Source: Acinetobacter pittii (lineage in GTDB: Bacteria; Pseudomonadota; Gammaproteobacteria; Pseudomonadales; Moraxellaceae). Taken from it: a stretch of 64,000 nucleotides of DNA. This document shows, piece after piece, positions 1 to 64,000 of this stretch. Position 1 is the first letter of the stretch. Every line of letters starts with the position of its first letter. The notes beneath the pieces were generated by a model. The model saw only the letters and a list, made by a program, of their open reading frames with translations. It had not been told where the DNA came from and did no database searches. The stretch lies in NCBI RefSeq assembly GCF_034067285.1, contig NZ_CP139286.1, positions 372,001-436,000 on the forward strand. Reading direction: 5' to 3'. A program made the translations under genes and the position numbers.

Positions 1-2
1 AA

Positions 3-125
3 GCTATGGACGACGTTTGGAATACAGCAAACAGCAACGCTTGTACTTTACGTACAGCAGCTTACATCTTGGCATGTGAGCGTATCTTAAAAGCTCGTAA
101 AGAGCGCGGTATTTTCCCAGGCTAA
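3..125 (+). CDS. gdhA: Glutamate dehydrogenase family protein, C-terminal end only
   Basis: Only the last 40 codons are in the window; the gene begins upstream of base 1. The tail ends ERILKARKERGIFPG and stop, typical of the C-terminus of Glu/Leu/Phe/Val dehydrogenases, which oxidise glutamate to 2-oxoglutarate and ammonia in the cytoplasm. It reads toward the ast operon 135 bases away, which fits a role in disposing of the glutamate made from arginine. An inverted repeat lies between them, so the two are probably separate transcripts. The family call rests on a short fragment. Confidence 0.7.
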   Translation, partial: AMDDVWNTANSNACTLRTAAYILACERILKARKERGIFPG

Positions 126-155
126 TCTGCGGAAATTACTTTAGAAAAAGTGGTT

Positions 156-204
156 TGAGCAAATATAAAGGATGTTATAGGGTTTATTTGCTCACTCCCT
201 TTTT
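156..204 (+). terminator. Probable terminator after the glutamate dehydrogenase gene
   Basis: A perfect 10-base inverted repeat (TGAGCAAATA at 156-165, TATTTGCTCA at 185-194) encloses a 19-base loop and is followed by five T at 200-204. The loop is long and the T run starts six bases after the stem, so it is not a classic strong terminator. Transcriptional role inferred. Confidence 0.5.
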
Positions 205-260
205 CTCAATGATTCAAATTTAAGTATTATCGAATATATTAAATAAATACTGAGGTAAGC

Positions 261-1475
261 ATGGAACAGCCAATTTCTGTAACTCGAAGCAACTTTAACG
301 ACTGGATGGTTCCAGTTTTTGCACCGGCAAATTTCATTCCGGTACGTGGTGAAGGTTCACGTATTTGGGATCAAGAAAATAAAGAATATATCGATTTTGC
401 AGGCGGGATTGCAGTAAACGCATTAGGTCATGCGCATCCAGTGGCAGTAAATGCTTTAACAGAACAAGCAACAAAACTTTGGCACGTTGGTAACGGTTAT
501 ACCAATGAACCTGTTCTACGTCTTGCAAAACAACTCACCGAAAACACTTTTGCAGATAAAGTATTCTTCTGTAACTCAGGTGCAGAAGCGAACGAGGCTG
601 CATTAAAATTGGCTCGTAAAGTTGGTTTAGACAGTGGTGTAGCTGGCAAAAGTGGCATCGTTGCATTTAACAATGCGTTCCACGGTCGTACCTTATTTAC
701 CGTTTCGGCAGGTGGTCAACCTAAATATTCACAAGACTTTGCACCACTCCCAAATGGCATCAACCATGTTGCCTTTAATGATTTAGAAGCTGCAAAAGCA
801 GTAATTAATGAGCAAACATGTGCTGTTATTGTTGAGCCAATCCAAGGTGAAGGCGGCGTTATTCCTGCTGACATTGAATTTTTAAAAGGTTTGCGTGCAC
901 TGTGTGATGAGTTCGGTGCCTTACTGATTTTTGATGAAGTACAAACGGGTGTTGGCCGTACTGGTGCACTTTATGCCTACATGAACTCTGGTGTTATTCC
1001 AGATGTGTTAACCACTGCAAAAGCATTGGGCGGCGGTTTTCCAGTCGGTGCAATGTTAACAACCGATAAGTTTGCCCCACATTTTTCAGTAGGTACACAT
1101 GGCACGACTTATGGTGGTAACCCGCTAGCAAGTGCGGTTGCGGGTGCAGTATTTGAATTTATTAATACGCCTGAAGTACTTGAAGGGGTAAAGCACCGCC
1201 ATCAATATTTCCTTGACGCATTAAATAAATTAAATGCTGAGCATCAGATTTTTGAAGAAATTCGTGGCCAAGGTTTACTGATTGGTTGTGAATTAAAAGC
1301 TGAATATGCAGGGAAAGCTAAAGATATTACGACTTGGGCGGGTGAAGAAGGTTTACTTGCTTTAATTGCAGGCCCGAATGTAGTTCGTTTTACACCGTCT
1401 CTGATTATTCCTGAACAAGATATTGATGAAGGGATTGCTCGTTTAAAAAGAGCATTGGCAAAGTTGGCTAAATAA
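261..1475 (+). CDS. astC: Succinylornithine transaminase (AstC)
   Basis: Class III PLP-dependent aminotransferase of 404 residues. In the arginine succinyltransferase pathway it moves the amino group of N2-succinylornithine to 2-oxoglutarate, giving succinylglutamate semialdehyde and glutamate. Visible motifs are the [13 protein letters not shown] stretch near residue 104, the cofactor aspartate in IFDEVQTG (D225) and the Schiff-base lysine in TTAKALGGG (K254). TGAGG sits seven bases before the ATG. It is the first gene of astCADBE. The family also acts on acetylornithine, so a second role in arginine synthesis is possible; the ast neighbours make the catabolic role the main one. Confidence 0.96.
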
Positions 1476-1493
1476 GAAAAAGGAAAGCTAGCC

Positions 1494-3994
<2,501 letters not shown>

Positions 3995-4013
3995 ACACTA
4001 GGGAAAGAAAAAA

Positions 4014-5357
4014 ATGAAAGGATATGAAGTAAATTTCGATGGTTTAGTGGGGCCAACGCATCACTATGCGGGGTTGTCTTTTGGTAATGAAGCATCGACG
4101 AAAAACCGTAATAATACCTCGAATCCAAAATTAGCAGCTAAACAAGGTCTGCTAAAGATGAAAGCCTTAGCTGACATGGGAATGAAACAAGGTGTGCTTG
4201 TCCCGCATGAGCGCCCACATGTTCCAATGTTACGTCGTTTAGGTTTTACGGGAGATGACATTAGTGTTATTGCTCAAGCAATGCGTCATTCACCAGAACT
4301 ATTATCATCTTTAAGCTCAGCTTCACCGATGTGGACTGCAAATGCGGCAACTGTTTCACCTTCGGCAGATAGCCAAGACGAACGCGTGCATTTTACCGCA
4401 GCAAATCTGAACAATAAGTTTCACCGTTCAATTGAAGCCGAAACTACAAGCCAAGTTTTACAAGCGATCTTTAAAAATGAACGTCACTTTGTTCATCATG
4501 AGGCTTTGCCACAAGTGGCTTTGTTTGGTGATGAAGGAGCAGCAAATCACAATCGTTTAGGTGGTGATTATGCTAAGCGCGGTGTTCAAGTTTTTGTTTA
4601 TGGCCAGCAACATTTAAATAATGGCTTACCGGGACCAAAACGCTATCCAGCTCGTCAGACACGTGAGGCGAGTGAAGCAATTGCACGTTTGCACCGTTTG
4701 GATGATACACATACAGTTTTTGTTCAGCAAAATCCGGATGTAATTGATCAGGGTGTATTCCATAACGATGTGATCGCGGTAAGTAACCAACAGGTTTTAT
4801 TCCATCATCAACATGCATTCTTAAATCAAGATCAGGCTTTTGCTGAAATTCGTCAAAAAATGGCAAGTATCGGTGAAGATTTTATCTCGATTGAAGTTCC
4901 TGAAAACCGTGTTACGGTTGACGATGCTGTAGCGACCTATTTATTTAATAGCCAGATTTTGACTCGTCCAGATGGTGGAATGACTATTGTTGTACCAGAA
5001 GAGTCTCGTCAAAATGCAGCAGTGTGGGGCTATTTGAACGATATGATTCAAATGGGTACACCAATTGATGCTATTCAGGTATATGACTTACGTGAAAGTA
5101 TGCGTAATGGTGGTGGTCCGGCTTGCTTACGTTTACGTGTAGCTTTAAACGAAACTGAGTTAAATGCTGTAAATCCAAAAGTACTAATGAATGATCAATT
5201 GTTTGCCACACTCAATCAATGGGTAGATAAACATTATCGTGATCGTTTAGCACAAGAAGATTTAGCTGATCCGCATTTGTTAATGGAAAGCCGTATGGCG
5301 CTCGACGAACTGACCAAAATTTTAGGTTTGGGTTCGGTTTATCCTTTCCAAAAATAG
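4014..5357 (+). CDS. astB: N-succinylarginine dihydrolase (AstB)
   Basis: Pentein-fold hydrolase of 447 residues that converts N2-succinylarginine to succinylornithine, releasing two ammonia and CO2; the second pathway step. The N-terminus [19 protein letters not shown] and the late [14 protein letters not shown] segment, which holds the expected catalytic cysteine, identify the family. AGGGAAAG lies about nine bases before the ATG. It is 19 bases after astD and 12 before astE, inside one transcription unit. Confidence 0.96.
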
Positions 5358-5369
5358 TGAGGAGGTGAC

Positions 5370-6344
5370 ATGCAGGATTTTCTAGCATTAACCTTACAAG
5401 GTGAGCAGCCTAAAACCCGCGAAGGAAAACAAGATAATTTTTCTTGGCGTTGGTTGGGTGAAGGACTTCTTGAATGTACGCCAAACGCACAGTACGACAA
5501 AGCCGTCGTACTGTCAGCTGGAGTACATGGTAATGAAACAGCACCAATTGAATTGTTATCTCATCTTTGCACAGATTTATTTGCAGGACGTTTAAACCTT
5601 GCTGTGAGGTTGCTGTTTGTATTGGGTAACCCCTATGCAATGCGTCAAGGCAAACGCTATGTGCATGATGATGTAAATCGAATGTTTTGTGGTGGATATA
5701 AAAATCTACCCGTGACTGAAGAATCAAAGCGTGCTGAGGTTTTAGAGCAAGTTGTCACGACTTTCTTTCAGGAAAGCTCAAGTGAGGCTAAACGCTATCA
5801 CTATGATTTGCACACTGCAATTCGTGCTTCTTTATTGCCTACTTTTGCTTTATTTCCATACCAAACGCATGCTTATGATGCAGGTTTGAAAGCGAGCCTT
5901 GAAGCAGCTGATTTAGATGCTTTGGTTTATCACAATGCGGTCGGTAAAACATTTACACATTTTACCAGTGAAAATTTTAAAGCTGCGAGTGCAACTTTAG
6001 AGTTAGGCAAGGCCTTGCCATTTGGACAAAATGACCTGAGTCAGTTTGCTGCAATTGACGAAGTCATTCGTAATGTAGTTTCTGAACAAGCATTACCACC
6101 ACGCAATAAAACAAAAATTCGGATCTTTAATGTATCGGATTCTTTAATTAAAAAAGATGAAGATTTTCAGATGAATTTATCGGCTGAGGCCCCAAATTTT
6201 TCAACTTTTACCAAGGGTGAAATCATTGCGACTCAGCCTTCTGGTAATTATGTGGTTGAGCAAGATCAGGTCTGGATTTTATTTCCAAATCCAAATGTGA
6301 AGCTTGGTTTGCGTGCGGGTTTAGTTTTAACTGAAATAAACTGA
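5370..6344 (+). CDS. astE: Succinylglutamate desuccinylase (AstE)
   Basis: Zinc carboxypeptidase-like enzyme of the AstE/aspartoacylase family, 324 residues. It splits succinylglutamate into glutamate and succinate, the last pathway step. The zinc ligands are visible as H53 and E56 in [11 protein letters not shown] and H148 in [15 protein letters not shown] precedes the ATG, the strongest ribosome binding site of the operon. It is the last gene before a strong hairpin that ends transcription from both sides. Confidence 0.95.
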
Positions 6345-6360
6345 ATCATTGATTTTAGAG

Positions 6361-6396
6361 AAATAAAAAAGGGCAATTGATTGCCCTTTTTTATTT
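6361..6396. terminator. Bidirectional terminator between astE and the LEA-like gene
   Basis: Perfect inverted repeat with 17-base arms at 6361-6377 and 6380-6396. The core GGGCAAT/ATTGCCC is flanked by A6 on the left and T6 on the right, so each strand shows a GC stem followed by a T run. It should stop the ast operon (+) and the convergent gene at 6405-7238 (-). Confidence 0.9.
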
Positions 6397-6404
6397 GTAA
6401 GAAA

Positions 6405-7238
6405 TTAGTTAGTACCGAAAAGGCCTTTAATCCAAGATTTCTTTTCAGCTTTTTGAGTAGAAGTTTCAGCACCAGCATTTACATTTGCGTTTGCATTAAT
6501 TCCAACAGGAGCAACGTTTACGCCAACATTTACACCAGTTTGAGCATTAATAGCATGTGCTGGTTGAGCTGCATTTAACTGTGCTTGAGCACCAGCTTTA
6601 GTGTCAGCTACAAATTCTTTTTGGTCAGCTTGGTTTTGAGCTACACGAGTTTTTACTGCATCTACGTGCGCTTGGGCATTAGCTTGTTTTTCAGCAGTAA
6701 ATTCTTTTTGGTCAGCTTGTTTTTCAGCAACTTTAGTTTTTACAGCATCAACACGTGCTTTAGTATCAGCTTTAGCTTCAACTGCTAGATTTTTAGTACC
6801 GTTTACAGCTTTAGTTGCTACGTCTTTAGTACCTGTTACTGCCTCGGTAGCAAAATGCTTAGTACCATTTGCAGCTTTAGTCGCTACATTTTTAGTACCT
6901 GTTGCAGCTTCGGTAGCAAAGTTTTTAGTACCTGTCGCAGCTTCAGTAGCTAAGTGTTTTGTACCATTTGCAGCTTTAGAAGAAAGTTCAGTCACTTTTC
7001 CTGTTGTTTTTTTAGTTGCTTTAACTGTAGTGTCAGCAGCGACATGGCCCGCATGCTTTGCTGTGCTGCCTACAGTGTGTGCAGTATTTTTGACTGTATT
7101 GGCTACGCCACTAACAAGACCACCCGGTTGTACATTTACTTGAGCAGAAGCACCTGCATTAACGCCCGCACTTTGTGCAAAAATAGAGGCAGAAGCAAGA
7201 ACACTTGCAGTAACGATAGCTGTTTTCATCATTTTCAT
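6405..7238 (-). CDS. Exported LEA-like 11-residue repeat protein, function unknown
   Basis: Protein of 277 residues. The start is ATG at 7238 behind AAGGA; the longer frame begins with TTG inside that site. A signal peptide ends near ASIFAQ (residue 22). Residues 89-154 are six tandem 11-residue units of the form AxxGTKxxAxE/K. Two 29-residue units beginning A-R/H-VDAVKT follow at 161-218, then a Gly/Asn/Val/Ala segment and a basic end (KKSWIKGLFGTN). The 11-residue Ala/Thr/Lys/Glu periodicity resembles group 3 LEA (late embryogenesis abundant) proteins and bacterial hydrophilins. That suggests a disordered or amphipathic-helical protectant in the periplasm, perhaps for desiccation. Function is inferred; I do not recognise a named family. 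Confidence 0.85.
   Translation of the reverse strand: MKMMKTAIVTASVLASASIFAQSAGVNAGASAQVNVQPGGLVSGVANTVKNTAHTVGSTAKHAGHVAADTTVKATKKTTGKVTELSSKAANGTKHLATEAATGTKNFATEAATGTKNVATKAANGTKHFATEAVTGTKDVATKAVNGTKNLAVEAKADTKARVDAVKTKVAEKQADQKEFTAEKQANAQAHVDAVKTRVAQNQADQKEFVADTKAGAQAQLNAAQPAHAINAQTGVNVGVNVAPVGINANANVNAGAETSTQKAEKKSWIKGLFGTN
6777..6974 (-). repeat. Six tandem 33-bp coding repeats
   Basis: Six in-frame 33-base units encode the 11-residue repeats of the exported LEA-like protein. Copies are degenerate: positions 1, 4, 5, 6 and 9 of each unit (A, G, T, K, A) are nearly fixed, while position 3 is N or T and the end is E or K. Unequal recombination could change the copy number between strains. 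Confidence 0.85.
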
Positions 7239-7575
7239 TGCGATATCCTTCAAAGAATATACCCTTTAGTGAGGTATTTCATAAACGCAATCGCATCATA
7301 GCTAAGGAAATAGGAGCTTGGGAACTCACTTCATCAAAACGTTACAACAGTGTTACATTGAGTAAACAGACTAGGGATAAATTGTGAAGATTAATAAAAA
7401 TTAATAATAAAGTGAAAAAGAACATTTATTTTTTAGTTATTCTAATTAAGCTGGCCCTATTTCCCTCTTACGGCTTTTTAACTCCCATCTCCTAAATTTT
7501 TTATCATTATTCATAAGCTATTTGCCTATATCTCTAGATGTGATGTAGTTCTCATTATTTATTAGAGGAAACGGC

Positions 7576-7698
7576 ATGCTAATTGCTTATTATGAGAATA
7601 GGGTGCTTTTTCAGCACTTTTTTGAACCATATTCTGCCAGAAATATAAATGTACAGGGCAGAACTGTATTTTTGCTTATTCGGGAAAAGGTAATTTAG
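7576..7698 (+). CDS. Possible 40-residue small protein
   Basis: An ATG eight bases after AGAGGA opens a 40-codon frame (begins MLIAYYENRVLFQHFF, ends REKVI). It has no recognisable motif and no clear membrane segment. A hairpin (GGTGCT/AGCACT, 7602-7618) followed by six T lies inside the frame, so the region may instead make a short RNA ending near 7623. The ribosome binding site is the only positive evidence; conservation is unknown. Confidence 0.25.
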   Translation: MLIAYYENRVLFQHFFEPYSARNINVQGRTVFLLIREKVI

Positions 7699-7716
7699 CT
7701 TTTCTCATGTTTATAT

Positions 7717-7746
7717 ATTTCATGAAATGTAAATTTCACATGAAAT
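7717..7746. promoter_or_regulatory. Two tandem dyads, possible operator
   Basis: ATTTCATGAAAT (7717-7728) is a perfect 12-base palindrome. ATTTCA-CA-TGAAAT (7733-7746) is a second perfect dyad with a two-base spacer. Their centres are 17 bases apart and both share CATGAAAT as a direct repeat. They lie 80-110 bases before the small membrane protein gene and the protease gene, a plausible regulator site. Chance is possible in such AT-rich DNA. Confidence 0.35.
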
Positions 7747-7828
7747 ATATCTAAAGAAATAGCACTTTATTTCGAATAATCAAAAATAAAAATAGATGTC
7801 TATAAACAAAAAAACAGAGATCTTACAG

Positions 7829-8137
7829 ATGAAAATTATTGCTTCCCTTCTTGTATTAGTCGGCTTAATCGCCGTTGTTTTCTACTTTAAACCCACAAGC
7901 GGTGCAGCTGATGTGTTCAATTCTGCTTTACATGAGTCGAATTCACCACAGCCAAATACATTGTCTTTTCTTTCAAAACTTAAGGAGCCTACCCAACCTA
8001 AAAATCTATCTCAACATTCAACTCATTCTCAATCGGTAGCAGTTAATACCGTTCCTTTATATGACACGAAAAGTGATCTTTCTATTCAACCGATTGATCC
8101 AGAAAAAGATCCAGCAAATGAAATAAAAGCGAAATAA
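7829..8137 (+). CDS. Small membrane-anchored protein, function unknown
   Basis: The preferred start gives 102 residues beginning MKIIASLLVLVGLIAVVFYF, a single N-terminal membrane segment or uncleaved signal anchor. An in-frame ATG 33 bases upstream (7796) is possible; neither has a strong ribosome binding site. The rest is Ser/Pro/Gln-rich and probably unstructured, ending in a charged PEKDPANEIKAK. No family recognised. It lies 35 bases before a secreted subtilase gene on the same strand, so the two are probably co-transcribed. It could help export or hold the protease, but nothing in its sequence proves that. Confidence 0.6.
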   Translation: MKIIASLLVLVGLIAVVFYFKPTSGAADVFNSALHESNSPQPNTLSFLSKLKEPTQPKNLSQHSTHSQSVAVNTVPLYDTKSDLSIQPIDPEKDPANEIKAK

Positions 8138-8172
8138 GCAAATTTTTAGTTGAAAAACTACGGAGAAAAATA

Positions 8173-9528
8173 ATGCAAAGTAAAACGTTATTTCTATTAG
8201 GTCTATGTACGATTTTAAGTACAACAGCATCCGCTCTTCCTTTAGATTCTAAAGGTGCTAAGCAGCGATTAAATCAAGCAGCAAAACAAAAAGTATTTCA
8301 GGGCAAAATCGATTTGGATGCCTTAGTCAATAATGATTCGAATGATTTAATTGTTGAATACAATATTCCTTCGGCGAGTGTGCCTTCCGGTCTAGAACGG
8401 CGTAGTTATATTGCTACAAATAAAAAGAATATTCAGGCAAGGTTTAACCGTGCTGGTGGTGTTCAAGTACTTCGGGACTACAATAATTTGCCTTTAGCTT
8501 TTTATCGGATTAGTAACCGCGAAGCTTTGGTCTCTTTGCTCAATGATCCGAATGTTAAAGCGGTTTATCCAAATCGTATTAATCAAACCACGACCAATGA
8601 AAGTTTACCTTTAATTAATCAACCACAAGTAAATACTAATGGTTTCACTGGTGAAGGCTCGAGTGTGGCAGTGATTGATACAGGGGTGAATTATCTACAT
8701 TCAGATTTTGGGTGTACGGCAGTGAACACACCATCCAATACTTGTCGAGTTGTTTATTCATTTGATAGTGCACCAGATGATGGCACTTTAGATGATGATG
8801 GGCATGGGAGTAATGTTTCAGGCATTGTGTCTAAGGTTGCCACCAAGACCAAAATTATAGGCATTGATGTTTTTAGAAAGGTCAGATCCCAAGGTAAATG
8901 GGTAAGCACGGCTTATGATAGTGATATTCTCGCGGGGATTAACTGGGCTGTAAATAATGCACAAACCTACAATATTAAAGCAGTTAACTTAAGCCTTGGC
9001 GTGCCAGGTGTTAAATATACCTCGGAGTGTAGCGATAGCAGTTATGGAACGGCATTTGCCAATGCACGAGCTGCTGGTGTGGTTCCGGTTGTAGCTTCAG
9101 GTAATGATGCATTTTCAGATGGAATTTCATCTCCTGCCTGTGTTGCTGGTGCCGTAAGAGTGGGGGCTGTTTATGATAGTAATATTGGTGGTGTGTCATG
9201 GGGGAATCCGGTGAAATGTTCTGACCCGACAACAGCAGCAGACAAAGTGGCGTGCTTTAGTAATGGCGGTAGCCTTGTGACTTTGTTGGCACCGGGAGCA
9301 ATGATTACGGCAGGTGGCTACACCATGGGTGGTACATCTCAAGCGACACCACATGTGGCAGGTGCGATTGCTTTATTACGAGCGAATAGTGTGAGTCCAA
9401 CAGAAAGTATTGATCAAACCATCAGCCGTTTAAAAACGACAGGTAAGCCAATTACTGACTCAAGAACGGGCTTGGTTTTCCCGCGTATTGATTTACTGGC
9501 AGCAACAAATGGTTTAACCATTAATTAA
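8173..9528 (+). CDS. Secreted subtilisin-like serine protease (S8 family)
   Basis: Preproenzyme of 451 residues. A signal peptide ends near STTASA (residue 21). Residues about 57-135 look like an inhibitor-I9 propeptide. The catalytic triad is D169 (VAVIDTGVN), H211 (DDDGHGSNVSG) and S389 (MGGTSQATPHVAG), with the oxyanion asparagine N311 in VASGND. Six cysteines in the mature part may form disulfides. No extra C-terminal domain or membrane anchor is seen, so it should be released to the periplasm or medium. GGAGAAAAATA lies before the ATG. All catalytic residues are present. Confidence 0.93.
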   Translation: MQSKTLFLLGLCTILSTTASALPLDSKGAKQRLNQAAKQKVFQGKIDLDALVNNDSNDLIVEYNIPSASVPSGLERRSYIATNKKNIQARFNRAGGVQVLRDYNNLPLAFYRISNREALVSLLNDPNVKAVYPNRINQTTTNESLPLINQPQVNTNGFTGEGSSVAVIDTGVNYLHSDFGCTAVNTPSNTCRVVYSFDSAPDDGTLDDDGHGSNVSGIVSKVATKTKIIGIDVFRKVRSQGKWVSTAYDSDILAGINWAVNNAQTYNIKAVNLSLGVPGVKYTSECSDSSYGTAFANARAAGVVPVVASGNDAFSDGISSPACVAGAVRVGAVYDSNIGGVSWGNPVKCSDPTTAADKVACFSNGGSLVTLLAPGAMITAGGYTMGGTSQATPHVAGAIALLRANSVSPTESIDQTISRLKTTGKPITDSRTGLVFPRIDLLAATNGLTIN

Positions 9529-9581
9529 ATCGCTTATTTATAATTTTAAATTAAGTCCAAGAAATTTTTAAATAGCTATAA

Positions 9582-9617
9582 CCCGTTGCGAAGGGCAGCT
9601 TTTGCAACGGGCTTTTT
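9582..9617 (+). terminator. Terminator after the subtilase gene
   Basis: Perfect 8-base stem CCCGTTGC (9582-9589) / GCAACGGG (9604-9611) followed by C and five T. It lies 54 bases after the protease stop codon and just before the convergent lipoprotein gene. Confidence 0.8.
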
Positions 9618-9626
9618 ATGAAAAAG

Positions 9627-10058
9627 TTAATGACACTTTGCTAAATTTGCAGGATTGAAGTTGCTTTGGAGTTTTTTGAAATTATTCTGAATTTCTGGAT
9701 CTTGAATATTAAAAGTGGTTGAGCTTTTGGTTGTAGAGTTTGTTGCCTGATTTAATATGCCTGATTCATCAGGGTATTGTTGAGTGAACGATGTAGCTGA
9801 AATTAGGCCTTTATCGTTAAATATCCAGTGTTCAGTCACATGTCCACCACCTAAATATCCCGTAAACTCAATCATGCAAGCTTGCTTATCTTGTTTAATA
9901 AGTTTAGCTACATTACCTGTAGTTGATGGATAAGCTTCAATATTCGTATCTTGCTCTAAAACTTGTGCCTGAGAATAAGGAGAGATAGGTGCTGAAGTTG
10001 CACATGCAGTTAATGCCAAGCAGCATAGGGTGGAAAAGAGTAGTTTGTGACTATTCAT
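9627..10058 (-). CDS. Small lipoprotein, function unknown
   Basis: The start is ATG at 10058, behind AGGA, giving MNSHKLLFSTLCCLALTAC and 143 residues. LTAC is a lipobox with acylated cysteine C19; the longer frame from 10094 would put 12 residues before the signal. The mature protein contains EFTGYLGGGHVTEHWIFND and a Thr/Ser-rich linker and ends NLAKCH. No family recognised. The residue after the lipid cysteine is alanine, which favours outer-membrane targeting. It converges on the protease gene. Confidence 0.8.
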   Translation of the reverse strand: MNSHKLLFSTLCCLALTACATSAPISPYSQAQVLEQDTNIEAYPSTTGNVAKLIKQDKQACMIEFTGYLGGGHVTEHWIFNDKGLISATSFTQQYPDESGILNQATNSTTKSSTTFNIQDPEIQNNFKKLQSNFNPANLAKCH

Positions 10059-10125
10059 AAGGCAGATTCCTAGCTTTTTATAGTGGATGATCATTAGTTC
10101 TAGATGAATATATGTATTTATAAAA

Positions 10126-10142
10126 GCGCGAATTTATCGCGC
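10126..10142 (-). terminator. Short GC hairpin, probable terminator
   Basis: GCGCGA (10126-10131) and TCGCGC (10137-10142) pair around a five-base loop. Read on the minus strand the stem is followed by TTTTATA. It lies just past the stop codon of the 10155-10574 gene and would end that transcript. Confidence 0.6.
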
Positions 10143-10154
10143 TGTCCAAGCAAA

Positions 10155-10574
10155 TTAGTTAGTTGTTGTGCTTGATTTGCTTAACTCGCCTTGCTCTATC
10201 GGAATGTTTTCACCGTTTCGACTACTGGTAATATTTTGCTTCGCCTGATCTATTTTTGTTTCGGTAAAAGCTTTTGCGGTATCTGCTTTTTGCTGAACGA
10301 CTTCTGCTTTTTCAGCCGTAAACTCTTTGGTATTTTTCCACTTTTCGCTAATTTTATTTGAAGTTTTTTCAGAAGCTCCTTGAATAGAGTCTCCTAAATT
10401 TTGTATGCCTTTTCCTGTTTTATACAGTAATACACGACCTAAGCTTGGGTTGTCACCATAAGGTTGTGTTTTAGGTGTTGTTTCAACAACTTGTTGTGGC
10501 TGTGTTGTTTCTGCAAATAAGGTTGATGAAGCCAATATAGAACTTGCAACGCATAACACTTGTAAGGTTTTCAT
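10155..10574 (-). CDS. Exported charged helical protein, function unknown
   Basis: The start is ATG at 10574 behind GGGGAG; the longer frame starts with TTG. There are 139 residues with a signal peptide ending near SSTLFA. Residues about 65-120 are rich in Lys, Glu, Ala and Gln (ISEKWKNTKEFTAEKAEV, then QQKADTAKAFTETK), predicting a long charged helix or coiled coil; the end is Ser/Thr/Asn-rich. The KEFTAEK motif and overall style match the LEA-like protein at 6405-7238, suggesting related roles. No named family recognised. Confidence 0.8.
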   Translation of the reverse strand: MKTLQVLCVASSILASSTLFAETTQPQQVVETTPKTQPYGDNPSLGRVLLYKTGKGIQNLGDSIQGASEKTSNKISEKWKNTKEFTAEKAEVVQQKADTAKAFTETKIDQAKQNITSSRNGENIPIEQGELSKSSTTTN

Positions 10575-10721
10575 ATGGATCAATCTCCCCAACCAGAATC
10601 AAAAGATGAAGAGGTGATCTTACTGTTAAAAATAAAGCTTGTACTGCAATGAGATAAAACCCATACGATTTGATTACGATAAATCATCATTTAATAGCAG
10701 TAAAACAATGAGACCCATGAC

Positions 10722-11588
10722 TCATAAACAAAATTCAGACTTAATTAATTCTATAAACATATCTCGAGCTTTATGGTTACTCACATTTTTGTGCCAGAAA
10801 AAGTGATTTTGCATAAAGGACAGATATTCAAACTTATAACTTTGAATATGGGCTAAATTTTTATATTGCTCATAAATACTCTTAGGCACCAAAGCCACAC
10901 CAGAACCTGCACTTACGCAACCAATAATGGTGGCATAGCTGGTAATGCTAGTGATGGGAAGAGAAATATTCTTAAGTTTAAGCCATTCTTCAAGGGCTGC
11001 ACGGTAAGGACAGCCTTCAGTCCACATGAAGATTTCTTTGCCAATCAGGTCTTCTTGGCAATTAATTTCGCCCAAAGAGTGAGATGCAATTAAGACCATG
11101 TCTTCTTGGTAAATGCTGAGTTTATTAAGCATTGGAAAATCAATATTACCCGCGACAATCGCACCATCAAGTTTATGCTGAGAAATATCGAGTAATAGCT
11201 GTTTCCATGTGCCAGTAATAATTTGAATGGAAACTTCTGGAAAACGTTGATGGTATTTCGCTAGCAAATTAGGTAGGCGAGTCGTAGCAGAAGATTCAAT
11301 AGCGCCAATTTTTAATGGACCAGAAGGAGGAGCATCTGGATGAATGCTTCGTTTTGCTTCATCACACAGCGCTAAAATTTTATGGCAATAATCGAGAAAG
11401 ATTTCTCCAGATGGTGTGAGTTTTAAACTTTTCCCTTCTCGGTAAAACAACGGTGCACCCAGTTCTTCTTCGAGTTGTTTAATCCGTGTTGTGATGTTGG
11501 ATGGTACGCAATGCAGTTGCATTGATGCCTTAGCCATTGTTCCGCATTCAACCACAGTTTGGAACATTTTTAACTGAGCGATATCCAT
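10722..11588 (-). CDS. LysR-family transcriptional regulator
   Basis: 288 residues. The N-terminal winged helix-turn-helix (DIAQLKMFQTVVECGTMAK onward, with RIKQLEEELGAPLFYREGK) is followed from about residue 90 by a substrate-binding-like effector domain. It is divergent from the EamA transporter gene 108 bases away, the usual arrangement for a LysR regulator controlling its neighbour. The effector is unknown; the pair probably senses and exports a metabolite such as an amino acid. A candidate operator overlaps the region in front of its start. Confidence 0.93.
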   Translation of the reverse strand: MDIAQLKMFQTVVECGTMAKASMQLHCVPSNITTRIKQLEEELGAPLFYREGKSLKLTPSGEIFLDYCHKILALCDEAKRSIHPDAPPSGPLKIGAIESSATTRLPNLLAKYHQRFPEVSIQIITGTWKQLLLDISQHKLDGAIVAGNIDFPMLNKLSIYQEDMVLIASHSLGEINCQEDLIGKEIFMWTEGCPYRAALEEWLKLKNISLPITSITSYATIIGCVSAGSGVALVPKSIYEQYKNLAHIQSYKFEYLSFMQNHFFWHKNVSNHKARDMFIELIKSEFCL

Positions 11589-11596
11589 GTTTTATC

Positions 11597-11613
11597 ATTC
11601 ACTTTTAATGAAT
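11597..11613. promoter_or_regulatory. Candidate LysR operator
   Basis: ATTCA and TGAAT flank seven bases (CTTTTAA), a dyad of the T-N11-A form typical of LysR-type regulators. It lies nine bases upstream of the regulator start and 84 bases before the divergent transporter gene, fitting autorepression. Assigned by eye. Confidence 0.4.
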
Positions 11614-11696
11614 ATTTAGCTCAATATAAGTTAATTTTATTCAACTATCCATGCGCATATGATGAAAGTGTTCCATTCCACTAGTGCAGATTTAAC

Positions 11697-12599
11697 ATGG
11701 CAATTTCTCTTGCTGCCGAAACCCAGCCTCCAGCTTTTAAGCTCTATTTATGTATTGCTGTAACCGTTTTTTGTTGGGGCTATTCACCTATTGGTGTACA
11801 TAGTGCCTTGCATTCATATACACCGCAGCATATTGCCTTGCTCCGTTTTTTGATTGCATCTTTTTTTTTACTACTTTTGGTCATAAAAAAAGGCATTCAG
11901 CCTTTAAATTGGAAGGATGTTCCTGCTCTTGCTGTATTAGGATTTTTCTCTGTAACGCTACATCATTTGCTCATAAATACAGGGCAGCAATATGTGACTG
12001 CGGTTGCATCCAGCATCTTAAGCCAATCTATTCCTTTATTTACTTTTATTATTTCAGTTTTAGTTTTTAAAGAAAAAATCAGTTTTAAACAGTGGTTATG
12101 TATTTTATTGGGACTTGGCGGCGCCGTGTTAGTGGTTAGTGGAGATCATGGTTTTGGTGTACCGAGTCCTTATAGTTTATTGATTGTTTTAGCCGCAATT
12201 GCATGGGGGCTGTACTTTAATTTATATAAAAAATTTGCCTTAAATTATGATGCATTGAGCATGATGTGCTACATCATTTGGTTCGGGACCATTCCTTTAC
12301 TATTTTATAGTGCTCATTTGCCTAGTGAAATTTTACATGCTACTTGGCAAGCCAATATGTCGGTTGTTTTATTGGGTATTTTTCCAAGTGCGATGGCTTA
12401 TGTACTGTGGGGATATGTACTTAAAAATATGCCATTAACGATTGCATCGAATTTTTTATATTGCTCACCGATTGTCGCGATGAGTTTAGCAGTGCTTTTC
12501 TTAAATGAAAAACCATCAATGATGGTGTTACTAGGTGGAGTAATTATTGTGGGGAGTCTGGTGTGGATGAATTGGGGTAATAGGCGCCCTATCGAATAA
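11697..12599 (+). CDS. EamA/DMT-family transporter
   Basis: 300 residues, almost entirely hydrophobic, with about ten membrane segments in two EamA repeats. The first begins LYLCIAVTVFCWGYSPIGVHS and the second at about residue 160 (SLLIVLAAIAWGLYFNLYKK). Such proteins export amino acids, nucleosides or other small metabolites across the inner membrane; the substrate cannot be read from sequence. No clear ribosome binding site precedes the ATG. The divergent LysR gene is the likely regulator. Confidence 0.9.
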   Translation: MAISLAAETQPPAFKLYLCIAVTVFCWGYSPIGVHSALHSYTPQHIALLRFLIASFFLLLLVIKKGIQPLNWKDVPALAVLGFFSVTLHHLLINTGQQYVTAVASSILSQSIPLFTFIISVLVFKEKISFKQWLCILLGLGGAVLVVSGDHGFGVPSPYSLLIVLAAIAWGLYFNLYKKFALNYDALSMMCYIIWFGTIPLLFYSAHLPSEILHATWQANMSVVLLGIFPSAMAYVLWGYVLKNMPLTIASNFLYCSPIVAMSLAVLFLNEKPSMMVLLGGVIIVGSLVWMNWGNRRPIE

Positions 12600-12671
12600 G
12601 CTATAGATCATTCAACGATCTTTAGATTGATACTATCAATAGAAGAAATTAAAGTGTTTGTTTAATTTAAA

Positions 12672-12704
12672 AAATAAAGGGATCTATAAAAGATCCCTTT
12701 ATTT
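12672..12704. terminator. Convergent terminator between transporter gene and glyS
   Basis: Perfect 14-base inverted repeat at 12672-12685 and 12691-12704 with core AAAGGGATCT/AGATCCCTTT. It can end the EamA transcript (+) and the glyQS transcript (-). Confidence 0.85.
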
Positions 12705-12717
12705 AGTAATGAGCTAA

Positions 12718-14787
12718 TTAGCCCTGCAATACACTCACATCAGCCACAGCAGTAAACAAGTTACGCAACTGAGCCAATAAACGTAAACGGTTTGCTTTCA
12801 GGTCAGCATCATCCGCCATAACCATTACGCCATCAAAGAATGCATCAATCGGCGCACGAAGTGCTGCAAGCTTAGAAAGGGCAGCAGTGTAGTCTTTTGC
12901 TGCAAGTAGTGGTTCAACCACAGGTGTCACTGCTTGAAGCTCAGCAAATAATGCTTTCTCAGCATCTTCAACCAAGTTCGCTTCAACGACAGAACCTTCT
13001 GGTGCCGCTTCTTTTGCAAGAATATTAGCAACACGCTTGTTTGCAGCAGCAAGTGCAGCCGCTTCAGGTAATGTGCGGAAGTGGTTAACTGCATTTACAC
13101 GCTTGTCAAAATCAAGTGGAGATTTTGGTGCAAGTGCTTGAACTGCTTGAAGTACGTCAACAGCAACGCCTTGGTCTTCATACTTGGCACGGTAACGACC
13201 TTCCAAGAACGCAACAGCATCAGCGCGAGTTTTGTCGTGGTCTTTAACGATATCGCCATAACCTTGAAGTGCAAGATTCACTAACTCTTCAATAGTTACA
13301 TTTAATTCATTTTCAATGATTAAACGTAAGATACCAATTGCTGAACGACGAAGAGCGAATGGGTCTTTAGAACCTGTTGGCGCTTGTCCAATACCGAAAA
13401 TACCAACTAACGTATCTAAACGGTCAGCGAGAGCAATGGTTGTACCTGTTTTGGTTTTTGGTAAAACATCACCAGCAAATTTTGGTAAATATTGTTCACC
13501 TAAAGCTTCTGAAACTTCAGTGTTTTCACCTTCAATACGTGCGTAGTAAGTACCCGCAATACCTTGAAGTTCTGGGAACTCACCAACAAGCTCAGAGGTT
13601 AAGTCGCATTTAGCAAGTAATGCAGCTTTTTCAGCATCGACTGGGTTTGCACCAGTAATTGAAGATAATGCAACTGCAAGTTTTGCAATACGTGTTGATT
13701 TATCCCAAAGCGTACCGAGTTGTGCTTGGAATACCATGTTTGCTAGTTTTTCTTTACGAGATGCAAGTGGTTGTTTTTGATCTTGTAAGAAGAAGAACTC
13801 AGCATCAGACAAACGAGGGCGAACAACTTTTTCGTTACCTTCAATAATTTGAGTCGGATCTTTAGACTCAATATTTGAAACAGTAATAAAGTAAGGCTGT
13901 AATTTACCTTCCGCGTTGATCAAACAGAAATACTTCTGGTTGTCTTGCATTGTTGTAATAAGAGCTTCTTGAGGAACAGCAAGGAAGCGCTCTTCAAAGT
14001 TTGCACGTAAAGCCACAGGCCATTCAACCAGACTTGTTACTTCGTCAAGTAAGTCCGCTGGAACAATCGCAGTTGCATTTACTTCATCAGCTAACTTTTT
14101 CACTTGTTCTTGAATGGTCGCCTGACGCTTTTCAAAGTTAGCAACGACGTAAGCTTTTTCTAAAGCAGCTAAGTAGTCATTTGCATGCGCTAACGTCACA
14201 GCTTCAGGTGCATGGAAGCGGTGACCATAAGTCACATTGCCAGCTTTATGATCTTGAATAGTTGCGTCAACAATTTGGTCGTCTTTGAGCAAAAGAACCC
14301 ATTTCACTGGACGTACAAATTCGGTACGGCTTGCAGCAGAACGCATACGCTTAGCAATTGGTAAATTGTCTAACGCAGTTTGTAAAATTTGTGGAAGTAA
14401 AGCGTCAAGGCTTTGACCTTTCACATCTTTTAAATAGCAAACTTTTTCGACTTTACCTGCTTGGAAAGTAGAAAGCTGATCAACTGTAATCCCTTGACCA
14501 CGCATAAAGCCTTCGAGTGCTTTAGTCGGTTTGCCTTCTGCATCGTAAGCCGCTTGAACAGCAGGGCCGTCAAAACGTTTTTGTGTGTCAGCTTGAGCAG
14601 CATCGATATCTACAATTTTAAGTGCTAAACGACGTGGCGCTGCATAAGCTTCAATTGATGCGAAGTTTAAGCCCGCATCTTTTAAGCCTTTTACCGTTTC
14701 TGCCTGTAAAGCATCACGTAACGTTTTTAAGCTTTTTGGTGGAAGCTCTTCACAGCCAAGTTCGAATAAAACAGTATGTTTGCTCAT
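12718..14787 (-). CDS. glyS: Glycyl-tRNA synthetase beta subunit
   Basis: 689 residues, full length for the beta chain of the alpha2-beta2 bacterial glycyl-tRNA synthetase. It starts [19 protein letters not shown], the family signature; [17 protein letters not shown] lies near residue 465. This chain recognises tRNA-Gly while the alpha chain makes the glycyl-adenylate. Its ATG overlaps the glyQ stop by one base (TAATG), so translation is coupled and the chains are made together. Confidence 0.97.
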
Positions 14788-15764
14788 TAGTTTTTCTCCG
14801 CCTTTACTGCTTCACTTTCAGCTTGTGCTTTTAACTGTGCCAATACTTCATCACGTAAATGTGGTTCTGCCATTGGGAAGCCAAGTTCTGCACGCGCTTG
14901 TACATAACTTTGTGCAATAGCACGCGCTAAAGTACGTACACGTAAAATGTAACGTTGACGCTCAGTCACAGAAATTGCGCCACGTGCATCAAGCAAGTTA
15001 AAGGTATGAGACGCTTTAACAACTTGCTCATAAGCAGGAAGAGAAAGTTTTGCTTCGATTAAACGGTTTGCTTCTGATTCGTAAAAATCAAATAGTTCAA
15101 ATAGTTTTTCAACTGGAGCGTATTCAAAGTTATAAGTCGATTGCTCAACTTCATTTTGATGGAATACGTCGCCGTAAGTTACAGTACCAAATTGGCCTTT
15201 GGTCCAAACTAGGTCATATACCGAGTCAACACCTTGAAGGTACATTGCAAGACGTTCTAAACCGTAAGTGATTTCACCTGTTACTGGGTAACATTCAACA
15301 CCACCGACTTGCTGGAAGTAAGTGAACTGAGTTACTTCCATACCATTAAGCCAAACTTCCCAACCTAAGCCCCACGCACCAAGAGTTGGAGATTCCCAGT
15401 TGTCTTCTACGAAACGGATGTCGTGAGTAAGCGTATCAATCCCGATTGCTTTTAAAGAATCGAGATAAAGCTGTTGGATATTGTCTGGGTTTGGCTTAAG
15501 TACCACTTGGAACTGGTAGTAATGTTGCAAACGGTTCGGGTTTTCACCATAGCGGCCATCTTTTGGACGACGTGAAGGTTGAACGTATGCCGCGTTCCAA
15601 GTCTCAGGCCCTAAAGCACGTAAGAATGTTGCGGTGTGGAATGTTCCAGCGCCCATTTCCATGTCGTAAGGTTGTAGTACGACGCAGCCTTGTTCGGCCC
15701 AATAGTTTTGTAGGGCAAGAATTAAGCCCTGAAATGTATCAATGTGCGAGATGGCGCGACTCAT
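14787..15764 (-). CDS. glyQ: Glycyl-tRNA synthetase alpha subunit
   Basis: 325 residues, class II aminoacyl-tRNA synthetase catalytic chain. Recognisable segments are [35 protein letters not shown] and the motif-2-like [19 protein letters not shown]. It activates glycine with ATP and works only with GlyS. It is first in a two-gene operon. I looked for a leader peptide or glycine riboswitch in the 370 bases upstream and saw neither. Confidence 0.97.
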
Positions 15765-16134
15765 GTAGCATCCACGAATTTATGAGAAAAATTGCCCCTA
15801 AGTATAAGGATTTTGTGGGGGAGTGGCAAAGGCTTAATGTGGGGAAAATTACTAAGGAGATAAACGTAACTTCGATGTTTCCATAAAGCTATTGAGTAGA
15901 TTGTTCGCTTCATCATTTTAATGTTAGGATAAGTAACTTAATCTTTTTATTGTTACGAAAAAAATCGCGAAAAATCGACTTAAGTTTTATTTCTTCTTTT
16001 ATATAGAAAATACTCAGTCGACATATATCCCAATCTTTAAGATTCGGTCAGCGTTCATCAGGGCTTGAGTGGTTATCAAGCATCGTTAACAGGTTTTCAC
16101 ATTTACTGTGCCTGATTTTTCGATAGGACGCTTT
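15765..16134. other. Divergent promoter region of glyQS and the TetA-like gene
   Basis: 370 bases without a credible gene; the frame across 15563-15886 is a shadow of glyQ. It must carry divergent promoters. It holds the perfect dyad AATCTT-T-AAGATT (16032-16044) and a small repeat CTTGA/TCAAG at 16064-16080, both within 105 bases of the efflux gene start. No regulator gene adjoins. Confidence 0.5.
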
Positions 16135-17319
16135 ATGAATCGATCTCTATTTATTATTTTTGCAATCATTGTTCTCGATGCTATAGGTATCGGCCTTATT
16201 TTTCCAATTCTTCCATCATTGCTGCAAGATATGACTCATAGTAGCCATATTGCTGTATATATGGGGGTATTGGCGAGTCTCTATGCCGCCATGCAATTTA
16301 TCTTTTCTCCCATATTAGGCGCTTTAAGTGATCGATATGGACGTAGGTCGATCTTACTTATTTCACTTGCGGGTTCAGCAATCAATTACATATTTTTAAC
16401 TTTTTCACATAGTCTAATTTTCCTATTAATAGGTCGTATTATTGCTGGAATCACCAGCGCCAATATGGCAGTTGCAAGTGCTTATATTGTCGACTTTTCT
16501 TCAAAAAATAACCGTGCGAAATACTTTGGTTTAATCAATGCTATGTTTGGTGCAGGTTTTATTATTGGCCCTGTGCTAGGTGGGTTATTGAGTGAATATT
16601 GGTTAAGGCTTCCTTTTTTGGTTGCAGCCATGCTAACAGGCCTTAACCTTATTTTTGCATATATTGTTTTGCCCCCATCTCAACAAGCGGTTCCAAAGAA
16701 AAAGCTATTATTTACACTAAATCCTTTCAAAATATTTACTGGTATTAGCTCAATTGGTGGTGTACTTCCATTTATTGCGATCTTTTTTATTTTTAGTGCA
16801 ATAGGAGAAGTTTATGGAGTCTGTTGGGCATTATGGGGACATGATACTTTTCATTGGAATGGTTTCTGGGTAGGACTTTCTTTAGGTGCATTTGGGTTAT
16901 GCCAAATGTTAGTTCAAATTTTTATTCCCAGTCATGCTGCAAGAATATTGGGTGATCGCAAAGCCGTGTTCGTCGGAATTACTTGCAGTTGTTTGGCTTT
17001 AGGGGTGATGGCTTTTGCTCAAAGCGGCTGGATGATTTTTGCCATTATGCCTATTTTTGCGCTAGGAAGTATGGGGACTCCCTCATTACAAGCCCTAGCC
17101 TCTCAAAAGGTTCCTGCTGAACAGCAAGGTCAGTTTCAGGGAGTGATTGCCTCTACAGTGAGCTTGGCCTCTATGGTCGCTCCTTTATTTTTCTCTGCCC
17201 TTTATTTTCAATTTCAGGAAAAATGGCCAGGTGCAATTTGGCTAAGTGTGATTGTAATTTACCTGCTTGCTTTACCAATCATTTTGTACAGCACCCGACC
17301 AGTTATACAGCAAAGATAG
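16135..17319 (+). CDS. TetA-like major facilitator efflux transporter
   Basis: The start is ATG at 16135, seven bases after AGGA; the longer frame begins with GTG at 16108. 394 residues with about twelve membrane segments. The N-terminus NRSLFIIFAIIVLDAIGIG and the loop motif LGALSDRYGRR are typical of the TCR/Tet proton-drug antiporters, the group including TetA(A)-TetA(C). Unlike mobile tet genes there is no divergent tetR, and its base composition matches the neighbours. It is probably a resident drug or metabolite exporter; tetracycline specificity is not shown. Confidence 0.85.
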   Translation: MNRSLFIIFAIIVLDAIGIGLIFPILPSLLQDMTHSSHIAVYMGVLASLYAAMQFIFSPILGALSDRYGRRSILLISLAGSAINYIFLTFSHSLIFLLIGRIIAGITSANMAVASAYIVDFSSKNNRAKYFGLINAMFGAGFIIGPVLGGLLSEYWLRLPFLVAAMLTGLNLIFAYIVLPPSQQAVPKKKLLFTLNPFKIFTGISSIGGVLPFIAIFFIFSAIGEVYGVCWALWGHDTFHWNGFWVGLSLGAFGLCQMLVQIFIPSHAARILGDRKAVFVGITCSCLALGVMAFAQSGWMIFAIMPIFALGSMGTPSLQALASQKVPAEQQGQFQGVIASTVSLASMVAPLFFSALYFQFQEKWPGAIWLSVIVIYLLALPIILYSTRPVIQQR

Positions 17320-17490
17320 AAATATGGAGTTAAGTGTTCAATATTATTTGAACGAGAGGGGCTGTGACTAAATGATTAAAAATTATTCTCATTTCAACGT
17401 CACCTCATGACGCTGAGCGTACTTCACTGGATTAAATTTACGCATGCGAAATGATATTTTTTAAACGATGCCATAAATGAGTCGTTTGAT

Positions 17491-18753
17491 ATGTCTGATC
17501 GCATTCGAGAAAAACTACAAATTCTTGCTGATGCTGCTAAATATGATGTGTCTTGTTCATCAAGTGGCAGTGACCGTAAAAATAAAGATAAAGGTCTGGG
17601 GGATGCCAGTCATTCGGGCATTTGTCATAGCTATACCGAAGATGGCCGCTGTGTATCTCTTTTAAAAATTCTATTTAGCAATATTTGTATTTTTGACTGC
17701 GCCTATTGTGTTTCACGCCGTTCTAACGACGTTCAGCGTGCGGCATTTACGGTGCAAGAGGTCGTAGACTTAACCATTAATTTTTATCGCCGTAATTATA
17801 TTGAAGGCTTGTTTTTAAGCTCAGGCATTTTTAAATCGGCCGATCATACGATGGAGCGTATGCTTCAAGTGGTGAAGAAGTTACGTCTTGAAGAAAACTT
17901 TAATGGCTATATTCACCTAAAAACGATTCCGGGAGCATCGCCTGAACTGATTCATGAGGCAGGTTTATATGCTGACCGGATGAGTATTAATTTAGAGATG
18001 CCAACCGAGGTAGGGCTAAAAACTTTTGCACCAGAAAAATCACATGAGGAAGTGCAAAAAGATTTAGGTTTGGTCCGTGACAGGCTCATTCAGCTTAAAG
18101 ATGAGCGACAAATCATTAAGCATGTGCCGAAATATGTACCGGCAGGGCAGACTACGCAAATGGTAGTGGGTGCTCATCAAGAGTCAGACCAAGATGTCTT
18201 GTTTATGGCAGACAAGCACTATAAAGAATTTAAACTTAAACGCGTCTATTTTTCGGGCTATATCCCAATTAATACTGAAAATAATTACTTGCCAGCAGTG
18301 GGTTCTGCACCGCCATTATTGCGGGAAAACCGACTTTACCAAAGTGATTGGCTGATGCGTTTTTACGGTTTTGAAGTCAATGAAATCGTCAATGAAAAAT
18401 TCCCAAACTTAGACCTTGATGTAGACCCGAAATTAAGTTGGGCTTTAAGACATCCTGAGCAGTTTCCAGTAGATTTAAATCGTGCCGATTATCAGATGAT
18501 TTTGCGTGTACCAGGCATTGGTGTGAAATCAGCGAAGAAAATTGTGCAGGCTCGCCGTTTTGGAAAAATCCATATCGATTTACTTAAAAAACTCGGCGTA
18601 GCTTATCAGCGTGCAAAATTCTTTATTCGCTGTGAAGACAGCCCAAAGTTCCAAAAAGAGTTATCTTCAAGTTTTATTCGGCAGCAGATTTTAACACAGG
18701 GTTCCTCGAAATATGTGCAGCAACTCTCGCCACAATTAAGCCTCGGGTTTTAG
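17491..18753 (+). CDS. Radical SAM protein, putative DNA modification/repair
   Basis: 420 residues. The radical SAM cluster motif CIFDCAYC gives C66, C70 and C73 (CxxxCxxC). A helix-hairpin-helix element (LNRADYQMILRVPGIGVKS, about 329-357) indicates DNA binding. The architecture matches the family catalogued as putative DNA modification/repair radical SAM protein (rSAM_link_UDG). Further cysteines at 22, 45 and 54 lie before the main motif. It starts a two-gene unit, with its stop two bases before the DUF4130 gene. The reaction is unknown; repair of a base lesion or tRNA/DNA modification is inferred from family and neighbour. Confidence 0.88.
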   Translation: MSDRIREKLQILADAAKYDVSCSSSGSDRKNKDKGLGDASHSGICHSYTEDGRCVSLLKILFSNICIFDCAYCVSRRSNDVQRAAFTVQEVVDLTINFYRRNYIEGLFLSSGIFKSADHTMERMLQVVKKLRLEENFNGYIHLKTIPGASPELIHEAGLYADRMSINLEMPTEVGLKTFAPEKSHEEVQKDLGLVRDRLIQLKDERQIIKHVPKYVPAGQTTQMVVGAHQESDQDVLFMADKHYKEFKLKRVYFSGYIPINTENNYLPAVGSAPPLLRENRLYQSDWLMRFYGFEVNEIVNEKFPNLDLDVDPKLSWALRHPEQFPVDLNRADYQMILRVPGIGVKSAKKIVQARRFGKIHIDLLKKLGVAYQRAKFFIRCEDSPKFQKELSSSFIRQQILTQGSSKYVQQLSPQLSLGF

Positions 18754-18755
18754 CC

Positions 18756-19553
18756 ATGTTTAATGATGAAGTGGCTTACTATTTTGATGGTTCAATGGTT
18801 GGGCTGCTGAGCTGTGTGTTTCGTGCATTTCAATTTAAAGAATTACAGGTCAGACTCTGTTTGAATGATGCGGCTCAACATGGCTTATTTGCCGATAAAA
18901 TTGAGGTTTCAAATAACGAGCAACATGCCGAGCGTGTTTGGTCTGCCCTGCAAAAAAAGCTTTCATCTTCTTCATTAAAACAATTCTATTTTGCCTCTTT
19001 ATCTGAATCTTTAGATGCCTATCAACATTTATTTAATTACTGTATTTATGTGTTTACTAGTCATGTTTCCATAGAAAAAGATTATTCAAATCCTAGTGTT
19101 TTAGCGATTGCACAGTGGACGAAAAAGGTCGGACGAGAGAAGCATCGAATGGAAGCTTTTATTCGGTTTAAGAAAACTAAAGATGAGCTTTTTTTAAGTT
19201 TGGTACGTCCCGATTTTAATGTTTTACCGCTTATTCAGCCCCATTTTAAACGGCGTTATCAAGATCAGCGTTGGCTGATTTATGATGAGAAACGTAAGTT
19301 CGGGCTTTATTATGATTTACGAGGAATACATGAAGTTTCACTCGAGGCTTCTGAAGTTGACCGTAATTTAAAAAATGGAATGAGTCAAAGCTTTCAGCTT
19401 GAGCTTGATGAGCAGGAAGTTTTATATGACCAGCTTTGGAAAGATTATTTTAAGAGCGTGAATATTACTGAACGCCAAAATATAAAACTCCATGTGCAAT
19501 ATTTACCTAAACGCTACTGGCGTTATTTAAATGAAAAATTGATGGAATATTGA
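18756..19553 (+). CDS. DUF4130 family protein, probable DNA metabolism partner
   Basis: 265 residues, matching the family described as a probable DNA metabolism protein linked to the radical SAM protein. Typical segments are YYFDGSMVGLLSCVFRAF at the start and RFKKTKDELFLSLVRPDFN near residue 142. In many bacteria the domain is fused to, or sits beside, a uracil-DNA-glycosylase-like domain; this copy ends without one. Two bases separate it from the preceding gene, so they are surely co-transcribed. Biochemical role unknown. Confidence 0.88.
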   Translation: MFNDEVAYYFDGSMVGLLSCVFRAFQFKELQVRLCLNDAAQHGLFADKIEVSNNEQHAERVWSALQKKLSSSSLKQFYFASLSESLDAYQHLFNYCIYVFTSHVSIEKDYSNPSVLAIAQWTKKVGREKHRMEAFIRFKKTKDELFLSLVRPDFNVLPLIQPHFKRRYQDQRWLIYDEKRKFGLYYDLRGIHEVSLEASEVDRNLKNGMSQSFQLELDEQEVLYDQLWKDYFKSVNITERQNIKLHVQYLPKRYWRYLNEKLMEY

Positions 19554-19686
19554 AGTTTTAAAATCATAAAAAAATAGTTCAGCAGGTTTTCTTATTATTC
19601 AAAGATATAATTTAAATGCATTTTATGTGGCTTTGAGCGTATACTTTTGCCCGTTATAAATGACGGCATATCCCCAAAGGTGTACT

Positions 19687-20787
19687 GTGAGTGTTATACA
19701 GCGAGAATGGTTACAGATTTTAAAGCCGAATTTTAAAGTTTTACCTTTAAAGGAACGATTACTTTGCGGTATTGGAGCGTTGTGTGGTTTAGCAATTTCT
19801 TCCTTAATTAGTTGGTATGTTCTGGGTGGAATTAATGCTTGGTACATTGCACCAATGGGTGCCTCATCTGTTCTATTGTTTGCTGTGCCGACTAGTCCCT
19901 TGGCTCAACCATGGAATGTGATTGTTGGTAATACCTTAGCTGGAATTATTGGTGTAGCCTGTGCGCAGTGGATTCCTGATTTAACTACAGCTTTTAGTGT
20001 CGCAGTAGGTTTTGCCATATTTTTAATGATGACCACCGACTCTTTACATCCGCCGAGTGGCGCAGTTGCGATTACAGCCGTACTGGGTGGAGCTGCGATT
20101 CATAAGTTAGGCTTTTATTTTGTTTTTTATCCAGTTTTACTCAATTCATTGCTTCTATTAGGTTTTGCCGTATTTTTTAACCGATTAATTGGGCGACACT
20201 ATCCAGTTACTGCACATTTGAATGAGCGTAGCAAGGACCCAACGCCTACTCAAAAGGTATCGATTCAACCAAAAGATATTGAGTACGCATTAGAGCATCA
20301 CACTGAACTTTTAGATATTAGCCAATACGACTTAGAAAAAATCATTTTAGAAGCGCAAGAGCATGCCAATGAGCGCATGGTCAATCAATATGTCTGTCAA
20401 GATATTATGAGTCGCGATGTGATTAAACTACATGAAGATGATGATATTCATCAGGCACTCGATAAGTTTAAACAAGTGAACCTAATGAGCCTGCCAGTAG
20501 TCAATGCAGAGAACCATTTGGTAGGCACTTTAGCGTTATATGAAGTCGTAGAATGGTTTAAGGGGGCAGCAGACCCAAGAAACTCTTGGCAGCACTACGT
20601 AAAACAAATTATGAGTCGTCGAGTGGTCACGGTGCTACCAACTCAACCTATTCAAGATCTTGTGCCGTACTTTGTTGAAAAGTCGTTTAACTATATTCCT
20701 GTGGTTGAAGATCGCAAACTTATAGGAATGATTAGCCGCGCAGATATGATTGCTGCGTTACAGCAACAGTTAAATCGAAAGCTATAA
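19687..20787 (+). CDS. HPP-family membrane protein with CBS domain pair
   Basis: The GTG at 19687, six bases after AAAGG, is preferred over the ATG at 19660; 366 residues. The N-terminal half has four or five membrane segments and contains the family signature DSLHPPSG. The C-terminal half, from about residue 238, carries two CBS motifs (VCQDIMSRDVI and VKQIMSRRVVTVLP), which usually bind adenine nucleotides. HPP proteins are suspected transporters, with nitrite proposed in plants; CBS pairs gate transport by energy state. Substrate here unknown. Confidence 0.88.
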   Translation: MSVIQREWLQILKPNFKVLPLKERLLCGIGALCGLAISSLISWYVLGGINAWYIAPMGASSVLLFAVPTSPLAQPWNVIVGNTLAGIIGVACAQWIPDLTTAFSVAVGFAIFLMMTTDSLHPPSGAVAITAVLGGAAIHKLGFYFVFYPVLLNSLLLLGFAVFFNRLIGRHYPVTAHLNERSKDPTPTQKVSIQPKDIEYALEHHTELLDISQYDLEKIILEAQEHANERMVNQYVCQDIMSRDVIKLHEDDDIHQALDKFKQVNLMSLPVVNAENHLVGTLALYEVVEWFKGAADPRNSWQHYVKQIMSRRVVTVLPTQPIQDLVPYFVEKSFNYIPVVEDRKLIGMISRADMIAALQQQLNRKL

Positions 20788-20804
20788 TTTTTAGAATAAA
20801 AAAA

Positions 20805-20835
20805 GCTACGGTTGATTAGGGGATGCAACCGTAGC
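20805..20835 (-). terminator. Terminator after the PspC-domain gene
   Basis: Perfect 10-base stem GCTACGGTTG (20805-20814) / CAACCGTAGC (20826-20835). On the minus strand it is followed by seven T, so it ends the PspC transcript. There is no T run on the plus side. Confidence 0.85.
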
Positions 20836-20850
20836 GACCAAAGTTATAAA

Positions 20851-21105
20851 TTAACGTACTTGTTCTTCATTTACTGTTCGGACGGATTGTCGATAGCCTT
20901 CAATATGTTCTGGCTGTTTTTTCGGAATGACTAACCATAAAACCAGATAAACTAAAATTCCTGGAAAGGCAGCACTCATAACTGAAATCAAAACAAAAAT
21001 GATGCGTAGTAAAGTTACGTTCCAACCAAAACGTTCAGCAATACCACCCATTACACCGGCGATCATGCTGTGTCGGTTCGAGCGATATAAACCAGAACTG
21101 GCCAT
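20851..21105 (-). CDS. PspC-domain membrane protein
   Basis: 84 residues. The PspC domain is seen in GLYRSNRHSMIAGVMGGIAE and RFGWNVTLLRIIFVL, followed by a second hydrophobic stretch and the charged tail PKKQPEHIEGY. In enterobacteria PspC works with PspB to sense envelope damage; here it is a stand-alone single-domain protein with no pspA, B or F beside it. AAGGAGA lies before the ATG. A general envelope-stress or membrane role is likely. Confidence 0.88.
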   Translation of the reverse strand: MASSGLYRSNRHSMIAGVMGGIAERFGWNVTLLRIIFVLISVMSAAFPGILVYLVLWLVIPKKQPEHIEGYRQSVRTVNEEQVR

Positions 21106-21347
21106 CTAATTCTCCTTAAAGATAAAAAATTACAAGAAGCTATTGCTCTTGCTTAATAGAAATATGGTGACGAAATTAAGGGTTTAAAGTCGTTTAAAAA
21201 GTAAAATAGTTAAAATATGTAAAGGATTGAAATGAAGGAAACCAACATCTACTAAAATGCACCTTTTCAGGGCTTAAAGGTTTAAAGCAGCAATCAGCTA
21301 GTGCCTGAATTGAGTATAAATGTAGCTGTTGCTGTTATCTGTGAATA

Positions 21348-22001
21348 ATGTATATGTCTTTGAAGTGGTCTAGGTTTTTAGTTAAGCATTTGGTTGTAGT
21401 GGCTGCAATGTGCATGACGCTAAGTGCTTGCGATATAAACCATACCAATTCAAAAGATCACTCTACTACAAGCTCTAATTCTAATCATGAAGAAAATTTA
21501 ATAAAAAGTAGCGCATCTATAAAAACATTAGATTATGTCGCTGGTCGTACTTTTTTACCTGAAGATACCTCAGATCAAACCCAAAAATTAAACGCAGCTT
21601 CATTGCAATATGTCGGGCGATATCACACTCGTATTTCATGTGAAGACGCTTTTGCTGATTGTGAATCGGGCGAAGCAGAGTACATTTTAAATTTATTACC
21701 AAATGGGACTGCTTATTGGAATGTTGTCCATTTTGGTCGTGTAGGAAGTAAAGATGGGTCTAAAAGTGCCGCTGTAAATCAGTTGTGTCCTACTCTAAAT
21801 TGGGAAGTAGATGAAAAAGAGCATGAGTTAACGATTCAATGTCCCTTATCTAAAGTTAATTTTTATTTTAATCTGGATGCAAATAAAAGATTGGTCACGA
21901 ATTTAGAAAAATTACTTTATAGTGACTATGGAAAAAATCGTGAATTTTTAGAGCAAAATTATTTTGTTCCAAATCGGGCGTATGTTTTGACTAAAGAATA
22001 G
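21348..22001 (+). CDS. Lipoprotein of unknown function, NlpE-like features
   Basis: 217 residues from ATG 21348; an ATG six bases later is equally possible. The signal peptide ends in the lipobox LSAC with cysteine C28. An unstructured Ser/Asn/His linker follows, then a domain with YVGRYHTRISCEDAFADCESGE and LLPNGTAYW. The Cys-x8-Cys arrangement and following strand are reminiscent of NlpE/CpxR-activating or META-type small beta domains, but I do not claim homology. D29 after the lipid cysteine would predict inner-membrane retention by the +2 rule. Confidence 0.75.
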   Translation: MYMSLKWSRFLVKHLVVVAAMCMTLSACDINHTNSKDHSTTSSNSNHEENLIKSSASIKTLDYVAGRTFLPEDTSDQTQKLNAASLQYVGRYHTRISCEDAFADCESGEAEYILNLLPNGTAYWNVVHFGRVGSKDGSKSAAVNQLCPTLNWEVDEKEHELTIQCPLSKVNFYFNLDANKRLVTNLEKLLYSDYGKNREFLEQNYFVPNRAYVLTKE

Positions 22002-22020
22002 ATAACCGTTTGATATAAAA

Positions 22021-22044
22021 AGAGCGCAATATAAATTGCGCTCT
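22021..22044. terminator. Bidirectional terminator
   Basis: Perfect 10-base stem AGAGCGCAAT/ATTGCGCTCT with a four-base loop, A run on the left and T5 on the right. It serves the lipoprotein gene (+) and the acyl-CoA dehydrogenase gene (-). Confidence 0.9.
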
Positions 22045-22069
22045 TTTTCATTTCACTAATTAAAAATCA

Positions 22070-23893
22070 TTAGTAGTCAAAGCTAAAGTGTTCAACTGGT
22101 AATGAGGTTAATGTACGAGATGTAGTCACCATCGATTCTGCATGGCCTTGAGCACGTGGCAATAAACGGTCAAAGTAGAAATCAGCAACTTTGATTTTTG
22201 CTTTATAGAATTCAGCAGTTTCTTGGCCATTACCCGCTTCTAATTTCTCAGAAGCCACCACAGCTTGTTGAGCCCAGAAATAAGCCATCATAACGTAGCC
22301 TGAGAACATCAAGAAATCTACAGAAGCAGAAGATACGATGTCGCGGTCTTTACGTGCAGCAAGCATGATACGAACGGTTAAAGTATTCCACTGAGCACAA
22401 AGCTTAGTTAAGTCCCAAGCAAAACGACGTAAATACTTATTACGTGCATGTGCAGCACAGAATTTTAAGATTTCAGCAGTGTATTCACGAACCACTTTAC
22501 CTTTTGAACTTAACAACACTTTACGACCGATCAAGTCGAGTGCTTGAACGCCAGTTGTTCCTTCATACAAAGTCGCAATACGTGCATCACGAGCAATTTG
22601 CTCCATACCCCATTCTTTAATGTAGCCATGGCCGCCGTAAACTTGCATACCGTGGTTAGCAGCTTCTAAACCAAGTTCAGTTAAGAAACCTTTTAAAATC
22701 GGCGTATAGAAACCAAGTTTATCATCATAGTCTTCGTAAGCAGCTTGGTCACCACGTGCTAAGGCATCTGTCATTTTGTCAGCGATTTGAGCAGCGTAGT
22801 AAATCATTGAGCGACCGCCTTCAGCGATTGCTTTTTGTGTTAATAGCATACGACGTACATCTGCATGGTGAATAATTGCATCAGCAACTTTATCTGGATC
22901 TTTTTTACCAGAAAGCGCACGCATTGACATACGATCTTTGGCATATGGTAATGCACCTTGGAAAGATAGCTCAGCATGTGCAATACCTTGAACAGCAGTA
23001 CCGATACGTGCTGTATTCATGAAGGTAAACATTGCATGTAGGCCCTTGTTAACTTCACCGATTAAATAACCAGTGGCATTATCAAAGTTGAGTACCGCAG
23101 TTGCAGAGGCACGGATCCCCATTTTATGTTCGATTGAACCACAAGTAACTGTGTTACGTTCACCAACACCATTATCAGCTGTAGGGATGAATTTTGGTAC
23201 GATGAATAATGAGATACCGCGGGTACCAGCCGGTGCATCTGGAAGGCGTGCAAGTACGATATGAATGATATTTTCAGTTAGGTCATGTTCACCGGCAGAA
23301 ATGAAGATTTTCGTACCAGTAATTTTATAAGTACCATCTGCTTGAGGTTCAGCTTTAGTTTTTACCTGACCTAAGTCTGTACCACATTGAGGTTCGGTTA
23401 AGCACATTGTGCCGCTCCAAGTTCCTTCAACCAGCTTAGGCATATAGGTTTGTTTTTGCTCATCAGTACCGAATTGCAAAATAGTATTCATACAACCAGA
23501 ACTTAAACCTGGATACATGGTAAATGACCAGTTTGCAGTACCCATCATCTCTGATTTAATCAGATTTAAAGACATTGGAAGGCCTTGACCACCAAATTCT
23601 TCTGGATAAGAAAGACCTTGCCAACCGCCCATTACAAATTGGTCATAAGCTTCTTTAAAGCCTTTAGGAGTAGTTACTTCGCCGTTGTCAAAATGGCAAC
23701 CTTCCTCATCACCAGATTGGTTAAGTGGCGACAATACGTTTTCACAATAATCTGCCGCACCTTCAAGAATCATATCAACTGTATCTGGATCTGCATTTTC
23801 ACCATTTGATAAAGTTTTATAGTGAGCAGGGTAATCTAATACTTCATTCATTAAGAAGCGGATATCGTGTAGCGGAGCTTTATATGCTGGCAT
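22070..23893 (-). CDS. Acyl-CoA dehydrogenase (long form, about 600 residues)
   Basis: 607-residue flavoprotein. In order: an extra N-terminal helical region (MPAYKAPLHDIRFLMNEVL), the usual N-terminal domain, the FAD/beta domain with MCLTEPQCGTDLGQ and IFISAGEHD, a C-terminal helical domain with MQVYGGHGYIKEWGMEQ, then an added C-terminal domain. The catalytic glutamate should be in LYEGTTGVQALDLIG. The length and extra ends match the group that includes DmdC-like and Acinetobacter fatty-acyl-CoA dehydrogenases in beta-oxidation. Chain-length preference cannot be told. It is transcribed alone. Confidence 0.92.
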   Translation of the reverse strand: MPAYKAPLHDIRFLMNEVLDYPAHYKTLSNGENADPDTVDMILEGAADYCENVLSPLNQSGDEEGCHFDNGEVTTPKGFKEAYDQFVMGGWQGLSYPEEFGGQGLPMSLNLIKSEMMGTANWSFTMYPGLSSGCMNTILQFGTDEQKQTYMPKLVEGTWSGTMCLTEPQCGTDLGQVKTKAEPQADGTYKITGTKIFISAGEHDLTENIIHIVLARLPDAPAGTRGISLFIVPKFIPTADNGVGERNTVTCGSIEHKMGIRASATAVLNFDNATGYLIGEVNKGLHAMFTFMNTARIGTAVQGIAHAELSFQGALPYAKDRMSMRALSGKKDPDKVADAIIHHADVRRMLLTQKAIAEGGRSMIYYAAQIADKMTDALARGDQAAYEDYDDKLGFYTPILKGFLTELGLEAANHGMQVYGGHGYIKEWGMEQIARDARIATLYEGTTGVQALDLIGRKVLLSSKGKVVREYTAEILKFCAAHARNKYLRRFAWDLTKLCAQWNTLTVRIMLAARKDRDIVSSASVDFLMFSGYVMMAYFWAQQAVVASEKLEAGNGQETAEFYKAKIKVADFYFDRLLPRAQGHAESMVTTSRTLTSLPVEHFSFDY

Positions 23894-24149
23894 GGCTTTA
23901 ATCCTAATTTTGAATCATTGTGGGATTATCTGAATCGATGATTTGATTATTCACTCACATGATAAAAATACAATGATAATGACATCCGAAAGAAATGTCA
24001 GAAAAGCGAATTTTGTCGAAAATAAATACACCTGAAATTATATTTTCTGCTACATTCAGGACTTATACTTTTATGTGAAAAAACAACTATTTTTTTATTT
24101 TTAGCAAGATTCGCTAAAAAGATAAAGCAATAAGGTTTTAAAAAAGGTT

Positions 24150-26483
24150 ATGCATTTAAAATATCTCAGTTTATGTTTATTTAGTTTGGGTTTGACCGCT
24201 TGTGCGCAGCATAACCTACGTCCATCAGTACCATCTACTCAGTTAGATCAAAAAGTCATTCAGGGTATGAATGCAATGTATGAATATCCAAGCTATGATT
24301 ACCGTGGGCATTTTAAAATTAATGTTGATTCAAACCAGTCAAAGAAAATAAATAATAAAGAAAAAACAGTACAATTAGATGCTGTAGTGCAAAAAAAAGT
24401 AGATCAATATTTACGTGAACAAAAAATTAATTTGAATAAAAAACAGAAGCAGGCGCTTTATGCCGCAATTGCAAATGAGCAAGCGGATTTAGGTGTTTCT
24501 GGTGAATCACGCTCAGAAAAAATAAACGCCGTATTAATTAATTTATTAAATGATCTTCAATTTAGCTACGATGGTTCAGTTCATTATCGTCAAAAAATGG
24601 GGTCTTTAAATCTCACGGCAAGATATGAAAAACCGACGCTTTTGGTACAGGCAAAATTGCCAATAGTACTGGATCTGAATGATTATAAATTTTACGTAAA
24701 TTATTTCGGATTAATGCCTTATCTGGTCAATAAAGATAATCAAAATAACTTGGCGTATGTCGATTTTTCAAAATATAAAAACCTGTTTACAAATGTGGAT
24801 ATGAAGAAATTCGTTGAATATGCGAAAGCTTCTGGTGCGGTATCATATCGTTTGGCCGAACCACAAAATTTACAACGTTTATCCGTTAGTGATGCTGAGC
24901 GTAAAGCGGGGATTGTAGAAAAAATTCGTTTAAAAGATACGGTTGAAGCGTTGTTGCTGCAATCAGAACTCTATGGGCAGGTCAATGAAAAATATCTGCA
25001 AAAAAATGTTTTCGGTTTTGATGAAGAAAAGATTGCCGAAACTATAGCAACTGATTTAGCTGCTTCGGAAGCGAAGAGTAAAGAGGGTAATGCTGAGGGG
25101 CAAAAAGTTTCTTCTGAAGATGCAGCAGCAGTTAGCCAGCAACTTTATTCACTTATTAATGCTCATTTTGGCAATACATTGGCTTCTGAAGAAGATGATG
25201 AAGATCAAGCCAATGCAGCTCAAGATGTCGCAGCAGCCCAGGAAGCTTCTGATTCAGCTCAAGCTGAGGATGCTGCTGTACCAGACGATGAACAAGGCGA
25301 GGAAGTAGCTTCACTTACACAAGACCAGTGTGTTGAATTACAGTCTCTAAAAAAACCAGTTGCCTTAGGTGATATTAATTACTGTCAAATTTACGGTATT
25401 GATGTGCTTGACCAGAGCGCTGTAAATACTGAAAAAACTCAGATTAAAGCGCATCGAGCTGCTCTAAAACAAACTTTCGCTGCTTATGATCAAAACCAGT
25501 TTGTTGATGATGAAGCATTTAAAGCACTATGGATCAAACATAAGGCAGAAATTGAACAAGCTTTACCAAAACAAAAAAATCCAATTACGATTGATGTAGG
25601 GTTGGATGAAAAAGGCCGTTTAGTCAACGCAGATTATGATATTGCCTATACACCATCTGAATTTAATCATCGCTTTAATATTAAAGCAGATATGCAAATT
25701 TTAAATTATGGTAAAGCAACCTCAATTAATCAGCAGCAACTTAAACAAGCGAAATCAGTTGCAGAAGCAAGCAAAGGTTCTATATTTGAAAACTTCATAA
25801 AAGGGTTTAGTGAAAAACTTGGGCAGAGTGATGTTTCTGAACATCCAGTTGGCTCACATAGCGATGTACAAGATTTAGATTCAAGTCTAGCGTTGTTGGC
25901 TAACCAAACTTATGATGCAACGCATGCTTATGACAAAACGTATAAGGCTGTGTTTATAGCAAAATTGACTGCTGAAAAACCGTCATATATTAATTATTAC
26001 TCAGTTCAACAGTTACAAGAAATTGCCGAGGTTTATGCTTACTGGTTCTCTGAAGAAGAAACTTATAATCCTCAAGGTAAAGCTTTAGAACGTATCGAGG
26101 CATTACAGAAAAAGCATCATCTTGAGCAAGAGGATCAATTTGATAATGACTTAGGTCGAGCTGTGGACCATATTGTGATCACAACAATACAAGGTGAAGC
26201 TGGGCGTGAAGCATGGCAAAAGCTACAGAAACAATATAAGCAACCAGAGCAGCTTTTCTCAAAACAGTATCAATTAGAATTTGAACAACAAAATGGTGCT
26301 TCTGCTGAAGAAAAACAATTGTTGTCACAAACGGCAGATATTTTAGGTAAGGTCTATGTCGCTGCACGTAAACAGCAACTTACGGAAAAAACAATTCAGA
26401 ATTTAAAACCTGAACATAACGAATTTATTGATTATGAGATTTTCCGAAAAGTTTATAAGCAGATGGTTACAGCAAAAAAATAA
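24150..26483 (+). CDS. Large lipoprotein of unknown function
   Basis: 777 residues. The signal peptide ends in the lipobox LTAC with cysteine C18. The mature protein is highly charged and helical. Residues about 300-390 are an acidic Ala/Glu/Asp/Gln-rich linker (ASEEDDEDQANAAQDVAAAQ), with a Cys pair soon after (QDQCVELQSL and INYCQIYG). I recognise no domain. The AQ after the lipid cysteine predicts the outer membrane. It is alone between terminators, with 256 AT-rich bases in front. It may be restricted to Acinetobacter. Confidence 0.8.
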   Translation: MHLKYLSLCLFSLGLTACAQHNLRPSVPSTQLDQKVIQGMNAMYEYPSYDYRGHFKINVDSNQSKKINNKEKTVQLDAVVQKKVDQYLREQKINLNKKQKQALYAAIANEQADLGVSGESRSEKINAVLINLLNDLQFSYDGSVHYRQKMGSLNLTARYEKPTLLVQAKLPIVLDLNDYKFYVNYFGLMPYLVNKDNQNNLAYVDFSKYKNLFTNVDMKKFVEYAKASGAVSYRLAEPQNLQRLSVSDAERKAGIVEKIRLKDTVEALLLQSELYGQVNEKYLQKNVFGFDEEKIAETIATDLAASEAKSKEGNAEGQKVSSEDAAAVSQQLYSLINAHFGNTLASEEDDEDQANAAQDVAAAQEASDSAQAEDAAVPDDEQGEEVASLTQDQCVELQSLKKPVALGDINYCQIYGIDVLDQSAVNTEKTQIKAHRAALKQTFAAYDQNQFVDDEAFKALWIKHKAEIEQALPKQKNPITIDVGLDEKGRLVNADYDIAYTPSEFNHRFNIKADMQILNYGKATSINQQQLKQAKSVAEASKGSIFENFIKGFSEKLGQSDVSEHPVGSHSDVQDLDSSLALLANQTYDATHAYDKTYKAVFIAKLTAEKPSYINYYSVQQLQEIAEVYAYWFSEEETYNPQGKALERIEALQKKHHLEQEDQFDNDLGRAVDHIVITTIQGEAGREAWQKLQKQYKQPEQLFSKQYQLEFEQQNGASAEEKQLLSQTADILGKVYVAARKQQLTEKTIQNLKPEHNEFIDYEIFRKVYKQMVTAKK

Positions 26484-26498
26484 AAGATGAGCAAAAAA

Positions 26499-26520
26499 AG
26501 AACCTACAGATGTAGGTTCT
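26499..26520. terminator. Bidirectional terminator
   Basis: AGAACCTACA/TGTAGGTTCT with a two-base centre, A7 before and T7 after. It ends the 777-residue lipoprotein gene (+) and aroE (-). Confidence 0.9.
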
Positions 26521-26529
26521 TTTTTTGAT

Positions 26530-27318
26530 TTATAGAAAATCTTTTAATTCTGGTTTTACGCCATTCCAGATATAAAAGGCTTCAATGGCTTGACCAACTA
26601 GCATGCCAAAACCTTCTGCATAAGGTACGTTGCGTTGTTTAGCTTGATCAAGAAAGCTAGATGGTTTGCCATAGGCCATTTCATAGGCATAGTTGAAGTC
26701 TAAATTTTCCGGTAGTTGTAAAGCGTCACCAGACAAACTTGCAGAAGTTGCATTAATGACAATATCAAATTTCCCTTCTAAATCATTTAGAGAAATTGCT
26801 TGTAATTGAGCTTGCGGGACTGCTGTTTTTAAGTCGTCTACAAGTTGTTCAGCGCGAGCAAGCGTCCGGTTTGCAATCACAATCTTTTTAGCGCCAGCCT
26901 GTACAAGCGGGTAAATAACACCACGAGTTGCACCACCAGCACCTAAAATTAAAATAGTAGTATTTTCTAGCTTCCAATCTAAAGCTTGAATTGCGGCAAC
27001 TAAGCCTTGGCCATCTGTATTGTCACCATGTAATTTGCCATTTTCCATCCATAGTGTATTTACGGCTTTGGCAATTTGAGCTCGTTCAGTCAGCACATCA
27101 CACAAAGCAAAAGCCTGTTCTTTAAATGGTACGGTAACATTCATGCCACTTCCGCCATTTTCAAAGAAACTACGCATACTCGATTCAAAACCATCAAGAG
27201 GTGCAAGACGTTTTTGGTAGTCTAGGTCAACACCAGTTTTTTGAGCGAAAGCATGATGCAATTCAGGAGAGCGTGATTGTTCGATTGGGTTGCCAATTAC
27301 TGCAAACTGTTTGGTCAT
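26530..27318 (-). CDS. aroE: Shikimate dehydrogenase (AroE)
   Basis: The start is ATG at 27318 (TKQFAVIGNPIEQSRSP); the longer frame begins with GTG and has 23 atypical residues. 262 residues. It reduces 3-dehydroshikimate to shikimate with NADPH for aromatic amino acids and folate. The substrate-binding serines are in QSRSPELHH, the catalytic lysine in MNVTVPFKEQAF, and the NADP-binding motif is GAGGATRGV. It lies 179 bases after the hemF stop on the same strand, with a terminator between, so it probably has its own promoter. Confidence 0.95.
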   Translation of the reverse strand: MTKQFAVIGNPIEQSRSPELHHAFAQKTGVDLDYQKRLAPLDGFESSMRSFFENGGSGMNVTVPFKEQAFALCDVLTERAQIAKAVNTLWMENGKLHGDNTDGQGLVAAIQALDWKLENTTILILGAGGATRGVIYPLVQAGAKKIVIANRTLARAEQLVDDLKTAVPQAQLQAISLNDLEGKFDIVINATSASLSGDALQLPENLDFNYAYEMAYGKPSSFLDQAKQRNVPYAEGFGMLVGQAIEAFYIWNGVKPELKDFL

Positions 27319-27450
27319 TCTTATATCCAAAATTTTAAAATGGCATGAGGCAGATAAAGTCTGTACTGAATTTTCAGTAGGCCTCACTATAAGCCAAATT
27401 AGAATAAGAAAAAATATTTGAATGAGGTTCAGAAAATTGAAAATAAAAAA

Positions 27451-27484
27451 GGAGATTCTCTAGGGTGGAAGCCAAAGAATCTCC
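27451..27484 (-). terminator. Terminator after hemF
   Basis: GGAGATTCT (27451-27459) pairs with AGAATCTCC (27476-27484). On the minus strand the stem is followed by TTTTTTATTTT. Confidence 0.85.
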
Positions 27485-27497
27485 AAAAAGCAAAAAA

Positions 27498-28487
<990 letters not shown>

Positions 28488-28513
28488 TCAAAACACAAAA
28501 CCATAAAAAAAGT

Positions 28514-28547
28514 AAGGGATTTTAAAGAAATGTCTTAAAAATCCCTT
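28514..28547 (-). terminator. Terminator after ribA
   Basis: AAGGGATTTT (28514-28523) pairs with AAAATCCCTT (28538-28547). On the minus strand it is followed by AC and seven T, so it ends ribA just before hemF. Confidence 0.8.
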
Positions 28548-28574
28548 TTAATTATTTTTAAATTTCTGATTTTT

Positions 28575-29177
28575 TTAGAAATCATCTTTTTGATAAAGAT
28601 GATCCATACGTTCACGTTTAGTTTTTAAATATTGTTCATTAAAAGGGTTACGTCCAACGGTTAATGGAACACGACCAACTACATTAATACCTTGGTCCTT
28701 GAGTGCCTGAATTTTCAAAGGATTGTTAGTAATTAACTTAACTTCTTTTACTTTTAAATGGTCGAGCATAATGCTGCACATGTCGTAACGGCGTGCATCG
28801 GCGGGTAAATTTAAAAGTAAATTTGCATCTACCGTGTCATGACCTTGATCTTGCAAGGCATAGGCACGAATTTTATTTGTGAGCCCAATACCACGGCCTT
28901 CTTGGCGTAAATATAAAATAACACCTTGACCTGCTTCGTTGATGAGCTTTTGAGTTGCCTGTAATTGAGGGCCGCAGTCACATTTTAATGACGCAAAAGC
29001 ATCACCTGTTAAGCATTCTGAATGAACACGTACTAAAACAGGGCCTGTGGGTGGATTTTCTAACCCTTTAGAAAGTGCCACATGTTCTTCACCCGATACT
29101 GGATCTTGAAACACAGAAATATTGAATTCACCAAAAGCAGTCGGGAGTTTTGATGTTGCAATGAACTCTATAGGCAC
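28575..29177 (-). CDS. ribA: GTP cyclohydrolase II (RibA)
   Basis: 200 residues, stand-alone RibA without a RibB domain. It opens GTP to the first pyrimidine intermediate of riboflavin. The zinc cysteines appear in [17 protein letters not shown] (C-x10-C-x-C), with [15 protein letters not shown] and the DLLxNLP-like stretch also typical. I checked the upstream region for an FMN riboswitch and did not recognise one. It is divergent from dxs. Confidence 0.95.
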
Positions 29178-29480
29178 AGATTAACTCATCTTTTAACCGA
29201 AAACGGTTTAAAGTATAGCGTAATGCTGGGAGATTGGTCGAATTGTCATAATCATTTTGAGCACTAAGGTTTTCTTTTTTGTATAAAGAAGACGATAATA
29301 GTTGATAAATAGTCAGATTATTCAGGATAATCTGCCAACCATACCCATACTGTATGAGAGACTGCTTTGCATGACCTCGTTCGCAAATGTGGCTGATTGA
29401 AGGTGACTTCATTCGATTGTATGATCGACCCATTTTGACCCAGCTTAGGATTTGCCAGGCTTATAAAGGCTTTGCCACAT
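29178..29480. promoter_or_regulatory. ribA-dxs divergent region with two dyads
   Basis: 303 bases with no credible gene. CAGATTAT (29314-29321) and ATAATCTG (29327-29334) form a perfect 8-base inverted repeat with a five-base loop, and CATAC-T-GTATG (29346-29356) is a second dyad. Both lie 125-170 bases before dxs, where an operator or leader structure could act. No T run follows either. Confidence 0.4.
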
Positions 29481-31385
29481 ATGTTGTATACCGAAATTCC
29501 AACTCAACGCCCTGTTACGCCATTGTTAGATGCAATTGATCATCCTCAACAATTACGTCAGCTCGAGCATAGCCAATTGGTTCAAGTGGCTGATGAGTTG
29601 CGTCAATATATTTTATATGCAGCAGGCCAGAGTGGTGGCCATTTCGGTGCTAACCTCGGCGTGGTTGAGCTGACGGTTGCGCTGCATTATTGCTTTAATA
29701 CTCCAAATGACCGATTAGTTTGGGATGTAGGACATCAGGCGTATCCGCATAAAGTCCTGACTGGTCGTCGTGAGCAAATGACAACCATCCGTGCTAAAAA
29801 CGGTTTAGCAGCATTTCCAGCTAGAGAAGAATCAGTTTTTGATACCTTTGGTGTAGGACATTCATCCACTGCAATTTCAGCAGGTTTAGGAATGTCTTTA
29901 GCGCGTCGCTATCAAAACGACCCATGTGATGTGGTATGTATTGTTGGTGATGGTGCAATGACGGCAGGTATGGCATTTGAAGCCATGAACGATGCTGTCG
30001 CACATGACGCTGATTTAATTGTTGTACTTAATGACAATGACATGTCAATTTCTTGTAGCACAGGTGGCTTTGCCAAGCATTTAGCTGCAATTTGGGAAAA
30101 AGGCCATTTAGTTAATGTCGATGAACATGGTGAGGCGTATGTACAGCCACATCCGAAATGGACGTACAACTCTCGTTTACATCAATCAGCAACAGATGCG
30201 GCCGATAATTTATTTAAAGCTATTGGTTTCGATTACTTCGGTCCTTTCGATGGGCATGATGTAAATCAACTTGTTCAAGTATTTAACGCATTAAAAAAAC
30301 GTAAAGGTCCACGCTTAGTCCACGTTTATACTAAAAAAGGTAAGGGCTTTACTCCGGCAGAAGCCGACCCAATCACCTACCATGCAATTAGTAAAGTTAA
30401 TGCGACTTCCGCGGGTAAAACACCGCCAAAATATTCAGATGTATTTGGTCAATGGTTGTGTGACGAAGCTGCACAAGATGAACGTTTATTAGCGATTACT
30501 CCAGCTATGTGCGAAGGCTCAGGCATGGTTAAGTTTGCTAAAGAATTTCCAAAGCGCTTCTTCGATGTTGCAATCGCTGAACAGCATGCAGTAACACTTG
30601 CAGCGGGAATGGCGTGTGAAGGGTTAAAACCTGTTGTTGCAATCTATTCAACATTCTTACAGCGTGGTTATGATCAACTTATTCATGATGTTGCATTACA
30701 AAATCTTGATGTAACTTTCGGTATTGACCGTGCTGGTTTGGTGGGTGAAGATGGTCCAACTCATGCAGGTGCATATGATTATGCATACATGCGTACAGTC
30801 CCGAACATGGTCATCATGGCACCAAAAGATGAAAATGAATGTCGTCAAATGCTACATACTGCCTATGTCTATAATGGACCAGCGGCAGTACGTTACCCAC
30901 GTGGTGCAGGGGTAGGGGTTGAAATTCAGCAAGAGTTAACTGCGATTGAATTAGGTAAAGCCGAAATCGTTGCTGAAATTAAATCTGCTTGTGATGAGCA
31001 GATTACGATTTTGGCATTTGGTAGCCGCGTTATGGTTGCCATAGAAGCTGCTGAGCAATTTGCACAAAAACACGATGTCGGTGTGCGCGTTGTAAATATG
31101 CGTTTTGTGAAACCACTTGATGAAAAAATTATTCGTGAGTTGGCTGAACACACACATTTATTTGTTACTGTCGAAGAGCACGCAATTATGGGTGGTGCAG
31201 GCAGTGCGGTAAATGAGTTCATGGCACAAGAACAAATTGTGAAGCCTATTATCAATTTAGGTCTGCCAGATTTGTTCTTACAACAGGCGTCACACGGTCA
31301 AATGCTACAAGATTGTGGGTTAGATGCTAAAGGTATTTTGAGCTCAATTGAGCGAGCTTGGCTTAAGCTAAATCAGGTGGTTTAA
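29481..31385 (+). CDS. dxs: 1-Deoxy-D-xylulose-5-phosphate synthase (Dxs)
   Basis: 634 residues from ATG 29481 ([11 protein letters not shown]); the longer frame begins with TTG. A thiamine-diphosphate enzyme that condenses pyruvate and glyceraldehyde 3-phosphate, the first step of the MEP isoprenoid pathway. The cofactor motif starts at [19 protein letters not shown]; the catalytic histidine is in [13 protein letters not shown], and transketolase-type [12 protein letters not shown] and [13 protein letters not shown] follow. AAAGG is ten bases before the start. suhB follows on the same strand. Confidence 0.96.
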
Positions 31386-31420
31386 GCCTTTAATAAAATT
31401 TTTGAAACATTTTTTCCCCT

Positions 31421-31454
31421 AAAGCGCATTCATTTGCTAAAATGTATGCGCTTT
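31421..31454. terminator. Inverted repeat between dxs and suhB
   Basis: AAAGCGCAT (31421-31429) and ATGCGCTTT (31446-31454), a perfect 9-base stem with a 16-base loop. Only four T follow, so it may be a weak dxs terminator or a structure at the suhB promoter. The loop contains TGCTAAAAT, which could serve as a -10 element. Confidence 0.45.
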
Positions 31455-31506
31455 TATGCATTATTCTTTGTCAAAATCTTCAAATTTGTATTGTAGTGGG
31501 TGTTCA

Positions 31507-32337
31507 ATGGAACCTATGGTGGTTATGGCTGCGCGTGCGGCTCAAACAGTTGGTCAAGAGCTTTTAAAAGCGCATCAAAATCGTCATAAACTCGATTTGC
31601 AAGTTGAAGAGAAAGGCATTGATGGCCCAGTAACACGTGTAGATCGTTATTTGGAACAATTGACGATTGATACATTACGTAAAAGTTATAAAAACCATAG
31701 CTTCTTAGGTGAAGAGTTCGGTTTGCAAGAAGGCAAAGGCCATGATGCAGACTGGTGCTGGGTAATCGACCCACTTGATGGCACGCAAAACTTTATTAAT
31801 GGTTTCCCTCATTTCTGTATTTCTATTGCAGTTCAGCATAAAGGTGTTACTCAGCACGGCGTAATCTACGACCCAGTACGTGACGAATTATTCTCTGCAA
31901 GTCGCGGTCGCGGCGCGGTGATGAACCAACGCCGTATTCGTGTAAATGTAAAAGATACTTTAGAAAATACATTCTTGGCAGTAGGCCATCCTTACCGTGC
32001 TAAACGTGCTGGTGAGATCGTATCTTATGCAGAACAACACTTTGCTTCATTATTAGCTGTTACTCAAGCAGGCGCACAAATTCGTCGTGGTGGTTCAGCT
32101 GCCCTAGATTTAGCCTATGTTGCTGCTGGCCGTTTTGATGGTTTCTTTGAGCTTGGCTTAAAACCATGGGATATCGCTGCTGGTGAGCTTATTATTAAAG
32201 AAGCAGGCGGTGTAGTGGTTGACGCACGCGGTGGTAATGAATCTCTTGAAAATGGTCAAGTGCTTGCAAGTTCACTCAAAATGCTAAAACCTTTAATGCA
32301 AACTGTAGTTCCGGCTTGGGCTCAAGCTGCAAAATAA
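31507..32337 (+). CDS. suhB: Inositol monophosphatase family protein (SuhB)
   Basis: 276 residues from ATG 31507 (MEPMVVMAARAAQ), matching the usual SuhB start; an upstream ATG at 31456 adds 17 unlikely residues. The metal-binding motifs are GEEFG, WVIDPLDGTQNF and WDIAAGELIIKEAGG. It hydrolyses inositol monophosphates in vitro; in E. coli SuhB also joins the antitermination complex that transcribes rRNA and aids ribosome assembly. It stands alone before a terminator. Confidence 0.93.
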   Translation: MEPMVVMAARAAQTVGQELLKAHQNRHKLDLQVEEKGIDGPVTRVDRYLEQLTIDTLRKSYKNHSFLGEEFGLQEGKGHDADWCWVIDPLDGTQNFINGFPHFCISIAVQHKGVTQHGVIYDPVRDELFSASRGRGAVMNQRRIRVNVKDTLENTFLAVGHPYRAKRAGEIVSYAEQHFASLLAVTQAGAQIRRGGSAALDLAYVAAGRFDGFFELGLKPWDIAAGELIIKEAGGVVVDARGGNESLENGQVLASSLKMLKPLMQTVVPAWAQAAK

Positions 32338-32354
32338 TTTAATTATTTATAAAT

Positions 32355-32380
32355 AAAACCCTCTTTTATCAGAGGGTTTT
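32355..32380 (+). terminator. Terminator after suhB
   Basis: AAAACCCTCT (32355-32364) and AGAGGGTTTT (32371-32380), a perfect 10-base stem; the T4 ending the right arm is followed by A and six T. Confidence 0.9.
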
Positions 32381-32445
32381 ATTTTTTTAAGCCATGGGTA
32401 AATATTACTGAGTTCAATAAATATGAAGAAAGTTGATTAAAACAC

Positions 32446-32473
32446 ATGACTTTTAATTTCTTTCTGCTATAAT
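32446..32473 (+). promoter_or_regulatory. Sigma-70 promoter of the DEAD-box helicase gene
   Basis: A consensus -10 box TATAAT (32468-32473) stands 16 bases after ATGACT (32446-32451), a 4 of 6 match to the -35 consensus. Transcription would start near 32480, leaving a leader of about 260 bases. Assigned by eye. Confidence 0.6.
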
Positions 32474-32530
32474 CCGCCCACGCACTTAAATTTCCGTTCA
32501 TTACCTGAACATTCTGTTCTATTCATTGTA

Positions 32531-32616
32531 AGCGCACGCTGTCCATAGAGAGGACCATTTCTTGCGCCCCGATCGCTCAGCGATTCTTCAGGTTCGGCCG
32601 TAATCAAGCGTGCGTT
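32531..32616 (+). ncRNA. Structured 5' leader of the helicase mRNA
   Basis: A closing stem pairs AGCGCACGCT (32531-32540) with AGCGTGCGTT (32607-32616), one G-U included. Inside it are a hairpin GTCC/GGAC (32541-32555) and a near-palindromic hairpin ATCGCT-C-AGCGAT (32572-32584). The region is more GC-rich than its surroundings and carries no open frame. It looks like a cis-regulatory RNA element for the helicase gene 128 bases downstream. I recognise no described family. Confidence 0.5.
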
Positions 32617-32743
32617 TAGTCCACATCGTCGTTACTCGGATTGCTGCTGAAAAAACGTTTCAGCTAACTTTGCTTTGCCGCTTTGTGCCGATGTCTATTT
32701 TGTATTTATTAAAAATGGAGCACCCACTAGGGTGAAACTCTCT

Positions 32744-34606
32744 ATGAGCAAAACTTTTGCCGAATTTTCTTTGCATGAAACCTTACAACAAGCGCTTGAA
32801 GGTTTAGGTTTTACTACCCCGACTCCTGTGCAAGAACAATCTATTCCTGCAGCTTTAGAAGGAAAAGACCTTCTAGTATCTAGCCAGACTGGTTCTGGTA
32901 AAACTGCGGCATTTTTATTACCGACATTACATAATTTAGCTGGTCAAGAAACTTTTGTTCCGTTCAAAGAACGCATGAAAGCTGTGACCCAACCTAATAT
33001 TTTAGTTTTATGCCCAACACGTGAGTTGGCTCAACAAGTTAGCCAAGACGCGATTGCTTTTGTACGTCACATGAAAGGTGTTCGTATTGCTGCAATCATG
33101 GGTGGTATGCCTTTTGGTAAGCAAATCCAACAGCTTAAAGGTGCGCAAGTTATCGTTGCGACTCCTGGCCGTTTATTAGACTTAGTTAACCGTCGTCAAT
33201 TAAAGTTAGATAAAGTTGAAGCTTTAATCGTTGACGAAGCTGACCGTATGTTAGACCTCGGCTTCTCAGAAGATTTAGAAGCGATCAGTGATTTAGCTGG
33301 TAACCGTCGTCAAACATTAATGTTCTCTGCAACTTTTGCTGACCGTATTATTCGTCTTGCTGAGCGCATGATGAATGAGCCTGAGCGTATTGCAATTGAA
33401 ACAGGTCACAGCACAAACACTGACATCACCCAAACTTTACACTGGACAGACGGTTTCGAACATAAGAAGAAACTTCTGACTCACTGGTTGGCTGATGAAA
33501 CTCTTGATCAAGCGGTTGTATTCGCGAGCACTCAAGAAGATACAGATATGTTGGCTGAAGAACTTGCAGAAGCAGGTCACTCTGTAGTTGCACTTCACGG
33601 TGCAATGCCACAAACAGTTCGTAACCGTCGTTTACGTAGTATTCGTGAAGGTCGTGCAAAAATCTTGGTAGCAACAGACGTTGCTGCACGTGGTCTTGAC
33701 GTACCGACAATTTCTCACGTAATTAACTTCGGTTTACCAATGAAACACGAAGACTATGTACACCGTATTGGTCGTACAGGTCGTGCTGGTCGTACAGGTC
33801 AAGCAATTACTTTAGCGACTTATCGTGAACGCGGTAAAATCCGTGCGCTTGAAGACTATTTAGATGCACGTTTAAGTGTTTCTGAAATTGAAGGCTTAGA
33901 GCCATCTCCACCTCCTGCTCGTTCAGGTCGTGATGGCGGTGGTCGTGGTCGTGGCGGTAACGGTGGTCGTGATGGTCGTCGTGGTGGCGGTTTTGGCGGT
34001 GGTCGTCGCTTTGAAGGCGAAAGCAACTTCAAACGCCGTGAAGGTGGTCGTGATGACCGTCCACGTCGTAGCTTCGATGACAAACCACGTGGTGAACGCC
34101 CATTCGGTGGTGAAGATCGTCCACGTCGCGAGTTCAATTCAGATCGCCCACGTCGTGAAGGTGGTTTTGAAGATCGTCCACGTCGTGAGTTCAACTCAGA
34201 TCGTCCGCGTCGTGAAGGTGGTTTCAACGATAAACCACGTTTTGACTCAAATGATGACAACCGTGGTAACCGTGTAGATTACAAACCGCGTCGTGAAAAT
34301 GGTTTTGGTGACCGTCCAAAACGTAGTTTCGGTGGTGAAGATCGTCCACGTCGTAGCTTTGATGATAAATCTCGTGGCGAACGTCCATCATTTGGTGGCG
34401 AAGATCGTCCACGTCGTGAGTTCAACTCAGATCGTCCACGTCGCGAAGGTGGCTTCAACGATAAACCACGTCGTAGCTTTGATGATAAACCACGTGGTGA
34501 GCGTCCAGCGTTTGGTGGCGAAGATCGTCCAAAACGTAGCTTCGGTGGTGAAGATCGTCCACGTCGTAGTTTTGATGATAAACCGCGTCGTAAATTCGAC
34601 CGTTAA
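32744..34606 (+). CDS. DEAD-box ATP-dependent RNA helicase with Arg/Gly-rich tail
   Basis: 620 residues from ATG 32744 (MSKTFAEFSLHETLQ). Helicase core motifs are the Q motif near 23-34, Walker A SQTGSGKT (47-54), PTREL, DEAD (164-167), SAT (195-197) and HRIGRTGR (340-347). From about residue 387 a low-complexity tail of some 230 residues repeats units such as DRPRREFNSDRPRREGGF and DKPRGERPFGGE. The core resembles the RhlE/DeaD group, which remodels RNA in ribosome assembly, mRNA decay and cold growth. The tail is probably disordered and RNA-binding. The exact subfamily is uncertain. Confidence 0.92.
   Translation: MSKTFAEFSLHETLQQALEGLGFTTPTPVQEQSIPAALEGKDLLVSSQTGSGKTAAFLLPTLHNLAGQETFVPFKERMKAVTQPNILVLCPTRELAQQVSQDAIAFVRHMKGVRIAAIMGGMPFGKQIQQLKGAQVIVATPGRLLDLVNRRQLKLDKVEALIVDEADRMLDLGFSEDLEAISDLAGNRRQTLMFSATFADRIIRLAERMMNEPERIAIETGHSTNTDITQTLHWTDGFEHKKKLLTHWLADETLDQAVVFASTQEDTDMLAEELAEAGHSVVALHGAMPQTVRNRRLRSIREGRAKILVATDVAARGLDVPTISHVINFGLPMKHEDYVHRIGRTGRAGRTGQAITLATYRERGKIRALEDYLDARLSVSEIEGLEPSPPPARSGRDGGGRGRGGNGGRDGRRGGGFGGGRRFEGESNFKRREGGRDDRPRRSFDDKPRGERPFGGEDRPRREFNSDRPRREGGFEDRPRREFNSDRPRREGGFNDKPRFDSNDDNRGNRVDYKPRRENGFGDRPKRSFGGEDRPRRSFDDKSRGERPSFGGEDRPRREFNSDRPRREGGFNDKPRRSFDDKPRGERPAFGGEDRPKRSFGGEDRPRRSFDDKPRRKFDR
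34051..34594 (+). repeat. Degenerate coding repeats in the helicase tail
   Basis: Near-identical DNA segments encode recurring RPRREF, NSDRPRREGGF and DDKPRGERP units, several pairs differing only at third positions (GATCGTCCACGTCGT recurs many times). Slippage or recombination could change the tail length between strains. Confidence 0.85.
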
Positions 34607-34621
34607 TCAAGTAGTTATTTA

Positions 34622-34653
34622 AAGAAAGGCCAGTATTTATACTGGCCTTTCTT
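34622..34653 (+). terminator. Terminator after the helicase gene
   Basis: Perfect 14-base stem AAGAAAGGCCAGTA/TACTGGCCTTTCTT with a four-base loop, followed by ATTTTT. One of the strongest hairpins in the window. Confidence 0.92.
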
Positions 34654-34742
34654 ATTTTTCAGTTTTGTTATAAAATAACAAAGTGTGAATTAGTTCAATT
34701 TTTTATTAAATAATGAGTCAAATTAAACGAAAAGAAACAATA

Positions 34743-34922
34743 ATGGCGCAGTTGAAGAACTTATTGGTTCAGCACGGTTTGCCTTATCTTTTTATTGCAC
34801 TCGTTTTGTGTAATGGGGTTTATTTTGCCTATGCTTTTATAACTGGGACTTCTATTGAGCAGTTTCAAATTTCTGAATTAACTTCTTTTTACGAACATAC
34901 CTCTTCTATTTCGATCAAATAA
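34743..34922 (+). CDS. Possible 59-residue small membrane protein
   Basis: From ATG 34743 the frame encodes MAQLKNLLVQHGLPYLFIAL and one membrane segment to about residue 35, then a polar end; a start at 34713 adds ten residues. The upstream AAAAGAAA is a poor ribosome binding site. No family recognised. It sits alone between the helicase terminator and the mla operon, so it has its own promoter if real. The hydrophobic pattern argues mildly for a real gene. Confidence 0.45.
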   Translation: MAQLKNLLVQHGLPYLFIALVLCNGVYFAYAFITGTSIEQFQISELTSFYEHTSSISIK

Positions 34923-35012
34923 GTTAGCTTTGCTTGTGTCAAAATAACAACAAGTTTGCTAATTTTCAGTGTTATAGTATGCGTGCATAAAAGTGCAGGA
35001 ACGATTGCCATT

Positions 35013-35831
35013 ATGAATAATAAAACTCCTCTCTCGGCTCAACCACTTATTGAAGTGAAAAATTTGAGTTTTAATCGAGGGGAACGCGTCATTTATGACA
35101 ATATTAGTTTAAATATACGTCGAGGCCAGATTACGGCCATTATGGGACCTTCTGGTACAGGTAAAACAACATTATTACGTCTGATCGGTGGACAGTTAGT
35201 TCCTGATCAGGGCGAAGTTTTGCTCGACGGTAAAGATATTGCCAAAATGTCTCGTCAGGAACTTTTTTCAGCCCGCGCACGTATGGGAATGTTATTCCAG
35301 AGCGGTGCTTTATTTACGGATATGTCCGTCTATGAAAATGTGGCATTTCCAATTCGAGCCCACACCAAGCTTCCTGAAAATCTAATTGCTGAACTGGTTG
35401 CATTAAAACTTGAATCGGTAGGTTTGCGTGGTTCTGAACAGTTAATGCCAACAGAACTTTCAGGTGGTATGAATCGTCGTGTCGCTTTAGCACGCGCAAT
35501 CGCGCTTGACCCTGATTTAATCATGTACGATGAACCTTTTGCGGGGCAAGATCCGATTGTAAAAGGTGTGTTGACACGTTTAATTCGTTCATTGCGAGAA
35601 GCTTTAGATTTAACCACAATTATTGTTTCGCATGACGTTCCTGAAACCCTTTCTATTGCTGATTACATTTACGTTGTAGCAGAAGGGAAAATTCAAGGGG
35701 AAGGAACGCCAGAAGAGTTACAGGCATATGCTTCTCCATTTGTACGCCAATTCTTAACAGGTTCGGCAGAAGGACCGGTTGAATACCAATTTAGTCATCA
35801 AGCCTATTTAGATAACGAGGTTCGTCCATGA
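35013..35831 (+). CDS. mlaF: Phospholipid ABC transporter ATP-binding protein MlaF
   Basis: The start is ATG at 35013 (MNNKTPLSAQPLIEVKNLSF); 272 residues. Walker A GPSGTGKT (45-52), signature LSGGM (149-153) and Walker B LIMYDEP (169-175) are intact. It powers MlaFEDB, which moves phospholipids between inner membrane and periplasmic MlaC to keep outer-membrane asymmetry. AGGA lies 13 bases upstream. The stop overlaps the mlaE start by four bases (ATGA). First of five mla genes. Confidence 0.96.
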   Translation: MNNKTPLSAQPLIEVKNLSFNRGERVIYDNISLNIRRGQITAIMGPSGTGKTTLLRLIGGQLVPDQGEVLLDGKDIAKMSRQELFSARARMGMLFQSGALFTDMSVYENVAFPIRAHTKLPENLIAELVALKLESVGLRGSEQLMPTELSGGMNRRVALARAIALDPDLIMYDEPFAGQDPIVKGVLTRLIRSLREALDLTTIIVSHDVPETLSIADYIYVVAEGKIQGEGTPEELQAYASPFVRQFLTGSAEGPVEYQFSHQAYLDNEVRP

Positions 35832-36604
35832 ATACGATTGCCTGGTTAGGTAGACTCGTTATTGAGCGGATTCGAGGGATTGGTGTTGCGGCACTAATGC
35901 TCTTACAAATTATTTTTTCTTTTCCTTCATCTGGTGGTTTTGGGCGATTTATTTACCAAATGCATCGGGTAGGGGTGATGTCTTTGTTAATTATTACTGT
36001 GTCAGGCCTATTCATTGGTTTGGTACTTGGTTTGCAAGGATATTCAATTTTAGTGAACGTCGGCAGTGAATCAATGCTAGGCACTATGGTGTCTTTAACA
36101 TTGCTGCGTGAATTGGCACCAGTGGTTGCTGCTTTATTATTTGCTGGTCGAGCAGGTTCTGCATTAACAGCAGAAATTGGTTCAATGAAGCAAAGTGAAC
36201 AACTTGCCAGCATGGAAATGATTGGGGTTGACCCATTAAAACAAATCGTATCACCACGTCTTTGGGCGGGAGTGGTCAGTTTACCGATGCTAACTGTCAT
36301 TTTTGCTGCGATTGGTATTGTGGGTGGCAAAATGGTAGGTGTCGATTTTCTTGGCGTCGATGAAGGCTCATTCTGGAGCGGAATGCAAAACAACGTGCAA
36401 TTTGGGCATGATGTCGTAAATGGCATTATCAAAAGTATTGTGTTTGCTCTGTTATGTACATGGATTGCGGTATATCAAGGATATGCATGTGATCCGACTC
36501 CAGAAGGAATCGCAACTGCAATGACGAGAACAGTTGTATATTCTTCATTATGTGTTTTAGGTTTTGATTTCGTGTTGACTGCGGTCATGTTCGGAGGGAT
36601 TTAA
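35828..36604 (+). CDS. mlaE: Phospholipid ABC transporter permease MlaE
   Basis: 258 residues with about five membrane segments and the MlaE/permease family core (LLRELAPVVAALLFAGRAGS and EIGSMKQSEQLASMEMIG). It forms the inner-membrane channel of the Mla complex with MlaF, MlaD and MlaB. It overlaps mlaF by four bases and mlaD by one, so translation is coupled on both sides. Confidence 0.96.
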   Translation: MNTIAWLGRLVIERIRGIGVAALMLLQIIFSFPSSGGFGRFIYQMHRVGVMSLLIITVSGLFIGLVLGLQGYSILVNVGSESMLGTMVSLTLLRELAPVVAALLFAGRAGSALTAEIGSMKQSEQLASMEMIGVDPLKQIVSPRLWAGVVSLPMLTVIFAAIGIVGGKMVGVDFLGVDEGSFWSGMQNNVQFGHDVVNGIIKSIVFALLCTWIAVYQGYACDPTPEGIATAMTRTVVYSSLCVLGFDFVLTAVMFGGI

Positions 36605-37287
36605 TGAAATCACGTAGTAGTGAGCTGGCCGTAGGTATCTTTGTTATTATCTTCGGTATTGCCTTGTTCTTTTTAGCCATGAAAGTTAGTGGCCTTGTGG
36701 GTACCAACTTAAATGATAGTTATACCATGAAGGCTCAGTTTGATAACGTCAATGGTTTAAAGCCTCGTGCTAAAGTAACGATGAGCGGTGTCACAATTGG
36801 TCGTGTTGATTCAATTACTCTTGATCCAGTTACGCGTTTAGCTACCGTAACATTTGATTTAGATGGGAAGTTGACAAGTTTTAATGCTGAACAGCTAAAA
36901 GAAGTTCAAAAAAATGCTTTAGATGAACTCCGTTATAGTTCTGACTACACGCAAGCTTCTCCAGAGCAACAAAAAGCAATGGAACAGCAACTGACCAGTA
37001 ACATGAACTCCATCACAAGTATTGATGAAGATGCTTATATAATGGTAGCAACGAATGGTTTATTGGGTGAGAAATATTTGAAAGTCGTTCCGGGTGGTGG
37101 CTTAAACTATCTTAAACGTGGCGATGTGATTTCAAATACTCAAGGAACCATGGATTTAGAAGATTTAATTAGTAAATTTATTACTGGCGGTGGTGCAGGT
37201 AAAGTTGCCGCTGGTTCAGCCTCAACAGATGCAGGTACTCCTGCAAGCACTAATAATGATAGTGCACAAACATCATTTGTTGAGTAA
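36604..37287 (+). CDS. mlaD: MCE-domain lipid-binding protein MlaD
   Basis: 227 residues: an N-terminal membrane anchor (ELAVGIFVIIFGIALFFLAM) and a periplasmic MCE domain that forms a hexameric ring and receives lipid. The family's C-terminal segment is TNGLLGEKYLKVVPGGG and GTMDLEDLISKF. Compared with the 183-residue E. coli protein, extra sequence of about 45 residues (near 92-138, QLKEVQKNALDELRYSS) interrupts the MCE domain. The Ala/Gly/Ser/Thr-rich tail is unstructured. Its ATG overlaps the mlaE stop. Confidence 0.96.
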   Translation: MKSRSSELAVGIFVIIFGIALFFLAMKVSGLVGTNLNDSYTMKAQFDNVNGLKPRAKVTMSGVTIGRVDSITLDPVTRLATVTFDLDGKLTSFNAEQLKEVQKNALDELRYSSDYTQASPEQQKAMEQQLTSNMNSITSIDEDAYIMVATNGLLGEKYLKVVPGGGLNYLKRGDVISNTQGTMDLEDLISKFITGGGAGKVAAGSASTDAGTPASTNNDSAQTSFVE

Positions 37288-37313
37288 AAGATTATTTGAA
37301 GGAGTAGTTCCAG

Positions 37314-37955
37314 GTGAATACGTTGTTTAAACAAACCCTGACAGCAAGTCTTTTGTCTACGATGATTGCAGGTACAGCATTTGCTGCGCCTTCAGAAGCA
37401 CCACCTGATTTTATTAAGCGTGTTGCTGATGGCTTGATCGCTCGTTTAAAAGCAGATCATGCAAAATTACAAAGCAATCCTGCGTTAGTGAAAACGATCG
37501 TACGTCAGAATTTAGACCCGTATGTAGATTCACAAGCGTTCACTCGTATTGTGATGGGTACTTATGCGACGAATCAGTATAGTACAGCTGCACAACGTGC
37601 TCAGTTTGAAACGAATTTCCGTAATACATTAATTGAAAATTACGGCAGTGCATTTGCTAAATATACGAATCAAAGCTATACCATGCGTCCTTACAAGGCA
37701 ACTGCGGGTAAAAACCCTGTAGTGACATTGGACTTTAATCACAATGGTGAAAAAATTCCTGTCTCTTTCCAGTTAGCTGACAAAGGTACTCAGTGGAAAA
37801 TCCGTAATATCAATGTTTCTGGTATTGATTTAGGATTACAGTTCCGTAATCAGTTTGCTGCAACAGTGAAACGCAATGGCGGTGATTTAAATAAAGCAAT
37901 TGCAACGTTCCAACCTGATGCAGACGCAGCTGTTAATCAAAACAAACAGAAATAA
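37314..37955 (+). CDS. mlaC: Periplasmic phospholipid shuttle MlaC
   Basis: 213 residues, GTG start eight bases after AAGGAG. A signal peptide ends near AGTAFA (about residue 24). The mature part has typical MlaC segments such as VDSQAFTRIVMGTYA and WKIRNINVSGIDLG. It carries single phospholipids between the outer-membrane MlaA complex and MlaD. mlaA itself is not in this window. Confidence 0.95.
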   Translation: MNTLFKQTLTASLLSTMIAGTAFAAPSEAPPDFIKRVADGLIARLKADHAKLQSNPALVKTIVRQNLDPYVDSQAFTRIVMGTYATNQYSTAAQRAQFETNFRNTLIENYGSAFAKYTNQSYTMRPYKATAGKNPVVTLDFNHNGEKIPVSFQLADKGTQWKIRNINVSGIDLGLQFRNQFAATVKRNGGDLNKAIATFQPDADAAVNQNKQK

Positions 37956-37966
37956 GTAGGTGACGA

Positions 37967-38254
37967 GTGGTTCAGTATCTCAACCAACAATTGGTTGTTT
38001 CGGGAAAAATTGATTTTGAAAATGCGGAACAACAGTATCAAGCAGGTTTGGCTATCATAAAGAAGCAGCAAAGCTTCCCTCTAGTGGTAGATTTAACTGA
38101 GCTTGAACATGGTAGTACCTTGGCATTGGCTGTTTTAGTTCAATGGTTGCGAGAAACTCCAAAAAATACTGGTTTACATTTTAAAAATGTACCCGAGAAA
38201 ATGCTGAAGATCATTCAAGCTTGCCATTTGCAGGAAGATCTGCATCTGATCTGA
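37967..38254 (+). CDS. mlaB: STAS-domain protein MlaB
   Basis: 95 residues with a GTG start, AGGTGA upstream, eleven bases after mlaC. A single STAS domain (LVVDLTELEHGSTLALAVLV) with the conserved serine/threonine. MlaB binds MlaF and is needed for assembly and ATPase activity of the transporter. Last gene of the operon, before a strong terminator. Confidence 0.92.
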   Translation: MVQYLNQQLVVSGKIDFENAEQQYQAGLAIIKKQQSFPLVVDLTELEHGSTLALAVLVQWLRETPKNTGLHFKNVPEKMLKIIQACHLQEDLHLI

Positions 38255-38266
38255 TGTTTAAGATAT

Positions 38267-38296
38267 AAAAAAGCACCTATATTTAGGTGCTTTTTT
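38267..38296. terminator. Bidirectional terminator after mlaB
   Basis: Perfect 13-base stem AAAAAAGCACCTA/TAGGTGCTTTTTT with a four-base loop. It ends the mla operon (+) and can also end the convergent CorA-like gene (-). Confidence 0.92.
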
Positions 38297-38326
38297 ATGC
38301 TTGAAATTAGCATTTTATTACAAAGC

Positions 38327-39340
38327 TTAGATCCATTTTTTCCAGCGGAAGTAAATAATTGGACCAATAAAGAAACCCATAATAATGAGTAATACAACGA
38401 AGAAACTGGTCGTACCATGCGCAAAAGGTAATACGTCTGTGTTCATGCCATAAATACTGGCAATGAGCATAGGTGGAGCTAACATGCTTGGCAAGATCGA
38501 GAATCGACGAATCGTGTCATTCTGTTCGGTATTAATGAATCCGGAAGTCGTATCAAGTAAGAATCGTACTTTTTGGAATAAGAAGGCATCATGTTCTACC
38601 AGTGAGCGCACATCCTCACTTAGTTCTCGAATGTCGGCATCATAGATGTGACTGCCTAATGCTCGTGGACGCGATAAGAAAGTGAGCACACGTCGTAAAT
38701 CAATGAGACAGAGCTGTGCTTTTCCTAGCATATCTTCTTGTTGAGCAAGGCGTGTAATCATGTCATCAAGATCTAGAATTTTTTCACGTTGGTGGTTATT
38801 TAGAACCTCTGTGGAGTATTTTTCTAAATCTTTGTGGATATCTTCTAAGATATCCGCAAGCTCATCGAGTTTCGCTTCAAGAAGGCCCAATAAAATCCAT
38901 GTAGGATCTTTATAGTCCATGTCATAGTCATTTCGACGAGCACGTGCACGAAAGGCGCGAAAAGCAACTAACTTTTCCCCGCGCATCGTGAACAGGCGGT
39001 CCTTATGTAAAATGAAAGCGACCGTTTGCACCATTGCTAAAATGTGTGATGAGTCTTCTGCGTCACCATCTACCTGATAATTTTTATTTTTCGTTAAAAA
39101 ATAAGTACTGATATGCAAAATACCGTCATCATCACGGTAAAATCGTGCAGAAGATGAAATATCTTCAAGCGACTTTAGTGTTGGTAAGTTTTGGTCATAG
39201 GCATCTAATACCCATTGTTGCTCTTCTTGTGAGGGTGCAATAAGATCAAGCCAGACTAATTCGGGATGTAGATCAAATCCACCATTGATGGTGGCATCTT
39301 CCAGACTTCCGCGTTCTGTGGCATAAAAGGCTTCAAGCAT
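38327..39340 (-). CDS. CorA-family magnesium/divalent cation transporter
   Basis: 337 residues from ATG 39340 (MLEAFYATERGSLED) behind GAGGA; the longer frame adds 24 doubtful residues. A long cytoplasmic helical domain is followed by two C-terminal membrane segments carrying the CorA pore signature GMN (in ASIYGMNTDVLPFA) and a basic end RWKKWI. It transports Mg2+ or, in the ZntB/TmCorA branch, other divalent cations. Substrate not certain. Divergent from the LOG gene. Confidence 0.92.
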   Translation of the reverse strand: MLEAFYATERGSLEDATINGGFDLHPELVWLDLIAPSQEEQQWVLDAYDQNLPTLKSLEDISSSARFYRDDDGILHISTYFLTKNKNYQVDGDAEDSSHILAMVQTVAFILHKDRLFTMRGEKLVAFRAFRARARRNDYDMDYKDPTWILLGLLEAKLDELADILEDIHKDLEKYSTEVLNNHQREKILDLDDMITRLAQQEDMLGKAQLCLIDLRRVLTFLSRPRALGSHIYDADIRELSEDVRSLVEHDAFLFQKVRFLLDTTSGFINTEQNDTIRRFSILPSMLAPPMLIASIYGMNTDVLPFAHGTTSFFVVLLIIMGFFIGPIIYFRWKKWI

Positions 39341-39498
39341 GTGTCTTTTTTCCTCACGCAGTCTGATGGAAATGGATGGGTGTATTTTAGACAAGGATTT
39401 GCCGAAAAACACTTGCCAATACGCTATTTTGCAAAAAAAAACTCTATCGATAGTTTAGTTTGTCAGCATGACAGTTCAATAAAACGGTTTTTTACACT

Positions 39499-40080
39499 AT
39501 GAAATCAATTTGTATTTTCTGTGGTTCATCTCTTGGTTCAAACCCAATTTTCCAACAAATTGCCCAAGCTACAGGCGAGGCTATTGCAAAACAAGGTAAG
39601 ACCTTGGTTTATGGTGGTGGTCGCTCAGGTTTAATGGGTGTCGTTGCCGATAGTGCCTTACAAGCAGGTGGACAAGTCATTGGCGTGATCCCTCGTGCTT
39701 TAGTCGATCGTGAGTTAGCTCATCCGGGCCTAACCAGATTATATGTGGTCGAAAATATGCATGAGCGTAAAACCAAAATGGCGGATCTTTCAGATGGCTT
39801 TATTGCTTTGCCGGGTGGCGCAGGTACATTGGAAGAAATCTTTGAACAATGGACGTGGGCGCAATTAGGGATTCATCAAAAGCCATGTGCTTTCTTAAAT
39901 GTAGCGGGTTTTTATGAAGATTTACTTAAAATGATCCAAGGAACGGTAGATAATGGATTTAGCCAAGCACGGTTCGTTGATAAATTGATCGTATCAGACA
40001 ACATTGAAGATATTCTTCAACAGTTTGAGCAATATCAGGCTCCTGCTCCAAAATGGACAAATGCAGACGTTCAACCATAA
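39499..40080 (+). CDS. LOG family protein (cytokinin riboside 5'-monophosphate phosphoribohydrolase)
   Basis: 193 residues. The Rossmann-fold motifs YGGGRSGLMG and PGGAGTLEEIFEQW define the LOG family (TIGR00730 type), which hydrolyses nucleoside 5'-monophosphates to free base and ribose 5-phosphate. In bacteria the likely role is nucleotide salvage or turnover rather than hormone production. The neighbouring NUDIX gene 14 bases on supports nucleotide clean-up. Confidence 0.92.
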   Translation: MKSICIFCGSSLGSNPIFQQIAQATGEAIAKQGKTLVYGGGRSGLMGVVADSALQAGGQVIGVIPRALVDRELAHPGLTRLYVVENMHERKTKMADLSDGFIALPGGAGTLEEIFEQWTWAQLGIHQKPCAFLNVAGFYEDLLKMIQGTVDNGFSQARFVDKLIVSDNIEDILQQFEQYQAPAPKWTNADVQP

Positions 40081-40094
40081 ACGAGGTTAAATAG

Positions 40095-40496
40095 GTGAAA
40101 ACAATCACGGTCGCTGCCGCAGTGATCTTAAATGAGCAAAATCAGTTATTGCTCGTAAGAAAGCAAAATACTCAAGCTTTTATGCAAGTAGGCGGCAAGC
40201 TGGAACCCAATGAGGCACCAGAGATCACCATGCAGCGAGAAATTTTAGAGGAAGTAGGTAGCTCTTGTGTGATTGAGCAATTTATTGGCCATTTCGAAAC
40301 CGCAGCTGCCAATGAGCCAGATCATATTTTAGTGAGCCATTTATATCTAGTTCAGCTTGATCAAGCACCTAAAATTGCAGCTGAAATTGCTGAAATGAAG
40401 TGGATAGATTTAAATGATTCGGAAACTCAACTTGCACCATTAACCAAAGAAATTGTCATTCCTTGGTGTGAAGAGTATTTATCTACAGTGCAATAG
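40095..40496 (+). CDS. NUDIX hydrolase
   Basis: 133 residues, GTG start after AGGTTAAATAG. The NUDIX box fits exactly: GKLEPNEAPEITMQREILEE then VGS (G-x5-E-x7-REUxEExGU). It cleaves a nucleoside diphosphate linked to another group; the substrate is unknown. Probably co-transcribed with the LOG gene. It converges on comF with only one base between the stop codons. Confidence 0.92.
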   Translation: MKTITVAAAVILNEQNQLLLVRKQNTQAFMQVGGKLEPNEAPEITMQREILEEVGSSCVIEQFIGHFETAAANEPDHILVSHLYLVQLDQAPKIAAEIAEMKWIDLNDSETQLAPLTKEIVIPWCEEYLSTVQ

Positions 40497-40497
40497 C

Positions 40498-41127
40498 CTA
40501 ATTCTTTAGTGTTGCCGCTAGGCAAGCCATGTGAATAGATGTGCAGCCTAATTGTTGAAGGGCTTGACTGAGCGCATGAATAGAGCTTCCTGTGGTTATC
40601 ACGTCATCAATAATGAGAACACGGCGATAACGTCGTTTCTCTTTATGATGAGGTACAAATTGTTGTTCTATATTTTCAAAACGTTCTAGTCGAGAAAGAC
40701 CTTTTTGAGAATGTTCGTTTAAACGTTGAATTGGTTGCCAAACAGGTATTTTTAAGTGTTTGCTTAAAATATTGGCAAGTAATAATGACTGATTGAAACC
40801 ACGTTCAATTAAACGTTGATTGGAAATGGGCATGGGTACAATAGCTTGTACTTTAGGAAATTTTAATTGTTTTAAAATTTCCCCTAATAAGATTTGATAA
40901 TGTAATTTCTGTTCATATTTAAACTGCTGAATAATTCGGTTAACTGGATAAGCATAGTCACAGGCCACAAGAACAGTTTGATTATTACGTTGAATCGTTT
41001 GTTTAAGCCAAGGCAGCTGTTCCCAACAGTCTTTACAAAGTGAATATTTTTCTCGCGCCCCTAACTCACACAATGAGCAAGGTGAAAATAACTGAATAAG
41101 ATGTTGGACGTTTAAAAAACTAAACAT
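40498..41127 (-). CDS. comF: ComF-family phosphoribosyltransferase-like protein
   Basis: 209 residues. An N-terminal zinc-finger-like pair (CSLC and CKDC) is followed by a phosphoribosyltransferase domain with the PRPP motif VLIIDDVITTGSS. ComF proteins act in natural transformation, helping incoming single-stranded DNA reach recombination, and Acinetobacter are naturally competent. Its start overlaps the end of recG by eight bases, so translation is coupled; pairing with a recombination helicase fits that role. Confidence 0.93.
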   Translation of the reverse strand: MFSFLNVQHLIQLFSPCSLCELGAREKYSLCKDCWEQLPWLKQTIQRNNQTVLVACDYAYPVNRIIQQFKYEQKLHYQILLGEILKQLKFPKVQAIVPMPISNQRLIERGFNQSLLLANILSKHLKIPVWQPIQRLNEHSQKGLSRLERFENIEQQFVPHHKEKRRYRRVLIIDDVITTGSSIHALSQALQQLGCTSIHMACLAATLKN

Positions 41128-43165
41128 AGGCGTAGCGAGGTGCCTCAGGAAGCCAGCGCTTTAATAGAGCATCTGCTTGTTCTGGATAATCTTTTAAAAC
41201 TTGCTGTGCTACATAATGAGCTTGACTCAGTAAGTGATCATCTCGCTCTAACCGAGCAACTCTAAATCCCATATCCCCAGTTTGTTTAGTCCCTAGTAAT
41301 TCACCCGGTCCGCGTAACTCTAGATCTTTTTCTGCAATCACAAAGCCATCATTACTTTCTCTTAAAATAGAAAGTCTCTCTTGCCCATTTTGTGAAAGAG
41401 GCGTTTTATATAGAAGTACACAAAAGCTGGCTTGAGCGCCTCGACCTACACGACCACGTAATTGATGTAACTGAGAAAGGCCCAAACGCTCAGCATTTTC
41501 AATCACCATAATAGAGGAGTTAGGAACATCGACTCCAACTTCGATGACCGTTGTTGCGATAAGAAGTTGTAATTCATTATTTTTAAATGCTTGCATAACA
41601 GCTTGCTTTTCATCAGCTTTCATTTTGCCATGCACCAAGCCAATGTTGAGTTCAGGAAAGCGTTCTTTCATTTCCTGATAGGTGGCTTCTGCTGCTTGAG
41701 CATCTAAAGTCTCAGACTGTTCAACCAGTGTGCATACCCAATACGCCTGTTTCCCATCTCTGCAATTTGAAGCAATACGTTGCAGTACTTCTTCTCGACG
41801 ATCAAGCGGAATGGTAACCGTTTGAATTGGAGTACGGCCCGGAGGTAACTCATCAATAATTGACGTGTCCAAATCACCATATGCACTCATTGCTAGAGTT
41901 CTTGGAATGGGAGTGGCCGTCATGACGAGTTGATGTGGAGTGAACTGCTCAGCACCTTTATTACGTAGAGCTAAACGCTGATCTACACCAAAGCGATGTT
42001 GTTCATCAATAATTACGAGTCCTAATTTAGCAAAACCAACATTGTCTTGAAATAAGGCATGAGTACCCACAATAAGTTCTGCGTGACCTTCTTTAATTTG
42101 TTGTTCTGCTTGAGCGCGGGCTTTACCTTTTTGTTTACCAGACAACCAGGCAACTGTAATGCCTAATGGTTCAAACCAACGTTTAAAATTCAAATAATGC
42201 TGTTCTGCTAGAATTTCAGTAGGCGCCATTAATGCAACCTGCCAATCGGCTTCTAAAGCATGGCACGCGGCCACAGCAGCAACTAAGGTTTTTCCAGCAC
42301 CTACGTCACCTTGTACTAGGCGTAGCATAGGTTGGTGCTGTTTTAAGTCATTTAAAATTTCTTTAGATACACGTTTTTGTGCATTGGTCATTTGAAAAGG
42401 CAAAGCTTCTAATAGCTTTTTCGCTAATATTTTGCTGCTTGAAAAAGCAGGTGATGCAATTTGACGAATATAAGCACGGCGATTAAGTAAACTAATTTGA
42501 TGAGCAACCAGTTCTTCAAAAATAAGCCGTTGCTGCGCAGGATGAGATCCTTGGGCCAATTGGAGCATATTGGCATCAACGGGAGGCTCATGAATGTAAT
42601 ACAAAGCCTCTTTCAGCGCATAGCCATTGGTATATTGTTTTGGGAGTAACTCTGGTAGAGCATCACTATGATGCTTTAAAGCTTGTTTAACGTATTCGCG
42701 TAATTTAGGCTGAGTCAGCCCATCCGTACTTGGATAAATTGCTGTCAGTTGAGTTTTTGGTAGAGGTGTATGTTCATGAATGAGCTGAATTTCAGGATGA
42801 TACATCTCAAGGCCGCGAGCACCTACACGAACTTCACCAAAAATACGTAAGCGATGACCAGGTTTTATTTTGTCAGTCAGGTTTTTATAAATATGATAAA
42901 AGCGTAAGGTGACTTTACCAAATTCATCTTGCACCAAGGCTGCCATGGATTTTCTTTTTCCTGGAGGGAAGTCAATTGATTTGACTTCACCTTCGAGCAA
43001 ATAGCTCCGTCCAACCACAAGTTGATTCATTGGAATAATCGTACTTCGGTCTTCATAATCACGTGGCAGATGAAACAGTAAATCATCTGTGGTAAAAATA
43101 TTTAGTTTTTCGAGCAGGGCTGCTGAAGCCGATCCAACGCCTTGTAACTGATGGACTGAAGTCAT
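41120..43165 (-). CDS. recG: ATP-dependent DNA helicase RecG
   Basis: 681 residues. The N-terminal wedge/OB domain (residues about 1-150) precedes a two-lobe superfamily 2 motor with Walker A GDVGAGKT (286-293), DEQH (387-390), TATPIPRTLA and the TRG region near RGRVGRGAQASFC. RecG regresses stalled forks and branch-migrates Holliday junctions. It lies head to head with the epimerase-like gene only 20 bases away, so promoters must overlap coding DNA. Confidence 0.96.
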   Translation of the reverse strand: MTSVHQLQGVGSASAALLEKLNIFTTDDLLFHLPRDYEDRSTIIPMNQLVVGRSYLLEGEVKSIDFPPGKRKSMAALVQDEFGKVTLRFYHIYKNLTDKIKPGHRLRIFGEVRVGARGLEMYHPEIQLIHEHTPLPKTQLTAIYPSTDGLTQPKLREYVKQALKHHSDALPELLPKQYTNGYALKEALYYIHEPPVDANMLQLAQGSHPAQQRLIFEELVAHQISLLNRRAYIRQIASPAFSSSKILAKKLLEALPFQMTNAQKRVSKEILNDLKQHQPMLRLVQGDVGAGKTLVAAVAACHALEADWQVALMAPTEILAEQHYLNFKRWFEPLGITVAWLSGKQKGKARAQAEQQIKEGHAELIVGTHALFQDNVGFAKLGLVIIDEQHRFGVDQRLALRNKGAEQFTPHQLVMTATPIPRTLAMSAYGDLDTSIIDELPPGRTPIQTVTIPLDRREEVLQRIASNCRDGKQAYWVCTLVEQSETLDAQAAEATYQEMKERFPELNIGLVHGKMKADEKQAVMQAFKNNELQLLIATTVIEVGVDVPNSSIMVIENAERLGLSQLHQLRGRVGRGAQASFCVLLYKTPLSQNGQERLSILRESNDGFVIAEKDLELRGPGELLGTKQTGDMGFRVARLERDDHLLSQAHYVAQQVLKDYPEQADALLKRWLPEAPRYAYV

Positions 43166-43185
43166 GTCCCCTCAACGAGTTTTCT

Positions 43186-44001
43186 ATGCATATATTATTT
43201 ATCGGTTATGGTAAAACATCTCAGCGTGTTGCTAAACAACTATTTGAGAAAGAACATCAAATTACCACAATCAGCCGTAGTGTAAAAACGGATAGTTACG
43301 CAACACATCTTGTCCAAGATATTTTTTCGCTTGATTTGAGTCAAATTGAACCTGTAGATATCGTGTATATTTTACTTTCTCCAAACGAGAGTACGGTTGA
43401 GGGCTACCAGCATACTTATGTAGATAGTATTGAACCGATTCGAGAAGCATTAAAAATACATCCGGTAAAAAAAATAATCGTTGTTTCGTCGACGCGAGTT
43501 TATGGTGAAAATGCGGGGGAGATCATTGATGATTTTAGTGAAATTCATCCAAGTGATGAACAAGGCCATATATTACGTAATATGGAGCTACTCTGGCAGA
43601 AACATTATCCAGCCCAATCTGTAATTATTCGCCCTACTGGTATTTATGGAACTTCTGTTGCCCGTTTAAAGAAAATGGCTGAAAATAATCAAAATTATCC
43701 AAACATACATTATAGCAATCGAATACATATTGATGATTTAGCAAGATTTTTAGCTTTTATGGCTGACTACGAAACTCATCAAGCGAGCTATATTGTGACG
43801 AATAACCAGCCATTACCATTACATGAGGTTATAGTCTGGTTTCAAAAACAATTAGGATTGCCAGAGTTAACTTTGGAATCAAGCCAAATTTCAGGTAAAA
43901 GAATTTATGCGAAATATTTGCCAGCAACGGGTTTTCAGTTAGAGCATCCAATTTGCTTTAATGACTATTTATTATGTTTAAATGTTCATGGTACTAAATA
44001 A
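43186..44001 (+). CDS. NAD-dependent epimerase/dehydratase family protein
   Basis: 271 residues of the extended short-chain dehydrogenase type. FIGYGKTSQRVAKQL is an atypical N-terminal Rossmann motif (GYGKTS instead of GxxGxxG), VVSSTRVYGENAG holds the active-site tyrosine region, and RPTGIYGTSVARL follows. Related proteins (YeeZ-like) are putative sugar-nucleotide or small-molecule oxidoreductases. Substrate unknown. The short gap to recG leaves little room for a ribosome binding site; only weak ACGAG is seen. Confidence 0.88.
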   Translation: MHILFIGYGKTSQRVAKQLFEKEHQITTISRSVKTDSYATHLVQDIFSLDLSQIEPVDIVYILLSPNESTVEGYQHTYVDSIEPIREALKIHPVKKIIVVSSTRVYGENAGEIIDDFSEIHPSDEQGHILRNMELLWQKHYPAQSVIIRPTGIYGTSVARLKKMAENNQNYPNIHYSNRIHIDDLARFLAFMADYETHQASYIVTNNQPLPLHEVIVWFQKQLGLPELTLESSQISGKRIYAKYLPATGFQLEHPICFNDYLLCLNVHGTK

Positions 44002-44080
44002 AATTTTGATTAAACTTTAAATAAGAACAGAAATACCTGATGAGGCAGTCAAATTGCCGATAAAGATAAAAAGGTTGAAA

Positions 44081-45064
44081 GTGAAAAAAATTTGTTTAGC
44101 TCTGATTTTGAGCGTATTAGCTGTTGCGAGTTGGGCTGAGGATCAGGTGTGGTGTGCATATGATCCTATTGGGTCCCAAGGGGATATTACTCGCCGTTTA
44201 AATGACATTCGGCTATATGCCCAGCAATATCAAGTCAAATTTAAAGTAGTTACCTATCAAAAAGAACAGCAGGCGATACAAGCTTTTGATGATGGGAAAT
44301 GTTCTGGTCTAGCTGCATCCAATTTCAATACTTATCGTTATAACCAGTTTATGGGGAGTACCGCGGGTATAGGACTAATTCCTAATAATCGTACAGCCAA
44401 AAGCTTCTTGCAGCTTTTAAATCACCCTACAATTGAGAAAAGACTGGTTTCTAAGGACTATGAAGCTGTAGGAATGATTCCTATTGGAACTGCTTACATG
44501 GTTTTAAAAAATAAGAAACTTTCTAGAGTCGCTCAATTAAGAAATCAACGTATTGGTGTGTTACCCAATAATCCACCGCAACAAGCATTGGTACGAAGTG
44601 TAGGTGCTCGGCCAGTTTATATTGATTTATCTAACGCGATTGTGCAGTTTAAGCAAAATAAAATCGATATTGTTCCTGCTCCTGTGTATGGCTTATTGCC
44701 ATATAACTTACAAAAAGAATTTGGACAAGATACTCAAGTTATCAATTTTCCTTTGGCATATTTTGGGGTCAATTTAATTATTAAACCGCAAGCTTATCCT
44801 GCTAATTTTGGCCGAAAAATTCGGGGATGGTTTGTTCAGAATAGCCAATTGCTGACTAACCGTGCGACACAATGGGAAAATCATTTACCTGCTTATTATT
44901 GGGTGGATGTCTCTTTTTATGAAAAACAAAGTTATGATGTAATGGTTGCCAAAATACGTAATCAGTACGTCCTTTCAGGTTACTACGATGCTTATTTTGT
45001 TCAACTTATGAAGCGTCTGCGGTGCATGGATGATCCACGTTATTTTGAATGCCCAATTCGTTAA
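44081..45064 (+). CDS. AdeT-like periplasmic solute-binding protein
   Basis: GTG at 44081, six bases after AAGG, gives 327 residues with signal peptide KKICLALILSVLAVASWA; the longer frame starts with TTG. The mature protein begins EDQVWCAYDPIGSQGD. The family is that of Acinetobacter AdeT1/AdeT2, labelled RND-type efflux proteins linked to aminoglycoside resistance. The sequence has no membrane segments beyond the signal and resembles TRAP-type or periplasmic binding proteins. Four cysteines (WCAYD, GKCSGL, LRCMDD, FECPIR) may form two disulfides. No transporter gene adjoins. Confidence 0.78.
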   Translation: MKKICLALILSVLAVASWAEDQVWCAYDPIGSQGDITRRLNDIRLYAQQYQVKFKVVTYQKEQQAIQAFDDGKCSGLAASNFNTYRYNQFMGSTAGIGLIPNNRTAKSFLQLLNHPTIEKRLVSKDYEAVGMIPIGTAYMVLKNKKLSRVAQLRNQRIGVLPNNPPQQALVRSVGARPVYIDLSNAIVQFKQNKIDIVPAPVYGLLPYNLQKEFGQDTQVINFPLAYFGVNLIIKPQAYPANFGRKIRGWFVQNSQLLTNRATQWENHLPAYYWVDVSFYEKQSYDVMVAKIRNQYVLSGYYDAYFVQLMKRLRCMDDPRYFECPIR

Positions 45065-45065
45065 T

Positions 45066-45099
45066 AAAATAAAAGGCAACCGAAGTTGCCTTTTATTTT
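45066..45099. terminator. Bidirectional terminator
   Basis: Perfect 15-base arms (45066-45080, 45085-45099) with core AAAAGGCAAC, a CGAA tetraloop, and GTTGCCTTTT. It separates the AdeT-like gene (+) from plsB (-). Confidence 0.93.
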
Positions 45100-45110
45100 G
45101 TCTGGAGACT

Positions 45111-47684
45111 TTAAGCTTTTTTACGTTTTAAGCGACGTTTAGCTTGTTGAGATGCCATTGCTTCAAGAGCATCTTTTAACTCTTCGTCGGTAAAGGTGGT
45201 GATGTGCTGTAACATTTGCAAGGTTACTTCATCAAGCACCAACTGTGCACCAGCAGCCATTTGACGGAAGTTATCATCAAACTCAATTTGGCCTTGATCG
45301 TTAGTACGAATGTAATTTTGCTGTGTAAGTACTTTTAAGAAGCTTTGGAATAAAGCTTTATCGAAGAACTCTGGCGAATTAAATTCATAGAGGACAGACA
45401 AACGTTGTCCAAGTAAATGACTTAACTCTTCAACTTGTTTCGCAGAAATATTCCCCGAACCGCGTTGAGTAATGAGTGCAAGCGTCATGTAGTAACGCTC
45501 AAGACTTTGCTTAACAGGAGTAGCTAAAACAACAAGCTGATTATGTTCTTCTGTATTTGGTGCAGAGCTAATCAGGTTACCTTCATCGTCTTGTTGGATA
45601 AGATTTGATTGAACTAACGCATCAGCATATTGCTCAATTTGTGCCTTAAGCTCGCTACTCTTCCATTTAAGGAATAACTCAGCTTTCAAGAATGGATAGA
45701 GCGTATAGATGACATTGGTTAAATCTGAACGACTGATTTTTCCATTATGTTCAACAAGTGAAGCCACCAATGATGGTAAAACAAAGGCGTGCAAAATGTT
45801 ATTGCGGAAGTAAGTCAAAAGAACGGCTTGATTATCTTCAATCGCAATAATATCGCCAAGCGCATGCTGAACCCGTTTAATGAGTTTAAGTTTTAAACCA
45901 TACGCGATAATTTCTTTACCAGAAAGTGGCGTTACTTCCATACGTTGGTCATATGGGAAGTTTGATGCCAAGTTACGATAAGCTTCTAGTTGCTTAATAC
46001 AAATTTCTTCATCAAGCGTATGTTTTGGCGTCGCAAGCAAAATAATAGAAAGTAAAGAGACAGGGTTAATGACCACCGCTCGGTTAATATTTTCTAAAAT
46101 TGCGTGTGCAGAGCTATTTACCGCATCTGAAACAGCTTGAGGGATTGGGTCGTCATTTTTCTCGATGTAAACGTTTTCTGCATTATGTTGCTTAAGCAGA
46201 TCATCAAGGAAAACGGGTTCACCAAAGTTTACGTGGACTTTACCAAAGATACGTTCAATTTTTCGTAAGGTTTTCACAATGCCAAAAATAGATTCGGCTT
46301 CTTTTGGCTTACCTTGCATTTCACCTACGTAAGTTGAGCCTTCCATGAGTCGTTCATAACCAATATATGTTGGTAAGAAAACGATTGGTTTAGCACGACC
46401 ACGTAAATGGCTGTGAACTGTCATGGCAAGCATACCGGTTTTAGGCGGTAATAGGCGTCCTGTACGTGAACGTCCACCTTCAATAAAGTATTCAAGTGGG
46501 GTATTACGTGACAAGATGCTATATAAGTATTCTTTAAATACAGTGGTGTATAGGCCATTACCGCGGAAAGAACGGCGAATAAAGAATGCACCACCTCCAC
46601 GTAAAAGCTGCCCAACAAATGGTAAGTTTAAGTTATCACCCGCAGCAATATACGGAACCATCAATCCACGTTTATAGATCACATATGACAATAATAAATA
46701 ATCAATATGACTGCGGTGGCAAGGTGTGTAGACAACTTCATAATCTTTTGCCAGCTCACGAACTGTACTAAAGTTATGTACTTCTACGCCGTCATAAAGC
46801 TGAGTCCATAAGCGCGTTAAGGCAAGGTCAGCAAAGCGCACTGCTGAATGTGAATAATCCGATACGATTTCATTCACATAACCAATCGCACGGCGTTCCG
46901 CTTCAAGCATGCTCACTTTTCCGCGAATACTTTCACGGCGGATTGCTTCTTGAACATCACGAGATTTTACGACTGACTGCATGACATTACGGCGATCCGA
47001 TAAATCGGGACCTAGCACCACTTCACGCTGACGGTCTAAATAATCATTTAACGTACTTACAATATAAGTTGCTGGTGATAGATTTGGATAATGCTGCTGG
47101 GCATATTCAACCAATTCACGTAGCGATTGCGGTTCATGAAACTCTAAATAAGACTGTCGACCATGCAAACCAATATTAACCAACTGCTTAACTGTGCTTG
47201 GTGTTGCCCATGTGTCGGAAAATAATAATTTAAACCAAGAATCTTCTTTATCTGGCGAACGGCCCCATAAAACTGTAACCGGAACAAGTTCTATATCAAG
47301 TTCAGGATTTTCTTGTAACACTTCAATCAGTTTTATTAAGCGTGGTGGAAAAGCATGAGGAGGCGGATTCAGTAAATTATTTTCATCATTGTGCTGTAAA
47401 AATAAAACTGATGCTTTTTCCTGATGAGCGCCAACAACTAATGGATCTAACGCAGGTTTTAAATTTAAACGACGCGTTTCCCCATCAACCACTAAAGCAT
47501 TGCTTCTAGAATGGTTTTGCAAGACATAGCAAACCACTTTTTGGCGCTCAGTCTTTGCTTCTGTTTCTGTTGTTTCTGATACTGGTTCAGTAGGAACTTC
47601 CCCAAGAACATGTGGTGTTACCACGAGGTCAAGTAGTTTACTCGAAAGCCGACGATACATTTGACCAAACCCACTCTTGGACAT
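45111..47684 (-). CDS. plsB: Glycerol-3-phosphate 1-O-acyltransferase (PlsB)
   Basis: 857 residues, normal for the long proteobacterial PlsB. It puts the first acyl chain on glycerol 3-phosphate at the inner membrane, starting phospholipid synthesis. The acyltransferase blocks are present: CHRSHIDYLLL, FFIRRSFRGNGLYT, YFIEGGRSRTGRLLPPKTG and VFLPTYIGYERL. AGGAG lies five bases before the ATG. The C-terminus is basic (QQAKRRLKRKKA). It stands alone. Confidence 0.96.
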   Translation of the reverse strand: MSKSGFGQMYRRLSSKLLDLVVTPHVLGEVPTEPVSETTETEAKTERQKVVCYVLQNHSRSNALVVDGETRRLNLKPALDPLVVGAHQEKASVLFLQHNDENNLLNPPPHAFPPRLIKLIEVLQENPELDIELVPVTVLWGRSPDKEDSWFKLLFSDTWATPSTVKQLVNIGLHGRQSYLEFHEPQSLRELVEYAQQHYPNLSPATYIVSTLNDYLDRQREVVLGPDLSDRRNVMQSVVKSRDVQEAIRRESIRGKVSMLEAERRAIGYVNEIVSDYSHSAVRFADLALTRLWTQLYDGVEVHNFSTVRELAKDYEVVYTPCHRSHIDYLLLSYVIYKRGLMVPYIAAGDNLNLPFVGQLLRGGGAFFIRRSFRGNGLYTTVFKEYLYSILSRNTPLEYFIEGGRSRTGRLLPPKTGMLAMTVHSHLRGRAKPIVFLPTYIGYERLMEGSTYVGEMQGKPKEAESIFGIVKTLRKIERIFGKVHVNFGEPVFLDDLLKQHNAENVYIEKNDDPIPQAVSDAVNSSAHAILENINRAVVINPVSLLSIILLATPKHTLDEEICIKQLEAYRNLASNFPYDQRMEVTPLSGKEIIAYGLKLKLIKRVQHALGDIIAIEDNQAVLLTYFRNNILHAFVLPSLVASLVEHNGKISRSDLTNVIYTLYPFLKAELFLKWKSSELKAQIEQYADALVQSNLIQQDDEGNLISSAPNTEEHNQLVVLATPVKQSLERYYMTLALITQRGSGNISAKQVEELSHLLGQRLSVLYEFNSPEFFDKALFQSFLKVLTQQNYIRTNDQGQIEFDDNFRQMAAGAQLVLDEVTLQMLQHITTFTDEELKDALEAMASQQAKRRLKRKKA

Positions 47685-47960
47685 AAGAACTCCTACTTCT
47701 TAAAGACAAATCCCAGCACCAAATGCAGAGGGTAATTATTTTGCGGCATTTATTAAAAAAAACAATATGCTACTTTCTTATAAATTATAATGCTTTTGGC
47801 ATATTTTATCGTTAAAAATCGTATTTTTAGCTGTTATATGAGCAATGTTCGTCAGAAGTTGACTGATTGTTCCATGTTCAAATAGTTTTTTATGGCACAA
47901 TAGATTCTACACATCTGTACTTTAATACGATTTTTTACCTGAAATATGAAGGTATCTCTC

Positions 47961-48833
47961 ATGAATGCGTTAACCCAAGAACTTGTCGATCTTCTCACTT
48001 TAGAAAAGCTAGAAGAAAATATTTACCGTGGCATAAGCCGTAATCTTGTCGGCAAACGTGTTTTTGGTGGGCAGGTTTTGGGTCAGGCTTTACGTGCGGC
48101 ATCTTATACAACCGATCGTCCCGCGCATTCTTTACATGCATATTTTTTATATGGTGGCGATATTAATGCCCCAATTGTCTATGAAGTAGACCGTTTACGT
48201 GATGGGAAGAGTTTCGTAAGCCGTCAGGTTCGTGCAGTTCAGCATGGGCGAGTTATATTTTCGGCGATGGTTTCTTTTGCTAATCCAGAAGAAGGTCTGA
48301 ATTATCAACATCAAGAACCAGACTACCCTGCACCAGAGACTCTTAAATCTGAAAATGAACTCAAAGAAGGTATTCTAAACTTCGTACCGGAAAATGTTCG
48401 CGCTAGCTTTATGCGTGAGCGCCACGTAGAGATTCGCCCAATTGATCCGGTAAATCCGTTTCAACCGCAACCTGAAGCTCCTTATAATGCGCACTATATC
48501 CGCACACATGACCGTATTCCAAAACAATTAGATGATATTGCTCTGCATCAAGCAATTGTTGCGTTTTATTCAGACTTTACCTTAATGACAACGGCTTTAA
48601 GACCGCATGGGCTCAGCTATATTTCTCCAAGTTTGCAGTGTGCAAGTATTGATCATGCAATTTATTTCCATCGTCCGCTACGCGCTGATGAATGGATGCT
48701 TTACGATATGGAAGCAACAGTCAGCGCAGCTTCTCGCGGTTTAAACTTTGGCCGTATGTGGCAAAATGGCCAACTTGTTTGCAGTACCGTGCAAGAGGGT
48801 TTAATTCGTTTGCGGGAAATTGAAACGCAATAA
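47961..48833 (+). CDS. tesB: Acyl-CoA thioesterase II (TesB)
   Basis: 290 residues from ATG 47961, behind AAGGT; an ATG at 47946 overlaps that site. Two fused hotdog domains: the first contains VFGGQVLGQALRAA and the second ASIDHAIYFHRP, ending with QEGLIRLR, which hold the expected Asp and Gln catalytic residues. It hydrolyses medium- and long-chain acyl-CoA to fatty acid and CoA. It is followed by a terminator. Confidence 0.95.
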   Translation: MNALTQELVDLLTLEKLEENIYRGISRNLVGKRVFGGQVLGQALRAASYTTDRPAHSLHAYFLYGGDINAPIVYEVDRLRDGKSFVSRQVRAVQHGRVIFSAMVSFANPEEGLNYQHQEPDYPAPETLKSENELKEGILNFVPENVRASFMRERHVEIRPIDPVNPFQPQPEAPYNAHYIRTHDRIPKQLDDIALHQAIVAFYSDFTLMTTALRPHGLSYISPSLQCASIDHAIYFHRPLRADEWMLYDMEATVSAASRGLNFGRMWQNGQLVCSTVQEGLIRLREIETQ

Positions 48834-48843
48834 ACTCATTTAT

Positions 48844-48867
48844 AAAGCCATCTCATCAGATGGCTTT
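48844..48867 (+). terminator. Terminator after tesB
   Basis: AAAGCCATCT (48844-48853) and AGATGGCTTT (48858-48867) with a four-base loop, followed by TTT and ATTTTT. Confidence 0.88.
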
Positions 48868-48969
48868 TTTATTTTTAATTGAAACGATGTGACAAAAAAT
48901 TGCTCGTATGAAAAGCAAGCTCATGTCATATTTGCAAAAGGATTGCCAACTGAAAAAAATAATGCTGAT

Positions 48970-50208
48970 ATGAACTTAAACACACAAATTCTTATTGCTG
49001 CCATTTTAGGCTTAGCCTTTGGTTTCTTATTAACGTTGTATCCTGATACTGTGTTTGTAAAACATAGTTTATATGGGCTGGGCATATTAAGTAGTGTCTT
49101 TATTGGGCTGCTTAAAATGTTGTTGGTACCTTTGATTTTTAGCTCGATTGTTGTGGGTGTCTCTAATTTGCAGGCAGGTGGCCAGCTAGGTCCAGTCTGG
49201 AAAATTACCTTTTTATGTTGTTTGACCACAACAACGTTGGCTTTAATTTTAGGTATAAGTTGTGCTCATCTATTTGAAGTAGGGCGCGGTATAGATATTT
49301 CTATTTTCCAAACGTCTATGCAAAATTATCAGGCGCCCGACAGTTTAAACCCTGCAAGTTTTTTTACCAATTTTATTCAAAATACATTAATCAACCCATT
49401 TAAAGCGTTTAGTGACGGTAACGTTTTAGCGGTTGTGGTGTTTGCACTATTTGTTGGTGTTGCGCTAGTCCATGGCGGTGAGCGTTTCAAAAGTATTCGC
49501 GTATTGAGTCATCAGTTTTTTGAAATGATGATGATGTTAGTCGGCTGGGTGATGAAGCTGGCACCTTTAGGTATTTTTGCTCTATTGGCAAAGTTAATGG
49601 CAACGGAAGATATTTCGGTATTAAGTCGTTTGGCTGAGTTTGCTGTTGTCGTAACGGGGACTACCATCTTTCATGGTGCTGTTGTTTTACCGCTATTACT
49701 TTGGATTTTTGGTCGTATGAGTCCTTGGACTTTTTTCAAAGGAACACGTACAGCGCTGATCACTGCATTTGCCACCAGTTCTAGCTCTGCCACGATGCCG
49801 CTTAGTATGAAATGCGCACAAGAAAACTTAGGTGTGCGCCCTCAAACAGCGGGCTTTGTGATTCCTTTAGGTACGCAGCTTAATATGGATGGTACTGCAC
49901 TATATGAAGCGGCAGCTGCACTCTTTGTGGCAAACTTAGTGGGACTGGATTTAAACCTGACACAACAAATTATCGTGTGCTTAACAGCAATGATTGCATC
50001 GCTCGGTGCACCGGGAATTCCGAGTGCGGGTATGGTCACCATGATTATGGTTTTACAGTCTGTAGGTTTGCCGGCTGAAGCAATTGCAATTTTACTTCCG
50101 ATTGATCGTCTACTCGATACTGTGAGAACAGTGGTCAATGTGCAAGGCGATATGATGATTAGTGTCGTTGTAGATCGTTATACAAAAGATAAAGATATCA
50201 GTGTCTAA
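48970..50208 (+). CDS. Dicarboxylate/amino acid:cation symporter (DAACS family)
   Basis: 412 residues from ATG 48970 (MNLNTQILIAAILGLAFGF); the longer GTG frame at 48889 has an unlikely polar extension. About eight membrane segments and two re-entrant loops. The serine-rich hairpin FATSSSSATMPLSM and the substrate/Na+ site NMDGTALYEAAAALFVA are typical of GltP/DctA-like transporters for glutamate, aspartate or C4-dicarboxylates. It is followed by a strong terminator. No good ribosome binding site precedes the chosen ATG. Confidence 0.92.
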   Translation: MNLNTQILIAAILGLAFGFLLTLYPDTVFVKHSLYGLGILSSVFIGLLKMLLVPLIFSSIVVGVSNLQAGGQLGPVWKITFLCCLTTTTLALILGISCAHLFEVGRGIDISIFQTSMQNYQAPDSLNPASFFTNFIQNTLINPFKAFSDGNVLAVVVFALFVGVALVHGGERFKSIRVLSHQFFEMMMMLVGWVMKLAPLGIFALLAKLMATEDISVLSRLAEFAVVVTGTTIFHGAVVLPLLLWIFGRMSPWTFFKGTRTALITAFATSSSSATMPLSMKCAQENLGVRPQTAGFVIPLGTQLNMDGTALYEAAAALFVANLVGLDLNLTQQIIVCLTAMIASLGAPGIPSAGMVTMIMVLQSVGLPAEAIAILLPIDRLLDTVRTVVNVQGDMMISVVVDRYTKDKDISV

Positions 50209-50216
50209 TCTCCTAT

Positions 50217-50247
50217 AAAAAAGCAGGATTTAAAATCCTGCTTTTTT
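50217..50247. terminator. Bidirectional terminator
   Basis: Perfect 14-base arms AAAAAAGCAGGATT/AATCCTGCTTTTTT with a three-base centre, between the symporter gene (+) and the PF10118 gene (-). Confidence 0.92.
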
Positions 50248-50251
50248 ATTT

Positions 50252-51202
50252 TTAAGCGGCTTGAAGCTCAGCTCTTTTTGCTGCTGGAGATTGAGATAAA
50301 TAACTTACCGCATCTTCAGTGCTGCCTTCTTTAACTGGATCATACCAAGGCATGAGGTAATCAATTTGTTGGGCAATCAGCCAAAATGGATTTGGTAGCA
50401 CTTGGTTATCTTTGCGACTAATCTTAAGCCATTCTACAGCAACCCATACTGGGAAAAATCTGGATTTAGCTGCATCAGCAAAACGTGGATCTTGTTTCAT
50501 AATATGTGCAGCGCCATCTACCCATAATCCAAGTACCAGTACAATCACTGCAAGACTTAAATAGTAGCGTGGAATATAGCCACCACCAAGATGGCGATAT
50601 AAATCAAAAGCAACGGTACGGTGTTCAATTTCTTCTGAACCATGCCATTTAACTAGATCGACCATTTCAGGGTCAGCGCCTAACTCTTCCCAACGCTTAT
50701 TATAGAGTGCATATTTTCCTAATACACAAGTCATATGTTCGACAGTTGCAATAACGCCTAAACGGAAAAGGTCCCATTGTTCTTGTAGAAATTGAGGGAC
50801 TTCTTTATCAAAGGGTTTATCTGCTAAGGCGGTCGTAAATAGATAATTCATAATGTCCAGATTTCGCTGGATATCAATATTACGCGCACTTAAATATTCT
50901 TTATTGGCAGAAGTATGCGCATTGGCATGCATAGCTTCTTGGCGGATAAATGCTTGTACATCCTGTTTAAGCTTTTCGTCTTTAATTTGCGGTAAAACTT
51001 TATTGTACAAACGGCAAAACCAGAATTCTCCGGCAGGTAAAATATTATTAATTTCATTAATAAAATAACTTGCGAAAGGCTGATTTGGAATCCAGTCAAC
51101 AGGGGTATCTTTCCAGTCAAATTTTACTTTACGTGGAAGAATTTTATAGTCAATAGAAGAACCTAAAGCCTTGTTCTTCAAAAAAGATAACAATTTCATC
51201 AT
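50252..51202 (-). CDS. Metal-dependent hydrolase family protein (PF10118)
   Basis: 316 residues. RQEAMHANAHTSAN and KWHGSEEIEHRTVAFDLY supply ExxxH and ExxH-type ligands spaced as in ferritin-like di-iron helical proteins, the hallmark of the family called predicted metal-dependent hydrolase (COG3687). A hydrophobic stretch (YYLSLAVIVLVLGLWVDG) suggests membrane association. Biochemical role unknown; a di-iron oxygenase acting on lipids is as likely as hydrolysis. Confidence 0.85.
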   Translation of the reverse strand: MMKLLSFLKNKALGSSIDYKILPRKVKFDWKDTPVDWIPNQPFASYFINEINNILPAGEFWFCRLYNKVLPQIKDEKLKQDVQAFIRQEAMHANAHTSANKEYLSARNIDIQRNLDIMNYLFTTALADKPFDKEVPQFLQEQWDLFRLGVIATVEHMTCVLGKYALYNKRWEELGADPEMVDLVKWHGSEEIEHRTVAFDLYRHLGGGYIPRYYLSLAVIVLVLGLWVDGAAHIMKQDPRFADAAKSRFFPVWVAVEWLKISRKDNQVLPNPFWLIAQQIDYLMPWYDPVKEGSTEDAVSYLSQSPAAKRAELQAA

Positions 51203-51249
51203 TTAGTCCTGATTTTTAACTCGATGAAGTTATAACGAGTATAAAAAAA

Positions 51250-51279
51250 GCCCCTACATTTGTGTTTAGCAATAGGGGC
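51250..51279 (-). terminator. Terminator after engB
   Basis: GCCCCTA (51250-51256) and TAGGGGC (51273-51279). On the minus strand the stem is followed by seven T. It lies 47 bases past the engB stop and would end that transcript before the PF10118 gene. Confidence 0.75.
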
Positions 51280-51326
51280 CAATTTGAATATAAATTTAAT
51301 GAAGAAATTGTATCTGCTATGACAAT

Positions 51327-52103
51327 TTAACTTTCAGCGTCCTCATCGGTGGCTTCAGGAATCGCATCGACATCAAATTCTGGTTCTTGATTAAGCGTAA
51401 AATGTAGTCGTCCAGCCATAACACTTGCTAGCTCTTCTAAACCTAATTTATTAAGTGATGAGAAAAGTTGAATCGAGAAATCAAGCTTCATTTTTTTCAG
51501 CTGCTGCTTAACTTCTAATAGCACTTTGTTTGCTGGACCACGATTAAGTTTGTCTGCTTTTGTTAGAAGGATATGAACAAAAAGATGACGTGAATAAGCC
51601 CACTCTAGCATCATCATGTCGAAGTGCTGTAAAGGATGGCGAATATCCATCAGTAATACTAAGCCTTGTAAGCTTTTACGATGAATGAGATAGTTCTCTA
51701 ATTCTTTTTGCCATACTCGTTTCATATCTTCAGGTACAGCTGCATAGCCATAGCCAGGAAGGTCGACTAAACGTTGATCAGGGTTACCTAGGCTGAAGAA
51801 GTTAATCATCTGTGTACGGCCTGGTTTTTTTGAGGCACGTGCGAGTTGTTTTTTGTTGGTCAATGCATTAATAGCACTAGATTTACCAGCATTTGAGCGC
51901 CCTGCAAAAGCAATCTCGTAGCCACTATCTTCAACACAAAGTGCCAATTTAGGAGCACTCATTAAAAATTCAGCTTGGCGTAACCAGTTTAGTGATTGCA
52001 CGGCATATTCCGTGATCGCTGGGTCTGGTTTCTTTTCATAGCTGATCTTTTGCTTTGGTGCGAGTCTGGCTTTGGTGTCTTTCGATTTTTCACTACGACG
52101 CAT
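51327..52103 (-). CDS. engB: Ribosome biogenesis GTPase EngB (YihA/YsxC)
   Basis: 258 residues. G1 is GRSNAGKSS, G3 is VDLPGYGYA and G4 is TKAD, the full set for a small GTPase. It is needed for late assembly of the 50S ribosomal subunit. It is about 50 residues longer than E. coli YihA: a basic N-terminal extension (RRSEKSKDTKARLAPKQK) precedes the domain and an acidic tail follows it. Transcribed alone. Confidence 0.95.
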   Translation of the reverse strand: MRRSEKSKDTKARLAPKQKISYEKKPDPAITEYAVQSLNWLRQAEFLMSAPKLALCVEDSGYEIAFAGRSNAGKSSAINALTNKKQLARASKKPGRTQMINFFSLGNPDQRLVDLPGYGYAAVPEDMKRVWQKELENYLIHRKSLQGLVLLMDIRHPLQHFDMMMLEWAYSRHLFVHILLTKADKLNRGPANKVLLEVKQQLKKMKLDFSIQLFSSLNKLGLEELASVMAGRLHFTLNQEPEFDVDAIPEATDEDAES

Positions 52104-52203
52104 AAAAAATAACTTTTTAAATGAGAGGGCTCGCGCCTAGTATAAAGGAGCTTGGGTATTCTTGCTAATTTTCAATAAATCAACTTATGAAAATTAATCC
52201 AAG

Positions 52204-52641
52204 TTAGATTTCTAAAAAGGCAATAGGGGAGTGAGTAGGAGTAGATTTTGAGTGCTGTAAAACTTCTCCGAGTGTGTATTGGTCTAGGCTTTGATAAAAG
52301 CTCTCTAGAGCTTGATCTAAAATACCTTTTAAACCACAGTGACTGCGTAATACACAAGGGGGCGTATTGCACTCAACGATTTGATTATCACCCTGTAATA
52401 TTCGAACAATTGAACCTAAATTTGAGTTAAGTGCATCTGGGTTTAAGCGTATTCCACCACCTTTTCCACGAATGGTAATAATCCATTCTTGTTTGCCCAT
52501 AAAGTGAACAACTTTAACCAGATGGTTTTGTGAAACATGCAAATCTTTCGCGATTTCTGCAATCGTGTAGGGTGCATCACTTGGGCGTGCAACATACATT
52601 AATATTCGTAATGCATAATCGGTAAATTTATTAAGCTGCAT
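52204..52641 (-). CDS. nsrR: Nitric-oxide-sensing Rrf2-family repressor NsrR
   Basis: 145 residues from ATG 52641 (MQLNKFTDYALRILMYVA). The N-terminal winged helix is followed by three cysteines, C91, C96 and C102 in VECNTPPCVLRSHC, the C-x4-C-x5-C pattern and numbering of the NsrR iron-sulfur cluster, unlike IscR. NO damage to the cluster relieves repression. The call is supported by a perfect NsrR operator in front of the globin gene directly upstream. An AAGATGATCATC half-site-like sequence lies 30-45 bases before its own start, so partial autoregulation is possible. Confidence 0.93.
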   Translation of the reverse strand: MQLNKFTDYALRILMYVARPSDAPYTIAEIAKDLHVSQNHLVKVVHFMGKQEWIITIRGKGGGIRLNPDALNSNLGSIVRILQGDNQIVECNTPPCVLRSHCGLKGILDQALESFYQSLDQYTLGEVLQHSKSTPTHSPIAFLEI

Positions 52642-52683
52642 GATCACCAAAAATGGAAGAGAATAAAAAGGATGATCATCTTA

Positions 52684-52715
52684 GCCTGAAAGTTTAAATA
52701 AGAAAACTTTCAGGC
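52684..52715. terminator. Strong hairpin between the globin gene and nsrR
   Basis: Perfect 12-base stem GCCTGAAAGTTT (52684-52695) / AAACTTTCAGGC (52704-52715). On the minus strand no T run follows, so it may not be a full terminator. It could let some transcription pass from the globin gene into nsrR, or protect the mRNA end. Confidence 0.6.
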
Positions 52716-52729
52716 AAGAGGTTTTTACA

Positions 52730-53494
52730 TTACAGCGTTAAAGGAGCTGAAACCTGCACTTGATCACCCACTCTGTAATGCTCAAGTAAAATATTAGCCA
52801 CCGAAAACTCAGTATGGTTTTCTTCAGGCTGAACATCGAAGTGATATGAGTTATTTTCTTGAGCTTCTGTAAATTTAAAAGCTTTTGGTTGTTCAAGTTG
52901 TTGCTCTGGAACTTGTACTTTAACCGAAATAAAAGCATTGGCTGGACCAGTTAATACGTCCTCATGGTCAGTTGCTTTTAAAGTAAAACGTTTGCCAGAT
53001 TCAAGAGGATCAATTTGTGTAATCTCAAATGAGCGCCAGCCAGCCCATCCACCTTTTAAGCTCTCAAGTTGTTCATACTTTTGTTTTTCAACGCCAATTA
53101 AAATGTCTGCTAATTGTAGATAAGCTTGCTTCCATGCCTCGATAAGTTCTGATTCAAATGGCACATTGAGTACTTCACTAATTGAATGAAGTAGGTTGTC
53201 ACCAACAATTGCATATTGATCAGGCTGAATATCTAAGCTCACGTGTTTAGTGGTGATGCGTTCTACAGCTTTAGCGAGCACACTAGGGTTCTCAATATTT
53301 TCTGCATATGCAAGAACCGCAGCTGCAAGCGCGCGTGGCTGGCGTAAGCTAGTTTGATCATCTAAGTTGAAAACATTTTTTAATTCAGGGTTGTTATTCA
53401 ACATACGCTTATAAAAGTATGTAGTTAGCGTAACGCCGTGTTCACGTAAAACAGGTACGGTAGATTTAACAAGTTCAATTTGTTGTGGAGTCAT
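52730..53494 (-). CDS. Flavohaemoglobin-like globin lacking the reductase domain
   Basis: 254 residues, against about 400 for Hmp. The globin domain (1-145) is intact and very like E. coli Hmp: B10 tyrosine Y28, Q52, proximal histidine H84, Y94 and E136 are all present. Residues 150-254 follow the outline of the FAD-binding domain but have lost its flavin motif (RxYS replaced by KAFKFTE), and the protein stops at VSAPLTL where Hmp continues into the NAD-binding domain. A stable hairpin follows the stop. NO detoxification would need an outside reductase; NO binding or sensing is possible. It is NsrR-controlled by its operator. Confidence 0.9.
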   Translation of the reverse strand: MTPQQIELVKSTVPVLREHGVTLTTYFYKRMLNNNPELKNVFNLDDQTSLRQPRALAAAVLAYAENIENPSVLAKAVERITTKHVSLDIQPDQYAIVGDNLLHSISEVLNVPFESELIEAWKQAYLQLADILIGVEKQKYEQLESLKGGWAGWRSFEITQIDPLESGKRFTLKATDHEDVLTGPANAFISVKVQVPEQQLEQPKAFKFTEAQENNSYHFDVQPEENHTEFSVANILLEHYRVGDQVQVSAPLTL

Positions 53495-53521
53495 GGCTAG
53501 ACCTTATTTATCTGGCTGTAT

Positions 53522-53544
53522 AAGATGTATTTAAAATACATCTT
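53522..53544. promoter_or_regulatory. Perfect NsrR operator
   Basis: An 11-1-11 palindrome: AAGATGTATTT (53522-53532), A, then AAATACATCTT (53534-53544). It matches the published NsrR consensus form of two AAGATGYATTT half-sites with a one-base spacer. It ends 28 bases before the start of the globin gene, over the probable promoter, so binding would block transcription until NO is present. Confidence 0.9.
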
Positions 53545-53590
53545 TAAAAAATTAATGGCAATAACTTTTTGAGAAAAACCATAAAAAAAT

Positions 53591-53611
53591 TAGGGGATAT
53601 AAAATCCCCTA
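53591..53611 (-). terminator. Terminator after the DUF853 ATPase gene
   Basis: TAGGGGAT (53591-53598) and ATCCCCTA (53604-53611) with a five-base loop. The minus strand continues ATTTTTTTA. Confidence 0.85.
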
Positions 53612-53639
53612 GTATTAACACAGTTTTATTAAAATTTTT

Positions 53640-55187
53640 TTATTTTCCAAATAAAGAACCAAGTAGGCCTCGTACGAGTTTTTGGCCTGTACTTCCTCCT
53701 AAACTGCGCGCTGCACTTTTTGCAAAAGTTCCAACAATGTCTTGGGTCAGCTTGGCTCTTTCACGTGCTGCTCGCTCTTCTTCTTTTAATTGTTCACGTG
53801 CCAATCTTTCTTGCTCTTTAGCTTGTTGTTTGGCTAAAGTTTCTTGTTCTTTTGCTTGTTGTTTAGCAATTTCGGCATTTTGTTGCTGCTGTTCGCGTTC
53901 AGCAACTTTATTTTGTAGCATTTCATAGGCACTATCACGATCTACAGCTTGTTCATATACACCAGCAATAATGCTTTGCGAGATTAGCGTTTGGCGCTCT
54001 TCGGGAGTGATTGGTGTAAATGCAGAGTACGGAGGCATGACCCAACCGCGTTCTACAATTTGTGGAGTACCTTGCTCATCTAGGCAACTAATGAGGGCCT
54101 CACCAACACCAAGTTCCGTAATTGCTTCATCAACTTTAAAGTTTGGATTAGCTCGGAAAGTATCTGCTGCAGTTTTTACCGCTTTTTGATCTTTAGGAGT
54201 AAATGCACGTAAGGCATGTTGAACGCGATTACCAAGTTGACCCAGAACACTTTCAGGTAAATCGAGTGGATTTTGGGTAATGAAATAGATACCTACTCCT
54301 TTAGAGCGGATTAAACGTACAACTTGTTCAATCTTGTCTTGGAGTGCTTGGCTGGCATTATCAAATAATAAGTGAGCTTCATCAAAGAAAAATACGAGTT
54401 TGGGTTTATCCATATCACCGACTTCTGGAAGCTGTTCAAATAGTTCTGAAAGCATCCATAAAAGGAAAGTGGCATATAGTTTGGGTGTATTCATGAGCTT
54501 GTCAGCCGAAAGAATATTAATGTAGCCATGCCCATTTGCATCAGTTTGAATAAAATCTAAAATATTTAAAGCAGGTTCGCCGAAAAATTGCTCTCCACCT
54601 TGATCGGCAAGGGCTAGTAAATTGCGCTGAATAGCGCCTAGGCTTGCTGGAGATAAATTGCCGTATTCAGCTTTAAACTCGGCTGCATGTTCGCTAACAA
54701 ACGTAATCATGGCTTTTAAATCTTTAAAGTCGACTAATAGTAGACCCTGGTCATCTGCAATGCGGAATACAGCAGAGAGCACACCTTCTTGAGTATCGTT
54801 TAAATTGAGCATGCGAGCCAATAAAATTGGCCCAATTTCAGAAATAGTAGTTCGGATAGGATGGCCTTGCTGACCAAATAAATCCCAAAAAACAACTGGA
54901 TTAGCTGCGAAAGGAACGCTATCAATTTGTAAAAGCTTTAGACGTTCATTAAATTTATCAGAAGCTTCACCAGCTTTTGCGAGACTCGAAACATCGCCTT
55001 TAGCATCGGCAAGAAATACCGGTACACCAATTCGAGAGAAACTCTCTGCTAGAACTTTTAACGTAACTGTTTTACCTGTACCCGTGGCGCCGGCAATAAG
55101 TCCATGGCGGTTAGCAAACTGGGAAAGTAAAACAATTTCTTTGGATGTGTCATTAATATTTTTAGCAATAACAATCGGTGTACCCAT
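53640..55187 (-). CDS. HerA/FtsK-like ATPase of the DUF853 (YjgR) family
   Basis: 515 residues. Walker A is GATGTGKT (33-40) and Walker B is [28 protein letters not shown] and [16 protein letters not shown] are typical of the family. Residues about 425-490 form a charged coiled coil rich in Gln, Glu, Lys and Arg, before a short Gly-rich end. HerA relatives are hexameric DNA translocases, but the YjgR branch has no known function. It starts 43 bases from the stop of the next minus-strand gene. Confidence 0.92.
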
Positions 55188-55230
55188 ATATTTTTATCCT
55201 GTGGTTCGAGTCACTATGATCTTGTCGTTT

Positions 55231-56421
55231 TTACAGTTGTTTCAGTGCGTTTTCGATATCTTGTATTAAATCTTGCGGATCTTCTAGTCCTATACAGAAG
55301 CGAACCAATAATCCTTGTTGTAAATGTGTATTTTCAAGTTTTCGCATCATTTTTAAATCATAAAGCATAATCAGGCTAACAGGTCCTCCCCAGCTAAACC
55401 CGAGCTTAAATAAAGCCAATGCATCGCAGAAGCGACGTACTGCTTTAATGTCATATTCAGCTTTAAAAATGACACTGACTAAGCCAGCACTTTGACCATC
55501 TGTGCAGATTTCTTGCCAGTACTGATGGCCTGGGGCGTTCTCATCGCTTGGGTGTAGAACCTGTGCAAATTGAGGTTGATTCTTTAGCCATTTAAGTAGA
55601 GTGTAGGCATTGGCTGACTGTTTTTCATAGCGTAAAGACATATGAGCTAGGCTACGTTGAATCTGAGCTGCATCGTCTCCCGAAACTGCAATACCTAAAA
55701 TGGCATGCGTACGGAATAGGCGGTGATGTAGTTTTTCATCACGAGTTACAATGCTGCCCATTAAGATGTCACCCCCACCGCTCGGATATTTGGTGAGTGC
55801 ATGTATAGTTAAGTCGACTGACAGATGCTCATCAGAAAAATTAAAAGCATTAAATGCAAACCCAGCTCCCCAAGTGTTATCTAAGGCTGTTAAAACACCA
55901 TGTTCTTTAGCTTTTTTGACTAGATTTTTAAGATCGGGGAATTCTAGGGTAACGGAGCCCGCAGCCTCTAGCCATAGCAGTTTGCTTCTGTCGGTTGGCT
56001 GAAAGCTTGATGCATCAATTGGGTTATATACTTTAACGATAATCCCATATTGATCTTGTAGGTAATTTAGATGTTCGAGATTAGGTCCATAAATATTGTC
56101 TGGAACCCATACTTCATCATTGGTACTTAAAAAAGCTGAGTTCACAATATTAATTGCTGATAAACCGCTCGGTGCAAGTAAACAATGCAATCCACCTTCA
56201 ATTTGCGCAATATTGTCGCCTAAAGTGAAGGTAGTAGGGGTGCCATGTGTTCCATAACTATAGTCATAAGGGTCAGTCCAATGACGATCAAAAAGGTGCG
56301 AAGTTGATTTAAAAATAATAGTTGATGCGCGAAATAAGGGAGGTTGCACTGTTTCAATGAATTGCGGAGCCTTTCTTGGGGCATGAATGAGGCGAGTTTG
56401 AAAATCGTTATGCTTTTTCAT
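55231..56421 (-). CDS. metC: Cystathionine beta-lyase-like PLP enzyme (MetC family)
   Basis: 396 residues, Cys/Met metabolism PLP enzyme. The Schiff-base lysine is in HALTKYPSGGGD, the cofactor-binding segment is LLAPSGLSAIN, and WLEAAGSVTLEFPD and DNTWGAGFAF are typical of bacterial MetC. It probably cleaves cystathionine to homocysteine, pyruvate and ammonia. Homologues act on other sulfur or alanine substrates, so the symbol is tentative. I saw no SAM riboswitch upstream. It may share a transcript with the DUF853 gene. Confidence 0.85.
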   Translation of the reverse strand: MKKHNDFQTRLIHAPRKAPQFIETVQPPLFRASTIIFKSTSHLFDRHWTDPYDYSYGTHGTPTTFTLGDNIAQIEGGLHCLLAPSGLSAINIVNSAFLSTNDEVWVPDNIYGPNLEHLNYLQDQYGIIVKVYNPIDASSFQPTDRSKLLWLEAAGSVTLEFPDLKNLVKKAKEHGVLTALDNTWGAGFAFNAFNFSDEHLSVDLTIHALTKYPSGGGDILMGSIVTRDEKLHHRLFRTHAILGIAVSGDDAAQIQRSLAHMSLRYEKQSANAYTLLKWLKNQPQFAQVLHPSDENAPGHQYWQEICTDGQSAGLVSVIFKAEYDIKAVRRFCDALALFKLGFSWGGPVSLIMLYDLKMMRKLENTHLQQGLLVRFCIGLEDPQDLIQDIENALKQL

Positions 56422-56589
56422 AGTGCGTTGGGTTTTAAATGATAAAGTTAGATTAAGAGAAATTTAAATTCTTCGCTAGATTTATAAAGTTTTGTAAGAC
56501 GTTTCGTTACAGTAGATCCATAAAACAAAAACTTGGCTTTATTTTTGCAAAGACCACTACAACATTCTAACAACAATAGGTTTAAGCGC

Positions 56590-57318
56590 ATGAAGTCGCA
56601 TTTAAGAGTTCATTATTTTCAACATATCGCAGGTGAAGGCTTTGGGAGTTGTTATTCATTTTTAAAAGCTCACCATGCGACTATTAGTTCTACGGAATTT
56701 TTTGCACTTCCGGTCGATCGGTCACTTGAAATAGAAGCTTTGCCTCAAATAGACGAGGTTGATTTGTTACTCGTCATGGGTGGCACCATGAGTGTAAATG
56801 ATGAAGCAAATTATCCATGGCTTAAGATAGAAAAAAGATGGTTACGCCGATATTTAGCAGCAGGAAAGCCTGCTATAGGACTTTGCTTGGGCGGGCAGCT
56901 AATCGCTAATGCATTAGGGGCAGCCGTCAGCCGTAATCGCTATCAGGAACTTGGATGGTCGACAGTTCAGAGAGTTGCTAATTTACCTCAAGACAGCTTT
57001 CCATTGCCTGAAAAAATAAAGGTGATGCAGTGGCACAGTGAAACATTTGAAATACCTAAAGGCGCTATACACTTGGCTGAAAGTACGGCTTGTCGTAATC
57101 AAATGTACCAGATTGGAAAGAATGTATTGGGCTTTCAATTTCATCCGGAAATGACACCAGCGACTTTAGAACTCTTGCTTGAAAATGAAGAGGAGCTATC
57201 AATTTTTAATGGAGATTATGTTCAATCTCCGAGAGAACTACAATATTCGGAAGCGCAAAAATTTGAACAAGGCAATCAACTCTTAAATAAAGCAATTGAA
57301 TTTGTCATAAATGCATAG
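56590..57318 (+). CDS. Class I glutamine amidotransferase-like protein
   Basis: 242 residues from ATG 56590 (MKSHLRVHYFQHIAGEG); the longer frame adds 19 residues. The nucleophile cysteine is in GLCLGGQLIANALG and the His/Glu dyad in GFQFHPEMT. It belongs to the stand-alone GMP-synthase-like group, whose members hydrolyse gamma-glutamyl compounds or supply ammonia; the partner and substrate are unknown. It ends 57 bases before the S10 operon promoter. Confidence 0.9.
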   Translation: MKSHLRVHYFQHIAGEGFGSCYSFLKAHHATISSTEFFALPVDRSLEIEALPQIDEVDLLLVMGGTMSVNDEANYPWLKIEKRWLRRYLAAGKPAIGLCLGGQLIANALGAAVSRNRYQELGWSTVQRVANLPQDSFPLPEKIKVMQWHSETFEIPKGAIHLAESTACRNQMYQIGKNVLGFQFHPEMTPATLELLLENEEELSIFNGDYVQSPRELQYSEAQKFEQGNQLLNKAIEFVINA

Positions 57319-57374
57319 ATGAGTTGTCAATGCTCAGTTAAAGCAGGTTTTGAGCAAAAAATAGAAAAAGAGAA

Positions 57375-57403
57375 TTGCATAAGACTTAAACAATCGTTAT
57401 AAT
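57375..57403 (+). promoter_or_regulatory. Promoter of the S10 ribosomal protein operon
   Basis: TTGCAT (57375-57380), a 17-base spacer and a consensus TATAAT (57398-57403). This is the best sigma-70 promoter I see in the window, as expected for a ribosomal protein operon. Confidence 0.85.
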
Positions 57404-57570
57404 GGGCGACCCTCAAAAGGAGGGGCATTTACTGCGAAGAAAGTAGTAAATGTGCATTACAGTCGTGGCATCGATCATGACCTTAGTGATTTTCACTGCC
57501 TTTGACACTTACCAATGGGTGAGATGCGTCAAAGGTGATTCTTTATATGTTTGGCTTGGAGTTTACTGGT
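57404..57570 (+). promoter_or_regulatory. Structured leader of the S10 operon
   Basis: About 160 transcribed bases precede rpsJ. Three hairpins can form: CCCTC/GAGGG near 57411-57424, CATTTACT/AGTAAATG (57426-57433 and 57445-57452), and CCTTTGAC/GTCAAAGG (57499-57506 and 57528-57535) with an inner CTTACC/GGGTGAG-type pairing. In E. coli protein L4 binds the S10 leader to repress the operon; this leader has the position for that, but its structure is not obviously the same. Confidence 0.6.
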
Positions 57571-57882
57571 ATGTCTAACCAGAGAATTCGTATCCGTTTG
57601 AAGTCTTTTGATCATCGTCTGATTGATCAATCAGCTCAAGAGATCGTAGAAACCGCTAAGCGTACTGGCGCACAAGTTTGTGGTCCAATTCCGATGCCTA
57701 CTCGCATCGAACGCTTCAACGTTCTTACTTCACCGCACGTTAACAAAGATGCGCGTGATCAGTACGAAATCCGCACCTATAAACGTTTGATCGACATCGT
57801 TCAACCTACAGATAAAACTGTTGATGCATTGATGAAATTAGATCTTGCGGCTGGTGTTGATGTTCAGATCGCTTTGGGTTAA
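57571..57882 (+). CDS. rpsJ: 30S ribosomal protein S10 (NusE)
   Basis: 103 residues from ATG 57571 ([19 protein letters not shown]), the standard length; GGAG is nine bases upstream. A component of the 30S head and, as NusE, of transcription antitermination complexes. First gene of the S10 operon. Confidence 0.98.
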
Positions 57883-57894
57883 GGCTTTCGGTTG

Positions 57895-57926
57895 ATTAAC
57901 TTCTAAGTTAATTAGGCCGCTTTTTT
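57895..57926 (+). terminator. AT-rich hairpin and T run between rpsJ and rplC
   Basis: ATTAACTT (57895-57902) and AAGTTAAT (57905-57912) form an 8-base dyad; six T follow at 57921-57926, after GGCCGC. It could attenuate transcription or mark an RNA processing point between S10 and L3. The AT-rich stem makes it weak. Confidence 0.4.
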
Positions 57927-57940
57927 AGAGGTTTATGCAC

Positions 57941-58579
57941 ATGGCTATTGGTTTAGTCGGTCGCAAATGTGGTATGACTCGCATCTTTACAGATGCAGGT
58001 GTTTCTGTACCTGTTACAGTCATCGAAGTCGATCCAAACCGCATTACGCAAATCAAAACACTTGAAACTGATGGTTATCAAGCTGTTCAAGTAACTACTG
58101 GTGAACGTCGCGAATCTCGCGTAACTAACGCTCAAAAAGGTCACTTTGCGAAAGCTGGTGTTGCTGCTGGTCGTTTAGTTAAAGAGTTCCGTGTTACTGA
58201 AGCTGAGCTTGAAGGTCGTGAAGTTGGCGGCACTATTGGCGTTGATTTGTTCACAGTTGGTCAAGTAGTTGACGTAACTGGTCAATCAAAAGGTAAAGGT
58301 TTCCAAGGTGGTGTTAAACGTTGGAACTTCCGTACCCAAGACGCTACACACGGTAACTCAGTTTCTCACCGTGTATTAGGTTCTACAGGTCAAAACCAAA
58401 CTCCTGGACGCGTTTTCAAAGGCAAGAAAATGGCTGGTCACTTAGGTGATGAACGCGTAACAGTACAAGGTCTTGAAATCGTATCTATTGACGCTGAACG
58501 TTCTGTTTTAGTTGTTAAAGGTGCAATTCCTGGTGCAACTGGCGGCGACGTGATTGTACGTCCTACCATCAAGGCCTGA
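57941..58579 (+). CDS. rplC: 50S ribosomal protein L3
   Basis: 212 residues from ATG 57941 ([20 protein letters not shown]), nine bases after GAGG; an ATG two codons earlier is too close to that site. The family signature appears around [17 protein letters not shown]. It is an early-assembly protein near the peptidyl-transferase centre. Confidence 0.98.
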
Positions 58580-58590
58580 GGGGAAATACC

Positions 58591-59193
58591 GTGAATTTGA
58601 AAACTGTTTCCGGCTCTGCTGTTGAATTGTCTGAAGTTGCTTTCGGACGTGAATTTAACGAAGCTCTTGTACACCAAGTTGTTACTGCTTACTTAGCAGG
58701 TGGTCGTCAAGGTACTCGTGCTCAGAAATCACGTGCAGACGTTTCTGGCGGTGGTAAAAAGCCATTCCGTCAAAAAGGTACTGGTCGTGCTCGTGCGGGT
58801 TCTATTCGTAGCCCTATCTGGGTTGGCGGTGGTAAAACTTTTGCTGCTCGTCCACAAGATTGGTCTCAAAAAGTAAACCGTAAAATGTACCGCGGTGCAA
58901 TGCAATGTATCTTAGCTGAACTTGTTCGCCAAGATCGTCTTGTATTAGTTGAAGAGTTTGCTGTTGCAGCTCCAAAAACTAAAGAGTTGCTTGCAAAACT
59001 TAACGACTTAAATGCTGCTCGTGCATTAATCGTTACTGACGCTGTAGATGAGAACTTATATCTTGCAGCACGCAACCTTCCGCATGTAGATGTGGTAGAT
59101 GCAACTGCAATCGATCCTGTAAGCTTGATCGCGTTTGATAAAGTTGTGATGTCTGTAGCTGCTGCTAAGAAAATTGAGGTAGAACTCGGATGA
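58591..59193 (+). CDS. rplD: 50S ribosomal protein L4
   Basis: 200 residues with a GTG start behind GAGGGG. The long internal loop ([20 protein letters not shown] and [15 protein letters not shown]) is the extension that lines the exit tunnel. In E. coli L4 also represses its own operon. Its end overlaps rplW by four bases. Confidence 0.98.
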
Positions 59194-59510
59194 ACAACGA
59201 ACGTATCTATCAAGTCCTTAAAGGACCAGTCTTCTCAGAAAAGGCACAAGTTTTAGGTGATACTGTTGGTGTTCAAGTATTTAAAGTAGACATCAATGCT
59301 ACTAAGCTTGAAATCAAAAAAGCAGTTGAAAAACTTTTTGGTGTAGAAGTTGTTAAAGTTAACACAACTATTACTAAAGGTAAGACTAAGCGCTTTGGTC
59401 GTACATTAGGACGCCGTTCTGATGTTAAAAAAGCATACGTCACCCTGAAAGCCGGCCAAGATGTTGAAATGGCTGACTTGGGCGATACCGCTGAAAGCGC
59501 AGCGGAATAA
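59190..59510 (+). CDS. rplW: 50S ribosomal protein L23
   Basis: 106 residues; conserved [20 protein letters not shown] and [19 protein letters not shown]. It sits at the tunnel exit and docks signal recognition particle and trigger factor. Start overlaps the rplD stop (ATGA). Confidence 0.97.
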
Positions 59511-59521
59511 GGACGAAAATT

Positions 59522-60346
59522 ATGCCGATTCAAAAATGTAAGCCAACGTCTCCAGGACGTCGCTTTGTAGAGAAAGTGGTTCATGACCATCTTCACAAAG
59601 GCGCGCCTTACGCACCGTTGGTTGAAGCTAAAAAACGTACTGGTGGTCGTAATAACAACGGTCACATTACTACTCGTCACGTTGGTGGTGGTCATAAACA
59701 ACACTACCGTATCGTTGACTTCAAACGTAACAAAGACAGCATCCCAGCTGTTGTAGAGCGTATTGAATACGATCCAAACCGTACAGCACATATTGCTTTA
59801 TTGAAATATGCTGACGGTGAGCGTCGTTATATCATTGCACCTAAAGGCTTACGTGCTGGCGATAAAGTACAATCTGGTAACGATGCTCCAATTCGTCCAG
59901 GTAACTGCTTGCCACTTCGTAATATGCCGATCGGTTCTACACTTCATAACGTTGAACTTAAAATTGGTAAGGGTGCGCAATTAGCGCGTTCTGCTGGTGC
60001 TTCTGTTCAGTTATTGGGTCGTGATGGTTCTTACGCAATTATTCGTCTTCGTTCAGGCGAAATGCGTAAAGTACATGTTGAATGCCGCGCTGTAATTGGT
60101 GAAGTTTCTAACCAAGAAAACAACCTTCGTTCATTGGGTAAAGCTGGTGCTTCGCGCTGGCGTGGTGTTCGTCCTACCGTACGTGGTATGGCGATGAACC
60201 CAATTGATCACCCGCACGGTGGTGGTGAAGGGCGTAACAAAGGTATTCAACCTGTAAGCCCATGGGGTCAAAAAGCTAAAGGGTACAAGACACGTACCAA
60301 TAAGCGTACGACTAAGATGATTATTCGCGACCGTCGCGTCAAGTAA
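59522..60346 (+). CDS. rplB: 50S ribosomal protein L2
   Basis: 274 residues, one more than E. coli. The C-terminal signature [18 protein letters not shown] is intact; it holds the conserved histidine region important for subunit joining and peptidyl transfer. Preceded by AAGGACG. Confidence 0.98.
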
Positions 60347-60359
60347 AGGAATCTGACTA

Positions 60360-60635
60360 ATGCCTCGTTCTCTGAAAAAAGGCCCATTCGTCGATGCGCA
60401 CTTGTTCGCTAAGGTTGAAGCGGCTGTTGCTAGTAACTCTCGCAAGCCGATTAAAACTTGGTCTCGTCGTTCGATGATCCTTCCAGATTTTGTTGGTTTA
60501 ACAATTTCTGTTCATAATGGTCGTAACCACGTTCCAGTAATTGTTACTGAGCATATGGTTGGTCATAAACTCGGTGAATTCGCGCCAACTCGTACCTATC
60601 GTGGTCACGGTGTTGACAAGAAATCTAAACGTTAA
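60360..60635 (+). CDS. rpsS: 30S ribosomal protein S19
   Basis: 91 residues, [19 protein letters not shown] at the start and [14 protein letters not shown] at the end, typical of S19 in the 30S head near the A-site tRNA. AAAGGAA precedes the ATG. Confidence 0.98.
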
Positions 60636-60643
60636 TAGGTGTC

Positions 60644-60976
60644 ATGATGGAAGTAACTGCTAAATTACGCGGTGCCGCTATCTCGGCACAGAAAGCACGT
60701 TTGGTTGCAGATCTTATTCGCGGCAAATCTGTTGCGCATGCTTTAAATATCTTAAACTTCAGCAATAAAAAAGCTGCTGTTTTAGTGAAAAAAGCATTGG
60801 AATCTGCGATTGCAAACGCTGAACACAATAACAGTTTAGATGTTGACGATCTTAAAGTATCTACGATTTACGTTGACGAAGGCGTGAGCCTTAAACGTAT
60901 TATGCCACGTGCTAAAGGCCGTGCAGATCGTATTACTAAGCGTACTTGTCACATCACCGTTAAGGTAGGGGTTTGA
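60644..60976 (+). CDS. rplV: 50S ribosomal protein L22
   Basis: 110 residues from the first of two adjacent ATG codons; starting at 60647 would give 109 ([19 protein letters not shown]). The beta-hairpin tip region [18 protein letters not shown], which reaches into the exit tunnel, is intact; changes there give macrolide resistance in other bacteria. Confidence 0.97.
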
Positions 60977-60977
60977 T

Positions 60978-61730
60978 ATGGGTCAGAAGGTTCATCCAAT
61001 CGGTATCCGCCTAGGTGTTGTGAAACGTCATAACGCTAACTGGTATGCGAATCCGAAACAATACGCTGAATACTTGCTTAAAGATCTTCAAGTTCGTGAG
61101 TTTTTAACTAAAAAACTTAAGAATGCGATGGTAAGCAATATTCTTATCGAACGTCCATCAGGCGCTGCTAAAGTAACTATTAGCACAGCTCGTCCTGGTA
61201 TCGTAATCGGTAAAAAAGGCGAAGATATTGAGAAATTACAGCGCGAACTTACCAGCATTATGGGTGTTCCTGCGCAAGTAAGTATCAACGAAATTGATCG
61301 CCCAGACTTAGATGCGCGTTTAGTTGCTGAAGCTATCGCTTCTCAATTAGAAAAGCGTGTAATGTTCCGTCGTGCTATGAAGCGTGCGGTTCAAAACACT
61401 ATGCGTGCTGGTGCTAAAGGTATCAAAGTTGAAGTGTCTGGCCGTTTAGGTGGTGCAGAGATTGCTCGTACAGAATGGTATCGTGAAGGTCGTGTACCTT
61501 TACATACGCTACGTGCAGACATTGACTATGCTACTATGCGTGCAGAAACAACTTACGGTACGATTGGTGTTAAAGTTTGGATTTTCCGTGGCGAGATTTT
61601 AGGTGGCATGAAACAAGTCATGAACCCTGCTCCTGCTGAAGATCGTCCAGCTAAACGTGGTCGTGGTCGTGGTGAAGGTCAAGAGCGTCGTGGTCGTCGC
61701 GGTGACCGTGCTGCTGACAAGGGAGAATAA
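60978..61730 (+). CDS. rpsC: 30S ribosomal protein S3
   Basis: 250 residues against about 233 in E. coli. The KH motif ([19 protein letters not shown]) and the C-terminal S3 domain are normal. The extra length is a C-terminal Arg/Gly-rich tail ([19 protein letters not shown]), likely disordered and RNA-binding. S3 lines the mRNA entry and helps unwind mRNA structure. Confidence 0.98.
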
Positions 61731-61733
61731 TCC

Positions 61734-62147
61734 ATGTTGCAACCTAAACGTACCAAATTCCGTAAGGTGCACAAAGGCCGTAATACTGGTCTAGCGCATC
61801 GTGGTAGTACAGTATCATTTGGTTCGATTGCAATTAAAGCAACTGAACGTGGTCGTATGACTGCTCGTCAGATTGAAGCTGCACGTCGTACTATTAGCCG
61901 CCGTATTAAGCGTGGTGGTAAAATCTTTATTCGCGTATTCCCGGATAAACCAATTACTCAAAAGCCTCTTGAAGTGCGTATGGGTAAAGGTAAGGGTAGC
62001 GTGGAGTACTGGGTTTGCCAGATCCAACCAGGTAAGATCCTGTACGAAATTGAAGGTGTGAACGAAGAATTAGCGCGTGAAGCATTTGCTTTAGCTGCTG
62101 CTAAACTTCCGTTTAAAACCACTATCGTGACTCGGACGGTAATGTAA
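61734..62147 (+). CDS. rplP: 50S ribosomal protein L16
   Basis: 137 residues; [19 protein letters not shown] at the start and [19 protein letters not shown] in the middle, the L16 signature. It contacts the A-site tRNA elbow. Its stop overlaps the rpmC start by one base (TAATG). Confidence 0.98.
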
Positions 62148-62344
62148 TGAAAACTAAAGATCTACGTGAAAAATCGGTAGAAGAGTTGAAAGCTTTGCTT
62201 GATGAGCAACAGCTTAATCAATTCCGTCTTCGTATGGCGAAAGCAACTGGTCAGTTGGGTAAATCGCATGAAGTGCAAGTTGCTCGTAAGACAATTGCTC
62301 GTATTAAGACACTCCTTACCGAAAAACAGGGGAACGGACAATGA
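62147..62344 (+). CDS. rpmC: 50S ribosomal protein L29
   Basis: 65 residues, two-helix protein starting [20 protein letters not shown]. It lies by the tunnel exit next to L23. It overlaps its neighbours at both ends (one base with rplP, four with rpsQ). Confidence 0.97.
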
Positions 62345-62598
62345 GTGAAAAAACAGTCCGCACGTTAACCGGCAAAGTAGTAAGCGACAAAATGGACAAG
62401 TCTATTGTTGTTCTTATCGAACGCCGCGTTCAACACCCGTTGTATGGCAAATCAATTCGCCGTTCAACTAAGTTACACGCTCATGATGAGAACAATGTTG
62501 CTAAACTTGGCGATGTTGTGACCATTAAAGAAAGCCGCCCAATTTCTAAAACTAAAGCTTGGACTTTAGTGGAAGTAGTTGAAGCAGCTGCTGAGTAA
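62341..62598 (+). CDS. rpsQ: 30S ribosomal protein S17
   Basis: 85 residues; the conserved [19 protein letters not shown] and [20 protein letters not shown] identify S17, an early 16S rRNA 5'-domain binder. Last gene of the S10 part; a 92-base gap with a large hairpin follows. Confidence 0.97.
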
Positions 62599-62613
62599 TT
62601 CGACGTTCTTGTT

Positions 62614-62671
62614 GCATCATCGGTCAATTTCGAGTACTCTTTGAGCCTTTCGAAATTGTGACCGGTGATGC
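62614..62671 (+). other. Large imperfect hairpin at the S10/spc junction
   Basis: The left arm (62614-62633, GCATCATCGGTCAATTTCGA) pairs with the right arm (62650-62671) over about 20 base pairs, with one G-U pair and a two-base bulge. The loop is 16 bases. No T run follows; the rplN ribosome binding site GGAGTAGGG comes 11-20 bases later. In E. coli rplN starts the separate spc operon, so this is a natural place for RNA processing or translational control. Confidence 0.75.
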
Positions 62672-62690
62672 TCGGTTTTGGAGTAGGGCA

Positions 62691-63059
62691 ATGATTCAAA
62701 CCGAAACTATGCTCGACGTAGCAGACAACAGTGGTGCTCGCCGCGTACAATGTATTAAAGTACTTGGTGGTTCACATCGTCGTTATGCTTCTGTTGGCGA
62801 CATTATTAAAGTTACTGTAAAAGAAGCAATCCCACGCGCACGTGTTAAAAAAGGTGACGTGATGAATGCGGTTGTAGTTCGTACTAAATTCGGCATTCGT
62901 CGTCCAGATGGTTCTGTGATCCGTTTTGATGATAATGCTGCAGTTATCCTGAACAACAACAAAGCTCCGATTGCTACTCGTATCTTCGGACCAGTGACTC
63001 GTGAACTTCGTACTGAACAGTTCATGAAAATCATTTCATTGGCTCCTGAAGTTCTATAA
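62691..63059 (+). CDS. rplN: 50S ribosomal protein L14
   Basis: 122 residues from ATG 62691 ([19 protein letters not shown]), the universal length; GGAG lies 11 bases upstream. The longer frame would run through the hairpin. L14 contacts 16S rRNA at an intersubunit bridge and binds the silencing factor RsfS. Confidence 0.98.
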
Positions 63060-63068
63060 GAGGCAATC

Positions 63069-63386
63069 ATGGCTAAGATTAAAAAAGGCGATCAAGTTAT
63101 CGTGATCGCAGGTAAAGAAAAAGGCAAACAGGGTACTGTATTGTCTGTTTCTGAAGACCGCGTTAAGGTTGAAGGCCTTAACTTAGTGAAGAAGCATCAA
63201 AAGCCGAATCGTGTAACTGGCGCTGAAGGCGGTATCGTTACTCAAGAAGCTTCGCTTCATATTTCAAACGTGGCAATTTTAAATGCTACAACCCAGAAGG
63301 CTGACCGTGTTGGTTACCAAGTGATTGATGGCGTGAAAACTCGCGTTTATAAATCAAATGGTGAATCAGTGGCGGTAGCGAAGTAA
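63069..63386 (+). CDS. rplX: 50S ribosomal protein L24
   Basis: 105 residues with the KOW motif (KKGDQVIVIAGKEKGKQGTV). One of two initiators of 50S assembly. GAGGCA precedes the ATG, nine bases after rplN. Confidence 0.97.
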   Translation: MAKIKKGDQVIVIAGKEKGKQGTVLSVSEDRVKVEGLNLVKKHQKPNRVTGAEGGIVTQEASLHISNVAILNATTQKADRVGYQVIDGVKTRVYKSNGESVAVAK

Positions 63387-63401
63387 TAGGTTGAAAAGGC
63401 A

Positions 63402-63938
63402 ATGGCCAGACTTAAAGCACGTTACAACGAAGAACTTAAAGCGAAGTTACAAGAAGAACTTAGCATTAAGAACGTGATGGAAATTCCACGCATCACAAAA
63501 ATTACCCTAAACATGGGTGTAGGCGCAGCTGCAACTGATAAGAAATTATTAGATGGCGCTGTAGTCGACATGCAATTAATTGCTGGTCAAAAACCAGTAA
63601 TTACACTTGCTCGTAAATCTATCGCTGGTTTCAAAATCCGTGATGGTTGGCCGATTGGTTGTAAAGTTACTTTACGTGGCGACCAAATGTACGAATTCTT
63701 GGACCGTTTGATCTCAATCGCAATCCCTCGTATCCGTGACTTCCGTGGTTTCTCTTCGAAATCATTTGATGGTCGTGGTAACTACTCAATGGGTTTGAAA
63801 GAGCAAATCGTTTTCCCTGAAATCGATTTCGATAAGATTGATCGTATTCGTGGTATGGATATTACTATTACTACGACTGCTCGCACCGATGACGAAGGCC
63901 GTGCGCTTATGCGTGCATTCGGCTTCCCGTTCAAATAA
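63402..63938 (+). CDS. rplE: 50S ribosomal protein L5
   Basis: 178 residues; [20 protein letters not shown] and [20 protein letters not shown] identify L5, which binds 5S rRNA and contacts the P-site tRNA. It is 15 bases after rplX. Confidence 0.98.
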
Positions 63939-63947
63939 GAGGTCGAT

Positions 63948-64000
63948 ATGGCTAAGAAAGGTATGATTAATCGCGAATTGAAACGCGAAAAAACAGTTGC
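63948..64000 (+). CDS. rpsN: 30S ribosomal protein S14, N-terminal part only
   Basis: The gene runs off the end of the window. The first codons read MAKKGMINRELKREKTV, the start of the zinc-free S14 type, ten bases after rplE and behind GAGGTC. Position in the spc order (L14, L24, L5, S14) confirms it. Confidence 0.95.
   Translation, partial: MAKKGMINRELKREKTV

Follow-up and report, generated by a model that had tools for sequence, protein, structure and literature searches.

A settled NsrR-linked globin of Acinetobacter that has lost its reductase and the flavin-binding motif of its appended domain

Introduction

It has long been asked how bacteria re-reduce globins that have no reductase of their own. 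Re-reduction sets the rate at which such globins scavenge NO, and in Escherichia coli the isolated haem domain of the flavohaemoglobin Hmp is insufficient for cell protection, as stated in the excerpts of this work available to us (PMC2323109); a reductase-less form might therefore only scavenge stoichiometrically. According to excerpts of a second paper, the autoxidation of yeast flavohaemoglobin is higher without FAD or when the reductase domain is separated (PMC3820574).

In the acinetobacters, sulfide induces hmp–nsrR of A. baumannii (PMC7315123), and hmp transcript changes accompany imipenem selection (PMC4192346), baicalin (PMC11103975) and desiccation (PMC13130816). In the extracts available, these papers treat the gene as that of an ordinary Hmp (PMC7315123 and PMC4192346, and also PMC13130816 and PMC11103975, the Hmp form of whose strains may differ). 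The short form of Hmp described here lacks the reductase NAD domain, and no description of the missing reductase was found in the accessible text of the open (non-subscription) literature, nor any data on NO response or activity of the short form in the extracts of the literature searched.

Results

Architecture of the short protein

In the window, by which we mean the whole stretch of 64,000 nucleotides of A. pittii DNA that was analysed, positions 52730–53494 of the minus strand encode a 254-amino-acid flavohaemoglobin-like protein. The features of the locus are as follows:

52730..53494, minus strand: short flavohaemoglobin-like gene, 254 aa (globin plus FAD-domain-like barrel, without NAD domain)
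53054..53494, minus strand: globin domain, residues 1–147, with the Hmp haem-pocket residues
52733..53053, minus strand: former FAD-binding barrel, residues 148–254, with modelled fold retained, FAD motif residues gone and under purifying selection
53522..53544, no strand assigned: perfect NsrR-type operator (palindrome) AAGATGTATTTTAAATACATCTT, without mismatch and 27 bases ahead of the ATG
53561–53533, minus strand: weak promoter-like site, overlapping the operator
52684..52715, minus strand: hairpin with 12-bp arms in the hmp–nsrR gap, without a T-run, starting 14 bases past the stop
52204..52641, minus strand: Rrf2-family NsrR-like regulator, 145 aa, with C-x4-C-x5-C, 88 bp downstream of hmp and co-oriented

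The globin domain alone scored above the Pfam cut-off in the 254-aa protein, and the Pfam Globin match expected of an Hmp was obtained for 36/36 short proteins. The NCBIfam Hmp model PRK13289 matched residues 2–251 with 255.6 bits, below its cut-off of 432, and solved flavohaemoglobins align over residues 3–251 (3ozu, E 1.6e-54). The active-site residues which the initial annotation had listed as kept (Y28, Q52, H84, Y94 and E136, which we take to be Tyr B10, Gln E7, His F8, Tyr G5 and Glu H23) are invariant in our alignment of 196 sequences (76 distinct short, 47 Acinetobacter full-length and 73 other full-length proteins, with a fragment from genome G411 excluded). The same annotation described a protein ending at residue 254 without an NAD domain, and this holds across the family, as NAD_binding_1 is absent from the six families matched by the 36 short proteins (E up to 0.01) and present in 17/17 full-length proteins; it had likewise seen no decayed downstream frame, for which the 88 bp between the stop and nsrR leave little space. 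The protein is not a single-domain globin of the VHb/Cgb type (globin only, about 140–146 residues) because of the extra conserved barrel at residues 148–254.

Residues lost, kept and gained

Amongst globin positions conserved in at least 95% of the 120 full-length proteins, 35 of 37 are held at that level in the short forms and none is lost; for the C-terminal domain there are 26 such positions, of which 8 are lost, 9 kept and 9 intermediate. The lost positions, retained in at most 10% of short forms, are E163, S169, R204, Y206, R218, G230, H237 and G253, which we take to be FAD contacts in Hmp. The Arg of the RxYS flavin motif, the loss of which had been noticed in the window protein alone, is found in 0/76 short and 120/120 full-length proteins. 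Alignment with Hmp FAD domains and Acinetobacter orthologues extends the loss of FAD residues across the short forms, and the predicted structure of the short protein retains the barrel fold of the Hmp FAD domain; what is left is the fold of a FAD barrel, in the model, without the RxYS Arg. From the lost residues the barrel is probably a non-flavin domain, as the initial annotation had proposed.

Altered flavin binding may be an alternative to flavin loss, since an aromatic residue is kept at the RxYS Tyr (position 206 is Phe in 72/76 and Tyr in 4/76 short forms, a mild change) and the FAD_binding_6 profile still matches 12/36 short proteins (best E 2.2e-6). Together with the fold kept in the model, these observations would fit a protein that is still a flavoprotein, in which the altered barrel takes up FAD or FMN in a different manner from Hmp and is reduced by the NAD domain of another protein or by free reduced flavin. 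We consider this improbable, given that Arg204, Arg218, Gly230, His237 and Gly253, each conserved in at least 95% of the 120 full-length proteins, are each present in no more than 10% of the 76 short ones.

The short forms also have near-invariant residues of their own, including K75 (75/76 short and 0/120 full-length proteins), K139 (74/76 and 0/120), Y240 (73/76 and 2/120), R51 and R54 (each in 76/76 short forms), and L143 and others.

Distribution of the short form

We found an hmp match in 166/175 Acinetobacter genomes and none in nine. The short form is present in 82/175 genomes, comprising 73 without a full-length gene (G321 amongst them), eight that have a further, full-length Hmp at another locus, and one in which it is broken (G411). 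In the remaining 84 genomes the match is only about 50% identical, and at least 62 of these have open frames of 400–448 residues. Full-length orthologues with a frameshift in the place where the short gene ends were not seen in the genus, where the full-length genes, about 50% identical, form a separate group and are found in other species. Outside Acinetobacter, the family-level matches amongst those listed with frames are full-length (420 aa in G473 and 400–419 aa in G072, G216, G236 and G276), and a search of 293 genomes at the level of the order did not match the half-length form, as judged by length and coverage, in any other genus; the shorter frames in that search are weak single-domain globins or fragments.

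A. pittii ANC 4050 has a protein 100% identical to the one encoded in the window, and named carriers of the short form include A. pittii, A. nosocomialis, A. calcoaceticus, A. baylyi (the type strain, L111), A. ursingii and A. baumannii. In A. gerneri (G321, L079 / L109) there are two tandem short hmp copies, each with its own operator at one mismatch. Amongst plasmids (PLSDB), 347 records match, four of them at ≥95%, all from A. baumannii, and these records do not clearly point to mobility of the short form. Three of the four, 'plasmid' records that hold hmp (NZ_CP104448.1, NZ_CP077849.1 and NZ_CP064203.1, 3.6–4.1 Mb), look like mis-filed chromosomes.

Selection and intactness

Median dN/dS (Nei-Gojobori, 111 short pairs with dS of 0.1–0.9, the pairs not being independent) was 0.010 for the globin and 0.040 for the C-terminal domain, with a maximum of 0.244, and 44 full-length pairs, again not independent, gave 0.011 and 0.032, respectively. 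Constraint on the leftover domain nearly equals that on a working FAD domain, and this selection suggests that the short gene is a working form.

We rejected a pseudogene or frameshift reading of the short form, which is conserved across the genus, under purifying selection and uniform in length. It is true that the short gene is frameshifted in G411 (L080), where residues 1–210 and 206–252 lie in two separate frames, and that the short operator has 4–5 mismatches in four of the eight genomes with a full-length Hmp elsewhere. Set against these are the 82 carrier genomes, the length of 252–256 aa in all 119 fetched copies apart from the broken one (some being one genome fetched twice), and the low dN/dS of both domains, and we regard a decaying pseudogene or an annotation or sequencing artefact as exceedingly unlikely.

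Operator, hairpin and nsrR

The NsrR operator of the initial annotation is indeed perfect; its distance from the start is 27 bases rather than the 28 given there. A search of the 3.69-Mb genome allowing up to three mismatches returned three sites, one with no mismatch (before hmp, and the sole site with two or fewer) and two with three, and the reversed control pattern had no matches in the same genome. Promoter-like sites in the operator stretch are no commoner than in shuffles. An operator with two or fewer mismatches, as looked for in members of an NsrR regulon, precedes 71/77 distinct short genes. Four or more mismatches were found at 4/8 short genes sharing a genome with a full-length Hmp and 0/69 other distinct short genes (Fisher p 5e-5), an association on which we do not rely because it was noticed post hoc and reflects about two lineages. 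The four loci with 4–5 mismatches are L047, L049, L050 and L081 (A. brisouii group and A. harbinensis), each in a genome with a second full-length Hmp; the operator of the second full-length copy has no mismatches in L071 (G304) and L224 (G415), and two in L161 (A. harbinensis).

The 12-base stem that had been placed directly after the gene is real, with 12-bp arms at 52684–52715, and it begins 14 bases after the stop and not at once. This hairpin was not listed by a terminator scan. At 54/77 distinct short loci the hmp–nsrR gap has, within 70 bases of its start, a short-looped inverted repeat of 7 bp or more, the sequence of which varies; the hairpin may act in mRNA processing or in attenuation.

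The product of the downstream gene scored 84.9 bits against the Rrf2 superfamily (cut-off 73.3) and has a C-x4-C-x5-C motif, read in the sequence, the spacing of which we take to be that of the three Fe-S cysteines of NsrR. The NsrR equivalog PRK11014 is its best equivalog match, yet at 106.1 bits falls short of the cut-off of 182. In Acinetobacter sp. ANC 3832 (L115 / L186) another NsrR-like gene, 53% identical to the first, lies about 2.4 kb upstream of the short hmp on the opposite strand.

History of the locus

The gene order metC–DUF853–hmp–nsrR–engB–aurF is common to genomes with the short and the full-length form (DUF853 is missing in some), and the two genes share one chromosomal slot in different species; both forms together were found at 0/239 fetched loci with an hmp match. 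A globin-only tree of 106 of the 196 sequences (after thinning of near-copies) clusters the short forms apart from the full-length forms of Acinetobacter and the Pasteurellaceae. It needs two short/full changes, with one also possible, and places two full-length sequences (Ignatzschineria and Alcaligenaceae) beside the base with weak support. A single origin of the short form is likely from this tree.

For the neighbouring genes we built a tree from EngB+DUF853 at 113 loci, after removing duplicate genomes and loci where little of EngB was present; 75 of the loci are short and 38 full-length, one of the latter lying outside the genus. On this tree the short/full state needs 13 changes, nine of them forced by well-supported (starred) branches. 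The single-gene trees for nsrR, engB and DUF853 need 12, 12 and nine changes, respectively, with 3–4 forced. Because these trees need multiple short/full changes, hmp has repeatedly been exchanged or differentially lost, apparently without nsrR, the tree of which needs as many changes as that of engB, so that NsrR does not seem to travel with the short form.

This history bears on whether the short form is an NO or redox sensor or regulator, with the barrel passing a signal to NsrR next door or to some other partner. The adjacent, co-oriented nsrR would suit such a role, as would a barrel that is conserved yet altered, with new invariant residues; however, many species have a full-length Hmp in this slot, with the same nsrR as its neighbour, and the equal counts for nsrR and engB suggest that NsrR is not linked to the short form. 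A sensor is in our opinion very unlikely.

The initial annotation had called this a settled form, and conservation across the genus, purifying selection on the appended domain, conservation of the operator and sharing of the slot with full-length Hmp all agree with it. What these results support is a settled globin, linked to NsrR, whose reductase is gone and whose appended domain lacks the flavin-binding motif.

Potential electron donors

The genome of the window has one globin found by protein search, no match to Bac_globin, and one gene of the COX1 family (664-aa frame). It encodes ten NAD_binding_1 proteins as potential electron donors, which look like BenC, AntC, PaaE, two Fpr-type proteins and others. 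There is no partner reductase in the hmp operon, and the next-best operator-like sites of the genome have three mismatches; a dedicated, co-regulated reductase was rejected on the strength of the single strong operator and the operon without a reductase.

We counted NAD_binding_1 proteins in 173 genomes, leaving the low-completeness G420, G443 and G447 out of the comparison. Genomes with the short form only (n = 73, mean size 3.60 Mb) have a mean of 8.19, and those with the full-length form (n = 80, mean size 3.50 Mb, including up to 22 genomes classed by score) a mean of 7.86. The size-adjusted difference, full-length versus short-only, is -0.06 +/- 0.30 in a regression which ignores kinship, where +1 is expected without compensation.

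A short form that is highly induced, slowly re-reduced and without a dedicated reductase might be a stoichiometric scavenger or buffer of NO (or of sulfide/NO adducts). The operon without a partner gene and the genome without a second strong operator agree with this, as do, in the excerpts available, the limitation of reductase-less globins to their re-reduction rate (PMC2323109) and the induction of A. baumannii hmp–nsrR by sulfide (PMC7315123). Conservation of the whole barrel and a slot shared with full-length Hmp fit catalysis better, and we think a mere buffer unlikely, though less so than the sensor or the flavoprotein.

Discussion

We consider it probable that the short form works as an NO dioxygenase or scavenger, with its haem re-reduced by a separate general reductase and its barrel serving as a structural lid or docking surface. 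The initial annotation had left use of another reductase, storage and sensing of NO side by side; the sequence itself does not choose between these, and we favour the separate reductase. For the NO chemistry, control by NsrR in vivo, the reductase in trans and the role of the barrel, we infer the following course. A full-length flavohaemoglobin ancestor would have lost its NAD domain and FAD-binding residues to give a stable two-domain haem protein, which has remained in the NsrR-linked hmp slot. NO would inactivate the Fe-S repressor NsrR, and the short gene and nsrR would be expressed together. Oxy-haem in the unchanged Hmp pocket would convert NO to nitrate, and a general cellular reductase acting in trans, most likely of the ferredoxin-NADP reductase type, would return the ferric haem to its reduced state. 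The leftover barrel would keep the Hmp-like two-domain shape and slow the autoxidation of oxy-haem or dock the partner. We assign the barrel and the general reductase these roles because of the reports, as excerpted, on re-reduction, on the E. coli haem domain and on autoxidation (PMC2323109, PMC3820574).

More tentatively, the short form could be a two-component NO dioxygenase in which the flavin domain has been rebuilt to dock or gate a separate, shared reductase, with K75, K139, Y240, R51 and R54 as its hallmarks and the short and full-length forms as interchangeable alleles of one NO-defence locus; this is conceivable, but we would not yet count it as probable.

The locus offers a natural paired experiment, in that one genus has, at one locus and with the same regulator, a self-sufficient or a reductase-less version according to species. 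The 254-aa gene of A. baumannii, which adjoins an Rrf2 regulator, is annotated as 'flavohemoprotein' and discussed as an ordinary flavohaemoglobin, and reasoning on NO defence or drug targets from the flavin and NADH sites of Hmp may therefore not apply to it.

Compared with flavohaemoglobin Hmp / NO dioxygenase (E. coli 1gvh, C. necator 1cqx/3ozu and yeast 4g1v), the short form has no NAD domain, has lost the FAD-binding motif residues and scores below the NCBIfam Hmp cut-off; on the globin tree, in which VHb and Cgb were not placed, it groups with full-length Hmp of Acinetobacter, the Pasteurellaceae and Ignatzschineria. It resembles the NsrR-controlled GlbN–ferredoxin reductase operon of Legionella, as described in the excerpts available (PMC3820574), in being a reductase-less globin under putative NsrR control, an FNR-type reductase having been proposed there, but the Legionella operon combines a truncated haemoglobin with a reductase gene, whereas the Acinetobacter short form has no linked reductase gene. 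Like the single-domain Hmp-type globins (Vitreoscilla VHb 1vhb and Campylobacter Cgb 2wy4), the haem domain of the short form would need an external electron donor; unlike them, it continues into a conserved barrel of 107 residues that descends from the FAD domain.
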